A stretch of 64,000 bases of DNA from Thermasporomyces composti (lineage in GTDB: Bacteria; Actinomycetota; Actinomycetes; Propionibacteriales; Actinopolymorphaceae): positions 3,844,001 to 3,908,000 of the forward strand of contig NZ_QTUC01000001.1 of assembly GCF_003386795.1 (NCBI RefSeq), given 5' to 3'. This document shows, in pieces, positions 1 through 64,000 of the stretch; position 1 is the stretch's first letter, and each line of letters begins with the position of its first letter. Position numbers and translations under genes: made by a program. The notes below the pieces were generated by a model, which had not been told where the DNA came from, did no database searches, and saw only the letters and a program-made list of their open reading frames with translations.

Positions 1-168
1 AACATCAAGCAATCCGGGCCCGACCGCGTGAGGCATCGTGCCGCGTCATCCTGACCGATCCCACGTAGGTGCCGCGCGAGCATCTGCGAAGGGGCATGCC
101 ACAATGCACCTTTGCGTCATGCCGGGTGTCCCGGTCACTCTCACCACAGGTACGACGAGAGGAAGGTC

Positions 169-1761
169 GTGTCGTCCCGCACGTCCCGGAATGCCCATCT
201 TCTTGAGATTCCGCAGGTCCGGCAGCTGGTCGAGAAGGGCAGAGAACGCGGGCACGTCACCGCTGAGGAAGTCCGCGGCGCCTGCGAAGAGGTTGGGATC
301 GGCAAGTCTCAGTGGGCAAACTTGCTGCGGTACCTCGGCGAGGAAGGTGTGACCGTGTCGGTCGACTCCACAACTCAGACGACCCGCAAGCGGGTGGCCG
401 CCGCCGCGTCGAGACGCGCGGCCGCCGTGACCCAGAGCACGACCGCTCCCGCCAAGCGGACGTCCACGTCGAAGTCCCGCACCACGAAAAGGGCGGCGAG
501 TGCGGTCAAGACGTCCACTGAGCGTCCCGCCGCCGAGGAGACGCCGACCGTGCGCGCGGACACGCCGGACGACGCCTCGACGACCTCGACAGCCGCTGAG
601 GCCCCGGCGTCTCGTGCCGGTACCGGTCGGAAGAGCTCCAGTTCGGGCAAGAGCACGACCAAGACCGCGAAGAAGACGTCCTCGGCCAAGTCCTCCAAGG
701 CCAAGAAGGCGCCGAAGCCCATCGACGAGCCGGACTTCGTCGACGACGAGGACCTCAACCTCGACCTGGAGGGCGATCTCGACGACGAGGGCTTCGTGCT
801 GTCGGAGGGCGACGACGCCGACGAGCCGGAGCAGCAGGTCATGGTCGCGGGGGCGACCGCCGACCCGATCAAGGACTACCTCAAGCAGATCGGTAAGGTC
901 CCGCTGCTCAACGCCGAGCAGGAGGTCGAGCTCGCCAAGCGGATCGAGGCCGGGCTGTTCGCTGAGGAGAAGCTCGCGAACAGCAAGGACCTGCCGCCGC
1001 AGCTGGTGACCGAGCTGGAGTGGATCGCCGAGGACGGCCGACGGGCGAAGAACCACCTGCTGGAGGCGAACCTGCGGCTGGTGGTCTCGCTGGCCAAGCG
1101 GTACACCGGCCGGGGCATGCAGTTCCTGGACCTGATCCAGGAGGGGAACCTCGGCTTGATCCGTGCGGTGGAGAAGTTCGACTACACCAAGGGCTACAAG
1201 TTCTCCACCTACGCGACCTGGTGGATCCGGCAGGCGATCACCCGGGCGATGGCGGACCAGGCCCGGACGATCCGGATCCCTGTCCACATGGTCGAGGTGA
1301 TCAACAAGCTCGCCCGCGTCCAGCGGCAGATGCTCCAGGACCTCGGTCGCGAGCCGACTCCGGAGGAGCTGGCCAAGGAGCTGGACATGACGCCGGAGAA
1401 GGTCGTCGAGGTCCAGAAGTACGGCCGGGAGCCGATCAGCCTGCACACCCCGTTGGGTGAGGACGGCGACAGCGAGTTCGGTGACCTGATCGAGGACTCC
1501 GAGGCCATCGTCCCCGCCGACGCGGTGTCCTTCACGCTGCTGCAAGAGCAGCTCCACGCGGTTTTGGACACGCTGTCCGAGCGGGAGGCCGGTGTGGTGT
1601 CGATGCGCTTCGGGCTCACCGACGGCCAGCCGAAGACGCTCGACGAGATCGGCAAGGTCTACGGCGTGACGCGGGAGCGGATCCGCCAGATCGAGAGCAA
1701 GACGATGAGCAAGCTCCGCCACCCGAGCCGCTCCCAGGTCCTGCGGGACTACCTGGACTGA
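169..1761 (+). CDS. rpoD: Principal RNA polymerase sigma factor (RpoD/HrdB/SigA)
   Basis: Housekeeping sigma-70 factor that directs RNA polymerase to most promoters. About 530 residues from a GTG at 169, chosen because GAGAGG lies 6 nt upstream; an ATG at 112 in the same frame has no such site. The first ~180 residues are Lys/Ala/Ser/Thr rich, then comes an acidic stretch, as in actinobacterial HrdB. Region 1.2 starts near residue 232 ([16 protein letters not shown]), region 2 near 301 ([12 protein letters not shown], then [18 protein letters not shown], the -10 recognition and melting segment), and the region 4.2 helix-turn-helix near 490 ([20 protein letters not shown]). It is followed by terminator-like hairpins and the convergent DUF7455 gene, a neighbour also seen next to hrdB in other actinobacteria. 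Identity is essentially certain. Confidence 0.97.
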
Positions 1762-1800
1762 GCCCCGGGGACCGCGCTCGCACGGGCTCGGGACGCCGAA

Positions 1801-1819
1801 GACGGCCCTCGTGGCCGTC
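1801..1819. terminator. Hairpin downstream of rpoD
   Basis: GACGGCC and GGCCGTC form a 7-bp perfect stem around a 5-nt loop, 40 nt after the rpoD stop. There is no T run behind it, so it may stall polymerase or protect the 3' end rather than act as a classical terminator. Confidence 0.4.
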
Positions 1820-1923
1820 CTCGCGTCCTGCGCTCGAGCCTCGCGGTTCCGAGATCCCGCGCGTGTCACAGCTCCGGGGTGGCTCGGCGTCGGCGCCGCT
1901 GGGGCCTTCGCCCTGGGAACTCA

Positions 1924-1948
1924 CCCTCGCCCACGTGGCGAGGGTTTT
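1924..1948 (+). terminator. Rho-independent terminator of rpoD
   Basis: CCCTCGCC, a 5-nt loop and GGCGAGGG form an 8-bp perfect stem followed directly by TTTTCT. This is the textbook form and is rare in such GC-rich DNA. It lies 163 nt after the rpoD stop and is oriented to end rpoD transcription. Confidence 0.8.
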
Positions 1949-2043
1949 CTCACGCGTGGACCTTCACGCAAAGTCGCATCACATGAGCATTTCGTTATCT
2001 CTCAGACGGAGTGGGACGCACCCGAGACTGACTCCGAAACACG

Positions 2044-2075
2044 ACGTGCCGGCCACCCGTCGATGGCCGGCACGT
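2044..2075. terminator. Long hairpin between convergent rpoD and DUF7455 genes
   Basis: ACGTGCCGGCCA and TGGCCGGCACGT are perfect 12-bp inverted repeats around an 8-nt loop, 51 nt beyond the stop of the minus-strand DUF7455 gene. There is no T tract on either side. It probably serves as the minus-strand terminator or as a bidirectional barrier. The rest of 1762-2125 shows no gene. Confidence 0.55.
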
Positions 2076-2125
2076 GTTCGCTTATGTGCACAAGGACGCG
2101 CGCAGGGGACCCCGCCCCCGCGGCC

Positions 2126-2332
2126 TCAGCTGGAGGAACCCGCGCGGAGTCGGTCCGTCTCGTCCTGGATGTCGATCGCGACCTCGCGCAGCTTGGCCGA
2201 GTGCTTGCGCCCGTGGTGCGCGCAGAAGAGCAGCTCACCACCGGACGGCAGGATCACCCGGACATACGCCTGGGCGCCACAGCGGTCGCAGCGGTCCGCG
2301 GCCGAGAGCGGTGTGGCAACTGCAGCAGTCAC
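2126..2332 (-). CDS. DUF7455-type small zinc-binding protein
   Basis: A 68-residue protein of unknown function, well known in actinobacteria beside the hrdB sigma-factor gene. It has CDRC near residues 15-18 and CAHH near 37-40, a likely four-ligand zinc site, around a short beta segment (AYVRVILPSGGELLFC). The GTG at 2332 is preferred because GAGAAGGA lies just upstream on the minus strand; longer in-frame starts have no ribosome site. It is convergent with rpoD and divergent from parE. Family assignment is from memory of the conserved pattern; no biochemical role can be read from it. Confidence 0.85.
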   Translation of the reverse strand: MTAAVATPLSAADRCDRCGAQAYVRVILPSGGELLFCAHHGRKHSAKLREVAIDIQDETDRLRAGSSS

Positions 2333-2720
2333 GTGTCCTTCTCTCCGATCGTCGGGGTCTCCAACTCTCTCCAACATCCAACCAGGTGCCGGCTCTTCCC
2401 GCCCACACGCGCGAATGACCCGGGCATGCAACCAAGCTTCGCGCCTGTGGACGCTGAACGCCAGTGACGCCGGCCGCTAGGCGCGGCGACGCGCGCCTGA
2501 ATCGGGACCTTTGACGGCCGGATGTGGCCGTATGGTCCCACCGCGGTGTGACGAAGCTCACCTACCCGCGATCGCCTCGGTGAGCCGAGCGATCAGCCTA
2601 ACCGGAGTGGTAACACGCCGTCCGACCGGCGCGTCGGTAGCCTGGTTCCGCTCGCCGAGAGGCGGGTGGCGCCCGCCGTCTCGCCCCCGCGAATCGTGCC
2701 TATTCGAGAGGAGTCGTTCG
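2333..2720. other. Intergenic region between DUF7455 and parE, promoters expected
   Basis: About 390 nt separating two divergent genes, so both promoters should lie here. A TTGACG at 2512-2517 and TATGGT near 2532 resemble -35 and -10 elements but the spacing is short, so no promoter is assigned. No coding sequence is evident. Confidence 0.5.
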
Positions 2721-4802
2721 TTGTCGACTCGGCCCGCGTCACTGGACCACTCCAGCTACACCGCACGGCACCTGACGGTGCTCGAAGGGCTGGAGGCGGT
2801 GCGCAAGCGGCCCGGCATGTACATCGGCTCGACCGACACCAAAGGCCTCATGCACTGCCTTTGGGAGGTCATCGACAACGCCGTCGACGAGGCGCTCGCT
2901 GGGGCGTGCACCCGGATCGAGGTCATCCTCCACGCCGACGGCTCCGCCGAGGTCCGGGACAACGGTCGCGGGATCCCCGTCGACATCGAGCCGCGGACGA
3001 AGCTGTCCGGTGTCGAAGTCGTGTTCACGCGGCTGCACGCGGGCGGCAAGTTCGGCGGCATCTCCTACACCGCCTCCGGCGGCCTGCACGGCGTGGGTGC
3101 GTCCGTCATCAACGCGCTGTCGGCTCGCCTCGACGTCGAGGTTGACCGACCACCGGCCACGTGGGCGATGAGCTTCCGCCGCGGTGTCCCCGGCACGTTC
3201 GCCGGGGAGGGGCCGCGCGCCCCCTTCACCAAGAAGTCGGGCCTGACCAAGATCGGCCGGGTCAAGAAGGGCGTCACGGGCACCCGGGTGCGCTTCTGGC
3301 CGGACCGTCAGATCTTCACCAAGGACGCGGTCTTCGTCTTCGACGAGCTGCTGACTCGGGCGCGGCAGACCGCCTTCCTGGTGCCCGGACTGGAGGTCAT
3401 CGCTCGCGACGAGCGTGGTGAGTCCGTCGTCGAGGAGCGGTTCTGCTACCAGGGCGGGATCGCCGAGTACGTCGAGTTCCTCGCCCCTGACGAGGGGGTC
3501 ACCGACGTCATCCGCCTCCAAGGCACCGGCCATTTCACCGAGACGGTCCAGGTGCTCGACGACAAGGGGCACCTCACGCCCCGTGAGGTCGAACGGGAGC
3601 TCGCGGTCGACATCGCCCTGCGGTGGGGAACCGGCTACGACACCGAGATCCGATCGTTCGTCAACGTGATCGCGACCACCAAGGGCGGCACGCACGTCCA
3701 GGGTTTCGAGCGGGCGCTCACCCGGACCTTCAACGAGGTTCTCCGCGGCACCCGGCTCCTGCGCGCCAACGAGGCGGACGTGATCAAGGACGATGTCCTC
3801 GAGGGTCTCACGGCCGTCGTCACGGTGCGACTGGCCGAGCCTCAGTTCGACGGGCAGACCAAGGAGGTGCTGGGCACGCCGGCCGCGTCCCGCATCGTGG
3901 CCAATGTGGTGTCCAAGCAACTCAAGGCGTTCCTGACGTCCACCAAGCGCAGCGAGAAGCCTCAGGCCAGGGCCGTCCTGGAGAAGGTCGTGGCGGCGGC
4001 GCGCACCCGTGTGGCGGCGCGGCAGCACCGCGAGGCGCAGCGCCGCAAGAACGCGCTGGAGTCGTCGGCGCTCCCCGCCAAGCTCGCGGACTGCCGGTCC
4101 ACCGACGTCGACCGGTCGGAGCTGTTCATCGTGGAGGGGGACTCGGCGCTCGGCACCGCCAAGCTCGCGCGCGACTCGGAGTTCCAGGCGCTCCTCCCGA
4201 TCCGGGGAAAGATCCTGAACGTCCAGAAGGCCTCGGTCTCCGACATGCTGAAGAACGCCGAGTGCGCGTCGATCATCCAGGTGGTCGGGGCCGGGTCGGG
4301 TCGGACGTTCGACATCAACCAGGCCCGGTACGGCAAGATCATCTTCATGGCGGACGCCGACTCCGACGGCGCCCACATCCGGTGCTTGCTCACCACGCTC
4401 TTCTGGCGCTACATGCGACCGCTCATCGAGGCTGGGCGGGTCTACACGGCGGTGCCGCCGCTGCACCGGATCGAGCTGCTCAACCCGAAGAAGGGGCAGG
4501 ACAAGTACATCTACACCTACTCCGATCCCGAGTACCAGCGAGTCCGGTCGGAGCTGGAGAAGAAGGGCGTTCGCTTCAAGGAGCCGCCCCAGCGCTACAA
4601 GGGTCTCGGCGAGATGGACGCCGACCAGCTGGCGGAGACCACGATGGACCCGCGCAGCCGGACGCTCCGCCGGATCACCGCCTCCGCCGCTGAGGAGGCG
4701 GAGAAGATCTTCGAGCTCCTCATGGGCAACGAGGTCGGGCCCCGCAAGGAGTTCCTGATCGCGGGTGCCCAGGAGCTGGACGAGTCCAGACTCGACGTCT
4801 GA
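2721..4802 (+). CDS. parE: DNA topoisomerase IV subunit B (ParE, GyrB-like ATPase)
   Basis: ATPase subunit of a type IIA topoisomerase that acts with ParC (9005-11449) to decatenate and relax chromosomes. A TTG at 2721 is chosen as start: GAGAGGAG ends 7 nt upstream, and the family N-terminus (SSYTARHLTVLEGLEAVRKR) follows at once. Length is 693 residues. Visible motifs are the GHKL ATP site (EVIDNAVDEALAG, DNGRGIPVD, GGLHGVGASVINALS), the Toprim EGDSA glutamate (LFIVEGDSALGTAKLARD), the metal-binding DADSDGAHI, and the C-terminal QRYKGLGEMDADQL. There is no GyrB-type insertion. Separation from parC by permease and lipoprotein genes resembles Streptomyces, where the two also lie near hrdB but are not adjacent. 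Confidence 0.95.
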   Translation: MSTRPASLDHSSYTARHLTVLEGLEAVRKRPGMYIGSTDTKGLMHCLWEVIDNAVDEALAGACTRIEVILHADGSAEVRDNGRGIPVDIEPRTKLSGVEVVFTRLHAGGKFGGISYTASGGLHGVGASVINALSARLDVEVDRPPATWAMSFRRGVPGTFAGEGPRAPFTKKSGLTKIGRVKKGVTGTRVRFWPDRQIFTKDAVFVFDELLTRARQTAFLVPGLEVIARDERGESVVEERFCYQGGIAEYVEFLAPDEGVTDVIRLQGTGHFTETVQVLDDKGHLTPREVERELAVDIALRWGTGYDTEIRSFVNVIATTKGGTHVQGFERALTRTFNEVLRGTRLLRANEADVIKDDVLEGLTAVVTVRLAEPQFDGQTKEVLGTPAASRIVANVVSKQLKAFLTSTKRSEKPQARAVLEKVVAAARTRVAARQHREAQRRKNALESSALPAKLADCRSTDVDRSELFIVEGDSALGTAKLARDSEFQALLPIRGKILNVQKASVSDMLKNAECASIIQVVGAGSGRTFDINQARYGKIIFMADADSDGAHIRCLLTTLFWRYMRPLIEAGRVYTAVPPLHRIELLNPKKGQDKYIYTYSDPEYQRVRSELEKKGVRFKEPPQRYKGLGEMDADQLAETTMDPRSRTLRRITASAAEEAEKIFELLMGNEVGPRKEFLIAGAQELDESRLDV

Positions 4803-5163
4803 GCCGTACTCACGGGCCTCGAGCGAGGAGCTGCGGCTGCTCCAGCGGCCGGGGTCGTGGGCCCGTTTCCCGCGAGGCGTCTCGATCGACGTCCGAGACG
4901 CGACACCACGCGGCCGGACCGGCGCGGGAGGGCTCCCTACCGCCGGCAACGCAACTATCGTCGGGGTATGTGCTCGCGTCGTGACCGGGCGTCGCGGTGA
5001 CGACCAGGCGACCAGCGCCCTGGACGCCAGACGGCCGACCGCGAGAGCCGTCACGGTGGGTCAGCATGGGCTGGCAGCAGACGGGCGGGCGGTCGGCTCG
5101 CACGCGCCATGTCCGACTGGCGGTAGGGAGTCCGACTGGCGGTAGGGATGGAAAGGACAGTAG
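4803..5163. other. Intergenic region before the APC permease
   Basis: About 360 nt with no convincing reading frame. The promoter of the permease gene should lie here. The only clear structure is a tandem 19-bp duplication at 5111-5148, described separately. Confidence 0.6.
5111..5148. repeat. Perfect 19-bp tandem duplication
   Basis: GTCCGACTGGCGGTAGGGA occurs twice head to tail (5111-5129 and 5130-5148) immediately before the ribosome site (GGAAAGGACA) of the APC permease. Each copy carries a purine-rich GGTAGGGA end. It looks like a replication-slippage duplication in the 5' leader. Confidence 0.9.
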
Positions 5164-6513
5164 GTGGCCGACTCCACCGGGACGGCGGGAGCCGAGCAGG
5201 ACGCACAGCCGCCGCTGCGCCGCGTCATCGGGCCCAAGCTTCTGGTGTTCTTCGTCATCGGCGACATCCTCGGCACCGGCATCTACGCCTTGACCGGTGC
5301 GGTCGCCGGAGAGGTCGGCGGCGCCGCATGGATGGCGTTCGGCCTCGCGTTCATCGTCGCCATGTTCACCGCGACGTCCTACGTCGAGCTCGTGGGGAAG
5401 TACCCGCGGGCCGCTGGGGCGGCGCTCTACACCCAGCGTGCGTTCGGGATCCACTTCCTCACGTTCATGGTGGCGTTCGCAGTCATGTGCTCCGGCCTGA
5501 CCTCGGCCGCGGCGGCGTCCCGCGCCTTCGCTGGTGACTACCTGCAGGAGTTCGTCAGCCTTCCGGCGCTCGCCGTGGCGATCGCCTTCTTGGTCGTGCT
5601 CGGGCTCATCAACTTCCGAGGCGTGGCCGAGTCGGTGCGGCTCAACGTGGTCCTCACCACCATCGAGCTCTCCGGGCTCGTGCTCATCATCGTCATCGGT
5701 GCCATCGCCTTGGCCCGTGGCATGGGGGACGCCGGCAACGCCTTCCGGTTCCAGCCCGAGGGCACACCGGTGAGCCTGGTCATCAGCGGCGCTGCCCTGG
5801 CCTTCTTCGCCCTCGTCGGGTTCGAGGACTCCGTCAACATGGCGGAGGAGACGACCGACCCCACGCGCACGTTCCCCCGGGCGCTGTTCACCGGGATCGC
5901 CATCACCGGCGTGGTGTACATGCTGGTCGCGTTCGTCGCGACCGCCCTGGTGCCGCTCGAGACGCTTGCGCGGTCCACGGGTCCGCTGCTGGAGGTCGTC
6001 CGCGTTGGCGCGGCCTGGTTCCCGCTGGCCGTGTTCTCCTTCATCGCCTTGTTCGCGGTCAGCAACTCCGCGCTGATCAACATGATGATGGCGTCCCGCC
6101 TCGTCTACGGCATGGCGCGCGAGGGCATCATCCCCGGTGCTCTCGGCTTGGTGCACCCGCTCCGGCAGACGCCGTGGGTGGCCATCGTCTTCACGTCCGT
6201 GCTGGCGATCGGACTGGCCAGCTACGGGGGAGTGGAGAACCTCGGCGGGACCACTGCGCTGCTCCTGCTGTGCGTCTTCGCCCTCGTCAACGCCGCTGTG
6301 CTGGTGCTGCGACGACACAAGGTCGAGCACGAGCACTACCGGGCGCCGACGATCTTCCCCGTCCTCGGCGTGGTGTCCTGCGCTTACCTCGCCTCCCCGT
6401 GGTCCGGCCGCGACGTGCAGCAGTACCGCATCACCGGAGTCCTGCTCGCGATCGGGCTGGTGCTGTGGGCCGTCAACCGGGTCGTCCAGCGACGGGTGAG
6501 AGGACGCCGCTAG
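5164..6513 (+). CDS. APC-superfamily amino acid permease
   Basis: A 449-residue inner-membrane transporter of the amino acid-polyamine-organocation superfamily, most likely a proton-coupled amino acid importer. The start is GTG 5164, with GGAAAGGACA about 6 nt upstream. TM1 carries the typical glycine-rich break (FFVIGDILGTGIYALTGAVAG, near residues 25-45), and TM6-like FFALVGFEDSVNMAEET is the second family signature. About twelve hydrophobic segments are visible, and the C-terminus is basic (RRVRGRR). The substrate is not predictable; the FEDSVNMAEE motif is common in cationic or neutral amino acid permeases. Its 3' end overlaps the convergent P55-like gene by 41 nt. Confidence 0.88.
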   Translation: MADSTGTAGAEQDAQPPLRRVIGPKLLVFFVIGDILGTGIYALTGAVAGEVGGAAWMAFGLAFIVAMFTATSYVELVGKYPRAAGAALYTQRAFGIHFLTFMVAFAVMCSGLTSAAAASRAFAGDYLQEFVSLPALAVAIAFLVVLGLINFRGVAESVRLNVVLTTIELSGLVLIIVIGAIALARGMGDAGNAFRFQPEGTPVSLVISGAALAFFALVGFEDSVNMAEETTDPTRTFPRALFTGIAITGVVYMLVAFVATALVPLETLARSTGPLLEVVRVGAAWFPLAVFSFIALFAVSNSALINMMMASRLVYGMAREGIIPGALGLVHPLRQTPWVAIVFTSVLAIGLASYGGVENLGGTTALLLLCVFALVNAAVLVLRRHKVEHEHYRAPTIFPVLGVVSCAYLASPWSGRDVQQYRITGVLLAIGLVLWAVNRVVQRRVRGRR

Positions 6514-8218
6514 CCCGCCGCTCGCGGAGCGTCAGCAGAGCGAGGACGCCGGCGACCGCGGCGCAGACGGCCGCGCCTGCGAAGATCGTGTGGATCTGGA
6601 CGAGGGCGGCGTCGCGCAGCGCGTCGAGGTAGGGGCCACATCCCACGGGGTCGTCCGGGCAGAGCCGGTCCGGTGGCGGGATTCGCTCCTGCGCGAGGAA
6701 GAACCTCCGCAGGCCCACGGCGGTGAGGGCGGACAGCCCCACGAGCATTCCCACCATCCGGGCGGCCACGAGCAACGCGCTGGCCACTCCGTGGGCGAAG
6801 GCAGGCGTCCAATCCAGCAAGACCGCGTTGACCGGCGCGATGGCGAGGCCGAATCCGAGCCCGGCCGCGACCAGCGTGAGGTCATCACTGAAGCCGTCCA
6901 GGGCGTCGTGGTGCCACGTGGCCATGAGGGCGAAGGAGCCCGCGGCCAGGGCCATGCCGACGGCGGTGAGGGGACCAGCGGCAATCCGGCGGACCAACCA
7001 GCCACCCAGGAGGGCGCCGACCGGCAACGCGGCGAGGAAGCGGACGAGGACGAGCGCCGCGCCCAGCTGGGAGTCGGGATACCGGGTGGCCCGCGCGAAC
7101 ACCGGGACGTCGACGAGGGCCGCGATGAGCGCGGCTCCGACGAAGAAGCTCACCACCAGGGCACCCCAGGCCGGGGTGGCCGCGAGCGCGCCGGGCGGCA
7201 CCACGGGCTCGCGAGCACGACGCTGTCGGGCGAGGAAGGCCAGGCCGCTCACCATGGCGCCGGCCAGGAACCACGGGCCGGCGGGGGAGAGGACTTCGGT
7301 CGACGGATCCGCGACGGCGAACGCCACCACCACGCCACCCAAGGCGAGCGCGAGGAGCGTCGCGCCGAGAATGTCGGCGGCACCGAGGACGGCTGGCAGC
7401 CGGCGGAGGTCGACCAGCGGACGCCTGGCGGTCAGCTCCCGGATGACGAAGAAGGTCAGGACGACCAGTGTCGCCACGCCCATCGGCGTCGCCAGGCGGG
7501 AGTCAGAGACGAGCGGGACGAACGCCAGCCCGATCGTCACGTGGGACGCCAGCCGGTCCGGCACGGTGAGGGTGAGGGCGAGCGCGGCGACACCGGCAGC
7601 GGCGAGCGCGACGCCGGGGAGGTCGCTCAGCCATCGGTCCGTCGCTCGGCCGCCGACGAAGCCGAGCACGAGCAGGAGACCTCCGGCGAGGTTGATCCAG
7701 AAGATCGCGCGCCAGTCGGAGACCGCGAGCACGGCGGCCCCGTAGAGAGGACCGAGGACACTGCCCAGCTCCTGGACCGCACCGACCATGCCGAGGGGGA
7801 GCCCTCGCTGCCGCGGCGGCCACAGGTCAGCGACCAGCGACAACGTGACGGGCACGAGGCCGCCCCCGCCGACGCCTTGGAGGAACCGGCCGAGGACGAC
7901 CACCCCCAGGTCGTACGCGGCTGCGGTGAGCAGCGATCCCAGCCCGAACAGCGCCAGGGACGCCACCAGCATCGGCGCGCGCCCGAGCAGGTCGGACAAG
8001 CGCCCGATGAGCGGGAGCATGGCGACGTACCCGAGCAGGAAACCGGAGATGACGGGTGCGGCGCGGTGCAGCTCGTCCACGTCGAGCCCGACGCCGACCA
8101 TGATGTCCGGCAAGGCGAGGACGACGACATAGGTGTCCGCGGCGGCGAGGAGGACGCCGACGCAGGCCAGAGCGAACCGGAGGCGCGCTCGTGTCGTCAC
8201 CGCTCTGGAGCTGCTCAC
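6473..8218 (-). CDS. P55-like MFS exporter (Rv1410c family)
   Basis: A 581-residue major facilitator protein with about 14 membrane segments. The N-terminal half strongly recalls mycobacterial P55: DTYVVV, DELHRA, LLGYVAMLPLIGRLSD, GRFLQGVGGGGLVPVTL, ADLWPPRQRG, QELGSVLGPLYG and DWRAIFWIN occur in order. In mycobacteria P55 works with the lipoprotein LprG to move triacylglycerides and other lipids across the envelope. Here the GTG start overlaps the stop of an LprG-like gene in a GTGA junction (8215-8218), so the two are translationally coupled, in the same order as lprG-Rv1410c. The substrate in this organism is an inference. A generic drug-exporter label would be the fallback. Confidence 0.87.
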   Translation of the reverse strand: MSSSRAVTTRARLRFALACVGVLLAAADTYVVVLALPDIMVGVGLDVDELHRAAPVISGFLLGYVAMLPLIGRLSDLLGRAPMLVASLALFGLGSLLTAAAYDLGVVVLGRFLQGVGGGGLVPVTLSLVADLWPPRQRGLPLGMVGAVQELGSVLGPLYGAAVLAVSDWRAIFWINLAGGLLLVLGFVGGRATDRWLSDLPGVALAAAGVAALALTLTVPDRLASHVTIGLAFVPLVSDSRLATPMGVATLVVLTFFVIRELTARRPLVDLRRLPAVLGAADILGATLLALALGGVVVAFAVADPSTEVLSPAGPWFLAGAMVSGLAFLARQRRAREPVVPPGALAATPAWGALVVSFFVGAALIAALVDVPVFARATRYPDSQLGAALVLVRFLAALPVGALLGGWLVRRIAAGPLTAVGMALAAGSFALMATWHHDALDGFSDDLTLVAAGLGFGLAIAPVNAVLLDWTPAFAHGVASALLVAARMVGMLVGLSALTAVGLRRFFLAQERIPPPDRLCPDDPVGCGPYLDALRDAALVQIHTIFAGAAVCAAVAGVLALLTLRERRASGVLSPVAGRPG

Positions 8219-8895
8219 CGCGGTCTGGTGATGGTCGCCGGTTCGTCGTACCGATCCAGCACGACGGTGTAGGTGGTCGGGGTCGTGGCGTCGTAGAACG
8301 GCCCACGGAAGCTCGCGCGACGAAGCTGCCCGGTGCCCTCGTCGACGAAGAAGCGAGCGTGGAACGTGGCGGACGGGTCGGCGACGTGGAGGAGCCGACC
8401 GAGGACGCGTGCGGGCAGGCGGGCCCTCAGCTCCTCGACCACCTCCCGCCCGGACCGCGACTTGCCGACGCTGCGCACGTGCGTGGCCTGGGTCAGAAAC
8501 GACGACAGCCCGCGCTCGGGGTGCAGGAGGGAGGCGGGATCAGGGATCCCGAGCCGCTCGGGCCGTGTGGCAACGAACCGGTCGGTGAGCGGCAGCCGCG
8601 CGTACAAGGTGCCGTCCACCGACACCACGGAGACGGTCACCGCGACGCCACCGGTCGCGACGCGGAACCGACCACGGAACGCCAGCGGACGTTTGGCGAC
8701 GCCGCCGCCACTCACCAGGACGACGCCGGTCTTCGGCAGGTCCTCGCTGGAGAGGTCGAAGCGCACGGTCCGGGCCGCGTCCAACCGCTTCTTCGCGAGG
8801 GCGAGGGTCTCCTTCGGGTCCGGTGGCGGTTCCGTCGAACAGCCGAGGCACACGCCGAGCAGCAGCGAGATCAGCAGGGTGGACCATCGACGCAC
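8215..8895 (-). CDS. LprG/LppX-family lipoprotein, partner of the P55-like exporter
   Basis: A 226-residue secreted lipoprotein. The N-terminus is a type II signal peptide (RRW, then a Leu-rich core, then LGC with Cys19 as the lipidated residue); the -3 position is Cys rather than Leu, so the lipobox is slightly atypical. The mature part has the LppX/LprAFG pattern: an early TVRFDL strand, GRFRVATGGVAVTVSVVSVDG, a YARLP strand, and the C-terminal FFVDEGTGQLRRASFRGPFY. Family members have a hydrophobic cavity that binds glycolipids or triacylglycerol. The GTG start at 8895 follows TAAGGCGA. It is the first gene of a two-gene operon with the P55-like transporter. Confidence 0.87.
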   Translation of the reverse strand: MRRWSTLLISLLLGVCLGCSTEPPPDPKETLALAKKRLDAARTVRFDLSSEDLPKTGVVLVSGGGVAKRPLAFRGRFRVATGGVAVTVSVVSVDGTLYARLPLTDRFVATRPERLGIPDPASLLHPERGLSSFLTQATHVRSVGKSRSGREVVEELRARLPARVLGRLLHVADPSATFHARFFVDEGTGQLRRASFRGPFYDATTPTTYTVVLDRYDEPATITRPR

Positions 8896-9004
8896 TCGCC
8901 TTAGCCTGCCACGGACGCCACCGCGGACGGGCGAGACTGGCCATGGTCGCCCAGCCCGGCCCGCCGGACTCGCGACAGGCCGGGCTCGCGCATCGGGTGG
9001 GCGG

Positions 9005-11449
9005 TCAGCTGGGTGGACCGGCCACGGCCGCGATGGGCTGGCTGACGGACACGCCGGAGCCGTCCCGCTTGCCCGTGGCGGGCGGGAGATCGACCGCCGT
9101 GCCGCTCGCCGCGGCGGCCCGCGCGGGCGCTGGCCCGGCCCAGGCGAGCAGCAGGGCGTCCTCGCCCTTCAGCAGCCGATGGCAGCGTACGCCGCCGGTC
9201 GCGCGCCCCTTCGCCGGATACTCCGTGTAGGGCGTCACCTTGACCGAGCCAGCGTCGGTGCCCGGGAGCGCGGACGACGAGCCCGCCACCGTGACGACGA
9301 CCGCCTCCCGATCGGTGGGCACCGCCCCGAAGAAGATCACCTTGGCCTTGGCGTTGAGGCGAATGCCCGCGACCCCGCTGGCGGAGCGACCTTGCGGTCG
9401 GACCGACGAGGCGGGGAACCGCAGCAGCTGGGCGTCGCTGGTGACGAAGACGAGGTCCTCGTCGCCCGTGCGCAGCTCGACCGCCCCGACGACCTCATCG
9501 CCTTCCTTGAGCGAGATCACCGGCCAGGTGTCGCGGTTGGTGAGGTGGTCAGGCTGGACACGCTTCACCACGCCCGCCGCCGTGCCGAGGGCCAAGCCGG
9601 GGGAGTCGGTCTCGAGGGTGGACAGGCACAGCGGGCGCTCGCCGGCTTCCAACGAGACGAACTCGCTGACCGGCGCGCCGCCTTGCAGGTTGGGGGCGTT
9701 CGCGGACGGCGGGAGCGCCGGCATGTCGAGCACGTTGAGCCGGATCATCCGCCCGTGGCTGGTGACGAGCCCGACGTGGCCACGTGCGGTGGCTCGGACC
9801 GCGGAGACGATGACGTCGTGCTTGGTGCGGCGGCCGCTGGTGGACAGCTCGTCGGCCGTCGTCGAGCGAGCGAGGAGGCCAGTGGAGGAGAGCAGCACCC
9901 AGCAGGGGTCGTCCGCCACCTCCAGCGGCATGGCCGCGGCGACCTGGTGGCCGGACGACTCCAACAGCACCGTCCGACGCTCGCTGCCGTAGGCCTTGGC
10001 GACGTCGGCGAGCTCCTTGGAGACCACACGCCGCAGCAGTCGGTCGTCCTCCAGGATCGCGGTGAGCTCGCTGATCTCGCGCTCGAGCTCGGCCTTCTCC
10101 TTCTCCAGCTCGATCCGGGAGAACTTGGTGAGGCGGCGCAGCTGCATGTCGAGGATGTGCTGGGCCTGCACCTCGGACAGGTCGAACACGGCCATGAGCC
10201 GCTGCTTGGCGGTCGCCGCGTCGTCGCTGCTGCGGACGATCTGGATGACCTCGTCGATGTCGAGGACGGCGATGAGCAGGCCTTCGACGAGGTGGAGGCG
10301 GTCGGACGCCTTGGACAGCCGGTACCTCGTCCGACGGCGGGTGACGTCGAAGCGATGCTCGAGGTAGACCTCGAGCAGTTCCTTGAGGCCGAGGGTGCGC
10401 GGCTGGCCGTCAACCAAGGCGACGTTGTTGATGCTGAACGACTCCTCCATGGGCGTGAGCTTGTACAGCTGCTCGAGGATCGCCTCGGGATGGAAGCCGT
10501 TCTTGACCTCGATGACGAGCCGCAGCCCCTTCTCGCGGTCGGTGAGGTCTTTCAGGTCGGCGATGCCCTGGAGCTTCTTCGACTGCACGAGCTGCTTGAT
10601 GCGTTCCATGACCCGCTCGGGGCCGACGTTGTACGGCAGCTCGGTCACCACGATCCCTCGGCGGCGCGGCGTGATGGACTCGATACGAGCGGTGGCTCGC
10701 ATCTTGAACGCGCCGCGTCCGGTCTCGTAGGCCTCCCGGATCCCCTCGAGCCCCACGATCTTGCCGCCCGTGGGGAGGTCCGGCCCGGGGATGAAGCGCA
10801 TGAGCTCGTCGAGGCTGGCGTTCGGCTTCTTGATCAGGTGCCGCAGCGCCTGGACCACCTCGACGAGGTTGTGGGGCGGCATGTTGGTGGCCATGCCGAC
10901 GGCGATCCCGGAGGCGCCGTTGACCAGCAGGTTCGGGAAGGCGGCCGGGAGGACGGTCGGCTCCATCTGCTGGCTGTCGTAGTTGGGCTTCCAGTCGACG
11001 ACCTCCTCGTCGAGGGACTCGGTCATCGCCAGGGCCGCGGCCGCCATCCGGCACTCGGTGTAGCGCATGGCTGCCGGGCCGTCGTCCGGGGAGCCGAAGT
11101 TGCCGTGGCCGTCGACGAGAGGAACCCGGAGCGCCCACGGCTGCACCATGCGGACGAGAGCGTCGTAGATCGCGGCGTCGCCGTGGGGGTGGAGCTTTCC
11201 CATGACCTCGCCGACGACACGGGCGCTCTTGACGTAGGCGCGGTCCGGGCGGAGGCCCATGTCGGACATCGTGTAGAGGATCCGACGTTGCACGGGTTTG
11301 AGACCGTCGCGAGCGTCCGGCAAGGCGCGGGCATAGATGACCGAGTAGGCGTACTCGAGGAAGCTCGCGCGCATCTCGTCGCCGACGTCGACGTCGAGGA
11401 TCTTCTCCTCGAACCCCTCCGGCTCCTTCGTGCTCTTACGGCGGGCCAT
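9005..11449 (-). CDS. parC: DNA topoisomerase IV subunit A (ParC, GyrA-like)
   Basis: Breakage-reunion subunit of topoisomerase IV, partner of ParE. 814 residues from ATG 11449, preceded by GAGGAG; a longer frame exists upstream but lacks family features. The N-terminal [34 protein letters not shown] and [11 protein letters not shown] are visible; Tyr130 in MRYTE is the catalytic tyrosine. The C-terminal half carries beta-pinwheel repeats (for example [14 protein letters not shown]) but no canonical GyrA box, which supports topoisomerase IV rather than gyrase. At the position of E. coli GyrA Ser83 there is alanine (Ala92, HPHGDAA), the quinolone-contact site. Confidence 0.94.
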
Positions 11450-11780
11450 GCGGCTGTCTACTCCTCGCGCTTGGTGCGGTGGGCTCGGACAATCCCGGCC
11501 AGGCTCGCGGGCCGGGTTCCAGGCGCGTCCCAGTGGCTCCGCCTGTCGAGGCGTCCCTGGCCTTGGCCTGGAGCTCGGCCGGTCGAGCATGGCCACCCAC
11601 GACGTCCGGGCCGTCCTCGAGGCGGTCCGTGACGTCAGGGCAACTGGAGAATGGTCGCATCTTCCGGCCCGGACGCCACATCGACGCGCGGCGCGTCCGT
11701 CGACAGCGCCGACGGTGAGCGCACCGGAACGCCCCGCAACCGGGTGCAGTCGTGCAGGTCGGGCATCTCGGGCGGGCGGG

Positions 11781-11975
11781 ATGGAGCCGGCCGTGCCGAC
11801 CCTCGGGTCGATCCGGCTCGCCGGGTCCGATGGCGTGTTCGCGGGCTGGCGAGCAGGCGAGAACGCGGGGTGCCGTCAGGACCTGGAGGTCGAGGCGACG
11901 TCGGCCGACGCCGCGCGAACCGCTCTCGTGCTACGGCAGTGGGCCGGCGGCCGCGTCGTCGCGGCCTTGAGGTGA
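11781..11975 (+). pseudogene. Possible small gene or remnant (64 codons)
   Basis: A short frame from ATG 11781 whose third codon positions are mostly G or C, unlike the frame upstream of it, where A/T-ending codons are frequent. The peptide (starting [20 protein letters not shown], ending GGRVVAALR) matches no family I know. A GGGCGGGCGGG run precedes the ATG, a weak ribosome site. It could be a genuine small protein or the 3' end of a decayed gene; evidence is thin. Confidence 0.2.
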
Positions 11976-12057
11976 GCGCCGGCGCCGCGACCAGTCGGCG
12001 AGGCCCGCGTGCCTTCGCTCGACGGTCTCGACCCGGCGCAAGGTCTCCTTGACAGTG

Positions 12058-12092
12058 CGAGGGCCGCGCCGCCGTGGCGGCGTCCGCCCTCG
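12058..12092. terminator. Strong two-part hairpin without T tract
   Basis: GAGGGC pairs with GCCCTC, and inside it CGCCGCC pairs with GGCGGCG across a 2-nt loop, with small internal bulges. There is no T run. It could end transcription of the possible small ORF, or insulate the next gene. Confidence 0.4.
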
Positions 12093-12285
12093 CCGCCTCG
12101 CGTGCGCTGGTTCGGCACGAGGCTCGCGGGATGGCTCCGCCGCTCGGCGGTCAGAGGATACCGGAACAATGGGGCCCGATCGCGGTACCGAAGGAGCGGA
12201 TCCCTAGTTTGGCGGTGTCGGACGTTCGGCCCGCGAGGCAGAGGAAGGCACGGGTACTGTGGTCGCGAACCGTCAGGGAGGGTCG

Positions 12286-13902
12286 ATGTCTGGCTCTAGC
12301 AGGCGCGCGTTCCTCGCTCGTTTCCTCGCGCTCGGAGCCTCGGCGTCCTCGCTCGCGCCGCTGCTCGCGGCGTGTACCGGTGACGGCGATCCCGGATCTG
12401 ACGAACCGCCCACGCGACGGCGCCCGGCCGGTTCCGCGAAGAAGTACGAGGGACGGATCGTCATCGCCACCCGGTACAACCCGTCCGCCCGAGCCCGGCA
12501 GGCCCTCGCCGCGGCGTACCGCCGGCACCAGCCCGGCGTCGAACTGGTCTGGATGACCGACGACTATCCAGACGCCGCCTCCTACGCGCGCTGGCTCGAG
12601 CAGCAGCTCGCGGTCAACAACGTGGGACCCGACATCGTCTCGGGTAACTACGCGCCGACCTTCCGCCGCTACGTGAACCTGGACGAATACCGCGCCCAGG
12701 TCAACCCCTACACGGGTCGCGAGTGGGAGAAGGACTACGACTTCGCTCGTTACCCCGAAGTCGACGCGCGGGGTGAGCGGACGTCCATCGGCACCGAGGC
12801 GATGAACCTGCTCTTCTACTACAACAAGGACATCTTCGCCGAGGTGGGCGTCGAACCGCCGAGGGACTTCAACGAGCTCCTCGACGTGTGCGCCAAGCTG
12901 CACGCGGCACGTCGCAGGCCGTTGGCGCTGAGCTTCGACCCCGCGGTCACGACCTGGATGTCGTCGGTCTACTTCGACCAGTACCACGACGCGTGGGTCG
13001 ACACGGTGCGTGCGCAGCCGGGTGACTGGTGCTGGGATCCCGAGCTGGACGGCACGTTCGAGTACGACGCCAAGGACCCCCGCCTGCACACTCGGTACAC
13101 CTTCAACCCGCAGCGCTTCTACCAGGGTCTGGCGGACCACACGCTGCGTTTCGACACGCCGGCGATGCTGGACTTGGTGACCAACCTCACCAGGCTCGTC
13201 CCCAGGTACGCCACGGCGGACTTCTTCACCGGCTCGAGCCCGTACCCGGCTTTCCTGCGCAGGCAGGCGGCGATGCTCGTGGACGGGGCGTGGACGATGT
13301 GCCAACTGGCGCAGGACCTCGCCGACCCCACGCCAGGGCGGCTCCAGCAGTTGGGTCTGCAGGAGGAGGCACTCGAGCCGTTCGAGTGGGACGTCTTCGA
13401 GTTCCCTCCGATGCGAGGACCGCTCGTCCAGTCAGAGCTGCGACCCTTCGAGGGGACGACGGGCACGTACCTCAGCGTCATCGACAAGGGGCCGGACCAC
13501 ACCGAGATGGTGATGGACTTCCTCATGTTCTGGGTCTCGGCCGAGGGCTACACCGCGTTCCTCGAGGGCGAGGCGAAGGCGAACGCGCTCACCCCGCAGG
13601 GGCCGTTGCTGATCTCCGGCGTGAGCTACGACAAGCAGGTGGAGGATCTCTTCGCGAAGGTGCGGTCGCACGGCAGCATCGCGCCGGCCTACGGCAACTT
13701 CTGGGTCGTCGGGGCGGGTGGTCGGAGCTCCGTCGACCTGCGCAACCACTTCGTCAGCGTGCTGCAAGGCAAGTTCGACCCCCAGGACTACGCCACCAGA
13801 CTCCAGCGGTACGTCGAGACCCACCTCGAGGAGATGGTGAAGCTGGCTGGGCTGTCCATGGATGACATCGCGAACCCAGCGCGGCGTCCGGCCACGGTCT
13901 AG
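12286..13902 (+). CDS. Orphan ABC-transporter solute-binding lipoprotein (family 1 type)
   Basis: A 538-residue extracellular solute-binding protein, probably for a sugar or oligosaccharide. The start is ATG 12286 after GGGAGG. The N-terminus has a twin-arginine motif (SSRRAFLARFL) and a lipobox (LAAC near residues 28-31), so it is likely a Tat-exported lipoprotein. The mature part begins GRIVIATRYNPSARARQALAAAY, the usual first strand and helix, and later has EAMNLLFYYNKDIFAEVGVE, the characteristic hinge-region motif of family 1 binding proteins. It ends with a long helical C-terminus. No permease or ATPase gene is adjacent, so it must share a transporter encoded elsewhere or act as a sensor. 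Substrate unknown. Confidence 0.85.
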   Translation: MSGSSRRAFLARFLALGASASSLAPLLAACTGDGDPGSDEPPTRRRPAGSAKKYEGRIVIATRYNPSARARQALAAAYRRHQPGVELVWMTDDYPDAASYARWLEQQLAVNNVGPDIVSGNYAPTFRRYVNLDEYRAQVNPYTGREWEKDYDFARYPEVDARGERTSIGTEAMNLLFYYNKDIFAEVGVEPPRDFNELLDVCAKLHAARRRPLALSFDPAVTTWMSSVYFDQYHDAWVDTVRAQPGDWCWDPELDGTFEYDAKDPRLHTRYTFNPQRFYQGLADHTLRFDTPAMLDLVTNLTRLVPRYATADFFTGSSPYPAFLRRQAAMLVDGAWTMCQLAQDLADPTPGRLQQLGLQEEALEPFEWDVFEFPPMRGPLVQSELRPFEGTTGTYLSVIDKGPDHTEMVMDFLMFWVSAEGYTAFLEGEAKANALTPQGPLLISGVSYDKQVEDLFAKVRSHGSIAPAYGNFWVVGAGGRSSVDLRNHFVSVLQGKFDPQDYATRLQRYVETHLEEMVKLAGLSMDDIANPARRPATV

Positions 13903-14189
13903 CGAGCGACGCCTGCTCCAGTGGGCTGTCGGCCAGCGCTTGTCACCTCGAGGAACTGCTTTCGGGGCTCGTCCGCCGCGGCCGTGAGCGTGGATGGGCC
14001 GCTAGGGCACGGTCGGCGCGGCTCACGGACTCCGGCGGCCGGGGGTCCGGGGTCCGCCGGTGGTGGCGGCACGGTGGTCCGGCGTCGCCGGAACCGACGC
14101 AGGAGACGGCGGGCGGGTCCGAGTCCTCGTTGCCGTAGCCCCGGTCGTGGTGGCTCTCGTCGTGGCATCGTCGCCCCTTCGCTCGTTCG
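13903..14189. other. Intergenic region, no gene seen
   Basis: About 290 nt downstream of both the solute-binding gene (+) and the small HTH gene (-). It is very GC rich with self-complementary runs of CCGG and CCGCCGG (for example around 14033-14080) that could act as a convergent terminator. No credible frame was found. Confidence 0.45.
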
Positions 14190-14438
14190 TCACCGGTCAC
14201 CGCTTGCCCAGAACCGACCGCGACGTCGTGGCTCCACACGACCGGCGTACTTCTTGTGCGCGGCTTGCCGGCTGATGCCGAGTGCCGCCGCGATCGCCTC
14301 CCAGGAGCAGCCCTGTTCGCGGGCTCGGCGGACCTGAAGCGCGGCTTCGGCCTCGAGGGTCTCGCGTGCGGCGGCGATGTCGGCGAGCGCCTCCAGCGGT
14401 GCCTTCTCGCGGAGGCTCGCCACGAGCATGCTCGTCAT
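14190..14438 (-). CDS. Small helix-turn-helix DNA-binding protein
   Basis: About 82 residues from ATG 14438 (a second ATG at 14429 would remove three). The N-terminal half is helical (LREKAPLEALADIAAARETL). The C-terminal half is a helix-turn-helix (GCSWEAIAAALGISRQAAHKKY), a pattern seen in many short actinobacterial regulators. No ribosome site is visible before either ATG; the palindrome TGTCAACGTACGTTGACA sits 3 nt upstream of the first ATG, so the mRNA may be leaderless and repressed at that site. Divergent from a GNAT-acyl-CoA synthetase gene, which it may also control. Regulation is inference from the layout. Confidence 0.75.
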   Translation of the reverse strand: MTSMLVASLREKAPLEALADIAAARETLEAEAALQVRRAREQGCSWEAIAAALGISRQAAHKKYAGRVEPRRRGRFWASGDR

Positions 14439-14440
14439 GG

Positions 14441-14458
14441 TGTCAACGTACGTTGACA
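14441..14458. promoter_or_regulatory. Perfect 18-bp palindrome, probable operator
   Basis: TGTCAACGTACGTTGACA is identical on both strands. It abuts the start of the HTH gene and lies in the divergent intergenic region. Its GTCAAC/GTTGAC arms recur in the next palindrome, centre-to-centre 28 bp away. Confidence 0.65.
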
Positions 14459-14469
14459 CACGGTGGTTC

Positions 14470-14485
14470 GTCAACCTCGGTTGAC
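14470..14485. promoter_or_regulatory. Second operator-like inverted repeat
   Basis: GTCAACCTCGGTTGAC: 7-bp arms GTCAACC/GGTTGAC around TC. It has the same outer arms and the same 16-bp arm-to-arm length as the core of the palindrome at 14441-14458, which suggests one regulator binds both. Confidence 0.6.
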
Positions 14486-14486
14486 G

Positions 14487-14501
14487 TCACGCGTTGCGTG
14501 A
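14487..14501. promoter_or_regulatory. Third short inverted repeat upstream of the GNAT-acyl-CoA synthetase gene
   Basis: TCACGC-GTT-GCGTGA, perfect 6-bp arms. Different arms from the two neighbouring palindromes, so either a site for another regulator or chance. Confidence 0.3.
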
Positions 14502-14541
14502 ACGGTGCCCCGAGACGACCTGCGAAGCTAGATTCGGAGGC

Positions 14542-17220
14542 GTGACGGATGCGCCGGCCCCGCCGTACCCGGCCCACTGGGAAGCCGACGTCGTCTTGAG
14601 CGACGGCGGCACGGCGACGCTCCGCCCGATCCGCCCGGACGACGCCGAGCTCCTCCTCGCGTTCTACGACAAGGTCTCCGACGAGTCGAAGTACTACCGC
14701 TTCTTCGCCCCGTATCCGCGGCTGTCGGAGCGGGACGTGTACCGCTTCACCCATGTCGACCACCGCGATCGGGTCGCGTTGATCCTCACCGTCGGCCAGG
14801 AGATGATCGCCGTCGGCCGCTACGACCGGGTCGGGCCGAAGGATGCCGAGGTGGCGTTCCTGGTCCAGGACGCGCACCAGGGACGCGGGGCCGGCAGCGT
14901 CCTGCTCGAGCACCTCGCGCAGGCCGCTCGGGAGAACGGCATCGAACGCTTCCGCGCGGAGGTGCTTCCCGACAACGTCCGCATGGCGCACGTCTTCCGG
15001 CAGGCCGGGTACCAGGTCGCCCACGACCTCGAGGACGGCGTCCTCGAGTTCACTCTCGACATCGAGCCCACGGCCACCAGCCTGGAGGTCATGGCCGCGC
15101 GGGAGCAGCGGGCGGAGGCCCGCTCGGTCGAGCGGCTGTTGACACCTCGATCGGTGGCCGTCATCGGCGCGAGTCGATCTCGCGACACCATCGGCCAGAC
15201 CCTCGTCCGCAACCTGATCCTCGGTGGCTTCACGGGACCGGTGTACGCGGTCAACCCCGCCGCGCGTGCGGTCGCCGGCGTGCCGGCCTACCCCAGCGTC
15301 CTCGACATCCCGGGCGAGGTCGACATGGCGGTGGTGGCGGTGCCCGCCGACGCGGTGCGCGACGTCGTGGTGGAGTGCGCCCGCAAAGGGGTGCGCGGGC
15401 TGCTCGTCGTCTCGAGCGGGTTCGCCGAGACGGGGCCCGAGGGCCGCGAACGGCAGCGCGACCTCGTGCGACTCACGCGGGCGCACGGGATGCGGCTCCT
15501 CGGCCCGAGCGCCCTCGGTGTCATCAACACCGACCCCGCCGTCTCGCTCAACGCCTCCCTCGCTCGGGTGGTGCCGCCCCGGGGCCGGGTGGGGTTCTTC
15601 TGCCAGTCCGGTGAGCTCGGCACCGTCATCCTGGAGACCGTCGCGCGGAGAGGACTGGGGCTGTCGACGTTCGTGTCGGCCGGGAACCGCGCCGACGTCT
15701 CCGGCAACGACCTGCTGCAGTACTGGGCGGACGACCCGGCGACCGAGGTCGTCTTGCTGTACCTGGAGTCGATCGGCAACCCGCGCAAGTTCAGCCGCAT
15801 CGCCCGACGGCTCGCTGGCGAGAAGCCGGTCGTGGCCGTTCGGTCTGGCCGGTTCACCCAGGGCGTGCCGATCGGTCACACCGTGGCTCGCTCCGCCGTC
15901 CCGCAGGCGGCCGTCGACGCCATGTTCCGGCAGGCCGGGGTCCTCGTCGTCGACACCCTCGACGCCATGCTCGACGTCGCGCAGGTGCTCGCCCACCAGC
16001 CGCTGCCGGCCGGCCCGAACATCGCGATCGTCGGGAACTCCGACGCGCTCGCCCTCCTCGCCGCCGACACCGCCGCCGAGGTGGGGCTACCCGTCGTCCA
16101 CCACCCGACCGCCCTGCGACCGGACGCCACGCCCGCTGACTTCGAGCGCGTGCTCAGGGAAGCCGTCGAGGACCCCGCGGTCCACTCGGTGATCGCGGTG
16201 TACGTCTCACCGGTCGACGTCGACGGACTGCCGGTCGCCGAGGTGATCGCGCGGGTGGCGGCCGCCAGCGCCAAGCCCGTCGTGGCGACCTTCCTCGGTA
16301 GCGAGGGAGTCCCAGAGCCGTTGCGCCGGCTCGACGAGAGCGGGGTCGTGATCCGGGGGTCGGTACCGTCCTATCCCTCACCGCAAGCCGGCGTCCGGGC
16401 GCTGGCCAAGGCCGCCGAGTACGCCGAGTGGCGCCGCCGGCCCCGAGGCGACCAGCCTGCTCTCGAGGGGATCGCGGAGGAGCGGGCGCGGGCCATGGTG
16501 GACGCGCTTCTCGCTGAGCACCCGGAGGGCATGGACCTCGAGGGTGAGCTCCTCTACCAGTTCCTGCGGTGGTACGGCATTACGGTCGTGCCGGCCTATC
16601 CGGTCCGGTCTCTCGACGAGGCGGTGGCCGCCGGTCGCCGGTTGGGCTGGAACGTCGTGCTCAAGGCGACCGCGCCCCAGCTGCGGCAACGTCCTGACCT
16701 CGCCGACGTCTGGCGCAACATCGACAGCGAGGCGGAGATGCGCACGGCGTGGCAGACGATGACCACGACCATGGGGGATCCCAGCACCGCGTCGTTCGTG
16801 GTGCAGCGGATGGTCGACGCCGGCGTGCCGACCGTGATCGGTGGCGTCGAGGACCGGATGTTCGGACCCATCGTGTCGTTCGGGCTCGCCGGCGTGACCG
16901 CCGACCTGCTCGGCGACCTCGCCTACCGCATCCCGCCGCTGACCGACGTCGACGTCGCGAGCATGATCCGGGAGGTGCGGGCCTCGCCGCTGCTCTTCGG
17001 GCACCGTGGCGGCGTCCACGCCGACGTCGCGGCGCTGGAGGACCTCCTCCACCGGGTCGGCCGGCTGGCCTACGACCTGCCCGAGGTGGTCGAGCTCGAG
17101 CTCATGCCCGTCATCGCGAGTCCGGCCGGGGTCAGCGTGCTCGGCGCTCGCGTCCGGGTGACGCCCGTCGAGCCGATCGTTCGCACCGATTGGTACGCGC
17201 GACGTCTCACCCGCCTGTGA
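14542..17220 (+). CDS. GNAT-acyl-CoA synthetase (NDP-forming) fusion, protein lysine acetyltransferase (Pat) type
   Basis: About 892 residues. The N-terminal GNAT acetyltransferase domain (to ~170) has the acetyl-CoA loop QGRGAG (VAFLVQDAHQGRGAGSVLLE). A CoA-binding Rossmann domain follows (LLTPRSVAVIGASRSRDTIG), then the succinyl-CoA-synthetase-like segment (GRVGFFCQSGELGTVILE) and a C-terminal ATP-grasp domain (LGWNVVLKATAP). Family members with this layout acetylate the active-site lysine of acyl-CoA synthetases; actinobacterial ones carry the GNAT domain first, the reverse of Salmonella Pat. The start is GTG 14542 with GGAGG very close upstream; GTG 14494 is an alternative. Divergent from an HTH gene across paired palindromes, so expression may respond to that regulator. 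The target is not visible in this window. Confidence 0.88.
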   Translation: MTDAPAPPYPAHWEADVVLSDGGTATLRPIRPDDAELLLAFYDKVSDESKYYRFFAPYPRLSERDVYRFTHVDHRDRVALILTVGQEMIAVGRYDRVGPKDAEVAFLVQDAHQGRGAGSVLLEHLAQAARENGIERFRAEVLPDNVRMAHVFRQAGYQVAHDLEDGVLEFTLDIEPTATSLEVMAAREQRAEARSVERLLTPRSVAVIGASRSRDTIGQTLVRNLILGGFTGPVYAVNPAARAVAGVPAYPSVLDIPGEVDMAVVAVPADAVRDVVVECARKGVRGLLVVSSGFAETGPEGRERQRDLVRLTRAHGMRLLGPSALGVINTDPAVSLNASLARVVPPRGRVGFFCQSGELGTVILETVARRGLGLSTFVSAGNRADVSGNDLLQYWADDPATEVVLLYLESIGNPRKFSRIARRLAGEKPVVAVRSGRFTQGVPIGHTVARSAVPQAAVDAMFRQAGVLVVDTLDAMLDVAQVLAHQPLPAGPNIAIVGNSDALALLAADTAAEVGLPVVHHPTALRPDATPADFERVLREAVEDPAVHSVIAVYVSPVDVDGLPVAEVIARVAAASAKPVVATFLGSEGVPEPLRRLDESGVVIRGSVPSYPSPQAGVRALAKAAEYAEWRRRPRGDQPALEGIAEERARAMVDALLAEHPEGMDLEGELLYQFLRWYGITVVPAYPVRSLDEAVAAGRRLGWNVVLKATAPQLRQRPDLADVWRNIDSEAEMRTAWQTMTTTMGDPSTASFVVQRMVDAGVPTVIGGVEDRMFGPIVSFGLAGVTADLLGDLAYRIPPLTDVDVASMIREVRASPLLFGHRGGVHADVAALEDLLHRVGRLAYDLPEVVELELMPVIASPAGVSVLGARVRVTPVEPIVRTDWYARRLTRL

Positions 17221-17302
17221 GTCACCCGACCCGGGTGACGACCACTCGGACCGCTCGCGACCTCTCGCCGCCCGAAGCTCCACCGCAGCCCTGGACGGCG
17301 AC

Positions 17303-17374
17303 GGGCCCTCCGCGACGGCTGACGTCGTCGACTGGTAGCTCTTCGTCGACTGAGAGCTACGTCGCGGAGGGCCC
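17303..17374. terminator. Large stem-loop between convergent genes
   Basis: GGGCCCTCCGCGAC (17303-17316) pairs perfectly with GTCGCGGAGGGCCC (17361-17374), and inside it GTAGCTCT (17335-17342) pairs with AGAGCTAC (17353-17360), leaving an 18-nt bulge on one side. A CGTCGACTG direct repeat lies in the bulge and loop. It separates the 3' ends of the GNAT-acyl-CoA synthetase and the first Gfo/Idh gene, so a bidirectional terminator is likely. Confidence 0.7.
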
Positions 17375-17433
17375 AATGCCCCAGGAGGAGCCGTGGGGCG
17401 AGCGCGAGCTGCGCGGCGCCACCCGCAGCCGGC

Positions 17434-18429
17434 TTACAGGTCGGCCAGGCTGATGACGCGCTTCTCCCGGACCGAGGCGTAGGCACCGAGGATCACCTTG
17501 AGCACGTGGACGCCCTCGACCTCGGTGTTGAGGGGGCGACGGCCCTCGGTGATGCAGCTGATGAAGTCCGCCACCTCCGCCTTGATCGTGTTCACCTCGG
17601 GGAACTCCACCGTGGTGAGCTGTCCGTCGATCGTGCGGTGGTAGAGGGTGCGGCCGTCGCTCCAGAGCGTGCCGTGCTCACCGACGACCGAGAACTTCTC
17701 GGTGTTCGACGACGGGATGTACGCCCAGCTCGTGACGATGTTGCCGACGCTGCCGTCCGCGAACCGGACGAGAACCTGCGCGGAGTCCTCGCCCTCCATC
17801 GTCAGCCGGTGACGGCTGGTCATCGCCACGACCTCGACCGGTTCGGCGGTCGCCAGGTGGAGCAGGAGGTACGTGGGGTGGTAGCCCGTGTCGATCAGCT
17901 CGCCGCCGCCGGCGGTCTCCAGGCTCCCGCGCCAGCCCATGTCGGCGTGCAGGCCGCGGTTGAAGAAGCTGTCGGTGGTGCGCAGCTCGTAGACCTTGCC
18001 CAGCGCTCCGCTCTGGATGAGCTCGCGCGCCTTGGCGACCGGGGGCATGAAGAGCTGGTTGTGGGCGCACATCAAGGTCACGCCGGTGTCCTGGACGACC
18101 TTGGTGATCTTGTCCGCTTCCTCGGTCGAGATGCACAAGGGCTTCTCGCAGAGGATGTGCTTGCCTGCCTCCGCCGCCGCGATGATCGCGTCGGCGTGGA
18201 GGTGGTGCGGCAGGCAGATGTCGACGGCGTCGACACCGGCGGTGGCGATGAGCTCGCGGTAGTCGGAGAAGATCTGCGCTCCGCCGACCTGCTCCGCGCG
18301 CGCACGGGCGTTGGCCTCGACCACGTCGGCGACCGCGGTCACCTTCGCCTTGTCGGGGATCTCGAGGTATCCCCGGACGTGCGGATTGGAGATTCCGCCG
18401 CAGCCGATGAGTCCGACGTTCACGGTCAT
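17434..18429 (-). CDS. Gfo/Idh/MocA-family oxidoreductase (1)
   Basis: A 331-residue NAD(P)-dependent dehydrogenase of the glucose-fructose oxidoreductase/inositol dehydrogenase family. The N-terminal Rossmann fold has GLIGCGGISNPHVRGY. The family motif EKP is present (HILCEKPLCISTEEADK, near residue 97). The C-terminal substrate domain has GGGELIDTGYHPTYLLLHL, in which Asp and His are typical catalytic residues. ATG 18429 is preceded by GAGGAGG. A second, diverged paralogue lies 193 nt upstream on the same strand and a third at 24218-25288. The substrate (a sugar, inositol or derivative) cannot be named. Confidence 0.88.
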   Translation of the reverse strand: MTVNVGLIGCGGISNPHVRGYLEIPDKAKVTAVADVVEANARARAEQVGGAQIFSDYRELIATAGVDAVDICLPHHLHADAIIAAAEAGKHILCEKPLCISTEEADKITKVVQDTGVTLMCAHNQLFMPPVAKARELIQSGALGKVYELRTTDSFFNRGLHADMGWRGSLETAGGGELIDTGYHPTYLLLHLATAEPVEVVAMTSRHRLTMEGEDSAQVLVRFADGSVGNIVTSWAYIPSSNTEKFSVVGEHGTLWSDGRTLYHRTIDGQLTTVEFPEVNTIKAEVADFISCITEGRRPLNTEVEGVHVLKVILGAYASVREKRVISLADL

Positions 18430-18550
18430 GAAGGTGATCCTCCTCGATACAACTGCAGGTTGACGCCGGATGAATGCGACCTCGCCGCGTGGCCAGCCGT
18501 GTCGGCCGTCGCTCCAGGCGGGTTGGGGCTCTTCACACCCGGGGGTCCGG

Positions 18551-18587
18551 CGGGCTTCGGCGGCGCTGACGGGCTTCGGCGGCGCTG
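18551..18587. repeat. Tandem 18-bp direct repeat (19-bp period)
   Basis: CGGGCTTCGGCGGCGCTG occurs at 18551-18568 and again at 18570-18587, separated by one A. The second copy overlaps a small hairpin (CTTCGGC 18574-18580 with GCCGAAG 18587-18593). It lies between two minus-strand oxidoreductase genes, downstream of the one ending at 18623, and may be a 3' stabiliser or terminator. Confidence 0.75.
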
Positions 18588-18622
18588 CCGAAGCGCGGTC
18601 GGTCGACTAAGGGACGGTCGGG

Positions 18623-19624
18623 TCAGTCACCGATGCTGTCGATGCGCACCGGCGCGTTGACGGCCACGGAGTGGTTGGCCGCCTCCATCAGGCGGGTCAG
18701 GTCGAGGCCGAGCTCGACGTTCTCCCGCGGCTTGGTGCCTTGCTGGATGTGGGTGACCCACTGGGCGAACGGCGACGGCTCCTTCTCGGGGATGGGGAGC
18801 TCCACCCACCGCTCGCCGTTGGCGTGTGCTGGACTGCGGACGAGCAGGCGTCGGTCGTGGTCGCTGTAGACCAGGCTGCCGAGCGTGCCGTGCACCTCGA
18901 TGGAGAACGGCGAGTGGTTGGTGGCGAAGCCGGCCTCCACCACGCCGAGCGCTCCGTCGGGGTAGCGCAGGACGGCCACCGCGTTGTCCTCGACGGCTCG
19001 ACCGGTGACGTGGCCGTAGCTGGCGACGACGGACTCCGGCATCCGGCCGAGGAACAGGCGGGCGAGGTACATCGGGTGGCAGCCGAGGTCGATGAGCGCA
19101 CCGCCGCCGCACTGCTCCGGGTCGTAGAAGTGGGGCGGCAGCCAACCCTCGCCGACCGCGCCACCGTGGGACAGCCGAGTCCGCACGAGTGTGATCTGCC
19201 CGAGGTGACCCGCCTCGAGCACCTCGCGGATGGCCAGCGTGTAGCCGTCGTAGAGCCTCGGCAAGGACAGCATGAGCGTCACGCCGGCCTTGTCGACCTC
19301 GCTGAGGATCTCGTTGCACTCGCGGACGGTGAGGGCGAGCACCTTCTCGGTGAAGATGTGCTTGCCGGCTCGTGCGGCGGCCGTGATGACCTCGGTGTGG
19401 AGGTTGGTGGGCGCGTCGACGATCACTCCGTCCACGTCGGGGAGGGCGAGGAGGTCGTCGAGGTTGTCGTAGAAGGGGATGGCCAGCTTCTCGGCTTCGG
19501 CCCGACCGCGCTCGGGCTCCTCGTCCCAGGCGGCGACGAGCGTGGTGGCCGGGTGCTCCTGCGCCTGCCGCGCGTACCCGCGGGCGTGCACGTGCCAGAA
19601 GCTGAGCATGGCGAGACGAATCAT
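18623..19624 (-). CDS. Gfo/Idh/MocA-family oxidoreductase (2), variant EKV motif
   Basis: A 333-residue paralogue of the neighbouring dehydrogenase. The N-terminus [19 protein letters not shown] replaces the usual GxGxxG Rossmann loop with a His-rich SFWHVHA, a pattern known in a sub-branch of the family. The catalytic motif reads EKV ([15 protein letters not shown]) rather than [24 protein letters not shown] carries the Asp and His of the substrate domain. ATG 19624 is preceded by AGGGAACG. The Rossmann change may alter cofactor preference or mean a bound cofactor. The substrate is unknown. Confidence 0.85.
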
Positions 19625-20077
19625 GAAAACCCGTTCCCTGCTGATAAGAGCGGCATCTGCGGTCCGCGACGTGGATCCGGGTCCATTCTCTCGGTGGGGA
19701 GCCGGGGTACGTCCAACCCCTTAGGGCGGGAAAGTCGGCCGGTTCTGGCCGGATCGGCCACACTGGGACGGCGGGCGACTCCTTCGTCACCTGGAGTCTC
19801 GGCTGGAGTCTCAGGTGGACACGGCGAGGGCTTGATCGGGCACGGCCCGTACGGCCGGGGGTGTCGACGCGACCCCGTGATCGTTCGACCGCGCCGCCGG
19901 GGGTTGTCGGCGCGCCCGGCTAGCATGACCAAGCCGTGTCAAGCCACCCTCGCCCGCCGTCGACCGGCCCCTCGCCGGCTGTCGGTGGCCGTTGACCAGC
20001 GACGACACCCGCGAAGAGAGCCCACAGCGAAGCACAGCCCACACAGCGAAGACAGTTGCCGAGGACGGACCGTCACC
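19625..20077. other. Divergent intergenic region before uvrA
   Basis: About 450 nt between the second Gfo/Idh gene (-) and uvrA (+), so it should hold both promoters and possibly an SOS box, but no clear LexA-type site (GAAC-N4-GTTC) was seen. CTGGAGTCTC is repeated at 19791-19800 and 19803-19812. No gene was recognised. Confidence 0.5.
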
Positions 20078-23000
20078 GTGGTCGACCAGCTCATCATTCG
20101 AGGCGCGCGCGAACACAACCTCAAGGACATCTCGCTGGAGCTGCCGCGTGACGCGCTCATCGTGTTCACCGGTCTCTCTGGGTCGGGCAAGTCCAGCCTC
20201 GCCTTCGACACGATCTTCGCCGAGGGCCAGCGCCGGTACGTCGAGTCCCTGTCGGCCTACGCCCGGCAGTTCCTCGGGCAAATGGACAAGCCGGACGTCG
20301 ACTTCATCGAAGGACTGTCACCCGCGGTCTCGATCGACCAGAAGTCGACCTCGCGGAACCCACGATCGACGGTCGGCACGATCACCGAGGTCTACGACTA
20401 CCTCCGCCTGCTGTACGCCCGAATCGGACATCCGCACTGTCCGGAGTGTGGACGGCCGATCGCGCGCCAGACCGCGCAGCAGATCGTCGATCGCGTCCTG
20501 GAGCTCGAGGAGGGCACCCGCTTCCAGGTGCTGGCGCCGCTCGTGCGAGGTCGCAAGGGTGAGTACGCCGACCTGTTCCGCCAGCTCACCACGCAGGGGT
20601 ACGCCCGGGTGCGGGTCGACGGCGTCGTCTACCCGCTCAGCGAGGTACCCAAGCTGGAGAGGCAGAAGAAGCACACGATCGAGGTGGTGGTGGACCGGCT
20701 CACGGTCAAGTCGTCGGCGAAGCGGCGACTGACCGACTCGATCGAGACCGCGCTCCACCTCGGCGGCGGCCTGGTCATCCTCGACTTCGTCGACCTGCCC
20801 GAGACCGACCCGCAGCGGGAGCGGGTCTGGTCGGAGCACTTGTACTGCCCGTACGACGACGTGTCCTTCGAGGAGCTGGAACCTCGGTCGTTCTCGTTCA
20901 ACTCGCCATACGGCGCCTGCCCCGAATGCACCGGTCTCGGCACCCGGATGGAGGTCGATCCCGACCTCGTCGTCCCCGACCCGACCAAGAGCCTCGACGA
21001 AGGCGCGATCGCCCCGTGGTCGGGCGCTCACGTGTCCGAGTACTTCACCCGCCTCCTGGAGGCGCTCGCCTCCACCATCGGGTTCCGCATGGACCAGCCG
21101 TTCGAGCGGCTGCCGGCGAAGGCGCGCAAGGCGATCTTGCACGGGTATCCGGACCAGATCCACGTCCGCTACCGCAACCGCTACGGCCGCGAGCGCGCCT
21201 ACTACACGACGTACGAAGGGGTGATCCCGTACGTCGCGCGCCGCTACGCGGAGGCCGAGTCCGACGCGAGCCGGGAGCGTTTCGAGGGCTACATGCGCGA
21301 GGTCGCCTGCCCGGCCTGCCGCGGCGCCCGCCTGAAGCCGATCTCGCTGGCGGTGACGGTCGGCGGCAAGTCCATCGCGGAGGTGTGCTCGCTGCCGATC
21401 GCCGAGGCGGCCGCGTTCTTGCGTGACCTCGACCTCAGTCCGCGTGAGAAGCAGATCGCCGCTCGAGTCGTGAAGGAGATCGGAGAGCGACTGCGGTTCC
21501 TGCTCGACGTCGGTCTGGACTACCTCACCCTCGATCGGCCGGCCGGCTCGCTATCCGGTGGTGAGGCGCAGCGGATCCGTCTCGCCACCCAGATCGGTTC
21601 CGGTCTCGTGGGTGTCCTCTACGTCCTCGACGAGCCGTCCATCGGGCTGCACCAGCGCGACAACCACCGCCTGATCGAGACCCTGCTGCGGCTGCGGGAC
21701 ATGGGCAACACTCTGATCGTCGTCGAGCACGACGAGGACACCATTCGCGCCGCCGACTGGATCGTCGACATCGGCCCCGGCGCGGGTGAGCACGGCGGAC
21801 AAGTCGTCCATAGCGGACCGCTCCCAGAGCTGCTGGAGAAGCCGGACTCGCTCACGGGCGCCTACCTGTCCGGGCGACGGGAGATCCCGGTGCCCGAGGT
21901 GCGACGCCCGCGGACGCCCGGACGTCAGCTCACGGTCCACAAGGCGTGGCAGCACAACCTCCAAGACGTCACCGTGTCGTTCCCGCTGGGCTGCTTCATC
22001 GCGGTGACGGGCGTCTCGGGTTCCGGCAAGTCGACGCTGGTCAACGACATCCTCTACACCGCGCTGGCCAAGCAGCTGTACGGCGCCAAGGAGGTACCTG
22101 GTCGACACCAGAAGATCACCGGCGTCGAGCACATCGACAAGGTCATCCACGTCGACCAGTCGCCGATCGGGCGGACACCCCGGTCCAACCCGGCCACCTA
22201 CACCGGCGTCTTCGACCACATTCGCCGGCTGTTCGCGGAGACCCCGGAGGCGAAGATCCGCGGCTACCTGCCCGGACGGTTCTCCTTCAACGTCAAGGGT
22301 GGTCGCTGCGAGGCATGCGCGGGTGACGGGACGATCAAGATCGAGATGAACTTCCTCCCGGACGTCTACGTCCCGTGCGAGGTCTGCCACGGCGCCCGCT
22401 ACAACCGAGAGACGCTCGAGGTCCACTACAAGAACAAGACCATCGCCGACGTCCTCGACATGCCGATCGAGGAGGCCCTGGAGTTCTTCCAGGCGATCCC
22501 CGCGATCTCCCGCCACCTCCAGACGCTCGTGGACGTCGGGCTCGGCTACATCCGGCTGGGGCAGCCGGCTCCGACGCTGTCCGGTGGTGAGGCGCAGCGC
22601 GTCAAGCTGGCCTCCGAGCTGCAGAAGCGAGCGACCGGTCGAACGCTCTACGTGCTCGACGAGCCGACCACCGGCCTGCACTTCGAGGACATCCGCAAGC
22701 TGCTCGGGGTGCTGAGCCGGTTGGTGGACCAGGGCAACACGGTCATCGTCATCGAGCACAACCTCGATGTGATCAAGACCGCCGACTGGATCATCGACCT
22801 CGGCCCCGAGGGTGGTAGCCGTGGCGGCCGGGTCATCGCGGAGGGGACCCCGGAGGAGGTGGCCGCCAACCCGGCGAGCTACACCGGGAAGTTCCTCCGG
22901 TCGGTGCTGAACGGGAATGCCAGCCGGGCCGTCGCGTCAGCCGCCAGCGACTCGAGAACGCTGCGGACCACCAGTCGGGCGAGGGCGAAGGCGGCAAGCG

Positions 23001-23110
23001 GTGGGGCGGCGCGGAAGCGCGCGGCGAAGACCGACCGAGATGGCGGTACCGCCCGGAAGCGGTCAGCCTCCGGCGGGCCGGCAGCGCGGTCGACCCGGAC
23101 CCGTTCGTAG
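20078..23110 (+). CDS. uvrA: Excinuclease ABC subunit UvrA
   Basis: Damage-recognition ATPase of nucleotide excision repair. 1010 residues from GTG 20078 (GAGGACGGA upstream, N-terminus [17 protein letters not shown]); the frame stays open far upstream but without family sequence. The first Walker A is GLSGSGKS at 32-39 and the second is GVSGSGKS in the C-terminal half. Two ABC signature motifs read [16 protein letters not shown] and [16 protein letters not shown]. Zinc-finger cysteines occur as CPECGRP, CPACRG and CEACAGDG...CEVCHG. The last ~60 residues form a Lys/Arg/Ala-rich tail typical of actinobacterial UvrA and probably disordered. Expected to work with UvrB and UvrC encoded elsewhere. 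Confidence 0.97.
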
Positions 23111-23231
23111 CGCGGTCTGGCGCACCCGCCGTTCCGAGCTCGAGCCGACACGTATGGTGAAGGGCGAGGACAAGGGGTGAGCCTCGCCGTCTTCTCATCT
23201 CGGCGGGAACCCTCCAGCGACGGAGGTACGG

Positions 23232-24203
23232 GTGATCAGGACCGACCTGCTGATCATCGGGGCGGGTCCCACCGGGCTGTTCGGCGCCTACTACGCGGGC
23301 TTTCGCGGCCTCTCGGTCGCGGTCATGGACTCGCTGCCCCAGCCGGGCGGGCAGATCACCGCGATGTACCCGGAGAAGCTGATCTTCGACGTCGCCGGGT
23401 TCCCCGCGATCAAGGGCCAGGAGCTCGTCGACAGGCTCGTCGAGCAGGCCGGACAGTTCGATCCGCTCTACTTGCTCGGCCACCGCGCCGAGAAGCTCGA
23501 CCACGGCGACGACGAGGTCAAGGTCACGAGTCATCAAGGACTCGCCGTCGTCGCCAAGGCCGTCCTCATCACCGGCGGCATCGGCATGTTCAGCCCGCGT
23601 CGGCTCCCCGTCGGGCAGGAGTACGAGGGACGCGGGCTGCGGTACTTCGTCCCCAGGTTGGACGAGCTCGCCGGCCTGGACGTGCTCGTCGTCGGCGGCG
23701 GCGACTCCGCGTTCGACTGGGCCCTCAGCCTGGAACCCATCGCCCGCTCGGTGACGCTCATCCACCGCCGCACCCGTTTCCGCGCCCACGAGCACAGCGT
23801 CGACCGGGTCCGCGCATCACGTGTCCGCCTCCTCACACCGTGGGAGGTGCGCGACGTCTTCGGTGATCCCCACGTCGAGGGCGTCGAGATCCACAACACC
23901 GCCACGGATCAGCGTGAGATCGTGTGGGTGCAGGCGATCGTGGCTGCGCTCGGGTTTCACGCCGACCTCGGCCCGCTGACCCGCTGGGGCTTGAAGCTGC
24001 GCGCACGCCACATCCAGGTGGACTCGGCGATGCGCACCAACCTGCCGAGGGTCTTCGCCGCGGGTGACATCGGCGACTACGACGGCAAGGTCAAGCTGAT
24101 CGCCACCGGCTTCGGTGAGGCCGCGACCGCGGTCAACAACGCCGTTCCCGTGATCAGGCCAGGTGCGAAGGTCTTCCCGGGTCACTCCAGTGACGCCGGG
24201 TGA
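23232..24203 (+). CDS. Ferredoxin/flavodoxin-NADP reductase, thioredoxin-reductase-like (type II)
   Basis: A 323-residue FAD- and NADPH-dependent reductase. The FAD site is [21 protein letters not shown] at the N-terminus, followed by [22 protein letters not shown], the signature of YumC-type ferredoxin reductases. The NADPH site is [15 protein letters not shown], and the C-terminal FAD motif is [21 protein letters not shown]. The redox-active CxxC of thioredoxin reductases is absent, which fits type II ferredoxin-NADP reductase. GTG 23232 is preceded by GGAGG. It supplies reduced ferredoxin to monooxygenases or other partners. It lies between uvrA and a convergent oxidoreductase gene. Confidence 0.92.
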
Positions 24204-24217
24204 CCTGGCGGGCTGAG

Positions 24218-25288
24218 TCAGCTCGCGGGGAATCGCTCCACCGGCTCGGGACGGCCCGACTCCGCCGACCGTGCCGCGGCCTCGGCGAGCGCGAGGCTCG
24301 GGAGATTGCGCCGACCGGACGTCTCCGGCTCGGTTCCGGTCGCCACGGCCTCGGCGAACGCGACGAGGACACCGGCACGCCCGACGTACTCCAGCTCCGT
24401 CAGCGGCACGAGCTCCTCCTGGACGGCCTGGTCGGTGCCAGGTCGTGGCCGCCGACGGATGCGTACCACGTCTCCGCGAACCGAGCCGACCGGCCCATCA
24501 CCCCGTCCGGTCCAGAACAGCTCACCGTCCTCGCATTCCAAGCTCCACGCCCCCGACCAGGTGGTGGGCTCCGCGGTGCTCACCCAGCTGCCGCGATAGC
24601 TCACGACCGTGCCTCGGTCGAAGGTGATGGTGAGAACCGCGGCGGCCTCCTCCACGAAGTTGCTCCAGGGCGGGTCCGTGATCTGGGTGAAGACCCGCAC
24701 AGGCTCTTGACCCAGCACCATCCGCATGAGGTCGAAGTGGTGGATGGCCATGTCGAACAACAGCGGATGGCGCAGCTTGTAGTGGCGCCGAGTGCCCGGC
24801 GGCGCGTCGTTGGCCCACTTCCGGAAGTCGACGTTCACGCTCCCGACCAGACCCAGGTGGCGGTCAGCGACCAGGCGCGCCGCCGTGCGCGCTGCCGGAT
24901 GGAAACGGTAGTTCTGGCTCACCATGAGCACCCGGCCGGCCGCGTTCGCGGCCTTGACCGCCTGCTGGGCCTCCGCCACCGTCGGCGCGAACGGCTTCTC
25001 GAGCAGGACGTGACGTCCCGCGGCCAGCGCCTCGAGAGCGAGCGGGACGTGCGCGGCCAGGGGTGCGGTGATGAGGACGGCGTCCGCCTCCACGGTCGCG
25101 AGCGCGGTCGCCAAGTCCGTGAAGCACTCTCTCTCGCCGAGGTCGAACTCCTCCCGTGCTTTCGCCAGCGTCGTCGGATCGGAGTCGACCACCGCGACGC
25201 GGTCGACCATGGGAACCCGGGGGAGAGCGTTGGTCTCCCAATCGCGCCCCCAGCCACCGAGTCCCACGTGGATCAGCCGCAGTGTCAC
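24218..25288 (-). CDS. Gfo/Idh/MocA-family oxidoreductase (3)
   Basis: A 356-residue NAD(P)-binding dehydrogenase, starting at GTG 25288 after AAGGGAG. The Rossmann loop is HVGLGGWGRDWE, the catalytic motif EKP is intact (HVLLEKPFAPTVAEAQQ), and the substrate domain has HPLLFDMAIHHFDLMRMVLG with the expected Asp and His pair. It is more distant from the two oxidoreductases at 17-20 kb than they are from each other by motif layout. It is convergent with the ferredoxin reductase (14-nt gap) and precedes a methyltransferase on the same strand. Substrate unknown; sugar or inositol derivatives are usual for the family. Confidence 0.86.
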   Translation of the reverse strand: MTLRLIHVGLGGWGRDWETNALPRVPMVDRVAVVDSDPTTLAKAREEFDLGERECFTDLATALATVEADAVLITAPLAAHVPLALEALAAGRHVLLEKPFAPTVAEAQQAVKAANAAGRVLMVSQNYRFHPAARTAARLVADRHLGLVGSVNVDFRKWANDAPPGTRRHYKLRHPLLFDMAIHHFDLMRMVLGQEPVRVFTQITDPPWSNFVEEAAAVLTITFDRGTVVSYRGSWVSTAEPTTWSGAWSLECEDGELFWTGRGDGPVGSVRGDVVRIRRRPRPGTDQAVQEELVPLTELEYVGRAGVLVAFAEAVATGTEPETSGRRNLPSLALAEAAARSAESGRPEPVERFPAS

Positions 25289-25450
25289 CGTCGCTCCCTT
25301 CGCACCCGTCGGTTGTGTCGTCCTCGCTCTCGGCTGCCATGGCCGGCAGGTGTCGTCGTCCCACCGGAGGCTCACGAGCCTGGAGGAGAGGTGGACGCGA
25401 AGGCGAGCTGGTGCCCGATGGTGGCCACGGTTTCTCGGAGACCGCCACAG

Positions 25451-26176
25451 TCATCGCAGACGAAGTTCGGCGAGGTAGTCGGGGCCGTCGCTGTCGAGCG
25501 CGGCGAGCTGCCACGGCGAGGTGGTGAGGAGGTCGACGAGCTCGTCCTGCGAGCAGAACAGGTAGTCCAACCACCGGTCGGCCAGTCTTCCGACACGGCA
25601 GCGGATCCGGGTCTGGCCCCCGAGCCGGCCGTGGGCGCGGTTGCAGGCGTGGTAGGCGGTGTGGAGGGGGTCCTCGGTCACGTACGGGTCCCGGTTCCGG
25701 CCGAGGATCCGCGCGTCCGGCGCGGCGACCGCCGCGAGAGCGGCGAGCGCCGCCTGCGCACGGCCGGGCGACCCCAGCAGCGCGAGGTTGTTCCCGAGGA
25801 GAAGGAACGTGTCGAACCGCTCGCCGAGGCTCGTCACGTCCTCGAGTCGCACCTGGTGGACGCGTCGAACACCGCGCGCGCGGGCGACCTGGCACGCGCC
25901 GGGGGAGACGTCGATCGCGGTGACCTCGCGTCCCTCCGCTTGGAGGTGCAGGCTGTGCCGGCCGGCTCCGCATCCCACGTCGAGGACGTGGCCGACGGCG
26001 CGCTGGCAGGCGAGCCGGTCCAGCGCGTCCCACTCGTCGGGGCCGGTGAAGTAGATCCGGGGATCGTGGACCTCGACCAGCCCGTCGTCGCGTTCGATCA
26101 CGCCGAGGACGTCGTGGCCGTCGTGCGCCAGGCGCAGCAATTCGCCGAACGCGTCGCCGGTGGTCGGTCCGTCCAT
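25451..26176 (-). CDS. Class I SAM-dependent methyltransferase
   Basis: About 241 residues from ATG 26176 (weak ribosome site). SAM-binding motif I reads HVLDVGCGAGRHSLHLQAEG, followed by the acidic end of strand 2 (VTAIDVSPGACQVA), then EDVTSLGERFDTFLLLGNNL for motif II/III, where GNN is typical of this uncharacterised sub-group. The N-terminus has an acidic EVHDPRIYFTGPDEW. The substrate cannot be predicted. It is divergent from the four-module CxxC/CxxH protein, with 155 nt between them that must contain both promoters. Confidence 0.82.
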   Translation of the reverse strand: MDGPTTGDAFGELLRLAHDGHDVLGVIERDDGLVEVHDPRIYFTGPDEWDALDRLACQRAVGHVLDVGCGAGRHSLHLQAEGREVTAIDVSPGACQVARARGVRRVHQVRLEDVTSLGERFDTFLLLGNNLALLGSPGRAQAALAALAAVAAPDARILGRNRDPYVTEDPLHTAYHACNRAHGRLGGQTRIRCRVGRLADRWLDYLFCSQDELVDLLTTSPWQLAALDSDGPDYLAELRLR

Positions 26177-26331
26177 GGCGCGCGAGCCTACCGAGGGGAC
26201 CTCACACGCTCGCCGGACGCTCCGCGCCCGGGCGGCACGGGACCCCGCCTGGCCTGGCCGGGATTGTCCTCGCTCGACGCCCGCATGCGCGGCTCCCGGC
26301 CATCGACCAGGGCGTATGGACGCCGGGGCGG

Positions 26332-27747
26332 ATGGACGACACTGTGGGCATGGCTCTTCGCCGGTGGCTGACCACCCTCGTGCGGCGCGATCCCGGACCC
26401 GACGCCCGCACCAAGGCCGAGGCGCTCCAGCTGTTGGGCGGTGAGGGGTGCCCGGTCTGCCGTGTGGCCGAGGACGCGGTGCGGCGCTGGTTCCACACCT
26501 ACGAGAACGAGAGTCGCTCGGATCCGCGGATGCGGGAGCGGATCGAGCGTTCGTTCGGGTTCTGCGCGACGCACACGCGTCACTTGCTCGATCTCGGCGC
26601 TTCCAGCTCGTGGCTGGCACGGTGGGTGTTCGCGGACGTGGCCCGCGCCGGAACCGCCGCTCTGCGTGTGGCCACGGTTCCGACGCCGGAAGCGTGCCCG
26701 GCGTGTGAGGTCGCGGCTCGCGCGGTGACGGACACCTTGGGCACGCTCGCGGTCGGCCTGGTGGATGACGAGGCGAGGAGCCTGTTGGACGCTGGCGACG
26801 GCTTGTGCGTGACGCATGGCGTGGCGGTGATCGAGCGGAGCGGGCCCGTTGTCGCCCGGGCGGTCGCCGAGATGCTGGAGAGCCGGTTGGGCAAGGACCC
26901 CGTGCTGGCTCGCGACCACCTCATCGGCCTGGATCCGGATCGGTCACGTCGGCGGCGCGCGCGGGAGGAGCGAGCCGAGCGGGTCCTCGCGGCGGAGGAG
27001 ACGAGTCGTCGTCGCGGAAGCGCGGCGGACCTCGTGCTCGACTGGCCGTGCTGTCCTCTGTGCGCGGCGGCGGACCGAGTGGAGTGGCGGTACCTTCACT
27101 GGCTTGCCGGGCTGAGCCGCGACGAGAGCGCGGAGCTCCGAGCGGAGGCGATGTTGTGCCCTCGTCACCTCGGCGACCTCACGTCGTTCCGGCACGTCGG
27201 CGACCTCTCGGACCGTGAGCTCACCGACGACGGACTGCTGGGCTCGGTCGCCGCGGTGATCGACCATGTGGCGGGCCTGTGGCGCGCCGATCTCCACGCG
27301 TTCCTGCAGCGTCTGGACGCCAGTCCTTGGGCGGGCATCGTCCACGTCCAACCGCCTCGTGGGGTGGAGTCCTGTCAGCTTTGCGCACGGAAGCGGGCGG
27401 CGGAGCAGCGCGAGGCGCGCTTGTTGGAGGCCATCGCCGCCGACCCGGCGTACGACGCCCGGCTGTCGCGGGCGCACGGTGTGTGCCTGCGACACGGGCT
27501 CACCACGGAGCTGCCGCCAGCGTGGCGGCGTCTGCTCCGCGCGCGGGTGGGTCTGCTGTCGTTCGAGCTCGACGAGGCCGAGCGCAAGGCAGGCTGGGAC
27601 GCTCGCTGGGAGGTCCGGGGCAGCGAGATGGCCGCATGGCGACGGGCGCCGACGCTCCTCGACGGCGCGGTGCTGGGTCCGATCGCACCGGACTCCGATC
27701 CGCCGCCGCGGACGTCGGCACCGCCGGAGCCACCTGACGCGCTGTAA
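26332..27747 (+). CDS. Four-module CxxC...CxxH putative zinc-binding protein (DUF6062-like)
   Basis: A 471-residue cytoplasmic protein. Four metal-binding modules can be read, each CxxC then 31-34 residues then CxxH: C40/C43-C78/H81, C122/C125-C159/H162, C241/C244-C276/H279 and C348/C351-C385/H388. Between them lie Ala/Arg-rich helices, and an Arg/Glu-rich linker separates modules 2 and 3. The modules resemble the uncharacterised DUF6062 type (CPVC... followed by GFCATH), known to me mostly with fewer copies. Starts at ATG 26332 or ATG 26350 are both possible; neither has a strong ribosome site. No catalytic motif is visible; a structural zinc, scaffold or redox role are all possible. The C-terminus is Pro rich. 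Confidence 0.7.
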   Translation: MDDTVGMALRRWLTTLVRRDPGPDARTKAEALQLLGGEGCPVCRVAEDAVRRWFHTYENESRSDPRMRERIERSFGFCATHTRHLLDLGASSSWLARWVFADVARAGTAALRVATVPTPEACPACEVAARAVTDTLGTLAVGLVDDEARSLLDAGDGLCVTHGVAVIERSGPVVARAVAEMLESRLGKDPVLARDHLIGLDPDRSRRRRAREERAERVLAAEETSRRRGSAADLVLDWPCCPLCAAADRVEWRYLHWLAGLSRDESAELRAEAMLCPRHLGDLTSFRHVGDLSDRELTDDGLLGSVAAVIDHVAGLWRADLHAFLQRLDASPWAGIVHVQPPRGVESCQLCARKRAAEQREARLLEAIAADPAYDARLSRAHGVCLRHGLTTELPPAWRRLLRARVGLLSFELDEAERKAGWDARWEVRGSEMAAWRRAPTLLDGAVLGPIAPDSDPPPRTSAPPEPPDAL

Positions 27748-27748
27748 G

Positions 27749-27760
27749 GAGCGCTCCTCG
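27749..27760. promoter_or_regulatory. 12-bp perfect palindrome just after the CxxC gene
   Basis: AGGAGCGCTCCT starts 2 nt after the stop codon at 27747. It is too short a hairpin for a terminator (no loop), so it is either a protein-binding site or chance. Confidence 0.3.
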
Positions 27761-27818
27761 GTCCTATCGAGGACACGACACTGGCCCGAGGCCGCCGAGA
27801 TCATCTACGGTGATCACG

Positions 27819-27832
27819 GGAAATCGATTTCC
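27819..27832. promoter_or_regulatory. LacI-family-type operator upstream of the GH172 gene
   Basis: GGAAATCGATTTCC is a perfect 14-bp palindrome with the central CG and GAAA/TTTC arms typical of operators bound by LacI/GalR regulators of sugar genes. It lies 25 nt before the start of the GH172 gene, so a bound repressor would block initiation. No LacI-type gene is present in the window. Confidence 0.65.
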
Positions 27833-27857
27833 AACCTCGTGTCCCCGTGAGGAGCCG

Positions 27858-30749
27858 ATGCGTCGGATCGTTGCCTCGCTCGTCGCCTCCGTCCTTCCGT
27901 TCGGTGGTCTCACCGGCACCGCTCTCGCGGCCGACCGTCCCTCGGACGAACGGCTGCGGGAGACCCTGGCTCATGCCAGTGGCGCTCCCGCACCGCGTCT
28001 TGGCCCGGTCGGCTGGGAGACGTACCGCCACCCCGAGCGACTGGCCGAGATCGGCAATGCCGCGCGCACCCGACAGTTCTCCAGCTTCGACCGTGGCGGA
28101 GGCAACAACGACGGCTTCGAGGGCACGTACTCGTGCCTGCGCACCACCGCCTCCGGCGGCTGCGTGATCGCCGAGCACACCGGCGCGGGGGAGATCGCCT
28201 CCATCTGGTTCACCAGAGACGGCGGCGACGTCTCCCAGACGGGGACCATCACGATCGAGCTGGACGGCAGGACCGTCGTCGACGCCGACCTCCAGGACCT
28301 CGTCGACGGCAAGCTGGGAGAGCCGTTCGTCTACCCCCTCGTGGCGAACGCCGACCAGAGCTCGGGTGGCGTCTACATCAAGGTCCCGATGCCCTACCGC
28401 CACTCGATGCGGATCACGACACAGCACAACCCGTACTTCCACCACGTGACCTACCGGGAGTTCGCCAGCCCGGAGGGCATCGAGACGTTCGACCCCACGG
28501 ATCCGGCGACGGACGTGCTGGCCGCGCTCCGCGCAGCCGGCACCCGCGACCCCAAGCCGGATCTGCCGGGAGAGCGCACCACCACTCGACTAATCGACGT
28601 CGCGCCGGGCGAGACCGTCACCCTCGGCCATGCCACGGGCCCGGGCGCCATCACTGAGCTCGTCCTCCGGCTCCCGCAGCTGCAGCCGTCACCGACGGAC
28701 GAGGTGGTCGTCTCCCGCCGCACGGCCGTCGCACCGTCGCCGGTGCCCGGCAAGGCGCGGTGGGTGCGTCCGCTGGCCCGGCCAGCGGTGACGGGCGCCG
28801 TCGCCGACGAGACCGAGGAGATCCTGCGCGAGGCGCGGCTGCGGATCAGCGTCGACGGCGTGCGCACCGTCGACGCCCCGCTCGGTGAGTTCTTCGGCAG
28901 CGGGTTCGGGCTCTACCCGGTGCGTGCGTACATGTTCGGCGTCGACCCGGAGCAGCGCACGCTGTCGAGCTGGTGGCTCATGCCGTACAGCCGAGCGGCG
29001 ACGGTGGAGCTGTACAACGGCGCGGACGTCGCCCTCAACGCCGGTGAGGCACGGCTCACGGTCGCCCGCAGCGCGACCTGGAAGAGGGACCTCGAAGCCG
29101 GCCGGATCGGCTACTTCCGAGCCACCGCGGTTCGCTCCGAGGCGACGTTCGGTCGTGACCACCTGTTCCTCGACGTCACTGGTCGCGGCCGGGTCGTCGG
29201 TGTCACGCACACCGTCCAAGGTCTCAACGAGGCCGGCTGGCGTCGCGGCTACCTGGAGGGCGACGAGCGCGTCTTCGTCGACGGCTCGACCAGCCCGGAC
29301 CTGCACGGCACCGGGACCGAGGACTTCTACGAGGGCGGGTGGTACTTCAACCGGGGCGCCTTCAGCGCGCCCTTGACCGGCAGCCCGGTCCCCGACCGGG
29401 CCGACTGCCCCGCCGGTTGCACCAGCATGTACCGGCTGCTGCTGGCCGACGGCATGGACTTCGCCAGCAGCATGCGGTTCGGCATCGAGCACGGTCCGGG
29501 CAACGACGAGCCGGTCATCGAGTCGACGACGACCTACTGGTACGGCGTTGATCACGGCGGTCTGGTCTGGACCGACCACCTCGACGTGGGCGACGCAGCG
29601 AGTGAGGCCGCCCACGACTACCGCTCACCCGATCCGGGCGCGGTGGAGTCGCTGACCAGTCGCTTCGAGGGCCTGGACGGGCCACCGGAGCCTGTCACGG
29701 TCGACACGCGAGCGACGAGCGCGCCGGTCTCCTTCACACTCGCGGTCCATCCAGGCAACCACGGTGTGATCCTGCGGCGCGTCTCCGACCAGGCCGAGGG
29801 CTACCAGGCGGCGGAGGTGAGCGTGAACGGGAAGCCGGCCGGCACGTGGACTCAACCGCTGGCGAACCCGGAACAACGTCTGCTGGACGACTACTTCTGG
29901 TTGCCGGCGACGTTGACCGCTGGACGGCGGACCGTCACGGTGACGCTCCGGCCGCTCGACGGTCACGCGCCCTGGTCCGCGGCTGACTACCACGCCCTGT
30001 CCATCCGGTCGCCGTACACCGATCGCGACGCGCCGGCGCGGGTCTCAGGCCTGACTGCGCGAGGCGACGAACGCACGGCGATCACCTTGGGGTGGACGGT
30101 CGCGCGGGACGACGTGTACGCGGTGACGTACGAGGTGCACGCCTCGACGACGAAGGGCTTCACCCCGAGCGACGAGACCCTCGTCGGTGTGGCGCGGACG
30201 CCGGGGTTCGTCCACGAGACCGGCACCGTCCGCCAAACCTGGTACTACCGCGTCCGAGCGGTGGACGCGGCCGGACACGTGGGCGCCTTCTCCAGTGAGG
30301 TGAGCGCCACCACCGGCGACACCCTGCGCATCGAAGCGGAGTCGCTGCTGCCGCCGGTCGAGGCGACGGCACCTGTCCAGGTCCAGGGCAACTGCTGTGG
30401 TGTCGTGTGGTCCGGCAACGCGCAGCTGTGGTTCACCCCGACCACGTCTGGGCAGCACGTCGTGGTGGAGGTCACGCTGCCGACCACGGGGACGTACGAG
30501 CTGACGACTCGCCAGACCCTCGCCCGCGACTACGGCATCAACACCCTGACTCTCGACGGGCAGCCCATCGGCGAGGCCTTCGACGCCTACCACTTCCCAG
30601 AGGTCGTCCTCAGCGAGGCGTTGAGCTACGGCACGCACCACCTGACCGCGGGCAAGCACACCTTGACGATCGCGGTCCCCGACAAGAACCCCGCGTCGGA
30701 GAGCTACATGGCTGGCTTCGACTACTTCCAGTTCCAGCTCGTCGACTGA
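27858..30749 (+). CDS. Secreted GH172 (DUF2961) glycoside hydrolase with FN3 and carbohydrate-binding-like domains
   Basis: A 963-residue secreted enzyme, starting at ATG 27858 after GTGAGGAG. A signal peptide runs to about residue 25 (cleavage after ALA-A). The first ~620 residues form a DUF2961/GH172 domain with the hallmark GTGTEDFYEGGWYF at 484-497. Glu488 in it and Glu467 (LEGDE) are 21 residues apart, the spacing I recall for the two catalytic glutamates of bifidobacterial alpha-D-fructofuranosidase. A fibronectin type III-like domain follows (ARVSGLTA... to ATTGD), and a C-terminal beta-sandwich resembles a carbohydrate-binding module (RIEAESLLPPVEATAPVQVQ). GH172 members cleave or form difructose anhydride, or hydrolyse D-arabinofuranosides; which applies here is unknown. 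Confidence 0.85.
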   Translation: MRRIVASLVASVLPFGGLTGTALAADRPSDERLRETLAHASGAPAPRLGPVGWETYRHPERLAEIGNAARTRQFSSFDRGGGNNDGFEGTYSCLRTTASGGCVIAEHTGAGEIASIWFTRDGGDVSQTGTITIELDGRTVVDADLQDLVDGKLGEPFVYPLVANADQSSGGVYIKVPMPYRHSMRITTQHNPYFHHVTYREFASPEGIETFDPTDPATDVLAALRAAGTRDPKPDLPGERTTTRLIDVAPGETVTLGHATGPGAITELVLRLPQLQPSPTDEVVVSRRTAVAPSPVPGKARWVRPLARPAVTGAVADETEEILREARLRISVDGVRTVDAPLGEFFGSGFGLYPVRAYMFGVDPEQRTLSSWWLMPYSRAATVELYNGADVALNAGEARLTVARSATWKRDLEAGRIGYFRATAVRSEATFGRDHLFLDVTGRGRVVGVTHTVQGLNEAGWRRGYLEGDERVFVDGSTSPDLHGTGTEDFYEGGWYFNRGAFSAPLTGSPVPDRADCPAGCTSMYRLLLADGMDFASSMRFGIEHGPGNDEPVIESTTTYWYGVDHGGLVWTDHLDVGDAASEAAHDYRSPDPGAVESLTSRFEGLDGPPEPVTVDTRATSAPVSFTLAVHPGNHGVILRRVSDQAEGYQAAEVSVNGKPAGTWTQPLANPEQRLLDDYFWLPATLTAGRRTVTVTLRPLDGHAPWSAADYHALSIRSPYTDRDAPARVSGLTARGDERTAITLGWTVARDDVYAVTYEVHASTTKGFTPSDETLVGVARTPGFVHETGTVRQTWYYRVRAVDAAGHVGAFSSEVSATTGDTLRIEAESLLPPVEATAPVQVQGNCCGVVWSGNAQLWFTPTTSGQHVVVEVTLPTTGTYELTTRQTLARDYGINTLTLDGQPIGEAFDAYHFPEVVLSEALSYGTHHLTAGKHTLTIAVPDKNPASESYMAGFDYFQFQLVD

Positions 30750-30880
30750 GCGCCCCACCGCCCCACCACGTCGGAAAATGTCTCGCCGACGAGCGGCGGC
30801 CACGCTGCCGCAGGATCCAGCGGTGTGGCGGCTGGTGTGCCACGACTCGGCGTCCGATGTGACGCCGTGCTCGTCGGCGA

Positions 30881-31306
30881 TCAGACGGTGCCCAGGTCGG
30901 AGGAGAACCAGCGCTCCGGCCGCATGTAGAAGATGACCTGCTCACCATGCGTGGCCTCGGCCATCGCCATGTAGCCGGGCACCTTCTCCTCCGGGAGGTA
31001 GCGGCGACTGATCTCCTCGAGGTGTGCGCGCGTCGCCGGCTCGGTCCGGGTGACCGCGCCCTCGACCGAGACGTAGCGGATCGTCGGCTCGACTCGTTCC
31101 ACGAGCAGGCTGAACTGGCCCGCGGCCCGGATCAGCCGCGCCTTGACCGAGTTGGCGCCGGTCATCACCCACAGCTCGCCGCCCGGTGTGTACTGGTACC
31201 AGACCGGCACGACCAGGGGTGGACGGTCCGCGCCACGGGCCACGGCGAGGGAGCCGATGTGCGGCTCGGCGAGGAACCGCTCACGTTCGTCGACGCTCAG
31301 GGGCAT
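30881..31306 (-). CDS. Pyridoxamine-5'-phosphate-oxidase-family (PPOX) split-barrel flavoprotein (1)
   Basis: A 141-residue split-barrel protein, starting at ATG 31306 after GGAGG. The fold is visible in LAVARGADRPPLVVPVWYQY, ELWVMTGANSVKARLIRAAGQF and ERVEPTIRYVSVEGAV. Such proteins bind FMN or coenzyme F420 and act as small oxidoreductases or heme-binding proteins; the cofactor cannot be told here. A paralogue of identical length lies 168 nt further along the same strand, with a nearly identical central DNA segment, so duplication or gene conversion is likely. Transcription probably starts upstream of each gene separately. Confidence 0.8.
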   Translation of the reverse strand: MPLSVDERERFLAEPHIGSLAVARGADRPPLVVPVWYQYTPGGELWVMTGANSVKARLIRAAGQFSLLVERVEPTIRYVSVEGAVTRTEPATRAHLEEISRRYLPEEKVPGYMAMAEATHGEQVIFYMRPERWFSSDLGTV

Positions 31307-31473
31307 GACAGATCAACCTCCAGGTTTCTGGCCCGGATACGTGGCGCGGCCACTCTCTCATCGAGAGCCGACATGGTGGCCGCCTTCTCACCAACACCGG
31401 ACGGGCTCCTCGAACCGCCGCTGAGGACTGGGAGGCGCACGACCCGTGGGTGTGGCGACGAGCGTCCTCCGAC

Positions 31474-31899
31474 CTAGAGGGTTCCCAAGTCGGAGGAGAA
31501 CCAGCGTTCCGGCCTCATGGCGAGCACGATCCGCTCGCGCCCGTCGTTCTCGGCGTTCCTGACGTACCGGCTGGCCTGCTCCTCCGGCAGGTAGCGACGA
31601 TGCAGCGCCTCCAGGTGTGCTCGCGTGACCGGCTCGACCCGAGCGAGGCGGCCCTCGACCGAGACGTAGCGGATCGTCGGCTCGACTCGTTCCACGAGCA
31701 GGCTGAACTGGCCCGCGGCCCGGATCAGCCGCGCCTTGACCGAGTCGGCGCCGGTCATCACCCACAGCTCGCCGCCCGGCGTGTAGTGGTACCACGTCGG
31801 CACCACCAACGGTGGGTTGTTCGGTCCGCGCGCGACCGCGAGGGAGCCGACGTGGGGTTCGGCGAGGAACTGCTCGCGTTCGGCAACGCTGAGCGGCAT
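31474..31899 (-). CDS. PPOX-family split-barrel flavoprotein (2), tandem paralogue
   Basis: A 141-residue paralogue of the gene at 30881-31306, starting at ATG 31899 with GGAGG upstream; a longer in-frame start lacks a ribosome site. The central segment (SVKARLIRAAGQFSLLVE, then RVEPTIRYVSVEG) is identical in protein, and 31651-31745 is identical in DNA to 31058-31152. The C-terminal thirds diverge (RRYLPEEQASRYVRNAEN against RRYLPEEKVPGYMAMAEA), while the ends match again (RPERWFSSDLGT). The cofactor (FMN or F420) is undetermined. It is divergent from an MFS transporter gene. Confidence 0.8.
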   Translation of the reverse strand: MPLSVAEREQFLAEPHVGSLAVARGPNNPPLVVPTWYHYTPGGELWVMTGADSVKARLIRAAGQFSLLVERVEPTIRYVSVEGRLARVEPVTRAHLEALHRRYLPEEQASRYVRNAENDGRERIVLAMRPERWFSSDLGTL

Positions 31900-32128
31900 G
31901 GAGGCCTCCAGTCCCGGCATCGAAAGGCTGTCACCGGCCGCCGGCCGTGCCGCCAGCATACGTGGCCCTGGAGTCGTGCCGGTGGCGTGCGCTGACCGGA
32001 GGGCGATGACCGAAGGGCTTGGGCGGCGACGTAGCCGGCCACGCGGCCTGCCGAGGTGGGACGACGCCTGGGAGCGACGCGAATTTGGGTAGCCGGGCTT
32101 CGGGGGCGACCCGCTACTGTGGCACGAC

Positions 32129-33535
32129 GTGTCTGTCTCCGAAACTCAGCCCACCAGCAAGCCGGACGCGTCGGACAGTCTCTGGAGTCCGGCGTACGCC
32201 GCCCTCAGCGTCGGCATCGTCTCCCTGATCTCCCTCGTCGCCTTCGAGGCGATGGCGGTCGGGACGGCGATGCCCCGGGCTGTGGCGGACCTGGACGGGC
32301 TCGCCTTCTACGCGTGGGGCTTCTCCGGCTTCATGACGGCGAGCATGTTCGGCACCGTGCTGGCCGGAGAGGCGTGCGACCGCTTCGGTCCCCTCGCCCC
32401 GTTCCTGGCTGGCATCGCTCTGTTCACCGGTGGGCTGGTGGTGGCCGGGGTGGCGCCCACCATGCCGGTGTTCATCGCCGGGCGGGTCATCCAAGGACTC
32501 GGGGGCGCGGCCGCGATCGTCACCGCCTACGTCATCGTGGGACGGGCCTACGATCCGCGGCTCCGTCCGCGCGCGTTCGCGGTCATGTCGGCCGCCTGGG
32601 TGCTGCCCTCGATCCTCGGGCCGGCGATCGCGGGCGTCCTCACCGAGACCTGGACCTGGCGTCTGGTGTTCCTCGGCCTCGTGCCGTTCGCCATCGCACC
32701 CCTGCTCTTGGTGCTGCCGCGGCTGCGGGCTTTGCCGGCGGTCGAGCCGGCGGAGGGACGCTCCGGCCGGAAGCTGCGCGCCGCGGCCACCGCGGTCGGG
32801 GTGGGCCTCCTTCAGTACGCCGGTCAGGAGGTCGGTGAGGAGCCGGGCCAGCGGCTTCTCACCCTGGCGGCGGTCGGCGCGCTCCTGATGGCGGTGAGCC
32901 TGCCTGGCCTCCTGCCGGCCGGGACCCTGCGCTTCGCGCGCGGCCTGCCCACCGTCGTCGGCTTGCGCGGGATCTTCGCCGGCGCCTTCTTCGGCGCGCA
33001 GGCGTTCCTTCCCCTCATGCTCGTGGAGCAGGTCGGGATGTCGGTGACCACGGCCGGCCTGGCGTTGACGGTCGGATCGTTGGGGTGGTCGACGGGCTCG
33101 TGGTGGCAGGGCCGTCCGGCCACGCGCACCCCGCGGCACCGGCTGATCGTCGCCGGCGCGACGTTCGTGGCGGTCGGGCTCGTCATCGTCCTGGTGTCCG
33201 CGCAGCCCGGCCTCCCGGCGTCCCTCGCGGCGTGGCTGCCCTCGGCGGGGTGGGTGTTCGCGGGGCTCGGCATGGGCCTGGGGCTGTCGAGCCTGTCAGT
33301 GCTGCTGCTGGAGTACTCGCCGCCGCAGGACCAGGGTGCCAACGTCGCCGCCGGCCAGGTGTCGGACTCGCTGGGAAACGTTCTGCTCGTCGCGACCGGT
33401 GGGGTGATCTTCGCTTCGCTCCACGAGGCGGTCGAGGGCTGGGACGTCTACCGCGTGATCTACGCGGTGATGCTGGCGGTCGCGTGCGCCGGGATTGTCC
33501 TGGCCCGCCGGGTGCGGCCGTCGACCGCGGGCTGA
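32129..33535 (+). CDS. MFS transporter
   Basis: A 468-residue major facilitator with about 12-14 membrane segments. The N-terminal half has AFEAMAVGTAMPRAVADL in TM1 and the loop 2-3 motif in degenerate form (GEACDRFGPLAPFLAG). The later MSAAWVLPSILGPAIAGVL, with its Gly/Pro pair, resembles the antiporter motif C of drug exporters. A C-terminal VSDSLGNVLLVATGG follows. GTG 32129 has no ribosome site; TACTGT at 32115-32120 could be a -10 element feeding a leaderless mRNA. The substrate is unknown; export of a small molecule is most likely. It is not in an operon. Confidence 0.82.
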   Translation: MSVSETQPTSKPDASDSLWSPAYAALSVGIVSLISLVAFEAMAVGTAMPRAVADLDGLAFYAWGFSGFMTASMFGTVLAGEACDRFGPLAPFLAGIALFTGGLVVAGVAPTMPVFIAGRVIQGLGGAAAIVTAYVIVGRAYDPRLRPRAFAVMSAAWVLPSILGPAIAGVLTETWTWRLVFLGLVPFAIAPLLLVLPRLRALPAVEPAEGRSGRKLRAAATAVGVGLLQYAGQEVGEEPGQRLLTLAAVGALLMAVSLPGLLPAGTLRFARGLPTVVGLRGIFAGAFFGAQAFLPLMLVEQVGMSVTTAGLALTVGSLGWSTGSWWQGRPATRTPRHRLIVAGATFVAVGLVIVLVSAQPGLPASLAAWLPSAGWVFAGLGMGLGLSSLSVLLLEYSPPQDQGANVAAGQVSDSLGNVLLVATGGVIFASLHEAVEGWDVYRVIYAVMLAVACAGIVLARRVRPSTAG

Positions 33536-33703
33536 CCGCCGCCGACCACTCCGCCTCGCCACGGTCGGGACGGATCCACGTCGAACGGACGCGCCGGTCC
33601 GGTGTGAGTTCAACGCGCTGGTTTGTCCCCCCGCAGAGGTCCCGGATCGGCCGCACGCCACCGGTGCGCCATGCCATGGTGGGTGCGTAGCGGGGGGATG
33701 CCG

Positions 33704-35248
33704 ATGAGGCTCGTGACGGCTGTGCGCGTGGCGGTGGCAGTGCTCGCGGTCGCGGCGGTCCCGAGCGTCCCCGCCTCCGGCGGAGCACCAGCCACGGGTG
33801 GGCTCGGGGCTCTCGGCAGGCCCGGCGACGCCGACAACGGACGACGGGCTGGTGCGGTGGGCGCGAGCGGGTTGTCGGTCGACGAGCCCCTCCGGGAACG
33901 GTCCGACGCACCCGGCATGTTGGGCATTCCCGGCATCGTGCTGGACGCCTACCGAAACGCGGCACTGCAGCTCGGATCCACCGACCCTGGTTGTCGGCTC
34001 ACCTGGCAGATGCTCGCCGGCGTGGGGAAGGTCGAGTCCGACCACGCCCGCGGCGGTGCCGTCACGAAGCGCGGTGACGCCGTACGCCCCATCCTCGGCC
34101 CGGTGCTGGACGGCCGCCGGTACGCCGCGATTCGAGACACCGACGACGGTGTGCTCGACGGCGACACGAGGTGGGACCGTGCGGTGGGCCCGCTGCAGTT
34201 CATCCCGAGCTCGTGGCAGGTGTATGCCTCCGACGGCAATGGTGACGGACTCGCCGACCCGCAGAACGTGTACGACGCGGCGCTGGCCACCGCGCGGTAC
34301 TTGTGCGAGGGCGGCCGAGACCTGTCCCGACGCATGGAGCTCGCGACAGCGCTCTACAGCTACAACCACTCGCTGCCGTACGTGCGAGCGGTGTTGGCGT
34401 GGATCGACGCGTACACGGCCGGTCGGGTGCGACCGGACGGGATGCCTGACCTTCGCGCGCTGGGCCTCAGCCCGCCCGCCGCGCCGGTTCCCACGGGTGC
34501 GCCCACAGCGGCGCCCCCCGCGCCGCGAACCGGTCCCGGCGCGTCAGGTGCGGAACCCCACCCGACCGAACCGGATGCGCGAGGGCCGGACCCGGGCGGA
34601 CCGGACCTGGCGGGGCCGGACGTCTCCGACTCGGAGGATCAGCCTCCGACGCAGGCGCGGCCGGTCGATCCCACGACGCCGGACGAGCCCGGCCACGCCG
34701 CGGGGTCGCAAGCGCCGGCTCCGTCCGACGTGCCGGCACCGGACGCGACATCCGCGCCCGGTGACACGTCGCCCGACGGCCGGGGCGACACGTCGTCCGA
34801 GCGAGGCGAGAGGTCGCAGCCATCGTCGTCACCGCGGCCCACGGGACGTGGGCCGACCTCACCGAAGCCGAGCCCGATCACGCCGACACCAGAGCCGAGC
34901 AGCCCTGCCCCGGCTCCCACCTGTGCCACCACGTCGACCCCGACGCCGAACCCCACGACGCCCAGCCCGAGCGCTCCGACACCGGCGCCCACGACGCCGA
35001 GCTCGACGCCCACCGCGACCCCGACCGCGACACCCAGCCCGACGCCCACGACCCCGAGCCCGACCCCGTCTGCTACGAGCCCAACCCCGAGCCCCACAGC
35101 GAGCCCGACAACCCCGGTGACGCCAAGCCCGTGTGCGCGGCCGGCCGGCGACGACGCCGCCACCCACCGATGGGCGGTCTTCCTGGAGGCGCTCCGGCTC
35201 CTCGTGGCGGGCAAGCCGGACGAGGTGAGGCTCGACCCGGACCAATGA
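33704..35248 (+). CDS. Secreted lytic murein transglycosylase with long Pro/Thr/Ser wall-spanning tail
   Basis: A 514-residue exported protein, starting at ATG 33704 with a GGGGGG run 6 nt upstream. A signal peptide is followed by a lytic-transglycosylase domain (residues ~70-260): LTWQMLAGVGKVESDHARGG contains the catalytic Glu111, then DRAVGPLQFIPSSWQVY and YNHSLPYVRAVLAW, the usual order for this family. It cleaves the MurNAc-GlcNAc bond of peptidoglycan. The next ~250 residues are low complexity: Pro/Asp/Ala-rich, then dozens of TP, PTP and SPTP repeats, probably spanning the cell wall, ending with a short CARPAGDDAATHRW segment. The neighbouring envelope-related genes are consistent. Confidence 0.88.
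   Translation: MRLVTAVRVAVAVLAVAAVPSVPASGGAPATGGLGALGRPGDADNGRRAGAVGASGLSVDEPLRERSDAPGMLGIPGIVLDAYRNAALQLGSTDPGCRLTWQMLAGVGKVESDHARGGAVTKRGDAVRPILGPVLDGRRYAAIRDTDDGVLDGDTRWDRAVGPLQFIPSSWQVYASDGNGDGLADPQNVYDAALATARYLCEGGRDLSRRMELATALYSYNHSLPYVRAVLAWIDAYTAGRVRPDGMPDLRALGLSPPAAPVPTGAPTAAPPAPRTGPGASGAEPHPTEPDARGPDPGGPDLAGPDVSDSEDQPPTQARPVDPTTPDEPGHAAGSQAPAPSDVPAPDATSAPGDTSPDGRGDTSSERGERSQPSSSPRPTGRGPTSPKPSPITPTPEPSSPAPAPTCATTSTPTPNPTTPSPSAPTPAPTTPSSTPTATPTATPSPTPTTPSPTPSATSPTPSPTASPTTPVTPSPCARPAGDDAATHRWAVFLEALRLLVAGKPDEVRLDPDQ
34860..35130 (+). repeat. Low-complexity PTPSP-coding repeat region
   Basis: Nucleotides coding for TPTP, PSPT and SPTPT runs in the C-terminal half of the transglycosylase. 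The repeat unit is short and imprecise (multiples of ccgacg, ccgagc and ccgacc). It is a probable site of length variation by slippage. Confidence 0.75.
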
Positions 35249-35392
35249 GCTGAGACCCCAGCGACGTGAGGACCCAGTGAGGTGAGGGACATGGCACGCG
35301 ATCGACGGCTGGATTCCCGGCCGTACCACGCGTGGGTGACGTCCCCGTGGAGGACCTCGCCGCCGTCGCGGACGACACCGACGTCGAGGACG

Positions 35393-36658
35393 TCAGGGGG
35401 TCTTGGCGCGGATCTCGTTGATGATCTTCTGCATGCTGGGCAGCTCGTCCGGCGCGCCGGTGAGGCGAACCCCCACATGGGTGTCGACCGGGCCGTCCCC
35501 CTCGGCGGAGAAGACGTGACTCATCGCGACACCCACACGACCGGACCGGTCGGAGAGCTGCCATTCGGCGTACATGGTGGTCTCGTCGACGCGGCGCCAG
35601 TCGCCCTGCACCCCCACCGTCTCGCGGACTCGCGCCCATTCGTCACCGCCACACGGTGCCGGGCACGTGCGGACCTCGACGATGCCGCCAGGCGGGTCGC
35701 CCTTCTTCGAGCCGAAGATGTAGCCCTCGTCGATGCAGACCCACCGGGCGGCGCCTGGACCTCCCTTGTCGCTGCGCATGCATCCCCATGTGCGTGGGAC
35801 CCGGAAGTCGAAGGGGAAGCCCTCGAGGTCCATGAGGTAGGTCGGCTCGTTGGCGCCGAAGGTGGGCCCGGCCACGAGGCCAGGCGGACCGTCCTGCGAC
35901 GTCGACCGAGGCAACGGTTCCTCGGTGTGCCACTGGGCCGGCGGCTCGGAGAAGGACGGCTCTGGCTGGGGAGTGCTCCGTGGCTCTGGGGTCCGGGTCG
36001 GCTCGGATGGCGTCGGTATCCGGGTTGGCTCGGATGGCGTCGGCTCCGACGCGGCGGTCGTGTCGCTGTCGTCCTCGAGCACGACGCTCGCCAGCAGAGC
36101 GCCGCCCACCACCACGGCGAGGGCCACCGCGACGCAGACCGCGAGGATGGCGAGCGAGCGGCGGTTGTTCGCCGGCGGGACGACGGAGGACGTGAGCTGG
36201 GACGGCGCTGGCGGTACGACCTGCGTCGCGGCTGGCGTACCCGACCAGTGCGGCGCGAACTCAGGGCCGGCACCCCGGCTGGCGTGCCCGGCGAGGGAAC
36301 CGCCTTCCACCGCGGTGAGCCCGGCCGCGCGGGACAGGGCGGCGGCGTCGAGGAGGGCGACCGCTCGGCTGAGATCCTCGCCGAGGTAGGTGGTCGCCAC
36401 CCAGGGCACTGGGTCAGCGGGAGCGGCGGCCAGAACGTCCTGCGGAGCTTCCCGGGCGAGGTCGTCCAGCGCGGCGCTCAGGCGGTCGCGAGCGGCGGCA
36501 TCCGCGGCGGCGCCGGCATGCAGAACGCTGATGGCCGCGGGGCGGCCGGCGCCGTCATGGCCGAGGAACACCACGCCCGCCTCGTGTTCGCGAAGGCGCG
36601 CGGTCAGGCGGAAGGGTCCGAGGGTCGCTGGATCGTCTGGGCGAAGCGCGTTCGTCAA
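35393..36658 (-). CDS. Membrane protein with degenerate kinase-like N-lobe and extracellular domain
   Basis: A 421-residue single-pass membrane protein. The TTG start at 36658 is chosen for GGGAGAA just upstream and because the kinase-like sequence begins soon after. Residues 13-50 resemble the N-lobe of Ser/Thr kinases (LGPFRLTARLREHEAGVVFLG, with RPAAISVLH at the position of the ATP-lysine strand), but the lysine is Ser44 and no C-lobe, HRD or DFG motif follows. One membrane helix lies at ~168-193 (AILAVCVAVALAVVVGGALL). A Ser/Pro/Thr linker (TPSEPTR repeats) leads to a cysteine-containing extracellular domain (GCMRSDKGGPGAARWVC, CPAPCGGDEW). It is divergent from moxR with 131 nt between. 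No function is known; a sensor or pseudokinase role is inference. Confidence 0.7.
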   Translation of the reverse strand: MTNALRPDDPATLGPFRLTARLREHEAGVVFLGHDGAGRPAAISVLHAGAAADAAARDRLSAALDDLAREAPQDVLAAAPADPVPWVATTYLGEDLSRAVALLDAAALSRAAGLTAVEGGSLAGHASRGAGPEFAPHWSGTPAATQVVPPAPSQLTSSVVPPANNRRSLAILAVCVAVALAVVVGGALLASVVLEDDSDTTAASEPTPSEPTRIPTPSEPTRTPEPRSTPQPEPSFSEPPAQWHTEEPLPRSTSQDGPPGLVAGPTFGANEPTYLMDLEGFPFDFRVPRTWGCMRSDKGGPGAARWVCIDEGYIFGSKKGDPPGGIVEVRTCPAPCGGDEWARVRETVGVQGDWRRVDETTMYAEWQLSDRSGRVGVAMSHVFSAEGDGPVDTHVGVRLTGAPDELPSMQKIINEIRAKTP

Positions 36659-36789
36659 CTGTTCTCCCGTTTCGACCGAGCCCCTGGGTGGGGTGGCAAG
36701 GACACGATGCTGGCACCCTTGGTCGCGTGGCCGACGATACGACGTCCGTGCGTGGGGAGGGGCATCGGCGCTTGGAGAGGAATCGTGAC

Positions 36790-38043
36790 ATGACGACGCC
36801 GGACCCGAGCGAGACGGCCGGGACACCCGAAGGCCACGAGGTGGACCTGCCACACCGGCCGGCGGACCGACCGGACACGGGTTCTCCGGGCAGTGCCGAG
36901 CACGCCGGTGGGCCCGACGCCGCGCAAGCCGGCGGCCGTGGCGTGGGCGACAGACTCGACGGGCACCGTGCTGCGACACCGCCGTCCCGTGGCGCCTGGA
37001 CGGGTGCGGAGACGACACGGGCTCCCGCTCCAGGCTCGGGGGTCGCAGAAGAGGGCCGGCTCATCGGTGAGGCGCTCGCGGAAGTCAAGCGCGTCATCGT
37101 CGGCCAGGAGCACATGGTCGAGCGGCTCATGGTCGCGCTCCTCGCACGAGGCCACTGCCTCCTCGAGGGCGTGCCGGGGGTCGCCAAGACTCTCGCCGTC
37201 CGGACCTTCGCCCAGGTCGTCGGTGGCGACTTCGCTCGCCTGCAGTTCACGCCTGACCTGGTGCCGTCCGACATCGTGGGGACGAGGATCTACCGTCCGA
37301 GCAAGGAGTCCTTCGATGTCGAGCTGGGTCCCGTCTTCGTCAACTTCGTCCTCGCCGACGAAGTGAACCGTGCGCCGGCCAAGGTGCAGTCAGCGATGCT
37401 GGAGCTCATGGCCGAGCGCCAGGTCTCGGTAGGCGGGCGCACGTACCCCCTCCCGAAACCCTTCATCGTCATCGCCACCCAGAACCCCTTGGAGTCGGAG
37501 GGCGTCTACCCGCTGCCGGAAGCCCAGCGGGACCGGTTCCTCATCAAGGTCGACGTGCGGCTGCCCGACGCCGAGGAGGAGTTCCAGATCCTCGAGCGCA
37601 TGAGCGTCGACCCGCCGGCGCCGCGACAGGTCCTCGACCCGGAGGGGATCCTGCGGCTGCAGGAAGCCGCCGATCGGGTCTTCGTCCACCGCCTGGTGGC
37701 CGACTACATCGTCCGTCTCGTCCTCGCCACGCGGCGGCCCGCCGAGTACCACGTTCCCGAGCTGGCGCCCGTCATCGAGGTCGGCGCCAGCCCTCGCGCG
37801 ACCCTTGGCCTGGTCGCGTCCGCACGGGCGCTCGCCCTCATGCGTGGCCGCGACTACGTGCTCCCGGAGGATGTCCGGGACGTCGCGCTCGACGTCATCC
37901 CACACCGGCTGGTGTTGAGCTTCGACGCGTTGGCCGACGGGGTCCAGGCGACCTCCGTGGTCGAGCGGATCCTCGCCGTCGTCCCGCCGCCCCGGCCCGT
38001 GTGGCGCCAGCAGCCCGGCGAGGTTGGTCCGGAGTTCCGATGA
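36790..38043 (+). CDS. MoxR-family AAA+ ATPase
   Basis: A 417-residue AAA+ ATPase used as a chaperone or metal-insertase with VWA-domain proteins. The start is ATG 36790 (GGAGAGGAA 7 nt upstream). Residues 1-85 are an acidic, disordered extension. The core has Walker A GVPGVAKT at 127-134, Walker B FVLADEVNRAP, sensor motif ATQNPLESEGVYPLPEAQRDRF, and a C-terminal lid with DYVLPEDVRDVALDVIPHRL. It overlaps the DUF58 gene by 4 nt (ATGA), and that gene overlaps the VWA gene in the same way, giving the classical MoxR-DUF58-VWA operon. The substrate is unknown; family roles include protein complex assembly and envelope stress. Confidence 0.93.
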   Translation: MTTPDPSETAGTPEGHEVDLPHRPADRPDTGSPGSAEHAGGPDAAQAGGRGVGDRLDGHRAATPPSRGAWTGAETTRAPAPGSGVAEEGRLIGEALAEVKRVIVGQEHMVERLMVALLARGHCLLEGVPGVAKTLAVRTFAQVVGGDFARLQFTPDLVPSDIVGTRIYRPSKESFDVELGPVFVNFVLADEVNRAPAKVQSAMLELMAERQVSVGGRTYPLPKPFIVIATQNPLESEGVYPLPEAQRDRFLIKVDVRLPDAEEEFQILERMSVDPPAPRQVLDPEGILRLQEAADRVFVHRLVADYIVRLVLATRRPAEYHVPELAPVIEVGASPRATLGLVASARALALMRGRDYVLPEDVRDVALDVIPHRLVLSFDALADGVQATSVVERILAVVPPPRPVWRQQPGEVGPEFR

Positions 38044-39032
38044 GTCGAGACCTGCCCTCGGGCGAGCGCGTCCAGGTCGACCTGAGGCGCCTGGCGCCGG
38101 AGCGCGCGCTGCGCCGGCTTGAGCTGACGATCGTGCGCAGGCTGGAGGGGTTCCTGCACGGTGACCACCTCGGCTTGCTCCCGGGTCCGGGCAGCGAGCT
38201 TGCCGAGGCTCGGGTCTATCGGCCGGGCGAGGACGACGTCCGTCGGATGGACTGGTCGGTCACCGCTCGGACCACCACGCCTCACGTGCGGGACGTCATC
38301 GCTGACCGGGAACTGGAGACGTGGGCGCTGGTGGACATGTCGGCGTCGATGGACTTCGGGACGGCGGCGATGGAGAAGCGCGAGCTCGCCGTCGCCGCTG
38401 TGGGAACGGTGGGCTTTCTCACCCAGCGGTTGGGCGACCGCTTCGGTGGCGTCGTCGTGCGCGGCGGTCGGGTGCGTCGGTGGCCAGCCCAGTCGGGACG
38501 CCTGGCCTTGTACGGGCTTCTCCGGTCGTTGCTCACCGCCTCGGCGAGCGCGGACGGGCACCCCGACGACTTCTCCGGCACGCTCGACCAGATGTCGCGG
38601 GTCTACCAACGGCGTGGCCTCCGCGTCGTCGTCTCCGACTTCCTCGACGGCGCGGGTGACGACCCGGCCGCCCCGCTGCCGTGGGAGCGGGCGATGAAGC
38701 GACTGTCGGCTCGGCACCAGGTGCTCGCTGTCGAGATCGTCGACCCGCGCGAGCTGGAGTTGCCGGCCGTGGGCGTCGTCTGGCTGACAGATCCGGAGAC
38801 GGGAGCGCTGAGCGAGGTCGACACCAACGACGCCGGGCTGCGGATGCGGTACGCCGCGGCGGCTGCCGCGCACCGGGAGCGGGTCCGCACCGCGTTACGT
38901 CGCTGTGGCGCCGCCCATCTCGTGCTGCGGACCGACCGTGACTGGGTGGCCGACACCGCCCGCTTCGTGTTGGGGCATCGCCGGGTCGCGCAGCGTCTGC
39001 ACGCTCCCCCCACGAGAGGAGTCGGCGGATGA
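38040..39032 (+). CDS. DUF58 domain protein
   Basis: A 330-residue protein of unknown biochemical role that is nearly always encoded between moxR and VWA genes. The ATG at 38040 overlaps the moxR stop (ATGA), so translation is coupled. The DUF58 core reads RRLEGFLHGDHLGLLPGPGSE, then EARVYRPGEDDVRRMDWSVTAR and RELETWALVDMSASMDFG; this last carries a DMSAS motif that may form an MIDAS-like metal site. The C-terminal part has the VWA-like fold segments RRGLRVVVSDFLDG and VLAVEIVDPRELELP. No membrane segment is seen. Confidence 0.9.
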   Translation: MSRDLPSGERVQVDLRRLAPERALRRLELTIVRRLEGFLHGDHLGLLPGPGSELAEARVYRPGEDDVRRMDWSVTARTTTPHVRDVIADRELETWALVDMSASMDFGTAAMEKRELAVAAVGTVGFLTQRLGDRFGGVVVRGGRVRRWPAQSGRLALYGLLRSLLTASASADGHPDDFSGTLDQMSRVYQRRGLRVVVSDFLDGAGDDPAAPLPWERAMKRLSARHQVLAVEIVDPRELELPAVGVVWLTDPETGALSEVDTNDAGLRMRYAAAAAAHRERVRTALRRCGAAHLVLRTDRDWVADTARFVLGHRRVAQRLHAPPTRGVGG

Positions 39033-39982
39033 CGTTCCTCGCCCCGGGACGCCTGTGGCTGTTGCTGCTCGTGCCGCTGCTCGTGGGTCTGTACCTGCTG
39101 CTGCAGTGGCGGCGGCGGACCTACACGATGCGGTTCACCACCATGGCGCTGCTCTCGAGCGTCGCGCCGCGCCGACCCGGATGGCGACGGCACGTCGCCG
39201 CCGCGCTCATGATCCTCACGGTGGCGCTCCTGGTGGTGGCGTTCGCGCGACCGCAGACCGAGGTTCGCGTTCCCCGGGAGCGCGCCACGATCGTCGTCAC
39301 CATCGACGTGTCGATCTCCATGCGCGCCGACGACGTCCCGCCGAGCCGGCTGAGAGCAGCGCAGGACGCGGCGAAATCCTTCGTGGAGGGCCTGCCCGAG
39401 AAGTTCAATGTCGCGCTGGTGTCGTTCGCCGGCACGGCGAACATCCTCGTGCCCCCGACCACGGACCGCTCGGCGGTTCTCCGAGCCATCGACGGGCTGG
39501 AGCTGGCCGAGTCGACGGCGACCGGGGAGGCGATCTTCACCTCGTTGGACGCCTTGAAACAGGTGCCGGCCGATCCGGAGAACCCCGACGAGCCCATCCC
39601 CGCTCGGGTGGTCTTGCTCTCCGACGGCACCCGGAACATAGGCCGGAGCGTCGAGGAGGGCATCCGCGCGGCCCGCGACGCCGGTGTCCCGGTCTACACG
39701 ATCGCCTTCGGAACGCCGTTCGGCGTGGTGGAGATCGAAGGCCAGCAGACGCCGGTCCCCGTCGACGAGGAGACGATGCGACAGATCGCTGAGGGCACGG
39801 GCGGCCAGACGTACACGGCGACGTCGGGGGAGGAGCTGGAACAGGTGTACGCGGACATCGGCTCCTCCGTTGGCTACACGACCGAGGAGCAGGAGGTCAC
39901 CGCCCGGTGGGTAGGGTTCGCCGTCCTGGCCGCGCTCGCGACCGCCGTCGCGTCGGTGTTCCTGCTCGGTCGGCTGCCCTAG
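39029..39982 (+). CDS. Membrane-anchored VWA domain protein (BatA-like)
   Basis: A 317-residue protein. It has a hydrophobic N-terminal pair of helices (LWLLLLVPLLVGLYLLLQW, and a second at ~55-72), the VWA domain facing outward with the MIDAS motif DVSIS (Asp93, Ser95, Ser97), and a C-terminal helix (WVGFAVLAALATAVASVFLL). Asp and Thr ligands occur later (TTDRSAV, LLSDGTRN). Translation is coupled to DUF58 by an ATGA overlap at 39029-39032. MoxR presumably acts on or through the MIDAS face. Last gene of the three-gene operon. Confidence 0.9.
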   Translation: MTFLAPGRLWLLLLVPLLVGLYLLLQWRRRTYTMRFTTMALLSSVAPRRPGWRRHVAAALMILTVALLVVAFARPQTEVRVPRERATIVVTIDVSISMRADDVPPSRLRAAQDAAKSFVEGLPEKFNVALVSFAGTANILVPPTTDRSAVLRAIDGLELAESTATGEAIFTSLDALKQVPADPENPDEPIPARVVLLSDGTRNIGRSVEEGIRAARDAGVPVYTIAFGTPFGVVEIEGQQTPVPVDEETMRQIAEGTGGQTYTATSGEELEQVYADIGSSVGYTTEEQEVTARWVGFAVLAALATAVASVFLLGRLP

Positions 39983-40038
39983 GCGCACCCACGCACTGGG
40001 CGTACCCAGTTGGAAGAGCGGAGTCGGGAGAGGGGACC

Positions 40039-40800
40039 GTGCCGATCCACGTGGGCACGTGCGGATGGAACTACCGGCACTGGCGTGGCGTGTTCTATCC
40101 CCCCGAGGTTCCGCAGCGCTCCTGGCTCGCCTACTACGCCGAGCGGTTCGCCACCGTCGAGCTCGACAACAGCTTCTACCGACTGCCTGCGTACGAGACG
40201 TTTGCCCGATGGCGCGACCAGGTGCCCGAGGACTTCGTGGTGGCGCTCAAGGCGAGCCGCTACCTCACGCACATCAAGCGACTGCGCGATCCGCGAGAAC
40301 CCGTGGAGCGGCTGGTCCGGCACGCGCGAGGGCTCGGCGACCGGTTGGGGCCGATCCTTCTCCAGCTGCCTCCCACGTTGCGGGCTGATGCCGGTCTGCT
40401 CGCCGAGTGTCTCGACGCGTTTCCCGCGGACGTTCGGGTGAGCGTGGAGCCGCGACACCCATCATGGTGGACGTCCCAGGTCCGGCGAGTGCTCGAGGAT
40501 CGCCAGGCGGCGTTGGCCTGGACCGACCGGCTCGGCCGACCGCTGACGCCGTTGTGGCGGACGGCGGGCTGGGGCTACCTCCGCTGTCATGAGGGACGCG
40601 CGGTCCCGTGGCCTCGGTACGGCCAGGCGGCGTTGCGTGCCTGGATACGCCGGATCGCCGAGGCCTTCGAGGACGCTGCCGAGGTCTTCGTCTACTTCAA
40701 CAACGATCCAGGTGGCGCGGCTGTCCTCGACGCGGTGGCGTTCGCGCGGGCGGCGAACCGTGCCGGACGCTCGGTGTCCCGGACCTTCGTTGAGCGGTAA
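40039..40800 (+). CDS. DUF72 domain protein
   Basis: A 253-residue protein with a TIM-barrel-like DUF72 fold. The start is GTG 40039, supported by GGGAGAGGGGA upstream; an upstream frame exists but has no family sequence. Hallmarks are HVGTCGWNYRHWRGVFYP at the N-terminus, VELDNSFYRLPAYETFARW, FVVALKASRYLTHIKRLRD and a C-terminal VFVYFNNDPGGAAVLDA. Family members are widespread but of unsettled function. It stands alone 56 nt after the VWA gene and may be co-transcribed with that operon. Confidence 0.9.
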   Translation: MPIHVGTCGWNYRHWRGVFYPPEVPQRSWLAYYAERFATVELDNSFYRLPAYETFARWRDQVPEDFVVALKASRYLTHIKRLRDPREPVERLVRHARGLGDRLGPILLQLPPTLRADAGLLAECLDAFPADVRVSVEPRHPSWWTSQVRRVLEDRQAALAWTDRLGRPLTPLWRTAGWGYLRCHEGRAVPWPRYGQAALRAWIRRIAEAFEDAAEVFVYFNNDPGGAAVLDAVAFARAANRAGRSVSRTFVER

Positions 40801-40866
40801 GCCGAGCCGACGCCGCGAGCGTGGCGGTGATGGCGCCGCGAGGGACATCGGAAGATCTCGGACTTT

Positions 40867-40879
40867 TCAGGAAGTTCTT
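40867..40879. repeat. 13-bp motif TCAGGAAGTTCTT (upstream copy)
   Basis: Matches TCAGAAAGTTCTT at 41578-41590 at 12 of 13 positions. The two copies flank the DUF3145 gene, one before its probable promoter and one after its stop. It may be a regulator site or a chance repeat. Confidence 0.35.
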
Positions 40880-40985
40880 TGGGCGTGTCGCTGGGGAATC
40901 AGGCAGAATGACCGCGGCACCGCATCATCTCGGCTGGGACGAGGACGCTGGGGAAGGCGCTCCCTCGGCCAGAGAGGTGGTTCCG

Positions 40986-41483
40986 GTGACGACAACTCGA
41001 GGTGTGCTGTACATCCACTCAGCGCCGTCGGCGGTCTGCGCTCATGTCGAGTGGGCCGTCGCCGGCGTTGTTGGCATGCGCGTGAACCTGGACTGGATTG
41101 CTCAGCCGGCATGCGTCGGCACCTACCGCGCCGAGCTTTCCTGGCAGGGAGAGCCGGGCACGGCCGCCACTCTCGCCTCCGCGTTACGCGGGTGGCAGCA
41201 GGTTCGCTACGAGGTGACCGAGGAGCCGAGCCCGGGGTGTGAGGGCGCCCGCTACTCCTACACTCCGAGCCTCGGGCTGTTCCACGCGGTCACAGGTCCG
41301 CACGGCGACATCCTGATTCCCGAGGATCGGCTGAAGGCTGCGATGGTGCGAGCCTCGCTCGGCGAGGTGTCCTTGGAGGAGGAGCTCGAGCGTCTCCTTG
41401 GCAAGCCGTGGGACGACGAACTCGAACCGTTCCGATACGCCGGCGAGGGCGCCGCTGTGCGGTGGCTGCACCAGGTGGTCTGA
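40986..41483 (+). CDS. DUF3145 domain protein
   Basis: A 165-residue actinobacterial protein of unknown function. The start is GTG 40986, after GAGAGG 8 nt upstream; a longer frame exists without family sequence. The N-terminus TTTRGVLYIHSAPSAVCAHV, followed by EWAVAGVVG, is the family signature. In Streptomyces a DUF3145 gene lies next to the fabD-fabH-acpP-fabF cluster; here the fatty-acid cluster is about 10 kb away, with glycolate and other genes between. The C-terminal half is acidic and helical (LKAAMVRASLGEVSLEEELE). Confidence 0.88.
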   Translation: MTTTRGVLYIHSAPSAVCAHVEWAVAGVVGMRVNLDWIAQPACVGTYRAELSWQGEPGTAATLASALRGWQQVRYEVTEEPSPGCEGARYSYTPSLGLFHAVTGPHGDILIPEDRLKAAMVRASLGEVSLEEELERLLGKPWDDELEPFRYAGEGAAVRWLHQVV

Positions 41484-41639
41484 GAGTGACGGCGATGCTC
41501 CAGACGGCGCTCGACGGCAGTACTTCGAGTCGCGGTCGTCCTGCCGCCGGCAGCCAGCGGACAGTGGCGTCATCCATTCAGAAAGTTCTTAGCCCGCTTG
41601 GTCTTGACCGACGCGTTGTGCATATGGGTAATCTCGCGG

Positions 41640-41788
41640 TGACATAAAGCTTCGAGTCACAGGCTTGCACGAAACAGCGGGGCAGTGACGTGGCCGCGCG
41701 GTGCCGACAGGGCCGAACCTCGGCAGCCGGGAACGCGGCCGCACCACGTGGGGCGTGGCCTTGGGGAACAAGGCCACGCCCTTCTTCG
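41640..41788 (+). ncRNA. Candidate small RNA of about 150 nt
   Basis: TTGACC (41604-41609) and TAATCT (41629-41634), 19 nt apart, resemble -35 and -10 elements in a locally AT-rich patch. A perfect 12-bp terminator hairpin with a T-rich tail ends the interval. No frame is convincing. The alternative is that the hairpin simply terminates DUF3145 and glcF transcripts. Confidence 0.25.
41751..41788 (+). terminator. Rho-independent-type terminator between convergent genes
   Basis: GGGCGTGGCCTT pairs perfectly with AAGGCCACGCCC around a 7-nt loop, followed by TTCTTC on the plus strand. It serves DUF3145 or a small RNA on the plus strand and probably also the minus-strand glcF, whose stop is 5 nt further on. 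Confidence 0.7.
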
Positions 41789-41792
41789 TGCC

Positions 41793-43121
41793 TCACGTTC
41801 CACCAGGGAGCCCGCGCCCGCGGATCGACGCGTCGACCAGCTCGACCGGATGCAGGAGCGGGAGGTTGGCGTGCTCCCCGAGGTGCCGGCGGATCTGGAG
41901 CAGACAGCCGGGGTTGGCTGTCACGACGGCGTCCGGCGCCAGCGAACGGATGTTGTCGACCTTGCGGCGTCCCAGCGCTTCGGCGGCCTCGGGTTCCAGC
42001 AGGTTGAAGACTCCCGCCGAACCACAGCACACCTCCGTCTCGGGGACGTCGACCACCTCCAGGCCGGGGATTCCGCGCAGAACCGCGCGAGGCTCGGCTC
42101 GCACCCTCTGGGCGTGGCCCAGGTGACAGGCGTCGTGGTAGGCGACCCGAGCCCGCACCGGATGGCGTGGGGCGCGTGGCGCCAGCTCCGCCAGAACCTC
42201 GGTGACGTCACGCACCTTGGCGGCGAAGGTCGCGGCGCGGTCCGCCCACGCGGGGTCGTCGGCCAGCAGGCGGCCGTACTCCTTCATCGCTGACCCGCAC
42301 CCGGCGACATTGACCACGATCGTGTCGACGTCGAAAGCTTCGAACGTCGTGATGGTGTGGCGGGCCCGTTCGACGGCTTCGCGCCGCCGACCCACGTGCG
42401 TGCTGAGCGCGCCACAGCATCCCTGGCCGCGTGGGATCAGCACCTCGCACCCCTCCGCCGCGAGGGTGCGGACCGTGGCGGCGTTCACCTCGGAGAAGAA
42501 GACTCGCTGCACGCAGCCGGTCAGCAGAGCGACCGTGCGCCTCCGTTCCCCGACAGCGGCGACGCGGGTGGGAGGTCGGGTCAGCAGGTCGCGCAGTCGC
42601 GTCGGCGGAACCAAGGACTCCAGCGCACGCAACCGAGCCGGCAACCGGCCGCGCAGCCCGCTCGCACGCACCAGCCTCGCCAGGCCTGAGCGTTGGTAGA
42701 CCCACCCCCCGAGCGCGGCGAGTCGAAGCCGGCCGGGGTAGGGGAAGAGCTCGAAGATGGCTCGCCGGAACGCCCGATCACGCCACGGTCGGGTGTGGTG
42801 ACGTTCGATCTGGAACCGCATGGACTCCAGCAGCTCGTCGTATCGCACGCCTGAGGGACAGGCGGTGACACAGGCCATGCAGCCCAAGCAGGTGTCGAAG
42901 TGGCGGACGAGCGTCTGATCGAAGTCGGCCGCGCCGTGACCTACGAGGTCCATGAGGTAGATGCGTCCGCGTGGGGAGTCCATCTCCTCGCCCCACAGCA
43001 CGTACGTCGGGCAGGTCGGCAAACAGAAGCCGCAGTGCACGCAGTCGTCGATCAGTTCCGGCGCCGGCGGCTGGTGCTCGTCGAAGTTCCCCCACGCGGT
43101 GGAGCGGTTGTTCACAACCAT
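41793..43121 (-). CDS. glcF: Glycolate oxidase iron-sulfur subunit (GlcF)
   Basis: A 442-residue electron-transfer subunit. Two [4Fe-4S] clusters are indicated by CVHCGFCLPTCPTY near residues 27-40 and CLGCMACVTACPSG near 78-91. The C-terminal half has two CCG (cysteine-rich) domains (GQGCCGALSTH, CCGSAGVFNLLEPE). It passes electrons from GlcD/GlcE toward the quinone pool. ATG 43121 lies inside the end of glcE (10-nt overlap), so translation is coupled. It is the last gene of glcDEF. Lactate dehydrogenase subunits look similar; the company of GlcD and GlcE favours glycolate oxidase. Confidence 0.9.
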   Translation of the reverse strand: MVVNNRSTAWGNFDEHQPPAPELIDDCVHCGFCLPTCPTYVLWGEEMDSPRGRIYLMDLVGHGAADFDQTLVRHFDTCLGCMACVTACPSGVRYDELLESMRFQIERHHTRPWRDRAFRRAIFELFPYPGRLRLAALGGWVYQRSGLARLVRASGLRGRLPARLRALESLVPPTRLRDLLTRPPTRVAAVGERRRTVALLTGCVQRVFFSEVNAATVRTLAAEGCEVLIPRGQGCCGALSTHVGRRREAVERARHTITTFEAFDVDTIVVNVAGCGSAMKEYGRLLADDPAWADRAATFAAKVRDVTEVLAELAPRAPRHPVRARVAYHDACHLGHAQRVRAEPRAVLRGIPGLEVVDVPETEVCCGSAGVFNLLEPEAAEALGRRKVDNIRSLAPDAVVTANPGCLLQIRRHLGEHANLPLLHPVELVDASIRGRGLPGGT

Positions 43122-44296
43122 GGCGCGAACCGTCCCGGTGCGAGGCGTCCGTCGGGGTCGAGCTGCTGTTTGAGCGCCCGCAGCAGGGTGGCGCTCGTCG
43201 GCGCCGGTCCCCAGCTGGGCACGAGCTCATCGAGCGCGTGAGGACGTCGGTGGAGCGTCACGCTGCCACCCGACTCGAGGACACGCCTCCGCCAGGCGCG
43301 CACGACGTGCGCGTGCCCGTCCAGCGAGCCACCGCGAAGTCGCACGGTGTGGACACCGACGCCGAGGCTGGAGGTGAGGCTGGCCTCGACGCCGTGCTCG
43401 GCGGCGAGGGAGTCCAGCGCCGCCGCCAGCTGGGGGAGAGCGTCGGGTCGGGTGCCTGCCCGGAGAACGGTGTCCCCCTCGACGCCGCGGACCACCTCGG
43501 CGACCTGAGCCCACGTGGCGGCCTCCCGTGGGCCGTCGACGATGTCGTGGTCGACGCCCAGCGACGTGGCGGCCTTGTGGAGGCGGGTCTCCACGCCGGT
43601 CGGCGTCCCCTCGAAGCGCGCCAGCAGGGTGCCGTCGCACCAGTCCACCGCGGCCGGCTCCCACGGTGACGCGAGCAGTGTGGTGGCGTGGGTGAACGCG
43701 GTGGGAACGTCGCACGGCACGACGAGCGTGCCCGTCGCCTTCGGCCGCGGGTGGAGCCGCAGGACGACCTCCGCGACGAGGCCGAAGGCCCCGAGCGAGC
43801 CGGCGAAGAGCTTGGCCAGGTCGTAGCCGGCCACGTTCTTGATGACGTGACCGCCGGAACGGGCGACGGTGCCGTCGGCGAGGACGACGGTGACCCCGAT
43901 GACCAGGTCGCGGAGTGTCCCGTAGGTCAGGCGGAGTGGACCGCCATCAGCGGTCGCGAGCAGGCCGCCAACGGTGGCGCCCTCGGCCACCCGGGCTGCG
44001 TCGAGCGCGACCCGCTGCTCTCGCAACGTGGCGTGCAGGTCCGTGAGCGGTATCCCAGCGCCGACGGCCACCGTCATGTCGGCGGGGTTGTAGGCGAGGA
44101 CGCGGTCCAGCCCGGTGGTGTCGACCACGAGGTCGACGTCGTGGACGGGCGCTCCCCACGACTGCGCCGTCCCCGTGCCCCGGATCAGCACCCGCTGGCC
44201 GGCGCGGGCGGCCGCCACGAACACGTCGCGCGCCTCGCGCAGGTCGCGTGGGCGCGCGACCTGCGGGCTGGCGAGGTCAGAGCCGCTGGATGACAC
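43112..44296 (-). CDS. glcE: Glycolate oxidase FAD-binding subunit GlcE
   Basis: A 394-residue flavoprotein subunit of the FAD_binding_4 type. The N-terminus carries VLIRGTGTAQSWGAPVHDVD, then AEGATVGGLLATADGGPLRLTYG, the FAD-pyrophosphate loop, and GHVIKNVAGYDLAKLFAGSLG, which is diagnostic for GlcE. The C-terminus ends DPDGRLAPGRF, as in this family. The GTG start at 44296 overlaps the end of glcD by 20 nt. It works with GlcD and GlcF to oxidise glycolate to glyoxylate. Confidence 0.92.
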   Translation of the reverse strand: MSSSGSDLASPQVARPRDLREARDVFVAAARAGQRVLIRGTGTAQSWGAPVHDVDLVVDTTGLDRVLAYNPADMTVAVGAGIPLTDLHATLREQRVALDAARVAEGATVGGLLATADGGPLRLTYGTLRDLVIGVTVVLADGTVARSGGHVIKNVAGYDLAKLFAGSLGAFGLVAEVVLRLHPRPKATGTLVVPCDVPTAFTHATTLLASPWEPAAVDWCDGTLLARFEGTPTGVETRLHKAATSLGVDHDIVDGPREAATWAQVAEVVRGVEGDTVLRAGTRPDALPQLAAALDSLAAEHGVEASLTSSLGVGVHTVRLRGGSLDGHAHVVRAWRRRVLESGGSVTLHRRPHALDELVPSWGPAPTSATLLRALKQQLDPDGRLAPGRFAPWL

Positions 44297-45731
44297 CGGC
44301 CGCCTCCAAGGGGTGTGGACGGTACGGGCCCAGGCGCTCGCCGCAGAGGCGCGGTGTCGGCAGGACCTTGCCCGGGTTGCAGAGCGAGTCGGGGTCGAAG
44401 GCGCGGCGTACCCGGTCCATGACCGCCAAGTCGTCTCGGCCGAACATCACCGGCATCGAGCAGGCCTTGTCGGTGCCGATTCCGTGTTCGCCGGACAGTG
44501 ATCCGCCCAGCTCGACGCACAGCTCCGCGATCGCCTTGGCCAGCCGCTCGGCTCGGTCGTGCTCGCCGCGGCTCTCGTCGTAGAGGACGAGCGGATGGAG
44601 GTTGCCGTCGCCGGCGTGGAAGACGTTGGCCACCCGCAGCCCGGCGTCGTGACTCATGACCGTGATGCGGCGCAGCGCCTCGGCGAGCCGGGTCCGGGGA
44701 ACCACGCCGTCTTGGACGAAGTAGTTCGGGCTGATCCGGCCCATCGCGGCGAAGGCGGCTTTGCGACCGGTCCAGATCCGCGCCCGCTCGGTCTCGTCGC
44801 CGGCGACCCGAATCTTCGTCGTTCCGTGGCGGTGGCACAGCTCGCGCACCGCGTCGAACGTGGCGTCGCATTCGTCGACCGGACCGTCCAGCTCCACGAT
44901 CAGCGCGGCCGCGGTGTCACGGGTGTAGCCGGCGGCGACCGCGGCCTCGGCCGCCTCGATGGCGAGCTGGTCCATGATCTCCAGGGCCGCGGGGACGATT
45001 CCGGCAGCGATGATCGCGGTCACGGTGTCACCGGCCGCTTCGATGGTGGGGAAGTCGGCGAGCAGGGTCCGCACCGACTCCGGCTTGCGGAGCAGCCGGA
45101 CTGTCACCGAGGTGACCAATCCCAAGGTGCCTTCCGACCCGACGAACACTCCCCGCAGGTCGGGTCCGGCCACCTCCGGGGACGGGCCGCCGAGCACGAC
45201 CTGGCTTCCGTCAGGCAGCACGACGTCGAGGGCGAGTACGTGGTGCGTGGTGAAGCCGTACTTCAGGCAGTGGGCACCGCCGGAGTTCTCCGCGACGTTG
45301 CCGCCGATGGTGCACACCTGCTGGCTCGACGGGTCGGGCGCGTAGTACAGGTCGTACGGCGCGGCCGCCCGGCTGATCGCCAGGTTCGTGACACCCGGCT
45401 CCACGACGGCCCGTCGGTTGACCGGGTCCACTGTCCGAATCGCCCGCATGCGCTGGAGGGAGATCACCACACCGTCGGCCACAGGCAAGGCACCACCGGA
45501 CAAACCCGTCCCGGCGCCCCGGGCGACGAACGGGACGCGAGCGCGATGGCAGGCGGAGACCGCGGCCGCGACCTCGGCCGCCGAACCCGGCAGCGCCACC
45601 AAGGCCGGCGTCACGCGGTAGCCGGCGAGCCCGTCGCACTCGTAGGTCCGCAGCTCGAGGGGATCGCTGATGACCCAGCGCGGCCCGACGATGCTCGCGA
45701 GCTCCTCGCGCAGGCGTTCGATGACGGTCAT
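44277..45731 (-). CDS. glcD: Glycolate oxidase subunit GlcD
   Basis: A 484-residue FAD-linked oxidase that oxidises glycolate (or D-lactate) to the keto acid. The start is ATG 45731 after GGGAGGG. The FAD domain shows FVARGAGTGLSGGALPV, GGNVAENSGGAHCLKYG and GVFVGSEGTLGLVTSVTV. The C-terminal catalytic domain has VFHAGDGNLHPL and SGEHGIGTDK, the metal/flavin His pairs typical of the family, then FDPDSLCNPGK. First gene of glcDEF. The malate synthase gene 1.8 kb upstream would consume the glyoxylate formed. Confidence 0.93.
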   Translation of the reverse strand: MTVIERLREELASIVGPRWVISDPLELRTYECDGLAGYRVTPALVALPGSAAEVAAAVSACHRARVPFVARGAGTGLSGGALPVADGVVISLQRMRAIRTVDPVNRRAVVEPGVTNLAISRAAAPYDLYYAPDPSSQQVCTIGGNVAENSGGAHCLKYGFTTHHVLALDVVLPDGSQVVLGGPSPEVAGPDLRGVFVGSEGTLGLVTSVTVRLLRKPESVRTLLADFPTIEAAGDTVTAIIAAGIVPAALEIMDQLAIEAAEAAVAAGYTRDTAAALIVELDGPVDECDATFDAVRELCHRHGTTKIRVAGDETERARIWTGRKAAFAAMGRISPNYFVQDGVVPRTRLAEALRRITVMSHDAGLRVANVFHAGDGNLHPLVLYDESRGEHDRAERLAKAIAELCVELGGSLSGEHGIGTDKACSMPVMFGRDDLAVMDRVRRAFDPDSLCNPGKVLPTPRLCGERLGPYRPHPLEAAGVIQRL

Positions 45732-45804
45732 GGCCCTCCCGCTGGCAGGTGTGCCACGACCCACGCTAGTCGGTGGGGCGCCGTCGAGGGCGGCCCGAAA
45801 GCGG

Positions 45805-47418
45805 TCAGCCGCGCTGGCGTCCGCCGACGACGATGGCGAGGCCGAGCAGCGCGGCCGCCAACCCGGTGATGATCCACCCCACCTGGTGTAGCCCTTGGGT
45901 GCTCAGATTCTGCTCGAAGACCACGCCGAGCACGCTGGTGGACATCATCGCGCCGAGGTAGCGGCAAGTCTGGAACAGCCCTCCCGACGACCCCATGCGC
46001 TCGGGTGGGCTCGCCTCGTACAGAGCGGTCTGGAGGCCGAGGTTGTTGAAGCCGTTCGGTACTCCCAGCAGCAGGGCGAGGCCGGCCACCACCGCGAGGG
46101 GCGTGACGTCGTCCAGCAGCTGCACGAGGAGCGTCGCCGCGACCAGGATCGCCGACCCTATGACGAGCGTGGCCCGGGAGCCCTGCAGCCGCACGGTCCG
46201 AGCGGCCAGCGGAGTGGTGAGCACCCCCATGAGGGCGATGGGCAGCACCAGCAGTCCGGTCGCGTCGGCGGAGACCCCGCGTACCGACTGGAGCCACAGC
46301 GGCATGCCGAAGAAGACGGAGTAGAAGACGACGTTGAGCCCCACCTGCTGCCCCAGCACGGCGGACAGGCGTCGGTTGGCGATCAGGCCCCTGATGTCGA
46401 GGAACGGCGCCTCGGTGGCGCGTTCACGCCGGTGGAGCAACACGCCGGCCAGCGGCACGACGCCCAGCAGCCACCACTGTGGCCGGGTACCCAGCGACAA
46501 CAGGAAGCTGAGCAACGCCGTGAGTGTCACGGTGAACAGCACCAGACCGGCGAGGTCGAAGGATCGGAGGAACCGTGCGGCGGCGACGCGGAACCCGGCC
46601 GGCGCGGTCTCGTCCGGCGTTTCGTCGGGCGGTGTCCTGGGCGCGCGTGAATCGTCGCGCGCGGCGCCAGGCTCGTCAGCCGTGGCCCTGGTTGGCGCAG
46701 GCTCCCCCGGCGCTGGTCGGTCCGGCACTGGTCTGTCCGGCACTGGTCGGTCCGGCACTGGTCTGTCCGCTCCAGGGCCGGTAGCCCGTTGGCTCGCGTG
46801 AGCGCTCCGGACCCGTGGCAGGAAGCGAAGCGCCAGGATCACCCCGAGCGCGGTGACGGGGACGTTGACGAGGAAGACCGCTTCCCACCCGGCGAAGGCC
46901 ACCAGGAAGCCGCCGAGAACCGGGCCGCAGGCGGCGCTCGTGGCCGCGGCGACGTTGAGAACCGCCAGCGACCCGGCCGGCGGACGCGAGAGTGCCGGGC
47001 GAGTCCCTGCTCGAGATGCGGCGGTGGGCGCGTCCTCCGCGGCCGCGCGGATCAGCACGAGGGCCGCCGGGAACGCGGCGGAGGTGCCGATCGCCAGCAG
47101 CACCCGCATCCCGACGAGCCACCAGAACCCGGGGACGAGCGGCGCGAGCAGCGAGACCGTGCCCGCCGTCACCAGGCCCGCGATGAACAGCCGGCGGCCT
47201 CCGAGGAGGTCGACGAGCCTGCCCACGAGCGGTTGTCCGACCGCGGCCGACAAGTAGAAGGCCGACACCAGCCAGCTGACCGTCGCCACCCCGACCTCGA
47301 ACTCCCGCTGCACCGGGACGAGGGCGATCGCGATCATCGAGGAGTTCAAGGGGTTCAGCAACGTGCCCAAGGCGACGGTGACGACGAGCGAGGTGGGCGC
47401 TCCCAGGCGGCCGGGCAC
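45805..47418 (-). CDS. MFS transporter (DHA2-like) with a tandem-repeat loop
   Basis: A 537-residue, ~14-helix major facilitator. The start is GTG 47418, with a GGGG-containing stretch upstream; a longer frame lacks support. The N-terminus ALGTLLNPLNSSMIAIAL is characteristic of the 14-TM DHA2 branch, followed by SWLVSAFYLSAAVGQPLVGRLVD. A long hydrophilic central loop contains the PVPDR repeats coded by 46711-46770. It lies between glcDEF and malate synthase; a role in moving glycolate or another organic acid is possible, but the branch is usually associated with drug export. Divergent from malate synthase. Confidence 0.82.
   Translation of the reverse strand: MPGRLGAPTSLVVTVALGTLLNPLNSSMIAIALVPVQREFEVGVATVSWLVSAFYLSAAVGQPLVGRLVDLLGGRRLFIAGLVTAGTVSLLAPLVPGFWWLVGMRVLLAIGTSAAFPAALVLIRAAAEDAPTAASRAGTRPALSRPPAGSLAVLNVAAATSAACGPVLGGFLVAFAGWEAVFLVNVPVTALGVILALRFLPRVRSAHASQRATGPGADRPVPDRPVPDRPVPDRPAPGEPAPTRATADEPGAARDDSRAPRTPPDETPDETAPAGFRVAAARFLRSFDLAGLVLFTVTLTALLSFLLSLGTRPQWWLLGVVPLAGVLLHRRERATEAPFLDIRGLIANRRLSAVLGQQVGLNVVFYSVFFGMPLWLQSVRGVSADATGLLVLPIALMGVLTTPLAARTVRLQGSRATLVIGSAILVAATLLVQLLDDVTPLAVVAGLALLLGVPNGFNNLGLQTALYEASPPERMGSSGGLFQTCRYLGAMMSTSVLGVVFEQNLSTQGLHQVGWIITGLAAALLGLAIVVGGRQRG
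46711..46770. repeat. 15-bp tandem repeat (4 copies) inside the MFS loop
   Basis: Four 15-bp units (cgctggtcggtccgg, cactggtctgtccgg, cactggtcggtccgg, cactggtctgtccgc), alternating so that a 30-bp higher period is visible. They code for PDRPV units in the central loop without shifting frame. A likely length-variable site. Confidence 0.85.
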
Positions 47419-47514
47419 AAACCCATCATCCCCGCCCGTGGCGCGAGACCGGTCGACTGGGCCCCCGAGCGCCCTGCGATGTGCTAGACGTGGCATAGGC
47501 GCGGGGAAGGGAAG

Positions 47515-49122
47515 GTGCGGAACGTGGTCGACATCACGGTGACCGGTCCCCCTGTCGAGCGAGCGGACGAGATTCTCACCAGTGACGCTCTGGCGTTCCT
47601 GGGAGAGCTGCATGAGCGGTTCACCGACCGGCGCGACGATCTTCTGAGACGTCGGGCCAAGCGTCGCGAGGAGGCGGCGCGGGCCGGTCGCCTCGACTTC
47701 CTCCCCGAGACCCGCGAGATCCGCGAGGATCCGTCGTGGCGGGTCGCGCCCGCCCCACCCGACCTCCAGGACCGCCGCGTCGAGATCACCGGTCCGACCG
47801 AGCGCAAGATGACGATCAACGCGCTCAACTCCGGGGCCAATGTGTGGCTCGCCGACTTGGAGGACGCCAACACGCCCCACTGGGCGAACGTCGTCGGCGG
47901 GCAGGTGAACCTCTACGACGCGATCAGGCGGCGGATCTCGTTCACCTCACCGGAGGGGAAGTCCTACACCTTGCGGGAGGACGGTCGCCTGGCCACCATC
48001 GTCGTCCGGCCCAGGGGGTGGCACCTCGACGAGCGCCATCTCACCGTCGGCGGCCGACCGTTGCCCGGCGCCTTGGTCGACTTCGGGCTCCACTTCTTCC
48101 ACAACGCCAAGGAGCTGCTCGAGCGGGGCAGCGGGCCGTACTACTACCTGCCCAAGATGGAGAGCCACCTCGAGGCGCGGCTGTGGAACGACGTCTTCAC
48201 CTACGCCCAGCAGCGCCTGGGGATCCCGGTGGGCACGATCCGTGCGACGGTGCTCATTGAGACCATCCCCGCGGCGTTCGAGATGGAGGAGATCCTCTAC
48301 GAACTGCGCGAGCACGCGTCCGGGCTCAACGCCGGCCGCTGGGACTACCTGTTCAGCATCATCAAGTACTTCCGGGACGCCGGCCCGTCGTTCATCCTGC
48401 CTGATCGCAACGCCGTGACCATGACGGCACCGTGCATGCGCGCCTACACCGAGCTGCTCGTGAAGACCTGCCACCGCCGCGGGGCGTTCGCCATGGGTGG
48501 CATGGCCGCCTTCATCCCGAACCGCCGTGACCCAGAGGTCACCGAGCGAGCCCTGGCCAAGGTGCGGGCCGACAAGGAGCGCGAGGCGAGCGACGGCTTC
48601 GACGGCTCCTGGGTGGCCCACCCCGACCTCGTACCGATCTGCAAGGAGGTCTTCGACACCAAGCTCGGCGACCAGCCCAACCAGCTTGACCGGCTGCGGG
48701 ACGACGTCCACGTCACCGCCGACCAGCTCCTCGACATCGCCGCGACGCCGGGCTCGGTCACCGAGGCGGGGCTGCGCAACAACGTCGCGGTGGCCCTGCG
48801 GTACCTGGCCGCCTGGTTGGGAGGCAACGGCGCGGTCGCCATCTTCAACCTCATGGAGGACGCCGCGACGGCGGAGATCGCCCGCAGCCAGATCTGGCAG
48901 TGGATGAACAACGGGGTCAAGCTCGACACCGGGGAGACGGTGACGGCCGACCTGGTCCGCCGCATCGAGGACGAGGAGCTGGCGCGAATCCGCTCCGAGG
49001 TGGGGGACGAGGCCTTCGTCCGCGGCGACTACGACCGTGCGCGGGAGCTGTTCGAGCGCGTGGCGTTGGCGCCTGACTTCGCCGACTTCCTCACTCTTCC
49101 GGCGTACGCGATGATCGACTGA
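47515..49122 (+). CDS. aceB: Malate synthase A
   Basis: A 535-residue enzyme that condenses glyoxylate with acetyl-CoA to malate. GTG 47515 or GTG 47524 may be the start (GGGGAAGGGAAG upstream). The family signature occurs as [13 protein letters not shown], with acidic residues in [19 protein letters not shown]. The N-terminal [24 protein letters not shown] and [19 protein letters not shown] are also typical. The sequence fits the malate synthase A (TIM-barrel) type rather than the larger G type. It is convergent with the secreted protein gene, with only 3 nt between the stop codons. It is located by glcDEF, so it would use the glyoxylate. Confidence 0.95.
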
Positions 49123-49125
49123 CCC

Positions 49126-51861
49126 CTAGCGCGGGGCGGCCGGTGCTCGGTCGACCCGGACGTGGCGTGGCGAGGTGTCGGGGAGATCGACGGTGAACGT
49201 CACTCGACCGCGCTCGACCCGCGTGGGCACGGGCACGTCGTCCACGACGACCGTGGGGTTCGACCCGAAGCCGCGCAGTGACACCGACGCCGTCCCCGCC
49301 GCGTAACCCCGGACGGTCAGGGTGAGTGAACGGCCGGGGTGGTGTGCGGTGACGTCGACGTCGACATCGACGCTCGGGCTGACCGCGACGGGGAAGGGCT
49401 TCAGGGCAGCCGGGGACGTGGTCGCCCGCACCTGGTACAGCACGGGGTAGCGCAGCACGTCGGCTCGCATCGCCAGCCGGTAGGCCTCGACGTACCGGCC
49501 CTGGGTGAGGCGAGCCTTCGCCTCCCGCAACAGGTCGCGGGACCGCGTGTCGTCAGGGCCGATGTCCGCGCTGATGTGCCGGATGGCGTCGGCGGCGTCG
49601 CGCCGCCACTGGATGACCAGGCTGCGGTCCCGTTCGGTCGGCATGTCCAGGCCGACCCGGAGGGCGAGGTCGCCGTCGACGGTGGGGAACGCGTACGCGG
49701 GCACGCCGTCACCGGCCACCTGCTCGACCGTCACGGTGTAGTCCTGGCCCCGCTCGAGGGCGACGACGGGAATCCCGAACGTCGCCCAGCCGGAGGTGGG
49801 GACCTCAGCAGCGCCGAGGTGACGCATCGCGACGATCCTGCCCTCGTCGTCGGACAGGGTGAGACGCAGCGGTGTCGGGCGACCGATCCGCTCGACCCGC
49901 ACGTCGACGTGGTTGGCCAGCCGCACGTCGCCCGCGGTGAACGTCGTCGTCACCGTCCGCAGGCCAGGGAGGCGACCGTTCGGTGGTGCGGACCGGTCGA
50001 CGTCGAAGGGGTGCATGTCGTCGATGAACGCGTTGACCCACGCGGCCGCGGCGTCGGGGCCGGTCTCCTGCCAGTTGTAGATCGAGGTGTAGCGCGAGCC
50101 GTTGACGTAGGTCTGGCGCAGCAGGAGCGTCTTGTCCGGGCCGTAGCCGGACACGGAGTTCTCCAGGTTGGGGTTGGCGATCCGACCGAACTCCCGCATC
50201 CGTTGCAGGTGGGCGAAGCCGCCTTTGGTGTAGTCGTCGAGCGTGATGTACTCCGCGCCGGGGCGGGCGTGCTGGACGACACCTTGGATGCTGCTGGGGT
50301 GCGTGTCGGCCCAGTACGGCTCCTGCATGCGGGAGTAGACCTCCGCGTGCACGTTGTGCCGCCGCATGTCGGTCGGATACCGCACGCCGTCGGGTCCGGC
50401 CTCGACGCGCTCGCGGGGGAGACCGGCGTAGAAGATGTCGGCGAAGAGCTGCTGCGGATAGGACTGGTTCTTGTACAGCCAGCGTTTCTCCGCCTCCGAG
50501 AGCCCGTCGGTCGGGTCGAGCTCCACGCCGTCCGCCCGGGCGGCGGCGACCGTGCTCGGGTTGAAGTCGGCGTAGAGGTCACGACGTTCGACGCCGTCGT
50601 TGTAGTCGGTGTACGCCTGGTCGGCCACGCCCTTGCCGTCGCGCTTCGACCAGTACGTGCTCTCCATCGTCGTGGAGAAGTCCAACAGCCGATCGCCCTC
50701 ACCCTGCCGCTGGAGGTCCCACGCCAACGCGCGGATCAGCTCCAGCGACTCGTTCGCCTTCTGCTCGAGGTAGGCGTTGAGGTCCGGGTCGCGCCAGGTC
50801 AGCCACGGTGTGCTGCCCCAGATGTTCGGCACCGACAGGCCGTACCGCGGCTCGTACCGGTCTCCCAGCAGCTCGTCAAGCCGCTGACCCTGGTAGACGT
50901 CCTTGTCCGGACCGGTGCGGTCCTGCGGGCTCCACAGGATCTGCTGGTACCTGATGTCGCCGAAGGTGCCGCCTTTCCCGTCGGGAATCCGGGACGGGGT
51001 TCCCTCCCAGTCGCTGGTCGACTCGATCGCGAAGGGCAGCCCGTACTCGCGGCTGAGCCGCAACCACAGCTCGTAGTTCGCCCGCATCTGTTCCTTGGTG
51101 CGGACCGGGAAGTAGTCCAGCACCGCCATCCCGAGGCCGACGTCCGACGACTCGTGGACGTGGTCGCGCACGTAGTCCAGGCGCGACCGGAAGTACGCCT
51201 CGCCACGGTGGTCCTGACCGAGCACGAAGATCACCCGGTCGGGCACCCGCATGCCCTGGTCGTGGACCATCGCGGGGAGATCCGTGTACGCCCAGATCTC
51301 GGTCAGGTACGCGGGCTCGGCGCTGGTGCCCTCGACGGTCACCACCACGACGCCGTCCCGGAGCACCTCCGGGTCGGCGGTGTCGAGGAAGAACGACGAG
51401 TACGGCCCGCCACCTGGGTCCGGTATCCGCGCGTCCCGAACGTAGTGCGGGATCCCGTCGAGCAACAGGCGGAACCCATACGGCTGGCCCCAGGTCTCGT
51501 TGGGTCGGACCTCCCTGACCTGTAGCGTCAACGGTCGGCTGCGGTCGACCGCGAGTCGGACGCTGAACCGACCGCCCCTTCTGACCACTCGAGCGATGTA
51601 GGACTCGGTGATCTGTCCCGCCTCCACGTGGCAGGCGGTCCGAGCGGTCGCTCCGGACGTGCGGAGGCGGTGGGCGGCCTCGCTCGCGGGGTCACCGAGA
51701 CGCACCTGGTCGGAGACACCGACGGCCGCGGCGCGCGGGGCGTGGGCACGTGGGGTGGACTTCGCGGCCACGGCTTCGGTCTCGCCGCCGACGAGACTGG
51801 CCGAGCCCAGGGCCATCACGAGGAGGAGTCCGAGGAGTCCCGTCCCGGCGTGTCGGCGCAT
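49126..51861 (-). CDS. Large secreted protein of unrecognised family
   Basis: A 911-residue exported protein, starting at ATG 51861 after AAGGAG. A signal peptide is visible (GLLGLLLVMALGSASLVGG, ending near AVAA). Residues ~100-190 look like a beta-sandwich (RFSVRLAVDRSRPLTLQVREV). The central ~200-620 may be a TIM-barrel-like domain with aromatic and acidic runs (MESTYWSKRDG, VYSRMQEPYWADTHP, GYGPDKTLLLRQ, YNWQETGPDA). C-terminal beta domains follow (VDVDVDVTAHHPGRSLTLTV). A glycoside hydrolase is plausible from the layout and from the GH172 enzyme elsewhere in the window, but I recognise no family or catalytic pair. It ends 3 nt from the convergent malate synthase stop. Confidence 0.75.
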   Translation of the reverse strand: MRRHAGTGLLGLLLVMALGSASLVGGETEAVAAKSTPRAHAPRAAAVGVSDQVRLGDPASEAAHRLRTSGATARTACHVEAGQITESYIARVVRRGGRFSVRLAVDRSRPLTLQVREVRPNETWGQPYGFRLLLDGIPHYVRDARIPDPGGGPYSSFFLDTADPEVLRDGVVVVTVEGTSAEPAYLTEIWAYTDLPAMVHDQGMRVPDRVIFVLGQDHRGEAYFRSRLDYVRDHVHESSDVGLGMAVLDYFPVRTKEQMRANYELWLRLSREYGLPFAIESTSDWEGTPSRIPDGKGGTFGDIRYQQILWSPQDRTGPDKDVYQGQRLDELLGDRYEPRYGLSVPNIWGSTPWLTWRDPDLNAYLEQKANESLELIRALAWDLQRQGEGDRLLDFSTTMESTYWSKRDGKGVADQAYTDYNDGVERRDLYADFNPSTVAAARADGVELDPTDGLSEAEKRWLYKNQSYPQQLFADIFYAGLPRERVEAGPDGVRYPTDMRRHNVHAEVYSRMQEPYWADTHPSSIQGVVQHARPGAEYITLDDYTKGGFAHLQRMREFGRIANPNLENSVSGYGPDKTLLLRQTYVNGSRYTSIYNWQETGPDAAAAWVNAFIDDMHPFDVDRSAPPNGRLPGLRTVTTTFTAGDVRLANHVDVRVERIGRPTPLRLTLSDDEGRIVAMRHLGAAEVPTSGWATFGIPVVALERGQDYTVTVEQVAGDGVPAYAFPTVDGDLALRVGLDMPTERDRSLVIQWRRDAADAIRHISADIGPDDTRSRDLLREAKARLTQGRYVEAYRLAMRADVLRYPVLYQVRATTSPAALKPFPVAVSPSVDVDVDVTAHHPGRSLTLTVRGYAAGTASVSLRGFGSNPTVVVDDVPVPTRVERGRVTFTVDLPDTSPRHVRVDRAPAAPR

Positions 51862-51910
51862 GGGCGCTCCTTCGCTGTCGAGGCGTCGGGCGCATCGTCG
51901 ATCACACGGA

Positions 51911-51945
51911 ACGGCCGGTCAACGCGCGTGGCGTCGACCGGCCGT
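51911..51945. terminator. Hairpin downstream of the accD operon
   Basis: ACGGCCGGTC and GACCGGCCGT, perfect 10-bp arms around a 15-nt loop, lie 114 nt beyond the accD stop on the minus strand. There is no T run. Probable end of the fab operon transcript, or a leader structure of the secreted protein gene. Confidence 0.45.
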
Positions 51946-52058
51946 GCCCAGACCATCTCCGGCCAGCGAGAGGCCTGGTCGTTCAGTCCCGCCACGACCC
52001 CCGCGGCAAGCGGCGCTCGACCCTTGCGGTGGGCGAAGGCCGCCTGGACCGCCGTGGA

Positions 52059-53510
52059 TCACAGCGGAATGTTGCCGTGCTGTCCCCGACGCTCCTCCGC
52101 GGCCGCGAACGCCTCGGCGATACGTGAGCGGGTCTGCTTGGGGGAGATCACCTCATCGACCACGCCGAGGGCGACCGCCTTGTCGATGCCGCCGACGATC
52201 TGCTGGTGCTCCGCGGCGAGCTCGGCCTCCACCTTCGGACGCAGCTCCGGATCGACCTCGGCCAGCTTGCGCCGGTGCAGGATGCGGACCGCCGCGATCG
52301 GGCCCATGACCGCGATCTCGGCCTGCGGCCAGGCGAACACGGTGGTGGCGCCGAGCGCGCGGGAGTTCATGGCGATGTAGGCGCCGCCGTAGGCCTTCCG
52401 CGTGATGAGCGTGATGCGGGGCACGACCGCTTCGGCGAAGGCGTGCAGCAGCTTGGCGCCGCGTCGGACGACGCCGTCCCATTCCTGGCCGACACCGGGC
52501 AGGTAGCCAGGCACGTCGACGATGACGAGCAGCGGCACGCCGAAGGCGTCGCACATGCGCACGAAGCGCGCCGCCTTCTCCGCCGACGTGGAGTCCAAGC
52601 AACCGCCAAGGCGGAGCGGGTTGTTGGCGATGACGCCGATCGTTCGACCGCCCAGGCGGCCGAGCGTGGTGACGACGTTCGGCGCCCACTTGGGGTGCAG
52701 CTCCAGGCTGCTCCCGGGGTCGAGCAGCTGCTCGATGAGCGGGTGCACGTCGTACGCACGTTTCGGCGACTCCGGCAGGAAGTCCGACAGGTCCTGGTCG
52801 CTGACCACCTCCAGGTTGACCCGCCCCTGGTTGGCGAAGAAGGCCGCGAGCCGGCGAGCCTCGGCCAGCGCGGACTGCTCGGAGTCGGCGATGACGTGGA
52901 CGACGCCGGATCGGCGACCGTGTGGTTCCGGCCCACCGAGCCGCAGCATGTCGACGTCCTCGCCGGTCACCGAGCGCACGACGTCGGGGCCGGTGACGAA
53001 GATCCGACCCTCGGGGCTGAGCACCACGATGTCGGTGAGCGCGGGACCGTACGCCGCGCCTCCCGCGGCCGGTCCCACGACGACCGAGATCTGCGGAACC
53101 CGACCCGAGGCCTTCGTCATGGCGTGGAAGATTCGCCCCACCGCGTGGAGGGACAGCACACCTTCCGCGAGCTGGGCGCCCGCGGCGTGCCACACCCCGA
53201 TGATGGGGACCTGGTCGGCGACGGCGCGCTCGTAGGCGCGGACGACCACGTCGCAGCCGGCCTCGCCCATGGCGCCACCCTTGATGGTGGCATCGGAGCA
53301 GAACGCCACGACGCGGTTTCCCTCGATGGTGCCGGTGACGGCGAGCATGCCGCTGTCGTCCTCGGGTGTGAGGAGCTCCATGCTGCCCTCGTCGAGGAGG
53401 GCCGCGAGCCGGTGACGCGGGTAGCGGGGATCCTGCTCGCGTGGCGGCTTGGCCGGCTTGGCAGCGGTGTCGGCTGGCCGGACGCCGATGGCTTTCTCGC
53501 TGACGGTCAC
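52059..53510 (-). CDS. accD: Acyl-CoA carboxylase carboxyltransferase (AccD, beta subunit)
   Basis: About 483 residues from GTG 53510 (AAAGGGAC upstream; TTG 53531 is a weaker alternative). Two crotonase-like halves: an N-terminal oxyanion region GGAAYGPALTDIVVLSPEG and a C-terminal RKAYGGAYIAMNSRALGATTVFAWPQAEIAVMGP. It transfers CO2 from biotin to acetyl- or propionyl-CoA and supplies malonyl-CoA for fatty-acid synthesis. It is the last gene of fabD-fabH-acpP-fabF-accD, matching the place of accD6 downstream of the kas genes in mycobacteria. No biotin carboxylase alpha subunit is encoded nearby. Confidence 0.92.
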   Translation of the reverse strand: MTVSEKAIGVRPADTAAKPAKPPREQDPRYPRHRLAALLDEGSMELLTPEDDSGMLAVTGTIEGNRVVAFCSDATIKGGAMGEAGCDVVVRAYERAVADQVPIIGVWHAAGAQLAEGVLSLHAVGRIFHAMTKASGRVPQISVVVGPAAGGAAYGPALTDIVVLSPEGRIFVTGPDVVRSVTGEDVDMLRLGGPEPHGRRSGVVHVIADSEQSALAEARRLAAFFANQGRVNLEVVSDQDLSDFLPESPKRAYDVHPLIEQLLDPGSSLELHPKWAPNVVTTLGRLGGRTIGVIANNPLRLGGCLDSTSAEKAARFVRMCDAFGVPLLVIVDVPGYLPGVGQEWDGVVRRGAKLLHAFAEAVVPRITLITRKAYGGAYIAMNSRALGATTVFAWPQAEIAVMGPIAAVRILHRRKLAEVDPELRPKVEAELAAEHQQIVGGIDKAVALGVVDEVISPKQTRSRIAEAFAAAEERRGQHGNIPL

Positions 53511-53559
53511 GTCCCTTTCACTCCGGTGCAAGTCAAGGCATGCGCGGGGTGGTTCCCGC

Positions 53560-54795
53560 TCAAACCGTTCGGAAGGCGATGACGAGGTTGTGGCCGCCGA
53601 AGCCGAACGAGTTATTCAGCGCGGTCAGCGGGCCGTCCGGGAGCTTGCGAGGCTCGGTGGGGATGTCGAGTTGGATCTCGTCGTCGAGGTCCTCGAGGTT
53701 GGCCGTGGGTGGCACGACCCGGTGGTAGAGGGTGAGGACGGTCGCGACCGACTCTGCGACCCCGGCCGCGCCGAGGAGATGCCCCAGCGCGCCCTTGGGC
53801 GCGGTCACCACCACGTTGTCCGCCGCGGCACCGAGCACACTCCTGATTCCCACCGCCTCGGCCACGTCACCCGCGGGGGTCGAGGTGGCGTGCGCGTTGA
53901 TGTGGGTGAGCTCCTCCGGTGCGATGCCGGCGTTCTCGAGCGCCTCCCGCATCGCGGCCGCGTTGCCGCTCCCCGTCGGGTCGGGTTGCACGATGTGGTG
54001 GCCGTCGGCGGAGGCGCCTGTCCCGGCGACCTCCGCGTAGATGCGGGCGCCTCGCCGCTGGGCGTGCTCGAGCGACTCCAGCACCATGACGGCGGCCCCC
54101 TCGCCGAGCAGGAAGCCGTCTCGGGCCTTGTCGAACGGCCGAGACGCCCGCTGCGGCTCGTCGTTGCGGCGAGAGAGGGCGGTCATCGCGCCGAACGCCG
54201 CCAAAGGCAGCGGGTGGATGACAGCCTCGGCGCCGCCGACGACGGCGACGTCGGCCTTGCCCGTGCGGATGAGGTCGAACCCATGCCGGATCGCCTCATT
54301 GCCGGACGCGCACGCCGCAACCGGGGTCTGGACGCTCGCCTTCGCCCCGATCTCGAGCCCGACCCAGGCGGCCGCGCCGTTCGGCATGATCATGGGGATG
54401 GTGAACGGGGTGACATGGCGGGGCCCCTTCTGCCGCAGGACGTCGTAGACGTTGAGCAGGCTGATGAGGCCACCGATCCCCGACGCGATGGAGACGGCGA
54501 GGCGTTCACCGGGAACGTCGCCTTTCGCCAGGCCGGAGTCCTTCAAGGCCTCCCTGGCCGCGACGAGAGCGAACTGCTCGAAGCGGTCGAGCTTGCGGGC
54601 CTCCACCCGAGACAGCACCTCGGTGGGGTCCACGGCTGCGGGTGCGGCGATCCGGGACGGCAGGTTGGCGTACTCCTCGCCGGTCAACGCCTGTGCGCCC
54701 GAACGTCCGGACAGCAGGCCTTCCCACGTGGAGGCGACGTCGCCGCCGAGCGGGGTGGTGGCGCCCAGCCCCGTGACGACAACTTTGGTGCTCAT
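53560..54795 (-). CDS. fabF: Beta-ketoacyl-ACP synthase II (FabF)
   Basis: A 411-residue condensing enzyme that elongates acyl-ACP with malonyl-ACP. ATG 54795 has GAGGAG upstream. The nucleophile Cys is in VAACASGNEAI, and the catalytic histidines lie in THINAHATSTPAGDV and PKGALGHLLGAAG. The N-terminus VVVTGLGATTPLGGDVAS is typical. Middle gene of the operon; 114 nt separate it from acpP and 49 nt from accD. Confidence 0.95.
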   Translation of the reverse strand: MSTKVVVTGLGATTPLGGDVASTWEGLLSGRSGAQALTGEEYANLPSRIAAPAAVDPTEVLSRVEARKLDRFEQFALVAAREALKDSGLAKGDVPGERLAVSIASGIGGLISLLNVYDVLRQKGPRHVTPFTIPMIMPNGAAAWVGLEIGAKASVQTPVAACASGNEAIRHGFDLIRTGKADVAVVGGAEAVIHPLPLAAFGAMTALSRRNDEPQRASRPFDKARDGFLLGEGAAVMVLESLEHAQRRGARIYAEVAGTGASADGHHIVQPDPTGSGNAAAMREALENAGIAPEELTHINAHATSTPAGDVAEAVGIRSVLGAAADNVVVTAPKGALGHLLGAAGVAESVATVLTLYHRVVPPTANLEDLDDEIQLDIPTEPRKLPDGPLTALNNSFGFGGHNLVIAFRTV

Positions 54796-54909
54796 CGGGT
54801 TCTCCTCATCGTTCGTGGTGCACGCTCGCTCGCGGGTATCCCAGCGGACACGGATGCCGGGTGAGTCGTGTCGGGAAGGGGACGCCCACCCGGCGGTCCC
54901 GTGCGCCTG

Positions 54910-55161
54910 TCAGACTCCCGCCTGCGCTCGCTCGATGTAGGCGATGGCGTCGCCGACCGTCTTGAGGTTCTTCACCTCGTCGTCGGGGATCTTGACGCCG
55001 AACTTCTCCTCGGCGGCGACGACGACCTCCACCATCGACAGGGAGTCGACGTCCAGGTCGTCGGTGAAGGACTTGTCGAGCTGGATGTCCTCCGGCGGAA
55101 TACCCGCGACCTCGTGGACGATCTCCGCGAGTCCCGCGCGGATCTCCTCGGTGCTAGCCAT
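54910..55161 (-). CDS. acpP: Acyl carrier protein
   Basis: An 83-residue carrier for fatty-acid synthesis. ATG 55161 follows GAGAAGGAG. The 4'-phosphopantetheine attachment is Ser40 in DDLDVDSLSMVE. The rest is acidic and four-helical (EVVVAAEEKFGVKIPDDEV). Placed between fabH and fabF, as in Streptomyces. Confidence 0.96.
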   Translation of the reverse strand: MASTEEIRAGLAEIVHEVAGIPPEDIQLDKSFTDDLDVDSLSMVEVVVAAEEKFGVKIPDDEVKNLKTVGDAIAYIERAQAGV

Positions 55162-55225
55162 GCGTTCGTGCTCCTTCTCGTTAGCGATGGATCCCGCCCC
55201 GTGCTTCGAGGCGGTGGGTGGTCGG

Positions 55226-56224
55226 TCAGGGGATGCGCACGACCTGGGCGGCGTGGACCAGGCCGGCGCCGAAGCCGATGATCAGGGCGGTGTCCCCGCT
55301 CTTGATCTCGCCGGCCGCGAGCATGCGCTCCATGGCCAACGGGATCGAGGCGGCGGAGGTGTTGCCTTGCTCGGCGATGTCGCGAGCGATCACCACGTGG
55401 TCCGGCAGGCGCAACGCCTTGGCCATGGCGTCGGTGATCCGCATGTTCGCTTGGTGGGGGATGAAGGCGTCGAGGTCGTCGACCGTGACACCTGCCCGGT
55501 CGAGCGCTTCCTGGGCGACCTTGGCCATCTCGTACGACGCCCACCGGAAGACCTGGTTGCCCTGCATCGTCAGGTACGGGAACTCGCCGTCGGCGAGCGC
55601 CTGGTCCCAGGTGCGCGTCTGGCGGATGAGCTCGGCCGCACTGCCGTCGGATCCCCACACCACGGGTCCGATGCCGGGCTCCTCGGAGGGACCCACGACC
55701 GCCGCGCCGGCACCGTCGCCGAACAGGAAGGCAGTCGTCCGGTCGTGATGGTCGGTCAGGTCGGTGAGTCGCTCGACTCCGATGACGAGTACGTACCTCG
55801 CGGAGCCGACCCGCACCATCGCCTGGGCGAGCTCGATGCCGTAGCAGAAGCCCGCGCACGCCGCCGAGATGTCCATCGCCGCCGCGCCGTTGGTGCCGAG
55901 CTCCGCGGCGATGGTCGTCGCGACCGCCGGAGTCTGCGCGAGGTGGGTGACCGTGGCGACGATCACACATTCAACCTGGTCAGGTTGGATGCCGGCGGCC
56001 GCGATCGCCTTCCCGCCGGCCGCGACCGACATCGAGGCGATCGTCTCCTCAGAGGTGGCCCACCGTCGGCTGATGATTCCCGAGCGGGTCCGGATCCATT
56101 CGTCGGAGGAGTCGATCCGCTCGCAGATCTCGGCGTTCGTCACCACCTTCGACGGACGGTAACCGCCGACACCGAGGATGCGGGCGTGTGGTGCGCCGCC
56201 GGAGGGACGAATTGCTGTGCTCAC
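55226..56224 (-). CDS. fabH: Beta-ketoacyl-ACP synthase III (FabH)
   Basis: A 332-residue initiating condensing enzyme, joining an acyl-CoA primer to malonyl-ACP. The GTG start at 56224 overlaps the fabD stop (GTGA), so the two are coupled. The catalytic triad is visible: Cys123 (DISAACAGFCYG), His257 (PHQANMRI) and Asn288 (EQGNTSAASIP). The C-terminus GDTALIIGFGAGLVHAAQV is typical. The primer preference (acetyl or branched) cannot be read. Confidence 0.96.
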   Translation of the reverse strand: MSTAIRPSGGAPHARILGVGGYRPSKVVTNAEICERIDSSDEWIRTRSGIISRRWATSEETIASMSVAAGGKAIAAAGIQPDQVECVIVATVTHLAQTPAVATTIAAELGTNGAAAMDISAACAGFCYGIELAQAMVRVGSARYVLVIGVERLTDLTDHHDRTTAFLFGDGAGAAVVGPSEEPGIGPVVWGSDGSAAELIRQTRTWDQALADGEFPYLTMQGNQVFRWASYEMAKVAQEALDRAGVTVDDLDAFIPHQANMRITDAMAKALRLPDHVVIARDIAEQGNTSAASIPLAMERMLAAGEIKSGDTALIIGFGAGLVHAAQVVRIP

Positions 56225-57411
56225 GAACCGCTCACCACCGGATGGAGCCGGACGATCGGCTGGCCGGGGGAGAGCGGGTCGCCGTCCTCGACCAGCCACT
56301 CCACAATGGTCCCGCCGTGCGGAGCCACCACGGGCTGTTCGTCACGCAGGCTCGTGACCTTGCCGACCACCGCCCCCGGCTCGAGCGTGGCCCCCACCGG
56401 CTGCCGATCCGGGCAGCTGAAGAAGCCCTTCATCGGCGAGACCAGCAAGCGCCAGGTGGGGTTGCCGTCGAGCGGACCGCTCCCCTCACCGTGCTTCTCG
56501 ACGAACGCTCGGGCGTCGTCGAGCTGGTCGGGTGTCTTGAGGGCGAAGGTCTCGACCCCGGGCATGGCCCGCTTCGCGATGCCGGTGAGAGTGCCAGCGG
56601 GCGGGACCTCGAGCATGCCGGTGACCCCAAGGTCCTGCATGGTCTGCATGCACAGGTCCCAGCGCACCGGCGAACTCACCTGGGTGACGATCCGCTCGAG
56701 GACCTCACGGCCGTTGTGGACGACGTGTCCGTCCCGGTTGGACAGCAGCCTGGTCCGCGGGTCGTGCGTGGTGATCGCCCGGGCGTAGCGACCCAGCAGC
56801 TCGACGGCGTGGGCGACGTGGTGCGTGTGGAACGCGCCGGCCACCTGCAGCGGCACCACGCGGGTCTTCGGCGGTGGGTTCTTGGCCAACCGCTCGAGGT
56901 CCTCGATCTTGCCGGCGGCCACGACCTGCCCAGGGCCGTTGTTGTTGGCGGCGATGAGGCCGTGGGCTTCGATCGCGGCGAGGACCTCATCCGGGTCGCC
57001 GCCGAGGACGGCCGACATGCCGGTCGGCGTCTTGGCGGCCGCGCGCGCCATCGCCTTGCCTCGCTCACGCACGAAGACCATTGCCTGCTCGGCGGTGATC
57101 ACCCCCACACCGGCGGCCGCGGTGATCTCACCGACACTGTGGCCGGCGGCCAGGTCGATGACCCGGAACGCGTCGGCGGGTTGCGGGAACAAGGCCAGCG
57201 CGGCGACCAGGCCGGAGGCGACGAGCAGTGGTTGCGCGATCGCGGTGTCACGAATCGTCTCCGCGTCGGCCTGTGTGCCGTAGTGGATGAGGTCGATGTC
57301 GCAGACCGCTGACAACCAGTGCATGCGGTCCTCGAACACCGGGTCCTCAAGCCACGGAGTCAGGAATCCTGGCGTTTGCGCCCCTTGGCCGGGCGCCACG
57401 ATGACGAGCAC
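56221..57411 (-). CDS. fabD: Malonyl-CoA:ACP transacylase (FabD) with C-terminal BCCP-like domain
   Basis: A 396-residue protein. The transacylase part (1-310) has GQGAQ at 8-12, the nucleophile Ser92 in GHSVGE, and His195 in GAFHTHH. Residues ~320-391 form an extra domain that recalls biotin carboxyl carrier protein: WRLLVSPMKGFF, then GAVVGKVTSLRD, VVAPHGGTIVEWLVEDGDPL and SPGQPIVRL align with the usual APMxGTFY, EAMKL, VxGTVxEVLVEDGxPV and GQPLFRI. The biotin-accepting EAMK position reads TSLR, with Arg356 in place of lysine, so biotinylation is not expected. Known Streptomyces FabD is about 316 residues and lacks this part. The GTG start at 57411 follows GGTGGG. First gene of the operon. 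Confidence 0.9.
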   Translation of the reverse strand: MLVIVAPGQGAQTPGFLTPWLEDPVFEDRMHWLSAVCDIDLIHYGTQADAETIRDTAIAQPLLVASGLVAALALFPQPADAFRVIDLAAGHSVGEITAAAGVGVITAEQAMVFVRERGKAMARAAAKTPTGMSAVLGGDPDEVLAAIEAHGLIAANNNGPGQVVAAGKIEDLERLAKNPPPKTRVVPLQVAGAFHTHHVAHAVELLGRYARAITTHDPRTRLLSNRDGHVVHNGREVLERIVTQVSSPVRWDLCMQTMQDLGVTGMLEVPPAGTLTGIAKRAMPGVETFALKTPDQLDDARAFVEKHGEGSGPLDGNPTWRLLVSPMKGFFSCPDRQPVGATLEPGAVVGKVTSLRDEQPVVAPHGGTIVEWLVEDGDPLSPGQPIVRLHPVVSGS

Positions 57412-57428
57412 GAACCCACCATGACCGC

Positions 57429-57469
57429 TGAACAGTCTCGAGTGTGCGAACCGTCGAGACGAAAGTTCA
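57429..57469. promoter_or_regulatory. Nested inverted repeats between fasR and fabD, candidate operator
   Basis: GTCTCGA (57435-57441) and TCGAGAC (57454-57460) form 7-bp perfect arms around 12 nt; outside them TGAAC (57429-57433) and GTTCA (57465-57469) are also inverted. The structure lies just upstream of the fabD start. In Streptomyces the PucR-type FasR binds the fabD promoter, so this is a reasonable FasR site, but I do not know its published consensus. Confidence 0.5.
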
Positions 57470-57498
57470 GCGCGGATCTTCGTAGGATCCCCACAAAG

Positions 57499-58671
57499 TC
57501 ACCGCGTGTCGGGCGTGTCGACCGCGTGGAGACGACCGAGTGTGAGCGCGATACGGAGCGTGTAGGCGTGCCGGGGGTTGGACGGCGCGTAGCCGGTGAG
57601 CTCGGTGATCCGACGCAGCCGGTACCGCACGGTGTTCGCGTGGACGAACAACATGCGCGCGGTCGCCTCGATCGAGGCGCCGTTCTCGAAGAACGCCGCC
57701 AGCGTCTCCAACAGCACCGGCCCGGCCTGTGCCAGCGGGGTGTAGACGTCGGTGATGAGCTGCTGTCGAGCGCCGTCGTCTCCGGCGAGCACTCGCTCGG
57801 GTAGCAGCTCCTCCGCCGAGACCGGGCGTGGGGCGTCGAGCCACGCGGGCGCCGCGCGGAAGCCTGCGATGGCGGCCCGGGCGGCCTCGGACGCGGCGAG
57901 GAGGTCGGGGACGACCGCGCTGTGGACGACAGGCCCCGGCCCGAAGTGCGCGGCGAACCTCGCCGCTGCCTTGTGGGAGTCCTTGACGCCGCCGAGCATG
58001 ACGATGAGTCGGTCGCCTTGGACGCCAGTGAGCACGTCGAGGCTGGCGTGGCGGGCGTCTCGACGGATCAGCTCGACCCCCGCCTCGACGTCACCCTCCG
58101 GGGTCCGGCCGACCACCACGAGCACCTGGTTCGACTCGGGCCAGCCCAGGGCGGCCGCCCGGGAGCGCACCGCCTCGTCGGGGTCGCCGCGCACGATGCC
58201 GTCCACGATGAGCGCCTCCAGCCGGGCGTCCCAGGCGCCGCGCATCTCGGCCGCCCTGGCGTAGACCTCCGCGGCTCCGAACGCGATCTCTCGGGAGTAG
58301 AGCAGGACGGCCTCTCGCACGCTGGGCACGTCCTCGGCCGGGACGATGTCCTCGATGCGCTCCTCGACGACCTCGATGCCGGTGCGGATCATCTCGACGG
58401 TCTGCTGCAGGGTCACCTTGCGCGTGAGCTCACGAGGTGCCGTGCCGAGGACGTCGGTGGTGAACACCGGCCCGACGCCAGGGTCGCGAAACCACGCGAC
58501 GAACGCAGCGAAGAACGTCTGCGCGACCAGGCCGATCCAGGAGCGGTCCTGTGGGTTCATGTCCCGAAACCACGACAGGCGCTCCCGCATCCGCTCGATC
58601 GTGGCGGAGGCCAGCACCCCGCTGGCGCGTTCCAGTCGGTCAGCGGTCTCGGCTCGGTTCAGTGTGGGCAC
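57499..58671 (-). CDS. fasR: PucR-family transcriptional regulator FasR
   Basis: A 390-residue regulator, starting at GTG 58671. The N-terminal ~280 residues are a helical and GGDEF-like-fold sensor region (SWIGLVAQTFFAAFVAWF; later VLVVVGRTPEGDVEAG). The C-terminal PucR helix-turn-helix is LLETLAAFFENGASIEATAR, then HANTVRYRLRRITELTG. In Streptomyces coelicolor the gene in this position activates fabDHPF and is needed for normal fatty-acid synthesis. Here it lies directly before fabD on the same strand with an 87-nt gap that holds an inverted-repeat structure. Confidence 0.88.
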   Translation of the reverse strand: MPTLNRAETADRLERASGVLASATIERMRERLSWFRDMNPQDRSWIGLVAQTFFAAFVAWFRDPGVGPVFTTDVLGTAPRELTRKVTLQQTVEMIRTGIEVVEERIEDIVPAEDVPSVREAVLLYSREIAFGAAEVYARAAEMRGAWDARLEALIVDGIVRGDPDEAVRSRAAALGWPESNQVLVVVGRTPEGDVEAGVELIRRDARHASLDVLTGVQGDRLIVMLGGVKDSHKAAARFAAHFGPGPVVHSAVVPDLLAASEAARAAIAGFRAAPAWLDAPRPVSAEELLPERVLAGDDGARQQLITDVYTPLAQAGPVLLETLAAFFENGASIEATARMLFVHANTVRYRLRRITELTGYAPSNPRHAYTLRIALTLGRLHAVDTPDTR

Positions 58672-58874
58672 GTGTGCAGTTTCCCACGCCGTGCGCCGAA
58701 AGTTGTGGCAGCCACACAGTGTCGAGCGGGAACGGCCAGGAGATCTCGGCTCGACCGTTGTGATGTTCAGACAAAGGCTGCGCGCGGAGGTCAGCCCAGC
58801 GTCGTCAGTCGAGTACCGTCAGCTCAGTGCCGTCAGCCCGCGAGCCAGTCGCCGCACGCGGGGAGGATGGGCCC
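58672..58874. other. Divergent intergenic region of fasR and the PHP-domain gene
   Basis: About 200 nt. It contains several CGTCAG copies (near 58802, 58815 and 58829) and no gene. Both promoters should lie here; no clear -35/-10 pair was identified. Confidence 0.45.
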
Positions 58875-59891
58875 ATGCGGCCTGTGGACCAGCTCAAGCG
58901 CATCGCGTTCCTTCTCGAACGCACTCGTGCCCAGACTCACCGTGTCCGGGCGTTCCGCAAGGCGGCCTGGACACTCGAGGCGCTCCCCCCGGGTGAGCTC
59001 GAGCGTCGCCTCGAGACGGGTACCCTCACCCAGCTGCCGGGCGTGGGCCCGGTCTCCGCCAAGGTCGTGGCCGAGGCACTCGCCGGTGAGCGGGCAAGCT
59101 ACCTCGTCAAGCTCGAGGAGGAGGCCGCGACGCCGCTCGTCGAGGGTGGGACGACGTTGCGCCGGGCGCTCCGGGGTGATCTGCACACCCATTCGGACTG
59201 GTCCGACGGCGGTAGCCCGATCCGAGAGATGGCCGAGGCCGCCCGCGAGCTCGGCCACGAGTACATCGCCTTGACCGACCACTCGCCTCGCCTGCGGGTC
59301 GCGCGCGGCCTGTCGGCCGAGCGGCTGCGGGAGCAGCTGGAGGTCGTGCGGACCCTGAACGAGGAGCTGGCGCCGTTCCGCATCCTCACCGGCATCGAGT
59401 GCGACATCCTGGAGGACGGCTCCCTCGACCAGGACCCCGAGCTGCTGGCCGAGCTGGACGTGGTGGTCGCGAGCGTGCACTCCCACCTGCGGATGCCGCG
59501 GGACGAGATGACAGCCCGCATGGTGGCGGCGATCGCCAACCCGGCCGTCGACATCCTCGGCCACTGCACTGGGCGGCTCGTCACCGGCGACCGTGGCACC
59601 CGGCCGGAGTCGGTCTTCGACGCCGACGCGGTCTTCGATGCCTGCCGGCGCTTCGGTGTCGCGGTGGAGATCAACTGCCGGCCGGAACGTCTGGACCCGC
59701 CCCGGCGTTTGCTGCGGCGGGCAGTCGAGCACGGGTGCGTGTTCACGATCGATACCGACGCTCACGCTCCCGGTCAGCTCGACTGGCAGCCCTACGGATG
59801 CGCGCGGGCGGAGGAGTGCGGTGTGACCGCCGACCGCGTCCTCAACACCCTTCCGGCCACCGATCTTCTCGCCCGGTTGGCGTCGGCCTAA
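58875..59891 (+). CDS. PHP-domain phosphoesterase with N-terminal helix-hairpin-helix
   Basis: A 338-residue protein, starting at ATG 58875 after GGGAGG. The N-terminal ~95 residues contain RVRAFRKAAWTLEALPPGEL and a helix-hairpin-helix TLTQLPGVGPVSAKVVAEAL, similar to the lyase and HhH parts of family X polymerases. A PHP phosphoesterase domain follows: DLHTHSDWSDGG, ALTDHSPRLRVARG, ILTGIECDILEDGSLD, VVASVHSHLRM and FTIDTDAHAPGQLDW supply the metal-binding His/Asp/Glu residues. The polymerase palm of PolX is absent. Likely a 3'-exonuclease or phosphatase linked to DNA repair; the exact role is unproven. Confidence 0.87.
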   Translation: MRPVDQLKRIAFLLERTRAQTHRVRAFRKAAWTLEALPPGELERRLETGTLTQLPGVGPVSAKVVAEALAGERASYLVKLEEEAATPLVEGGTTLRRALRGDLHTHSDWSDGGSPIREMAEAARELGHEYIALTDHSPRLRVARGLSAERLREQLEVVRTLNEELAPFRILTGIECDILEDGSLDQDPELLAELDVVVASVHSHLRMPRDEMTARMVAAIANPAVDILGHCTGRLVTGDRGTRPESVFDADAVFDACRRFGVAVEINCRPERLDPPRRLLRRAVEHGCVFTIDTDAHAPGQLDWQPYGCARAEECGVTADRVLNTLPATDLLARLASA

Positions 59892-59919
59892 GATCAGCCC
59901 AGATCGGGAAAGGGGAACG

Positions 59920-60117
59920 ATGGTCGGAAAGCAGGGGAGGGTTACCGGCGAGATCGGCCCGGGCCTGGTCGGTGAGGTGATGGTGCCGGTCCGCGGTGGA
60001 GTCGAAGCGTTCTACGCCTACGCGAGTGTTCCGGGCGAGCGCTTCCCCATCGGCTCGCAGGTCGTCATCGTCGAGTACCACGCCCCGCGCACCGTCTACG
60101 TCGCGGCCGCGGTGTGA
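59920..60117 (+). CDS. Small NfeD-type OB-fold protein
   Basis: A 65-residue protein, starting at ATG 59920 after GGGAAAGGGGAA. GKQGRVTGEIGPGLVGEVMV and IGSQVVIVEYHAPRTVYVA match the soluble C-terminal OB-fold of NfeD proteins; there is no protease or membrane part. NfeD-like proteins are commonly encoded before flotillins, and a flotillin gene begins 174 nt downstream on the same strand, which supports the call. Confidence 0.82.
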   Translation: MVGKQGRVTGEIGPGLVGEVMVPVRGGVEAFYAYASVPGERFPIGSQVVIVEYHAPRTVYVAAAV

Positions 60118-60291
60118 GCCCGGCCGACTTCCCGATGTCTCGCACAGCGCTCCCGCGGCCACCGTCACCTCGGTAGGGCGCGCTATCCACAGCCCGCGTC
60201 CACGACGTTCCCTCGGGTGATCAATTCGCCATAGGCTTGGCCGGCCCACCCTGTGGCTCTCAGAGGGCTGACGAACGTCTCGAGGGGAGTC

Positions 60292-61812
60292 GTGACGACC
60301 ATGTTGTTCGGAGTGCCGTGGTACTCCATCGCGCTCATCGCGGTCGCCGTTGTCGTGATCGTGATCCTCGCGTTCCGCGCGATATGGAAGGTGGCCGAGC
60401 CTAACGAGGCGCTGATCATCTCAGGGCTTGGTGCCCGTGGTCAGAACGCCGACACCGCCGAGAGCCTCGGCTTCAAGATCGTGACCGGGAAGGGGAAGCT
60501 CGTCATCCCGGGCTTCCAGACCGCCCGCCGGTTGCTCCTCGACTCACGCGCCGCGACCCTCGAGGTTGGCTGCGTCACCAAGCAGGGCATCCCCGTCCAT
60601 GTGCGTGGCGTGGTGATCTACAAGGTGGGTGACGACTTCGCGTCGATCGCGAACGCCGCCCGGCGTTTCCTCGACCAGCAGGACACGATGGACGAGAAGA
60701 TCCACGAGCTGTTCGCGGGTCACCTGCGGTCCATCATCGGCAACCTGACCGTCGAGGACCTCATTCTCAACCGTGAGCGCCTCGCCTCCGAGATCCGCAG
60801 CTCGTCCGCTGACGAGATGAGCAAGCTCGGACTGGTCGTCGACTCCCTGCAGATCCAGGAGATCGACGACACCGTCGGCTACATCGCCAACCTCGGGAAG
60901 CCCCACGCCGCCGCCGTCGCGGCGCAGGCGCGGATCGCCGAGGCCCAGCGTGACCAGGAGGCCACTCGGGCGGAGCAGGAGGCTGAGGCGGAGAAGGCCG
61001 CCGCGGTCCGCGACAGCAAGATCAAGCAGGCCGAGTACCAAGCCGAGATCGACCGGGCGGCCGCGCGGGCCCGCCAGGCCGGTCCGCTCGCCGAGGCGTC
61101 GGCCAAGCAGGACGTCATCCGCGCCGAGACCGAGGCGGCGGAGCTCGCCGCGCAGCTCGCCGAGCAGAAGCTGCAGTCGGAGGTGCGGAAGCCGGCCGAC
61201 GCGCGCGCGTACGAGACACGCACGCTCGCCGAGGCCGAGCGTGACGCTCGGATCTCGGCGGCGGAGGCGGCCGCGAAGGAGACCGAGCTGAAGGCGCGGG
61301 CGGAGGCGACGGCGGTCACGACGGCCGCCCGCGCGGAGGCGGAGGCTACCCGCATGCGCGGTGAGGCGCAGGGTCACGCCACCCGCGCGACGGGTGAGGC
61401 GGAGGCGGCGGCCGCGCGGGCGCGTGGTCTCGCCGAGGCCGAGGCGCAACGAGCCCAGGGTCTGGCCGAGGCGGAGGCGATCAAGGCGCGGTCCGCGGCT
61501 CTGGCCGAGAACCAGGAGGCCGTGGTCGCGCAACAGCTCGCCGAGAAGTGGCCCGAGATCGTTCGCGCCGGCGCGCAGGCTCTGGGCAACGTCGACCGCA
61601 TGATCGTCCTCAACGGCGCGGACGGCTTGTCCGACCTGCTCGCCAAGACCTTGACCATGGGCGGCACCGGTCTCGGGCTCGCTCGCACCCTGCTCAACGC
61701 CATGCAGGAGGCAAGCCCGCAGACCATGAACGGCTCGGTGTCCACCACCTCCCTGGCGAACCCTGCCGACGGTGCGACCACCGGCGGAGCCGCCGCGCAG
61801 AAGGGCGAGTAG
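60292..61812 (+). CDS. Flotillin-family membrane scaffold protein
   Basis: A 506-residue SPFH protein, starting at GTG 60292 (GAGGGGAG just upstream; ATG 60301 is possible). One N-terminal membrane helix (SIALIAVAVVVIVILAF) is followed by the SPFH/PHB domain (VAEPNEALIISGLGAR, FQTARRLLLDSRAATLEV, LGLVVDSLQIQEIDD) and a long Ala/Glu/Arg coiled coil (repeats such as AEAEAQRAQGLAEAEAIKARS), then a short C-terminal oligomerisation part. Flotillins organise membrane microdomains and often pair with NfeD. It is preceded by the NfeD-like gene and followed by a strong terminator. Confidence 0.92.
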   Translation: MTTMLFGVPWYSIALIAVAVVVIVILAFRAIWKVAEPNEALIISGLGARGQNADTAESLGFKIVTGKGKLVIPGFQTARRLLLDSRAATLEVGCVTKQGIPVHVRGVVIYKVGDDFASIANAARRFLDQQDTMDEKIHELFAGHLRSIIGNLTVEDLILNRERLASEIRSSSADEMSKLGLVVDSLQIQEIDDTVGYIANLGKPHAAAVAAQARIAEAQRDQEATRAEQEAEAEKAAAVRDSKIKQAEYQAEIDRAAARARQAGPLAEASAKQDVIRAETEAAELAAQLAEQKLQSEVRKPADARAYETRTLAEAERDARISAAEAAAKETELKARAEATAVTTAARAEAEATRMRGEAQGHATRATGEAEAAAARARGLAEAEAQRAQGLAEAEAIKARSAALAENQEAVVAQQLAEKWPEIVRAGAQALGNVDRMIVLNGADGLSDLLAKTLTMGGTGLGLARTLLNAMQEASPQTMNGSVSTTSLANPADGATTGGAAAQKGE

Positions 61813-61865
61813 CGCGAACGCAGGACCTCCGTCGCGAGCCGAGCACGACAAGACCGAGCACGACA

Positions 61866-61898
61866 AAGGAGCGCCCGGCGCTGGGCCGGGCGCTCCTT
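61866..61898. terminator. Bidirectional terminator between flotillin and aceE
   Basis: AAGGAGCGCCCGGC and GCCGGGCGCTCCTT form a 14-bp perfect stem around a 5-nt loop, with A- and T-containing ends on either side. It lies 53 nt after the flotillin stop and 40 nt after the aceE stop, so it can serve both convergent genes. Confidence 0.75.
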
Positions 61899-61938
61899 GC
61901 GTTCGCCGGAGGCGTGTCGCCTGCTGGCGGTGCCGTCG

Positions 61939-64000
61939 CTAGGCGTCCGCCCCCTCCTGGGCGATGTGTCGGACAGCGGTCGGGTCGTCGATGGCGTAGC
62001 GCTCGGCCGCTTCCTTCACCGTCGACGGCTTCACCTCGCCACGCCGTGCGAGTGCGGCCAGCGTGGCCACGACCACCGACTCGGCATCGACGTTGAAGAA
62101 CCGTCGGGCGGCCGGGCGGGTGTCGGCGAAGCCGAAGCCGTCCGTCCCCAGCGAGACGAACTCACCGGGCACCCACTTGGCGATCTGGTCCGGAACCGCC
62201 CGCATCCAGTCACTGACCGCCACGAACGGGCCTGGGGCGCTCTCGAGCTTGGTCGAGACGTAGGGGATGCGCGCCGGGCCCTCGGGGTTCAGCAGGTTCC
62301 ACTTCTCGCACTCGACCGCTTCGCGGCGCAGCTCGTTCCACGACGTGACCGACCAGACGTCGGCGGCGACGCCCCACTCGTCCGACAGCAGCCGCTGCGC
62401 CTCGAGCGCCGCCGACATCGCCACACCGGAGGCGAGCACCTGCGCACGTGGCGTGCGACGTTCGGTGGGGTGCGGGTACGGCGCGTACAGGTAGAGGCCA
62501 CGCAACAGGCCTTCGACGTCGAGGTTCTCCGGCTCGGGCGGCTGGACCTGCGGCTCGTTGTAGACGGTGATGTAGTAGAAGACGTCCTCGCCGTGAGGGT
62601 GCTCCTCCGACGAGCCGTACATCCTCCGCAAGCCGTCCTTGACGATGTAGGAGATCTCGTAGGCGAAGGCCGGGTCGTACGCCACGCACGCCGGGTTGGC
62701 GGCCGCGAGGAGGTGCGAGTGCCCGTCAGCGTGCTGGAGCCCCTCGCCGGTCAGGGTGGTCCGGCCCGCGGTGGCGCCGATGAGGAAGCCGCGACCGAGC
62801 TGGTCAGCGAAGGCCCACATGAGGTCGCCGGTGCGCTGGAAGCCGAACATCGAGTAGAAGATGTAGACCGGGATCATCGGCTCGCCGTGAGTGGCGTAGG
62901 ACGTCCCCGCGGCGATCACCGAGCCCATCGCGCCGGCTTCGCTGATGCCCTCGTGCAGAAGCTGGCCCTGGGGCGACTGCTTGTACGACAGCAGCAGCTT
63001 GCGGTCGACGCTCTCGTAGAGCTGGCCGTGCGGGTCGTAGATCTTCGCCGTCGGGAACATCGAGTCCATACCGAAGGTACGGAACTCGTCCGGCGCGATC
63101 GGCACGAACCGCGCGCCGATCTCCTTGTCGCGCATCAAGTCCTTGAGCAGGCGGACGAACGCCATGGTGGTGGCGACCTTCTGCTTGCCCGACCCCTTCC
63201 GCAACTCGCTGTAGACCGGGTCGCCAGGCAGCTTGAGCATCTTCGGGCGTACTCGACGCTCGGGTAGCGGGCCGCCGAGCGCACGCCGCCGCTCCAGCAT
63301 GTACTGGATCTCTTCGGACTCCGGACCGGGGTGGTAGTAGGGCGGCAGGTCGTTCTCGTCGATCTCCTTGTCGGAGATCGGGAGGTACAGCCGGTCGCGG
63401 AACTTCTTGATGTCGTCCTTCGTGAGCTTCTTCATCTGGTGGGTCGCGTTACGACCCTCCAGCGCCTCGATCGTCCAGCCCTTGATGGTGTGGGCGAGGA
63501 TGACCGTCGGCTGACCGACGTGCTCCGTCGCCGCCTTGAACGCCGCGTAGACCTTGCGGTAGTCGTGACCGCCACGCGACAGCCGCCGCAGCTGCTCGTC
63601 GGTCATGCCCTCGACCATGGCCCGCAGCCGAGGGTCGGTGCCGAAGAACTTCTCCCGGATGTAGGCACCCGACTCCACGGAGAAGGTCTGGAACTGCCCG
63701 TCCGGCGTGGTGTTCAGCTTGTTGACGAGGACGCCATCGACGTCCTGGGCGAGCAGCGGGTCCCAGTCCCTGCCCCAGATGACCTTGATCACGTTCCAGC
63801 CGGCGCCGCGGAAGATCGACTCCAGCTCCTGGATCACCTTGCCGTTGCCGCGGACCGGCCCGTCGAGCTGCTGCAGGTTGCAGTTGATGACGAACGTGAG
63901 GTTGTCCAGCTCCTCGCGGGCGGCGACGGCGATGGCGCCGAGCGACTCCGGCTCGCCCATCTCGCCGTCACCAAGGAACGCCCACACGCGCTGCTGCGAG
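61939..64000 (-). CDS. aceE: Pyruvate dehydrogenase E1 component (AceE), 3' part, cut by the window end
   Basis: About 687 C-terminal residues are present; the 5' part lies beyond position 64000. AceE decarboxylates pyruvate with thiamine diphosphate and feeds acetyl groups to the complex. The ThDP motif is [10 protein letters not shown], with the Asn-containing end [35 protein letters not shown] and [13 protein letters not shown] are typical of the homodimeric enzyme used by actinobacteria and enterobacteria. It ends at a bidirectional terminator shared with the flotillin gene. In Streptomyces aceE is also near the fabDHPF locus. Confidence 0.95.

Follow-up and report, generated by a model that had tools for sequence, protein, structure and literature searches.

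A four-module protein of Thermasporomyces composti reads as a tandem fusion of two DUF6062 domains, a family that looks linked to the fluoride response

The window (the whole stretch of DNA that was analysed, 64,000 nucleotides from Thermasporomyces composti) contains a gene whose product, judged from its sequence, joins two DUF6062 domains in tandem within a single chain, and relatives of this gene are found downstream of fluoride riboswitches in Actinomycetota and Armatimonadota. The explanation that best accounts for the observations as a whole, and which we consider moderately probable, is that the protein is built of zinc-stapled helical units and acts in fluoride stress as an adaptor or chaperone. 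Few microbes escape the toxicity of fluoride, and apart from the exporters little is known of how the cytosol is defended against it. A protein family without an assigned function that turns up repeatedly right behind fluoride riboswitches in two phyla represents a concrete, testable candidate for such a role. This reading would provide the first functional hypothesis for DUF6062 and account for the four modules by a fusion; should it hold, DUF6062 could aid the engineering of fluoride-tolerant strains for organofluorine degradation.

The start of the 471-aa open reading frame is common to relatives (M-x-x-T-x-x-M-A), and the gene is present as a single copy in the 4.37-Mb, one-contig genome. 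Its product carries four CxxC/CxxH modules at exactly the residues listed in a preliminary description of this DNA (Table 1), which also credited them with nearly equal spacing. The latter holds within the modules, where the spacers measure 31-34 residues, but not between them, as successive CxxC motifs lie 82, 119 and 107 residues apart, which points to modules arranged in pairs and not to a series of four equal repeats. That the motifs form a chance array devoid of structural meaning is a reading to which we give almost no weight, since even one module appeared in just 0.1% of 20,000 shuffles of the protein and more than one in none. It is refuted by ligand conservation: the Cys/His ligands, whose loss among homologues the same description had named as an observation that would speak against the sites, are invariant at all 16 positions in 12 four-module homologues (26-66% identity), including those at 26-29% identity.

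Table 1. Coordinates of the four-module gene, its parts and related features (window positions unless a locus is named)
Feature	Position	Strand	Remarks
Four-module tandem DUF6062 protein gene	26332..27747	+	ATG start, open frame, 471 aa
Module 1: C40, C43, C78, H81	26449..26574	+	spacer 34
Module 2: C122, C125, C159, H162	26695..26817	+	spacer 33
Module 3: C241, C244, C276, H279	27052..27168	+	spacer 31
Module 4: C348, C351, C385, H388	27373..27495	+	spacer 33
N-terminal DUF6062 copy, residues 20-217, modules 1 + 2	26389..26982	+	half-domain alignment, AlphaFold2 model (mean pLDDT 84)
C-terminal DUF6062 copy, residues 218-471, modules 3 + 4, motif E..R..W..R.E..G.E...W..A	26983..27744	+	half-domain alignment
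Divergent methyltransferase gene	25451-26176	-	Pfam Methyltransf_25
Variant fluoride riboswitch upstream of crcB, Actinopolymorpha	L080:1501-1570	-	
Variant fluoride riboswitch upstream of crcB, Actinopolymorpha	L034:13883-13952	-	
Variant fluoride riboswitch, window genome, C1 ~1823525	L101:3526-3607	+	model R1
DUF6062 loci of the subclade without riboswitch link	L158:1024-2208, L166:5728-6984, nine similar		

The whole protein matches the Pfam family PF19538 (DUF6062) with an E-value of 8.6e-10 and 38.9 bits against a cut-off of 27, whereas a single place alone, in a six-frame search, reaches 21.9 bits; an NCBIfam search with the protein gave no match. Separate proteins of about 235 aa with two modules each cover profile positions ~14-235 of 243, indicating that one DUF6062 domain comprises two modules and that the window protein thus consists of two such domains. 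The pattern of two CxxC-X33/34-CxxH modules in a unit of ~200-240 aa, present in 58 separate proteins, occurs twice in the window protein. Compared with the two-module PF19538 proteins (~205-250 aa), the window protein is alike in its CxxC-X33/37-CxxH pairs and its C-terminal motif, but differs in having two domains per chain with four sites and an N-terminal copy in which, in the half-domain alignment, that motif is not recognisable. In the C-terminal copy, residues E415, R418, R425, E427, G430, E432, W436, A439 and G445 are invariant, as is the motif E..R......E..G.E...W..A. When the N-halves and C-halves were aligned together with two separate DUF6062 proteins from one Armatimonadota genome (L039), the eight ligands were the sole invariant columns. 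The suggestion that a DUF6062-like unit had been repeatedly duplicated is thus borne out as to family and to origin by duplication, but the unit is the two-module domain; four equal DUF6062 repeats are ruled out, as a single DUF6062 already holds two modules.

Profile comparison with hhalign aligned module 1 of DUF6062 with module 2 at a probability of 98.2% (E 3.5e-14), while all ten column-shuffled controls stayed below 1%, and on this comparison the two modules are homologous to each other. In a 74-row tree, from which two two-module reading frames were left out as apparently spurious (L065_1 and L147_1), the C-halves of all four-module proteins fall on one side of a branch with 97/91 support and the N-halves on the other; seven of the eight N-halves cluster (94/83), and the eighth sits on a very long branch. 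This topology fits a single origin of the four-module form, and the simplest reading is that a module gave rise to DUF6062 by a first duplication and that DUF6062 then underwent one tandem duplication and fusion before the four-module lineages split. Three Armatimonadota genomes (L039, L159 and L164) carry two adjacent two-module DUF6062 genes, both downstream of one fluoride riboswitch; these pairs, like the window protein, amount to four modules, but theirs are distributed over two polypeptides, whereas those of the window protein are joined in one fused chain. L039 was accordingly rejected as a four-module homologue, and the tree gives no sign that the window fusion descends from the Armatimonadota pair itself. 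Four-module homologues were present in all eight sampled genomes of the window's family (Actinopolymorphaceae), with Actinopolymorpha alba, A. pittospori and A. rutila as the closest named relatives, and in none of the 49 other members of the order searched; further ones come from Rubrobacteraceae, from a Nitriliruptoraceae MAG and from another actinomycete. A separate case is a fluoride-riboswitch DUF6062 locus in genome G042 (L073:6610-7739), in which module 1-like and module 4-like sequences lie in two overlapping frames, representing either a frameshifted or a shortened version.

CrcB- and DUF190-like neighbours of the relatives gave reason for an Rfam scan, which found RF01734, the fluoride riboswitch, ahead of DUF6062 genes in both phyla. 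Across 65 DUF6062 genes in 57 genomes, a same-strand upstream aptamer was found within the region examined in 33 genomes; in 21 it lies within 1 kb of DUF6062, often at 50-130 bp, against a chance expectation of ~0.02 genes at this distance. For the actinobacterial set, with a background of 27 above-cut-off aptamers in about 57 Mb, 6 of 19 genes have an aptamer within 1 kb where 0.0045 would be expected (P ~1e-17). At E <= 0.01, the 4.8-Mb genome L039 yields a single RF01734 match, which sits immediately 5' of its two tandem DUF6062 genes, and in several Armatimonadota the sole match of the genome is likewise the one at DUF6062. In Rubrobacteraceae, the four-module gene ends a same-strand operon resembling complex I or formate hydrogenlyase, headed by a riboswitch ~7.8 kb upstream of that gene (G109:C3:205877-205943). 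As relatives lie repeatedly in riboswitch-controlled clusters, DUF6062 looks like an unrecognised fluoride-defence family, a large share of which at least, from its genomic setting, appears to take part in the fluoride response. This linkage speaks for regulation and not for biochemistry; what we say below about metal, client and mechanism goes beyond it by inference.

Genes beside riboswitch-linked DUF6062 encode CrcB and DUF190 (both identities confirmed by Pfam), Na+/H+ antiporters, enolase and formate-hydrogenlyase-like proteins. Recurring same-strand partners include a Na+/H+ exchanger (11 loci) and an MFS transporter (8 loci), followed by a zinc-ribbon-HEAT protein, a dynamin-like GTPase, Usp, DUF190 and enolase. 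PMC11139923 reports exporters, Na+/H+ antiporters, enolase and formate hydrogenlyase as fluoride-riboswitch genes, and PMC2864571 reports mutS and formate hydrogenlyase; the passages searched in these papers list neither DUF6062 nor any zinc protein among the fluoride components. Relative to this regulon (CrcB/Fluc, CLC-F, Na+/H+ antiporters, enolase, formate hydrogenlyase and mutS), the DUF6062 relatives lie in the same operons behind the same RNA in two phyla, but the window copy lacks the riboswitch. No paper mentioning DUF6062 by name was found in the literature searched, nor was an earlier statement of its link to fluoride in that same literature, outside which lie the original fluoride-riboswitch paper (Baker 2012) and its supplement. 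The dynamin-like GTPase stands beside DUF6062 at seven loci (L068:3792-5549, L069:9133-10902, L074:4352-6169, L149:3166-5007, L168:3196-4977, L175:2428-4332 and L177:3222-4991), and the fluoride literature found makes no mention of such a partner. The small zinc-ribbon and HEAT-repeat protein adjoins DUF6062 in fluoride loci at L066:7395-7874, L069:7355-7849 and L039:5293-5907.

The remaining 24 of the 57 genomes are without a riboswitch link, some of them with the gene on short contigs, and 11 of these, all Armatimonadota, form one clade with 100/100 support. In this subclade, DUF6062 lies behind a coiled-coil protein that has a membrane anchor but no Pfam family, and MutY lies further upstream in four loci. 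The different context of this clade makes a more general role possible, in which DUF6062 would be a structural zinc protein serving as a helical-repeat adaptor of a housekeeping or stress complex, with the riboswitch as one of several controls and the window protein not specific to fluoride. Such a role, compatible also with the lack of a riboswitch near the window copy and the Nitriliruptoraceae copy and with the general nature of the recurrent partners Usp, dynamin-like GTPase and zinc-ribbon-HEAT protein, is in our judgement unlikely, though worth serious attention, in view of the close riboswitch placement in 21 genomes and of the genomes whose only RF01734 match sits at DUF6062. By comparison, the proposal that DUF6062 is a dedicated, previously unrecognised family of fluoride-defence effectors in at least two phyla, acting inside the cell beside the exporters, with actinomycetes having fused two copies into a version with four metal sites, has in our estimate an even chance of being right.

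An AlphaFold2 model of residues 20-217, built from a 14-row half-domain alignment, is all-helical (pLDDT 84, core 93-97, pTM 0.75), and in each module the CxxC begins a long helix, a short helix follows and the CxxH begins another helix; the full-length model was built from 6 sequences and has low confidence (pLDDT 62). The four ligands of each module are expected to lie close in space, and Zn(II), serving as a structural staple, is the most likely occupant of the predicted Cys3His sites. CPxC at helix starts is typical for zinc sites, which counts against the view that the sites hold Fe-S clusters and make DUF6062 a redox protein or a sensor for a formate-hydrogenlyase-like complex. Three cysteines and one histidine are a permitted Fe-S ligand set, and the sites, while compatible with Zn(II), would fit such a cluster as well; the position of the four-module gene at the end of the Rubrobacteraceae operon points the same way, but no redox complex stands beside DUF6062 at most other loci, and we regard this view as very improbable. 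Somewhat less improbable, though still doubtful, is a role in metal handling, in which thiolate-rich sites would store or deliver zinc or another metal so that metalloenzymes stay supplied when fluoride ties up metal ions. In its favour are the conserved Cys3His sites, two or four per protein, whose ligands are the only invariant residues of the unit, and a Cation_efflux (CDF) gene directly 3' of DUF6062 in L064; against it, one full ligand set per helical unit, at a strict spacing of 34/33, has the look of a structural site more than of an exchangeable one, and the neighbours include no recurring metal-uptake genes.

Foldseek searches with the full-length and half-domain models returned nothing significant (best E 1.9), a second structural comparison (VIA) reached at best Z 4.3 over 70 residues, and a sequence search of the PDB gave no convincing match. 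As fold searching supplied no informative relative, the adaptor role is a matter of inference, and it is the least certain step of the proposed mechanism, one that even with the fluoride link granted we would put at slightly below an even chance. In the fluoride-response reading, rising fluoride would switch on the riboswitch, and DUF6062 protein would then accumulate in the cytosol as a metal-stapled helical adaptor or chaperone, where it may support the exporters or fluoride-poisoned Mg-dependent enzymes. It would be controlled together with CrcB, DUF190, Na+/H+ antiporters, MFS transporters, enolase or formate-hydrogenlyase-like complexes, and the four-module form would be a covalently joined version of the two-gene pair seen in some Armatimonadota.

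The orthologue and a crcB operon are convergent and only 0-1.4 kb apart in all seven relatives from the window's family; in the window genome, the crcB-DUF190-crcB operon is located 2 Mb from the DUF6062 gene. The genes at 24218 (left) and 32129 (right) flank both the window gene and its Actinopolymorpha orthologues, indicating the same orthologous interval, and on gene order the window locus most likely corresponds to the orthologous site with the crcB operon missing. Six Actinopolymorpha genomes harbor a variant aptamer just upstream of crcB, which scores about 16-20 bits in Rfam, ends 3' in ACGGUCCCUG instead of AUGACUCCUAC and is missed by the RF01734 cut-off. A covariance model (R1) built from these variant copies together with canonical aptamers matched the window genome at E 3e-14, directly upstream of crcB-DUF190-crcB, at a copy that had not entered model building. 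Within the 64-kb window, RF01734 has no match at the gathering score, and neither a permissive scan nor R1 detected a riboswitch upstream of the window gene. With neither a crcB neighbour nor a riboswitch, the window gene is probably expressed constitutively or under another control. The divergent methyltransferase gene noted in the preliminary description does exist but is not conserved beside the orthologues, and a functional pairing with it was therefore dismissed. Elsewhere in the window, two adjacent duplicated genes on the minus strand (30881-31306 and 31474-31959) share long common stretches and the start MPLSV.ER..FLAEPH.GSLAVARG, their predicted products resembling pyridoxamine-phosphate oxidases.

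Follow-up and report, generated by a model that had tools for sequence, protein, structure and literature searches.

A probably secreted 911-residue protein with an orphan core and an N-terminal domain shared with actinobacterial glycoside hydrolases

The window, which is the whole stretch of 64,000 nucleotides that was analysed, carries on its minus strand a gene for a 911-residue protein, the sole gene between an accD-type carboxyltransferase gene and a malate synthase gene, and there is no sugar gene in that interval. The features referred to below are the following:

27810-30749, plus strand: secreted DUF2961 (GH172-type) protein with the same accessory domain at 29571-29987 (A5 profile)
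47515-49122, plus strand: malate synthase, convergent (Pfam MS domains, PF01274)
49126-51861, minus strand: whole gene, 911-residue, probably secreted protein with orphan core (open reading frame and homologues)
49135-49404, minus strand: C-terminal sandwich II, residues 820-909 (AlphaFold and structural alignment)
49453-49629, minus strand: helical segment, residues 745-803, with predicted helices at 747-766, 772-786 and 790-800 (AlphaFold)
49642-49986, minus strand: C-terminal sandwich I, residues 626-740, carbohydrate-binding-module-like (AlphaFold and structural alignment)
49996-51276, minus strand: orphan core at residues 196-622, conserved and presumed to be catalytic (conservation; no relatives beyond the three sequences)
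50662-50664, minus strand: codon of E400 in FSTT[ML]ESTYW, inferred candidate acid/base (invariant in 3/3 sequences)
51292-51726, minus strand: N-terminal domain, residues 46-190, common to GH78, GH172 and GH127 proteins (profile matches)
51763-51861, minus strand: signal-peptide-like leader, residues 1-33 (by eye)
51908-51948, no strand: inverted repeat in the gap from accD to the 911-residue gene, arms of 18 nt (89%)
52059-53531, minus strand: accD-type carboxyltransferase gene, upstream (PF01039)

The open reading frame starts with ATG, is preceded by GAAGGAG and has a third-codon-position GC of 0.91. Compared with its two homologues, the differences at codon positions 1, 2 and 3 are 0.257, 0.216 and 0.397 in one case and 0.295, 0.233 and 0.458 in the other, so that the third position is the most divergent and the second the least, the pattern expected for a protein under selection. 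The gene called by the first-pass annotation is real, and the coordinates bear out the tail-to-tail packing with malate synthase that it described (3 nt between the stops). Judged by eye in the three sequences, a hydrophobic leader resembles a Sec signal peptide; in the 911-residue protein it ends near AVAA. The sole cysteine is residue 77, and there is thus no lipobox; inspection of the C-terminus by eye revealed neither a cell-wall anchor nor a transmembrane stretch. The inverted repeat upstream of the gene is likely the accD terminator or a leader hairpin. An inverted repeat of different sequence, also with 18-nt arms, occupies a similar place in Actinopolymorpha pittospori (L005:7642-7685), and none was detected in the 455 bases tested in a second homologue-bearing genome (G001).

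Family searches with the whole protein yielded nothing above threshold. Pfam gave PF07715 (Plug) alone at E = 0.0035, below the cut-off, and NCBIfam gave NF052674 at E = 0.067, also below threshold, both of which were regarded as chance. There was no match in PADLOC or PHROGs (one homologue matched phrog_28171, which has no function, at E = 0.003), the best PDB sequence reached only E = 0.2, and the two homologues matched zero Pfam families at E up to 1. None of 79 viral contigs matched, the only plasmid hits were two records at E = 0.2 in sugar isomerase genes, and a single-sequence scan of the genome contig collection gave a match in none of 23 candidate stretches. The earlier statement that the protein belongs to no recognised family therefore holds for the protein as a whole and for its core; it fails for the N-terminal domain, which recurs in many proteins and overlaps DUF6805 in two GH127 proteins, as described below.

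Full-length homologues were found in 3 of 57 related genomes, namely the source genome, G001 (64% identity) and G007 (65%), and this search included eight genomes of the family that holds all three. One of the two other genomes, both from the same family as the source, is A. pittospori. A scan of the genome contig collection with the three-sequence alignment, which registers only places with one of two short peptides and so is not exhaustive, returned two loci, A. pittospori DSM 45354 and a GH115 protein. A literature search returned nothing for DUF6805/PF20620 or 'Actinopolymorpha pittospori'.

The N-terminal domain has a far wider distribution. When the best few candidates per genome were scored, the full-length profile had matches confined to the N-terminal region in six other genomes among 394 (E = 8.9e-6 to 3.1e-4), and of the five among these six proteins that were read, two are GH78 rhamnosidases, one is a DUF2961 protein and two are large and secreted but of no clear family. 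A related pair of large secreted proteins from actinobacteria (L032:1822-6477 and L033:1314-6701) share the same N-terminal domain and have no Pfam family above the cut-off. A profile built from eight N-terminal-type domains (A5) produced 44 hits, which came from 24 of the 54 genomes searched. After leaving out three members of the protein's own family, two GH78 members of the profile itself and two pieces of one place without a single open frame, 37 carriers remained, one in the window (the DUF2961 protein) and 36 elsewhere. The catalytic domains of 35 of the 37 are glycoside hydrolase domains (19 DUF2961, 14 GH78 and 2 GH127); 35 of the 36 carriers outside the window were scanned jointly (18 DUF2961, 13 GH78, 2 GH127) and the 36th, checked apart, is a GH78 protein, while a separate check revealed no overlap between the 18 DUF2961 carriers and those with GH78 or GH127. 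Of the other two, one is Cip1-like and one is a trypsin-type protease, the latter being the weakest A5 match (E = 6.7e-4). DUF2961 is here taken to correspond to GH172 (PMC8605356, PMC10115798). In both GH127 proteins (L100 and L102) the A5 match overlaps DUF6805, and the N-terminal domain may therefore be related to PF20620, though no more than distantly; the Pfam model itself matches neither the 911-residue protein nor anything in the three homologue-bearing genomes. No Pfam model lies over the N-terminal-type domain in 11 of 13 carriers read singly.

At the other end of the protein, two regions were modelled usefully by AlphaFold, in an otherwise poor full-length model (mean pLDDT 40). Structural alignment with VIA-align placed residues 621-740 beside carbohydrate-binding and lectin sandwiches (the BT0996-C carbohydrate-binding module and a phloem lectin, both Z 8.6), and residues 820-909 beside C-terminal domains of glycosidases (Ams1 mannosidase, Z 8.9; beta-galactosidase, 8.6; GH29 fucosidase, 8.2), although Z values of this size may, according to the tool's own note, reflect a merely common arrangement. 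For 820-909 a virus tail protein ranks best (Z 10.6). Phage baseplate and capsid proteins also occur among the matches, with phage and capsid ones for 621-740. The predicted folds are thus like those of carbohydrate-binding-module-type sandwiches and glycosidase C-terminal domains, but identity is 1-23% and Z is middling in the rows shown. At such middling scores, the sandwich-like ends proposed from the sequence are supported for the C-terminal domains. Foldseek rows of the full model were discarded (TM-scores of about 0.1 over long alignments, top rmsd about 20).

Between the terminal domains, the core (196-622) is 75-78% identical to the homologues. Three-way identity per 50 residues is 58-82% over 201-600 and 9-48% in the other blocks; conservation that is high in the middle and lower towards the ends would be expected where accessory domains flank an enzyme core. 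An AlphaFold model of the core, run with two sequences, was unusable (mean pLDDT 32). From the sequence, strand-like and helix-like stretches appear to alternate as in a TIM barrel, and the invariant FSTT[ML]ESTYW probably falls where a strand ends. The core profile (A3) recovered those three genomes (3 of 293 in the order), and at E < 0.01 only the source genome among 396 genomes of the phylum, the best few candidates per genome being scored. Matches in two of these 396 genomes (E = 0.0145 and 0.0957) were rejected as short and weak, as were those in 9 of 247 Bacteroidota genomes (E = 0.016-0.09), which were regarded as chance; by eye, four of these nine are proteins that we take to be a peptidase-like protein, a TonB-type receptor and two TatD-type proteins. 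Selected proteins from the weak Bacteroidota matches rank first against the core, with 35.8 bits at best, which is uninformative because they were picked for similarity to it. Against 15 protein sets, the core profile scored 12.8-21.5 for 14, like shuffled controls (12.5-23.1); the sole exception was GH115, at 31.6, aligned over only 22 residues. A test of DUF2961 gave no PF11175 match, and the core scored like shuffles against the DUF2961 set.

The genomic setting was compared among relatives. Malate synthase lies less than 8 kb downstream of accD in five of five genomes (G002-G006) and about 15 kb from it, past sugar genes, in A. pittospori, where the order is the homologue, GHL6 and GHL10 hydrolase-like genes, an ABC sugar importer, a LacI regulator, an enolase-type gene, an SDR gene and malate synthase. 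An enolase-type protein is present in the interval in 6/6 relatives (PF13378 was checked in one), and a GHL6 hydrolase-like gene with a LacI regulator in two of the six (G005 and A. pittospori); A. pittospori also has the homologue of the 911-residue protein, the GHL10-like gene, the SDR gene and the ABC sugar importer. A close orthologue of accD is missing from G001 (45%), whose homologue of the 911-residue protein is at a different locus. With contents that vary and that include sugar genes in relatives, the stretch between accD and malate synthase has the look of a slot into which such genes fit. A gene adjoining malate synthase in A. pittospori (L115:8476-9735), which we assume to be transposase-like, would fit an interval that gains and loses genes.

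Taken together, the protein is somewhat more probably than not a secreted glycoside hydrolase of several domains, with a catalytic core from an undescribed family. Support comes from the leader judged by eye, the strongly conserved core, the C-terminal alignments, the sugar genes beside the A. pittospori homologue, and the N-terminal domain, whose other carriers are nearly all large proteins that bear a glycoside hydrolase catalytic domain. Against it count the virus and phage proteins among the structural matches, the two carriers that are not hydrolases, the absence of sugar genes from the interval in the window and the different location of the gene in G001. Like the secreted actinobacterial DUF2961/GH172 and GH78 hydrolases, the 911-residue protein is large, probably secreted and equipped with the same accessory domain; it differs from them in that their catalytic domains are absent, its core is unlike the DUF2961 or GH78 sets, and the accessory domain is N-terminal, whereas theirs follows the catalytic domain. 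This agrees with the glycan link in the earlier description as a 'glycan-active or adhesive enzyme' (its 'aromatic/acidic runs' being a loose characterisation), while the enzyme core and the TIM barrel are what we infer from the sequence, two AlphaFold models being unusable.

A diverged member of GH115, and hence an alpha-glucuronidase, was suggested by a match between residues 176-442 and a Bacteroidales GH115-GH67 fusion (22% identity, E = 2e-5; 1.5e-6 in a pairwise run) and by an alignment of the whole-protein profile with three GH115 proteins over 173 columns, which at probability 10% and E = 0.003 was counted as no support, although of all the checks it spoke least against GH115. When the core was ranked against a set of 379 open reading frames and three GH115 proteins, masking of 13 residues at a short shared peptide lowered the GH115 score of the core in the window from 32.7 to 24.3 bits and its rank from 3 to 9; masked or not, the rank of GH115 was 8 for the G001 core (26.9 bits, E = 0.5) and 11th or lower for the A. 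pittospori core. The core profile matched nothing in the genome of the fusion, and PF15979 (Glyco_hydro_115) had no match in the 911-residue protein or its genome, though among the 98 genomes searched two others were positive, as were two control genomes. What is shared with GH115 is the short peptide QGMRVPD and the strand-like stretch after it; beyond these no likeness outlasts the controls. The apparent match is best explained by the scan, which picks matches by a short shared peptide. With the masked ranking, the null core profile, the 22-residue core alignment and the missing PF15979, we consider GH115 membership very improbable. The fusion protein (L006:6939-11882, from a Bacteroidales metagenome-assembled genome) itself joins two kinds of alpha-glucuronidase, GH115 and GH67, each complete, in one polypeptide.

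Other readings share part of the evidence. Accessory domains can occur on non-hydrolases, as one of the 37 carriers is the trypsin-type protease and one the Cip1-like protein, and the domain sharing would also suit another type of secreted carbohydrate-active enzyme, such as a polysaccharide lyase, an esterase or a trans-glycosidase, that has the same accessory domains around a core not yet described. The Cip1-like carrier (L087) has the domain at its N-terminus, as the 911-residue protein does, with a weak match to Cip1-like polysaccharide lyases (E = 0.00021, below the cut-off), but it has no similarity to the core, and with 35 of 37 carriers being hydrolases we regard such an enzyme as unlikely, at about one chance in a handful. 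A non-catalytic glycan-binding or adhesive surface protein, to which the binding-module-like end domains and the lack of a recognised catalytic family would be suited, is less probable still: the centre is the most conserved part, whereas typical adhesins have fast-changing repeats, and inspection of the C-terminus by eye gave no sign of a wall anchor or a transmembrane segment. Nothing found favours adhesion over catalysis. For a secreted enzyme acting on something other than glycans, such as a peptidase or phosphoesterase, one can cite the protease carrier, which is the weakest match, and the short weak core matches that include proteins presumed to be TatD-type and peptidase-like; Pfam and NCBIfam gave no peptidase family match, however, and the homologue in A. 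pittospori lies among sugar genes, which leaves this reading improbable.

Returning to the glycoside hydrolase reading, the core matches no family found and may therefore start a new family of sugar-cutting enzymes. In its fuller form, to which we give slightly less than even chances, this proposal makes the core the founder of a glycoside hydrolase family that is new and has an undescribed catalytic layout; it would be restricted to a few members of one actinobacterial family and, in two of these, kept at the accD-malate synthase interval, which would act as a slot for sugar-breakdown genes. The core would be an alpha/beta, perhaps TIM-barrel, hydrolase cutting an extracellular glycan by acid/base catalysis with carboxylates, with E400 as the first candidate acid/base and E280, E286, D542, D543 and E567 as further invariant candidates, all guesses from three sequences; profile searches found no relative of the core with a known activity. 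The flanking sandwiches may hold the substrate, and the freed sugars would be imported and their breakdown finished inside the cell. Genes at 41793-45764, near malate synthase, which we take to be of glycolate-oxidase type (two of the three were scanned by Pfam), would together with malate synthase suit a sugar route ending in glycolate and glyoxylate; that the imported sugars enter such an oxidative route is speculation.

Should the core prove to be a new hydrolase family, its activity or bond specificity is not one that could be guessed from sequence today, and if the source is, as we guess, a compost thermophile, the protein could be heat-stable. What is new here is the orphan core and the wide sharing of the N-terminal domain, while the kind of protein is familiar. 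The N-terminal domain also offers a practical handle for finding more unrecognised sugar enzymes in actinobacteria.
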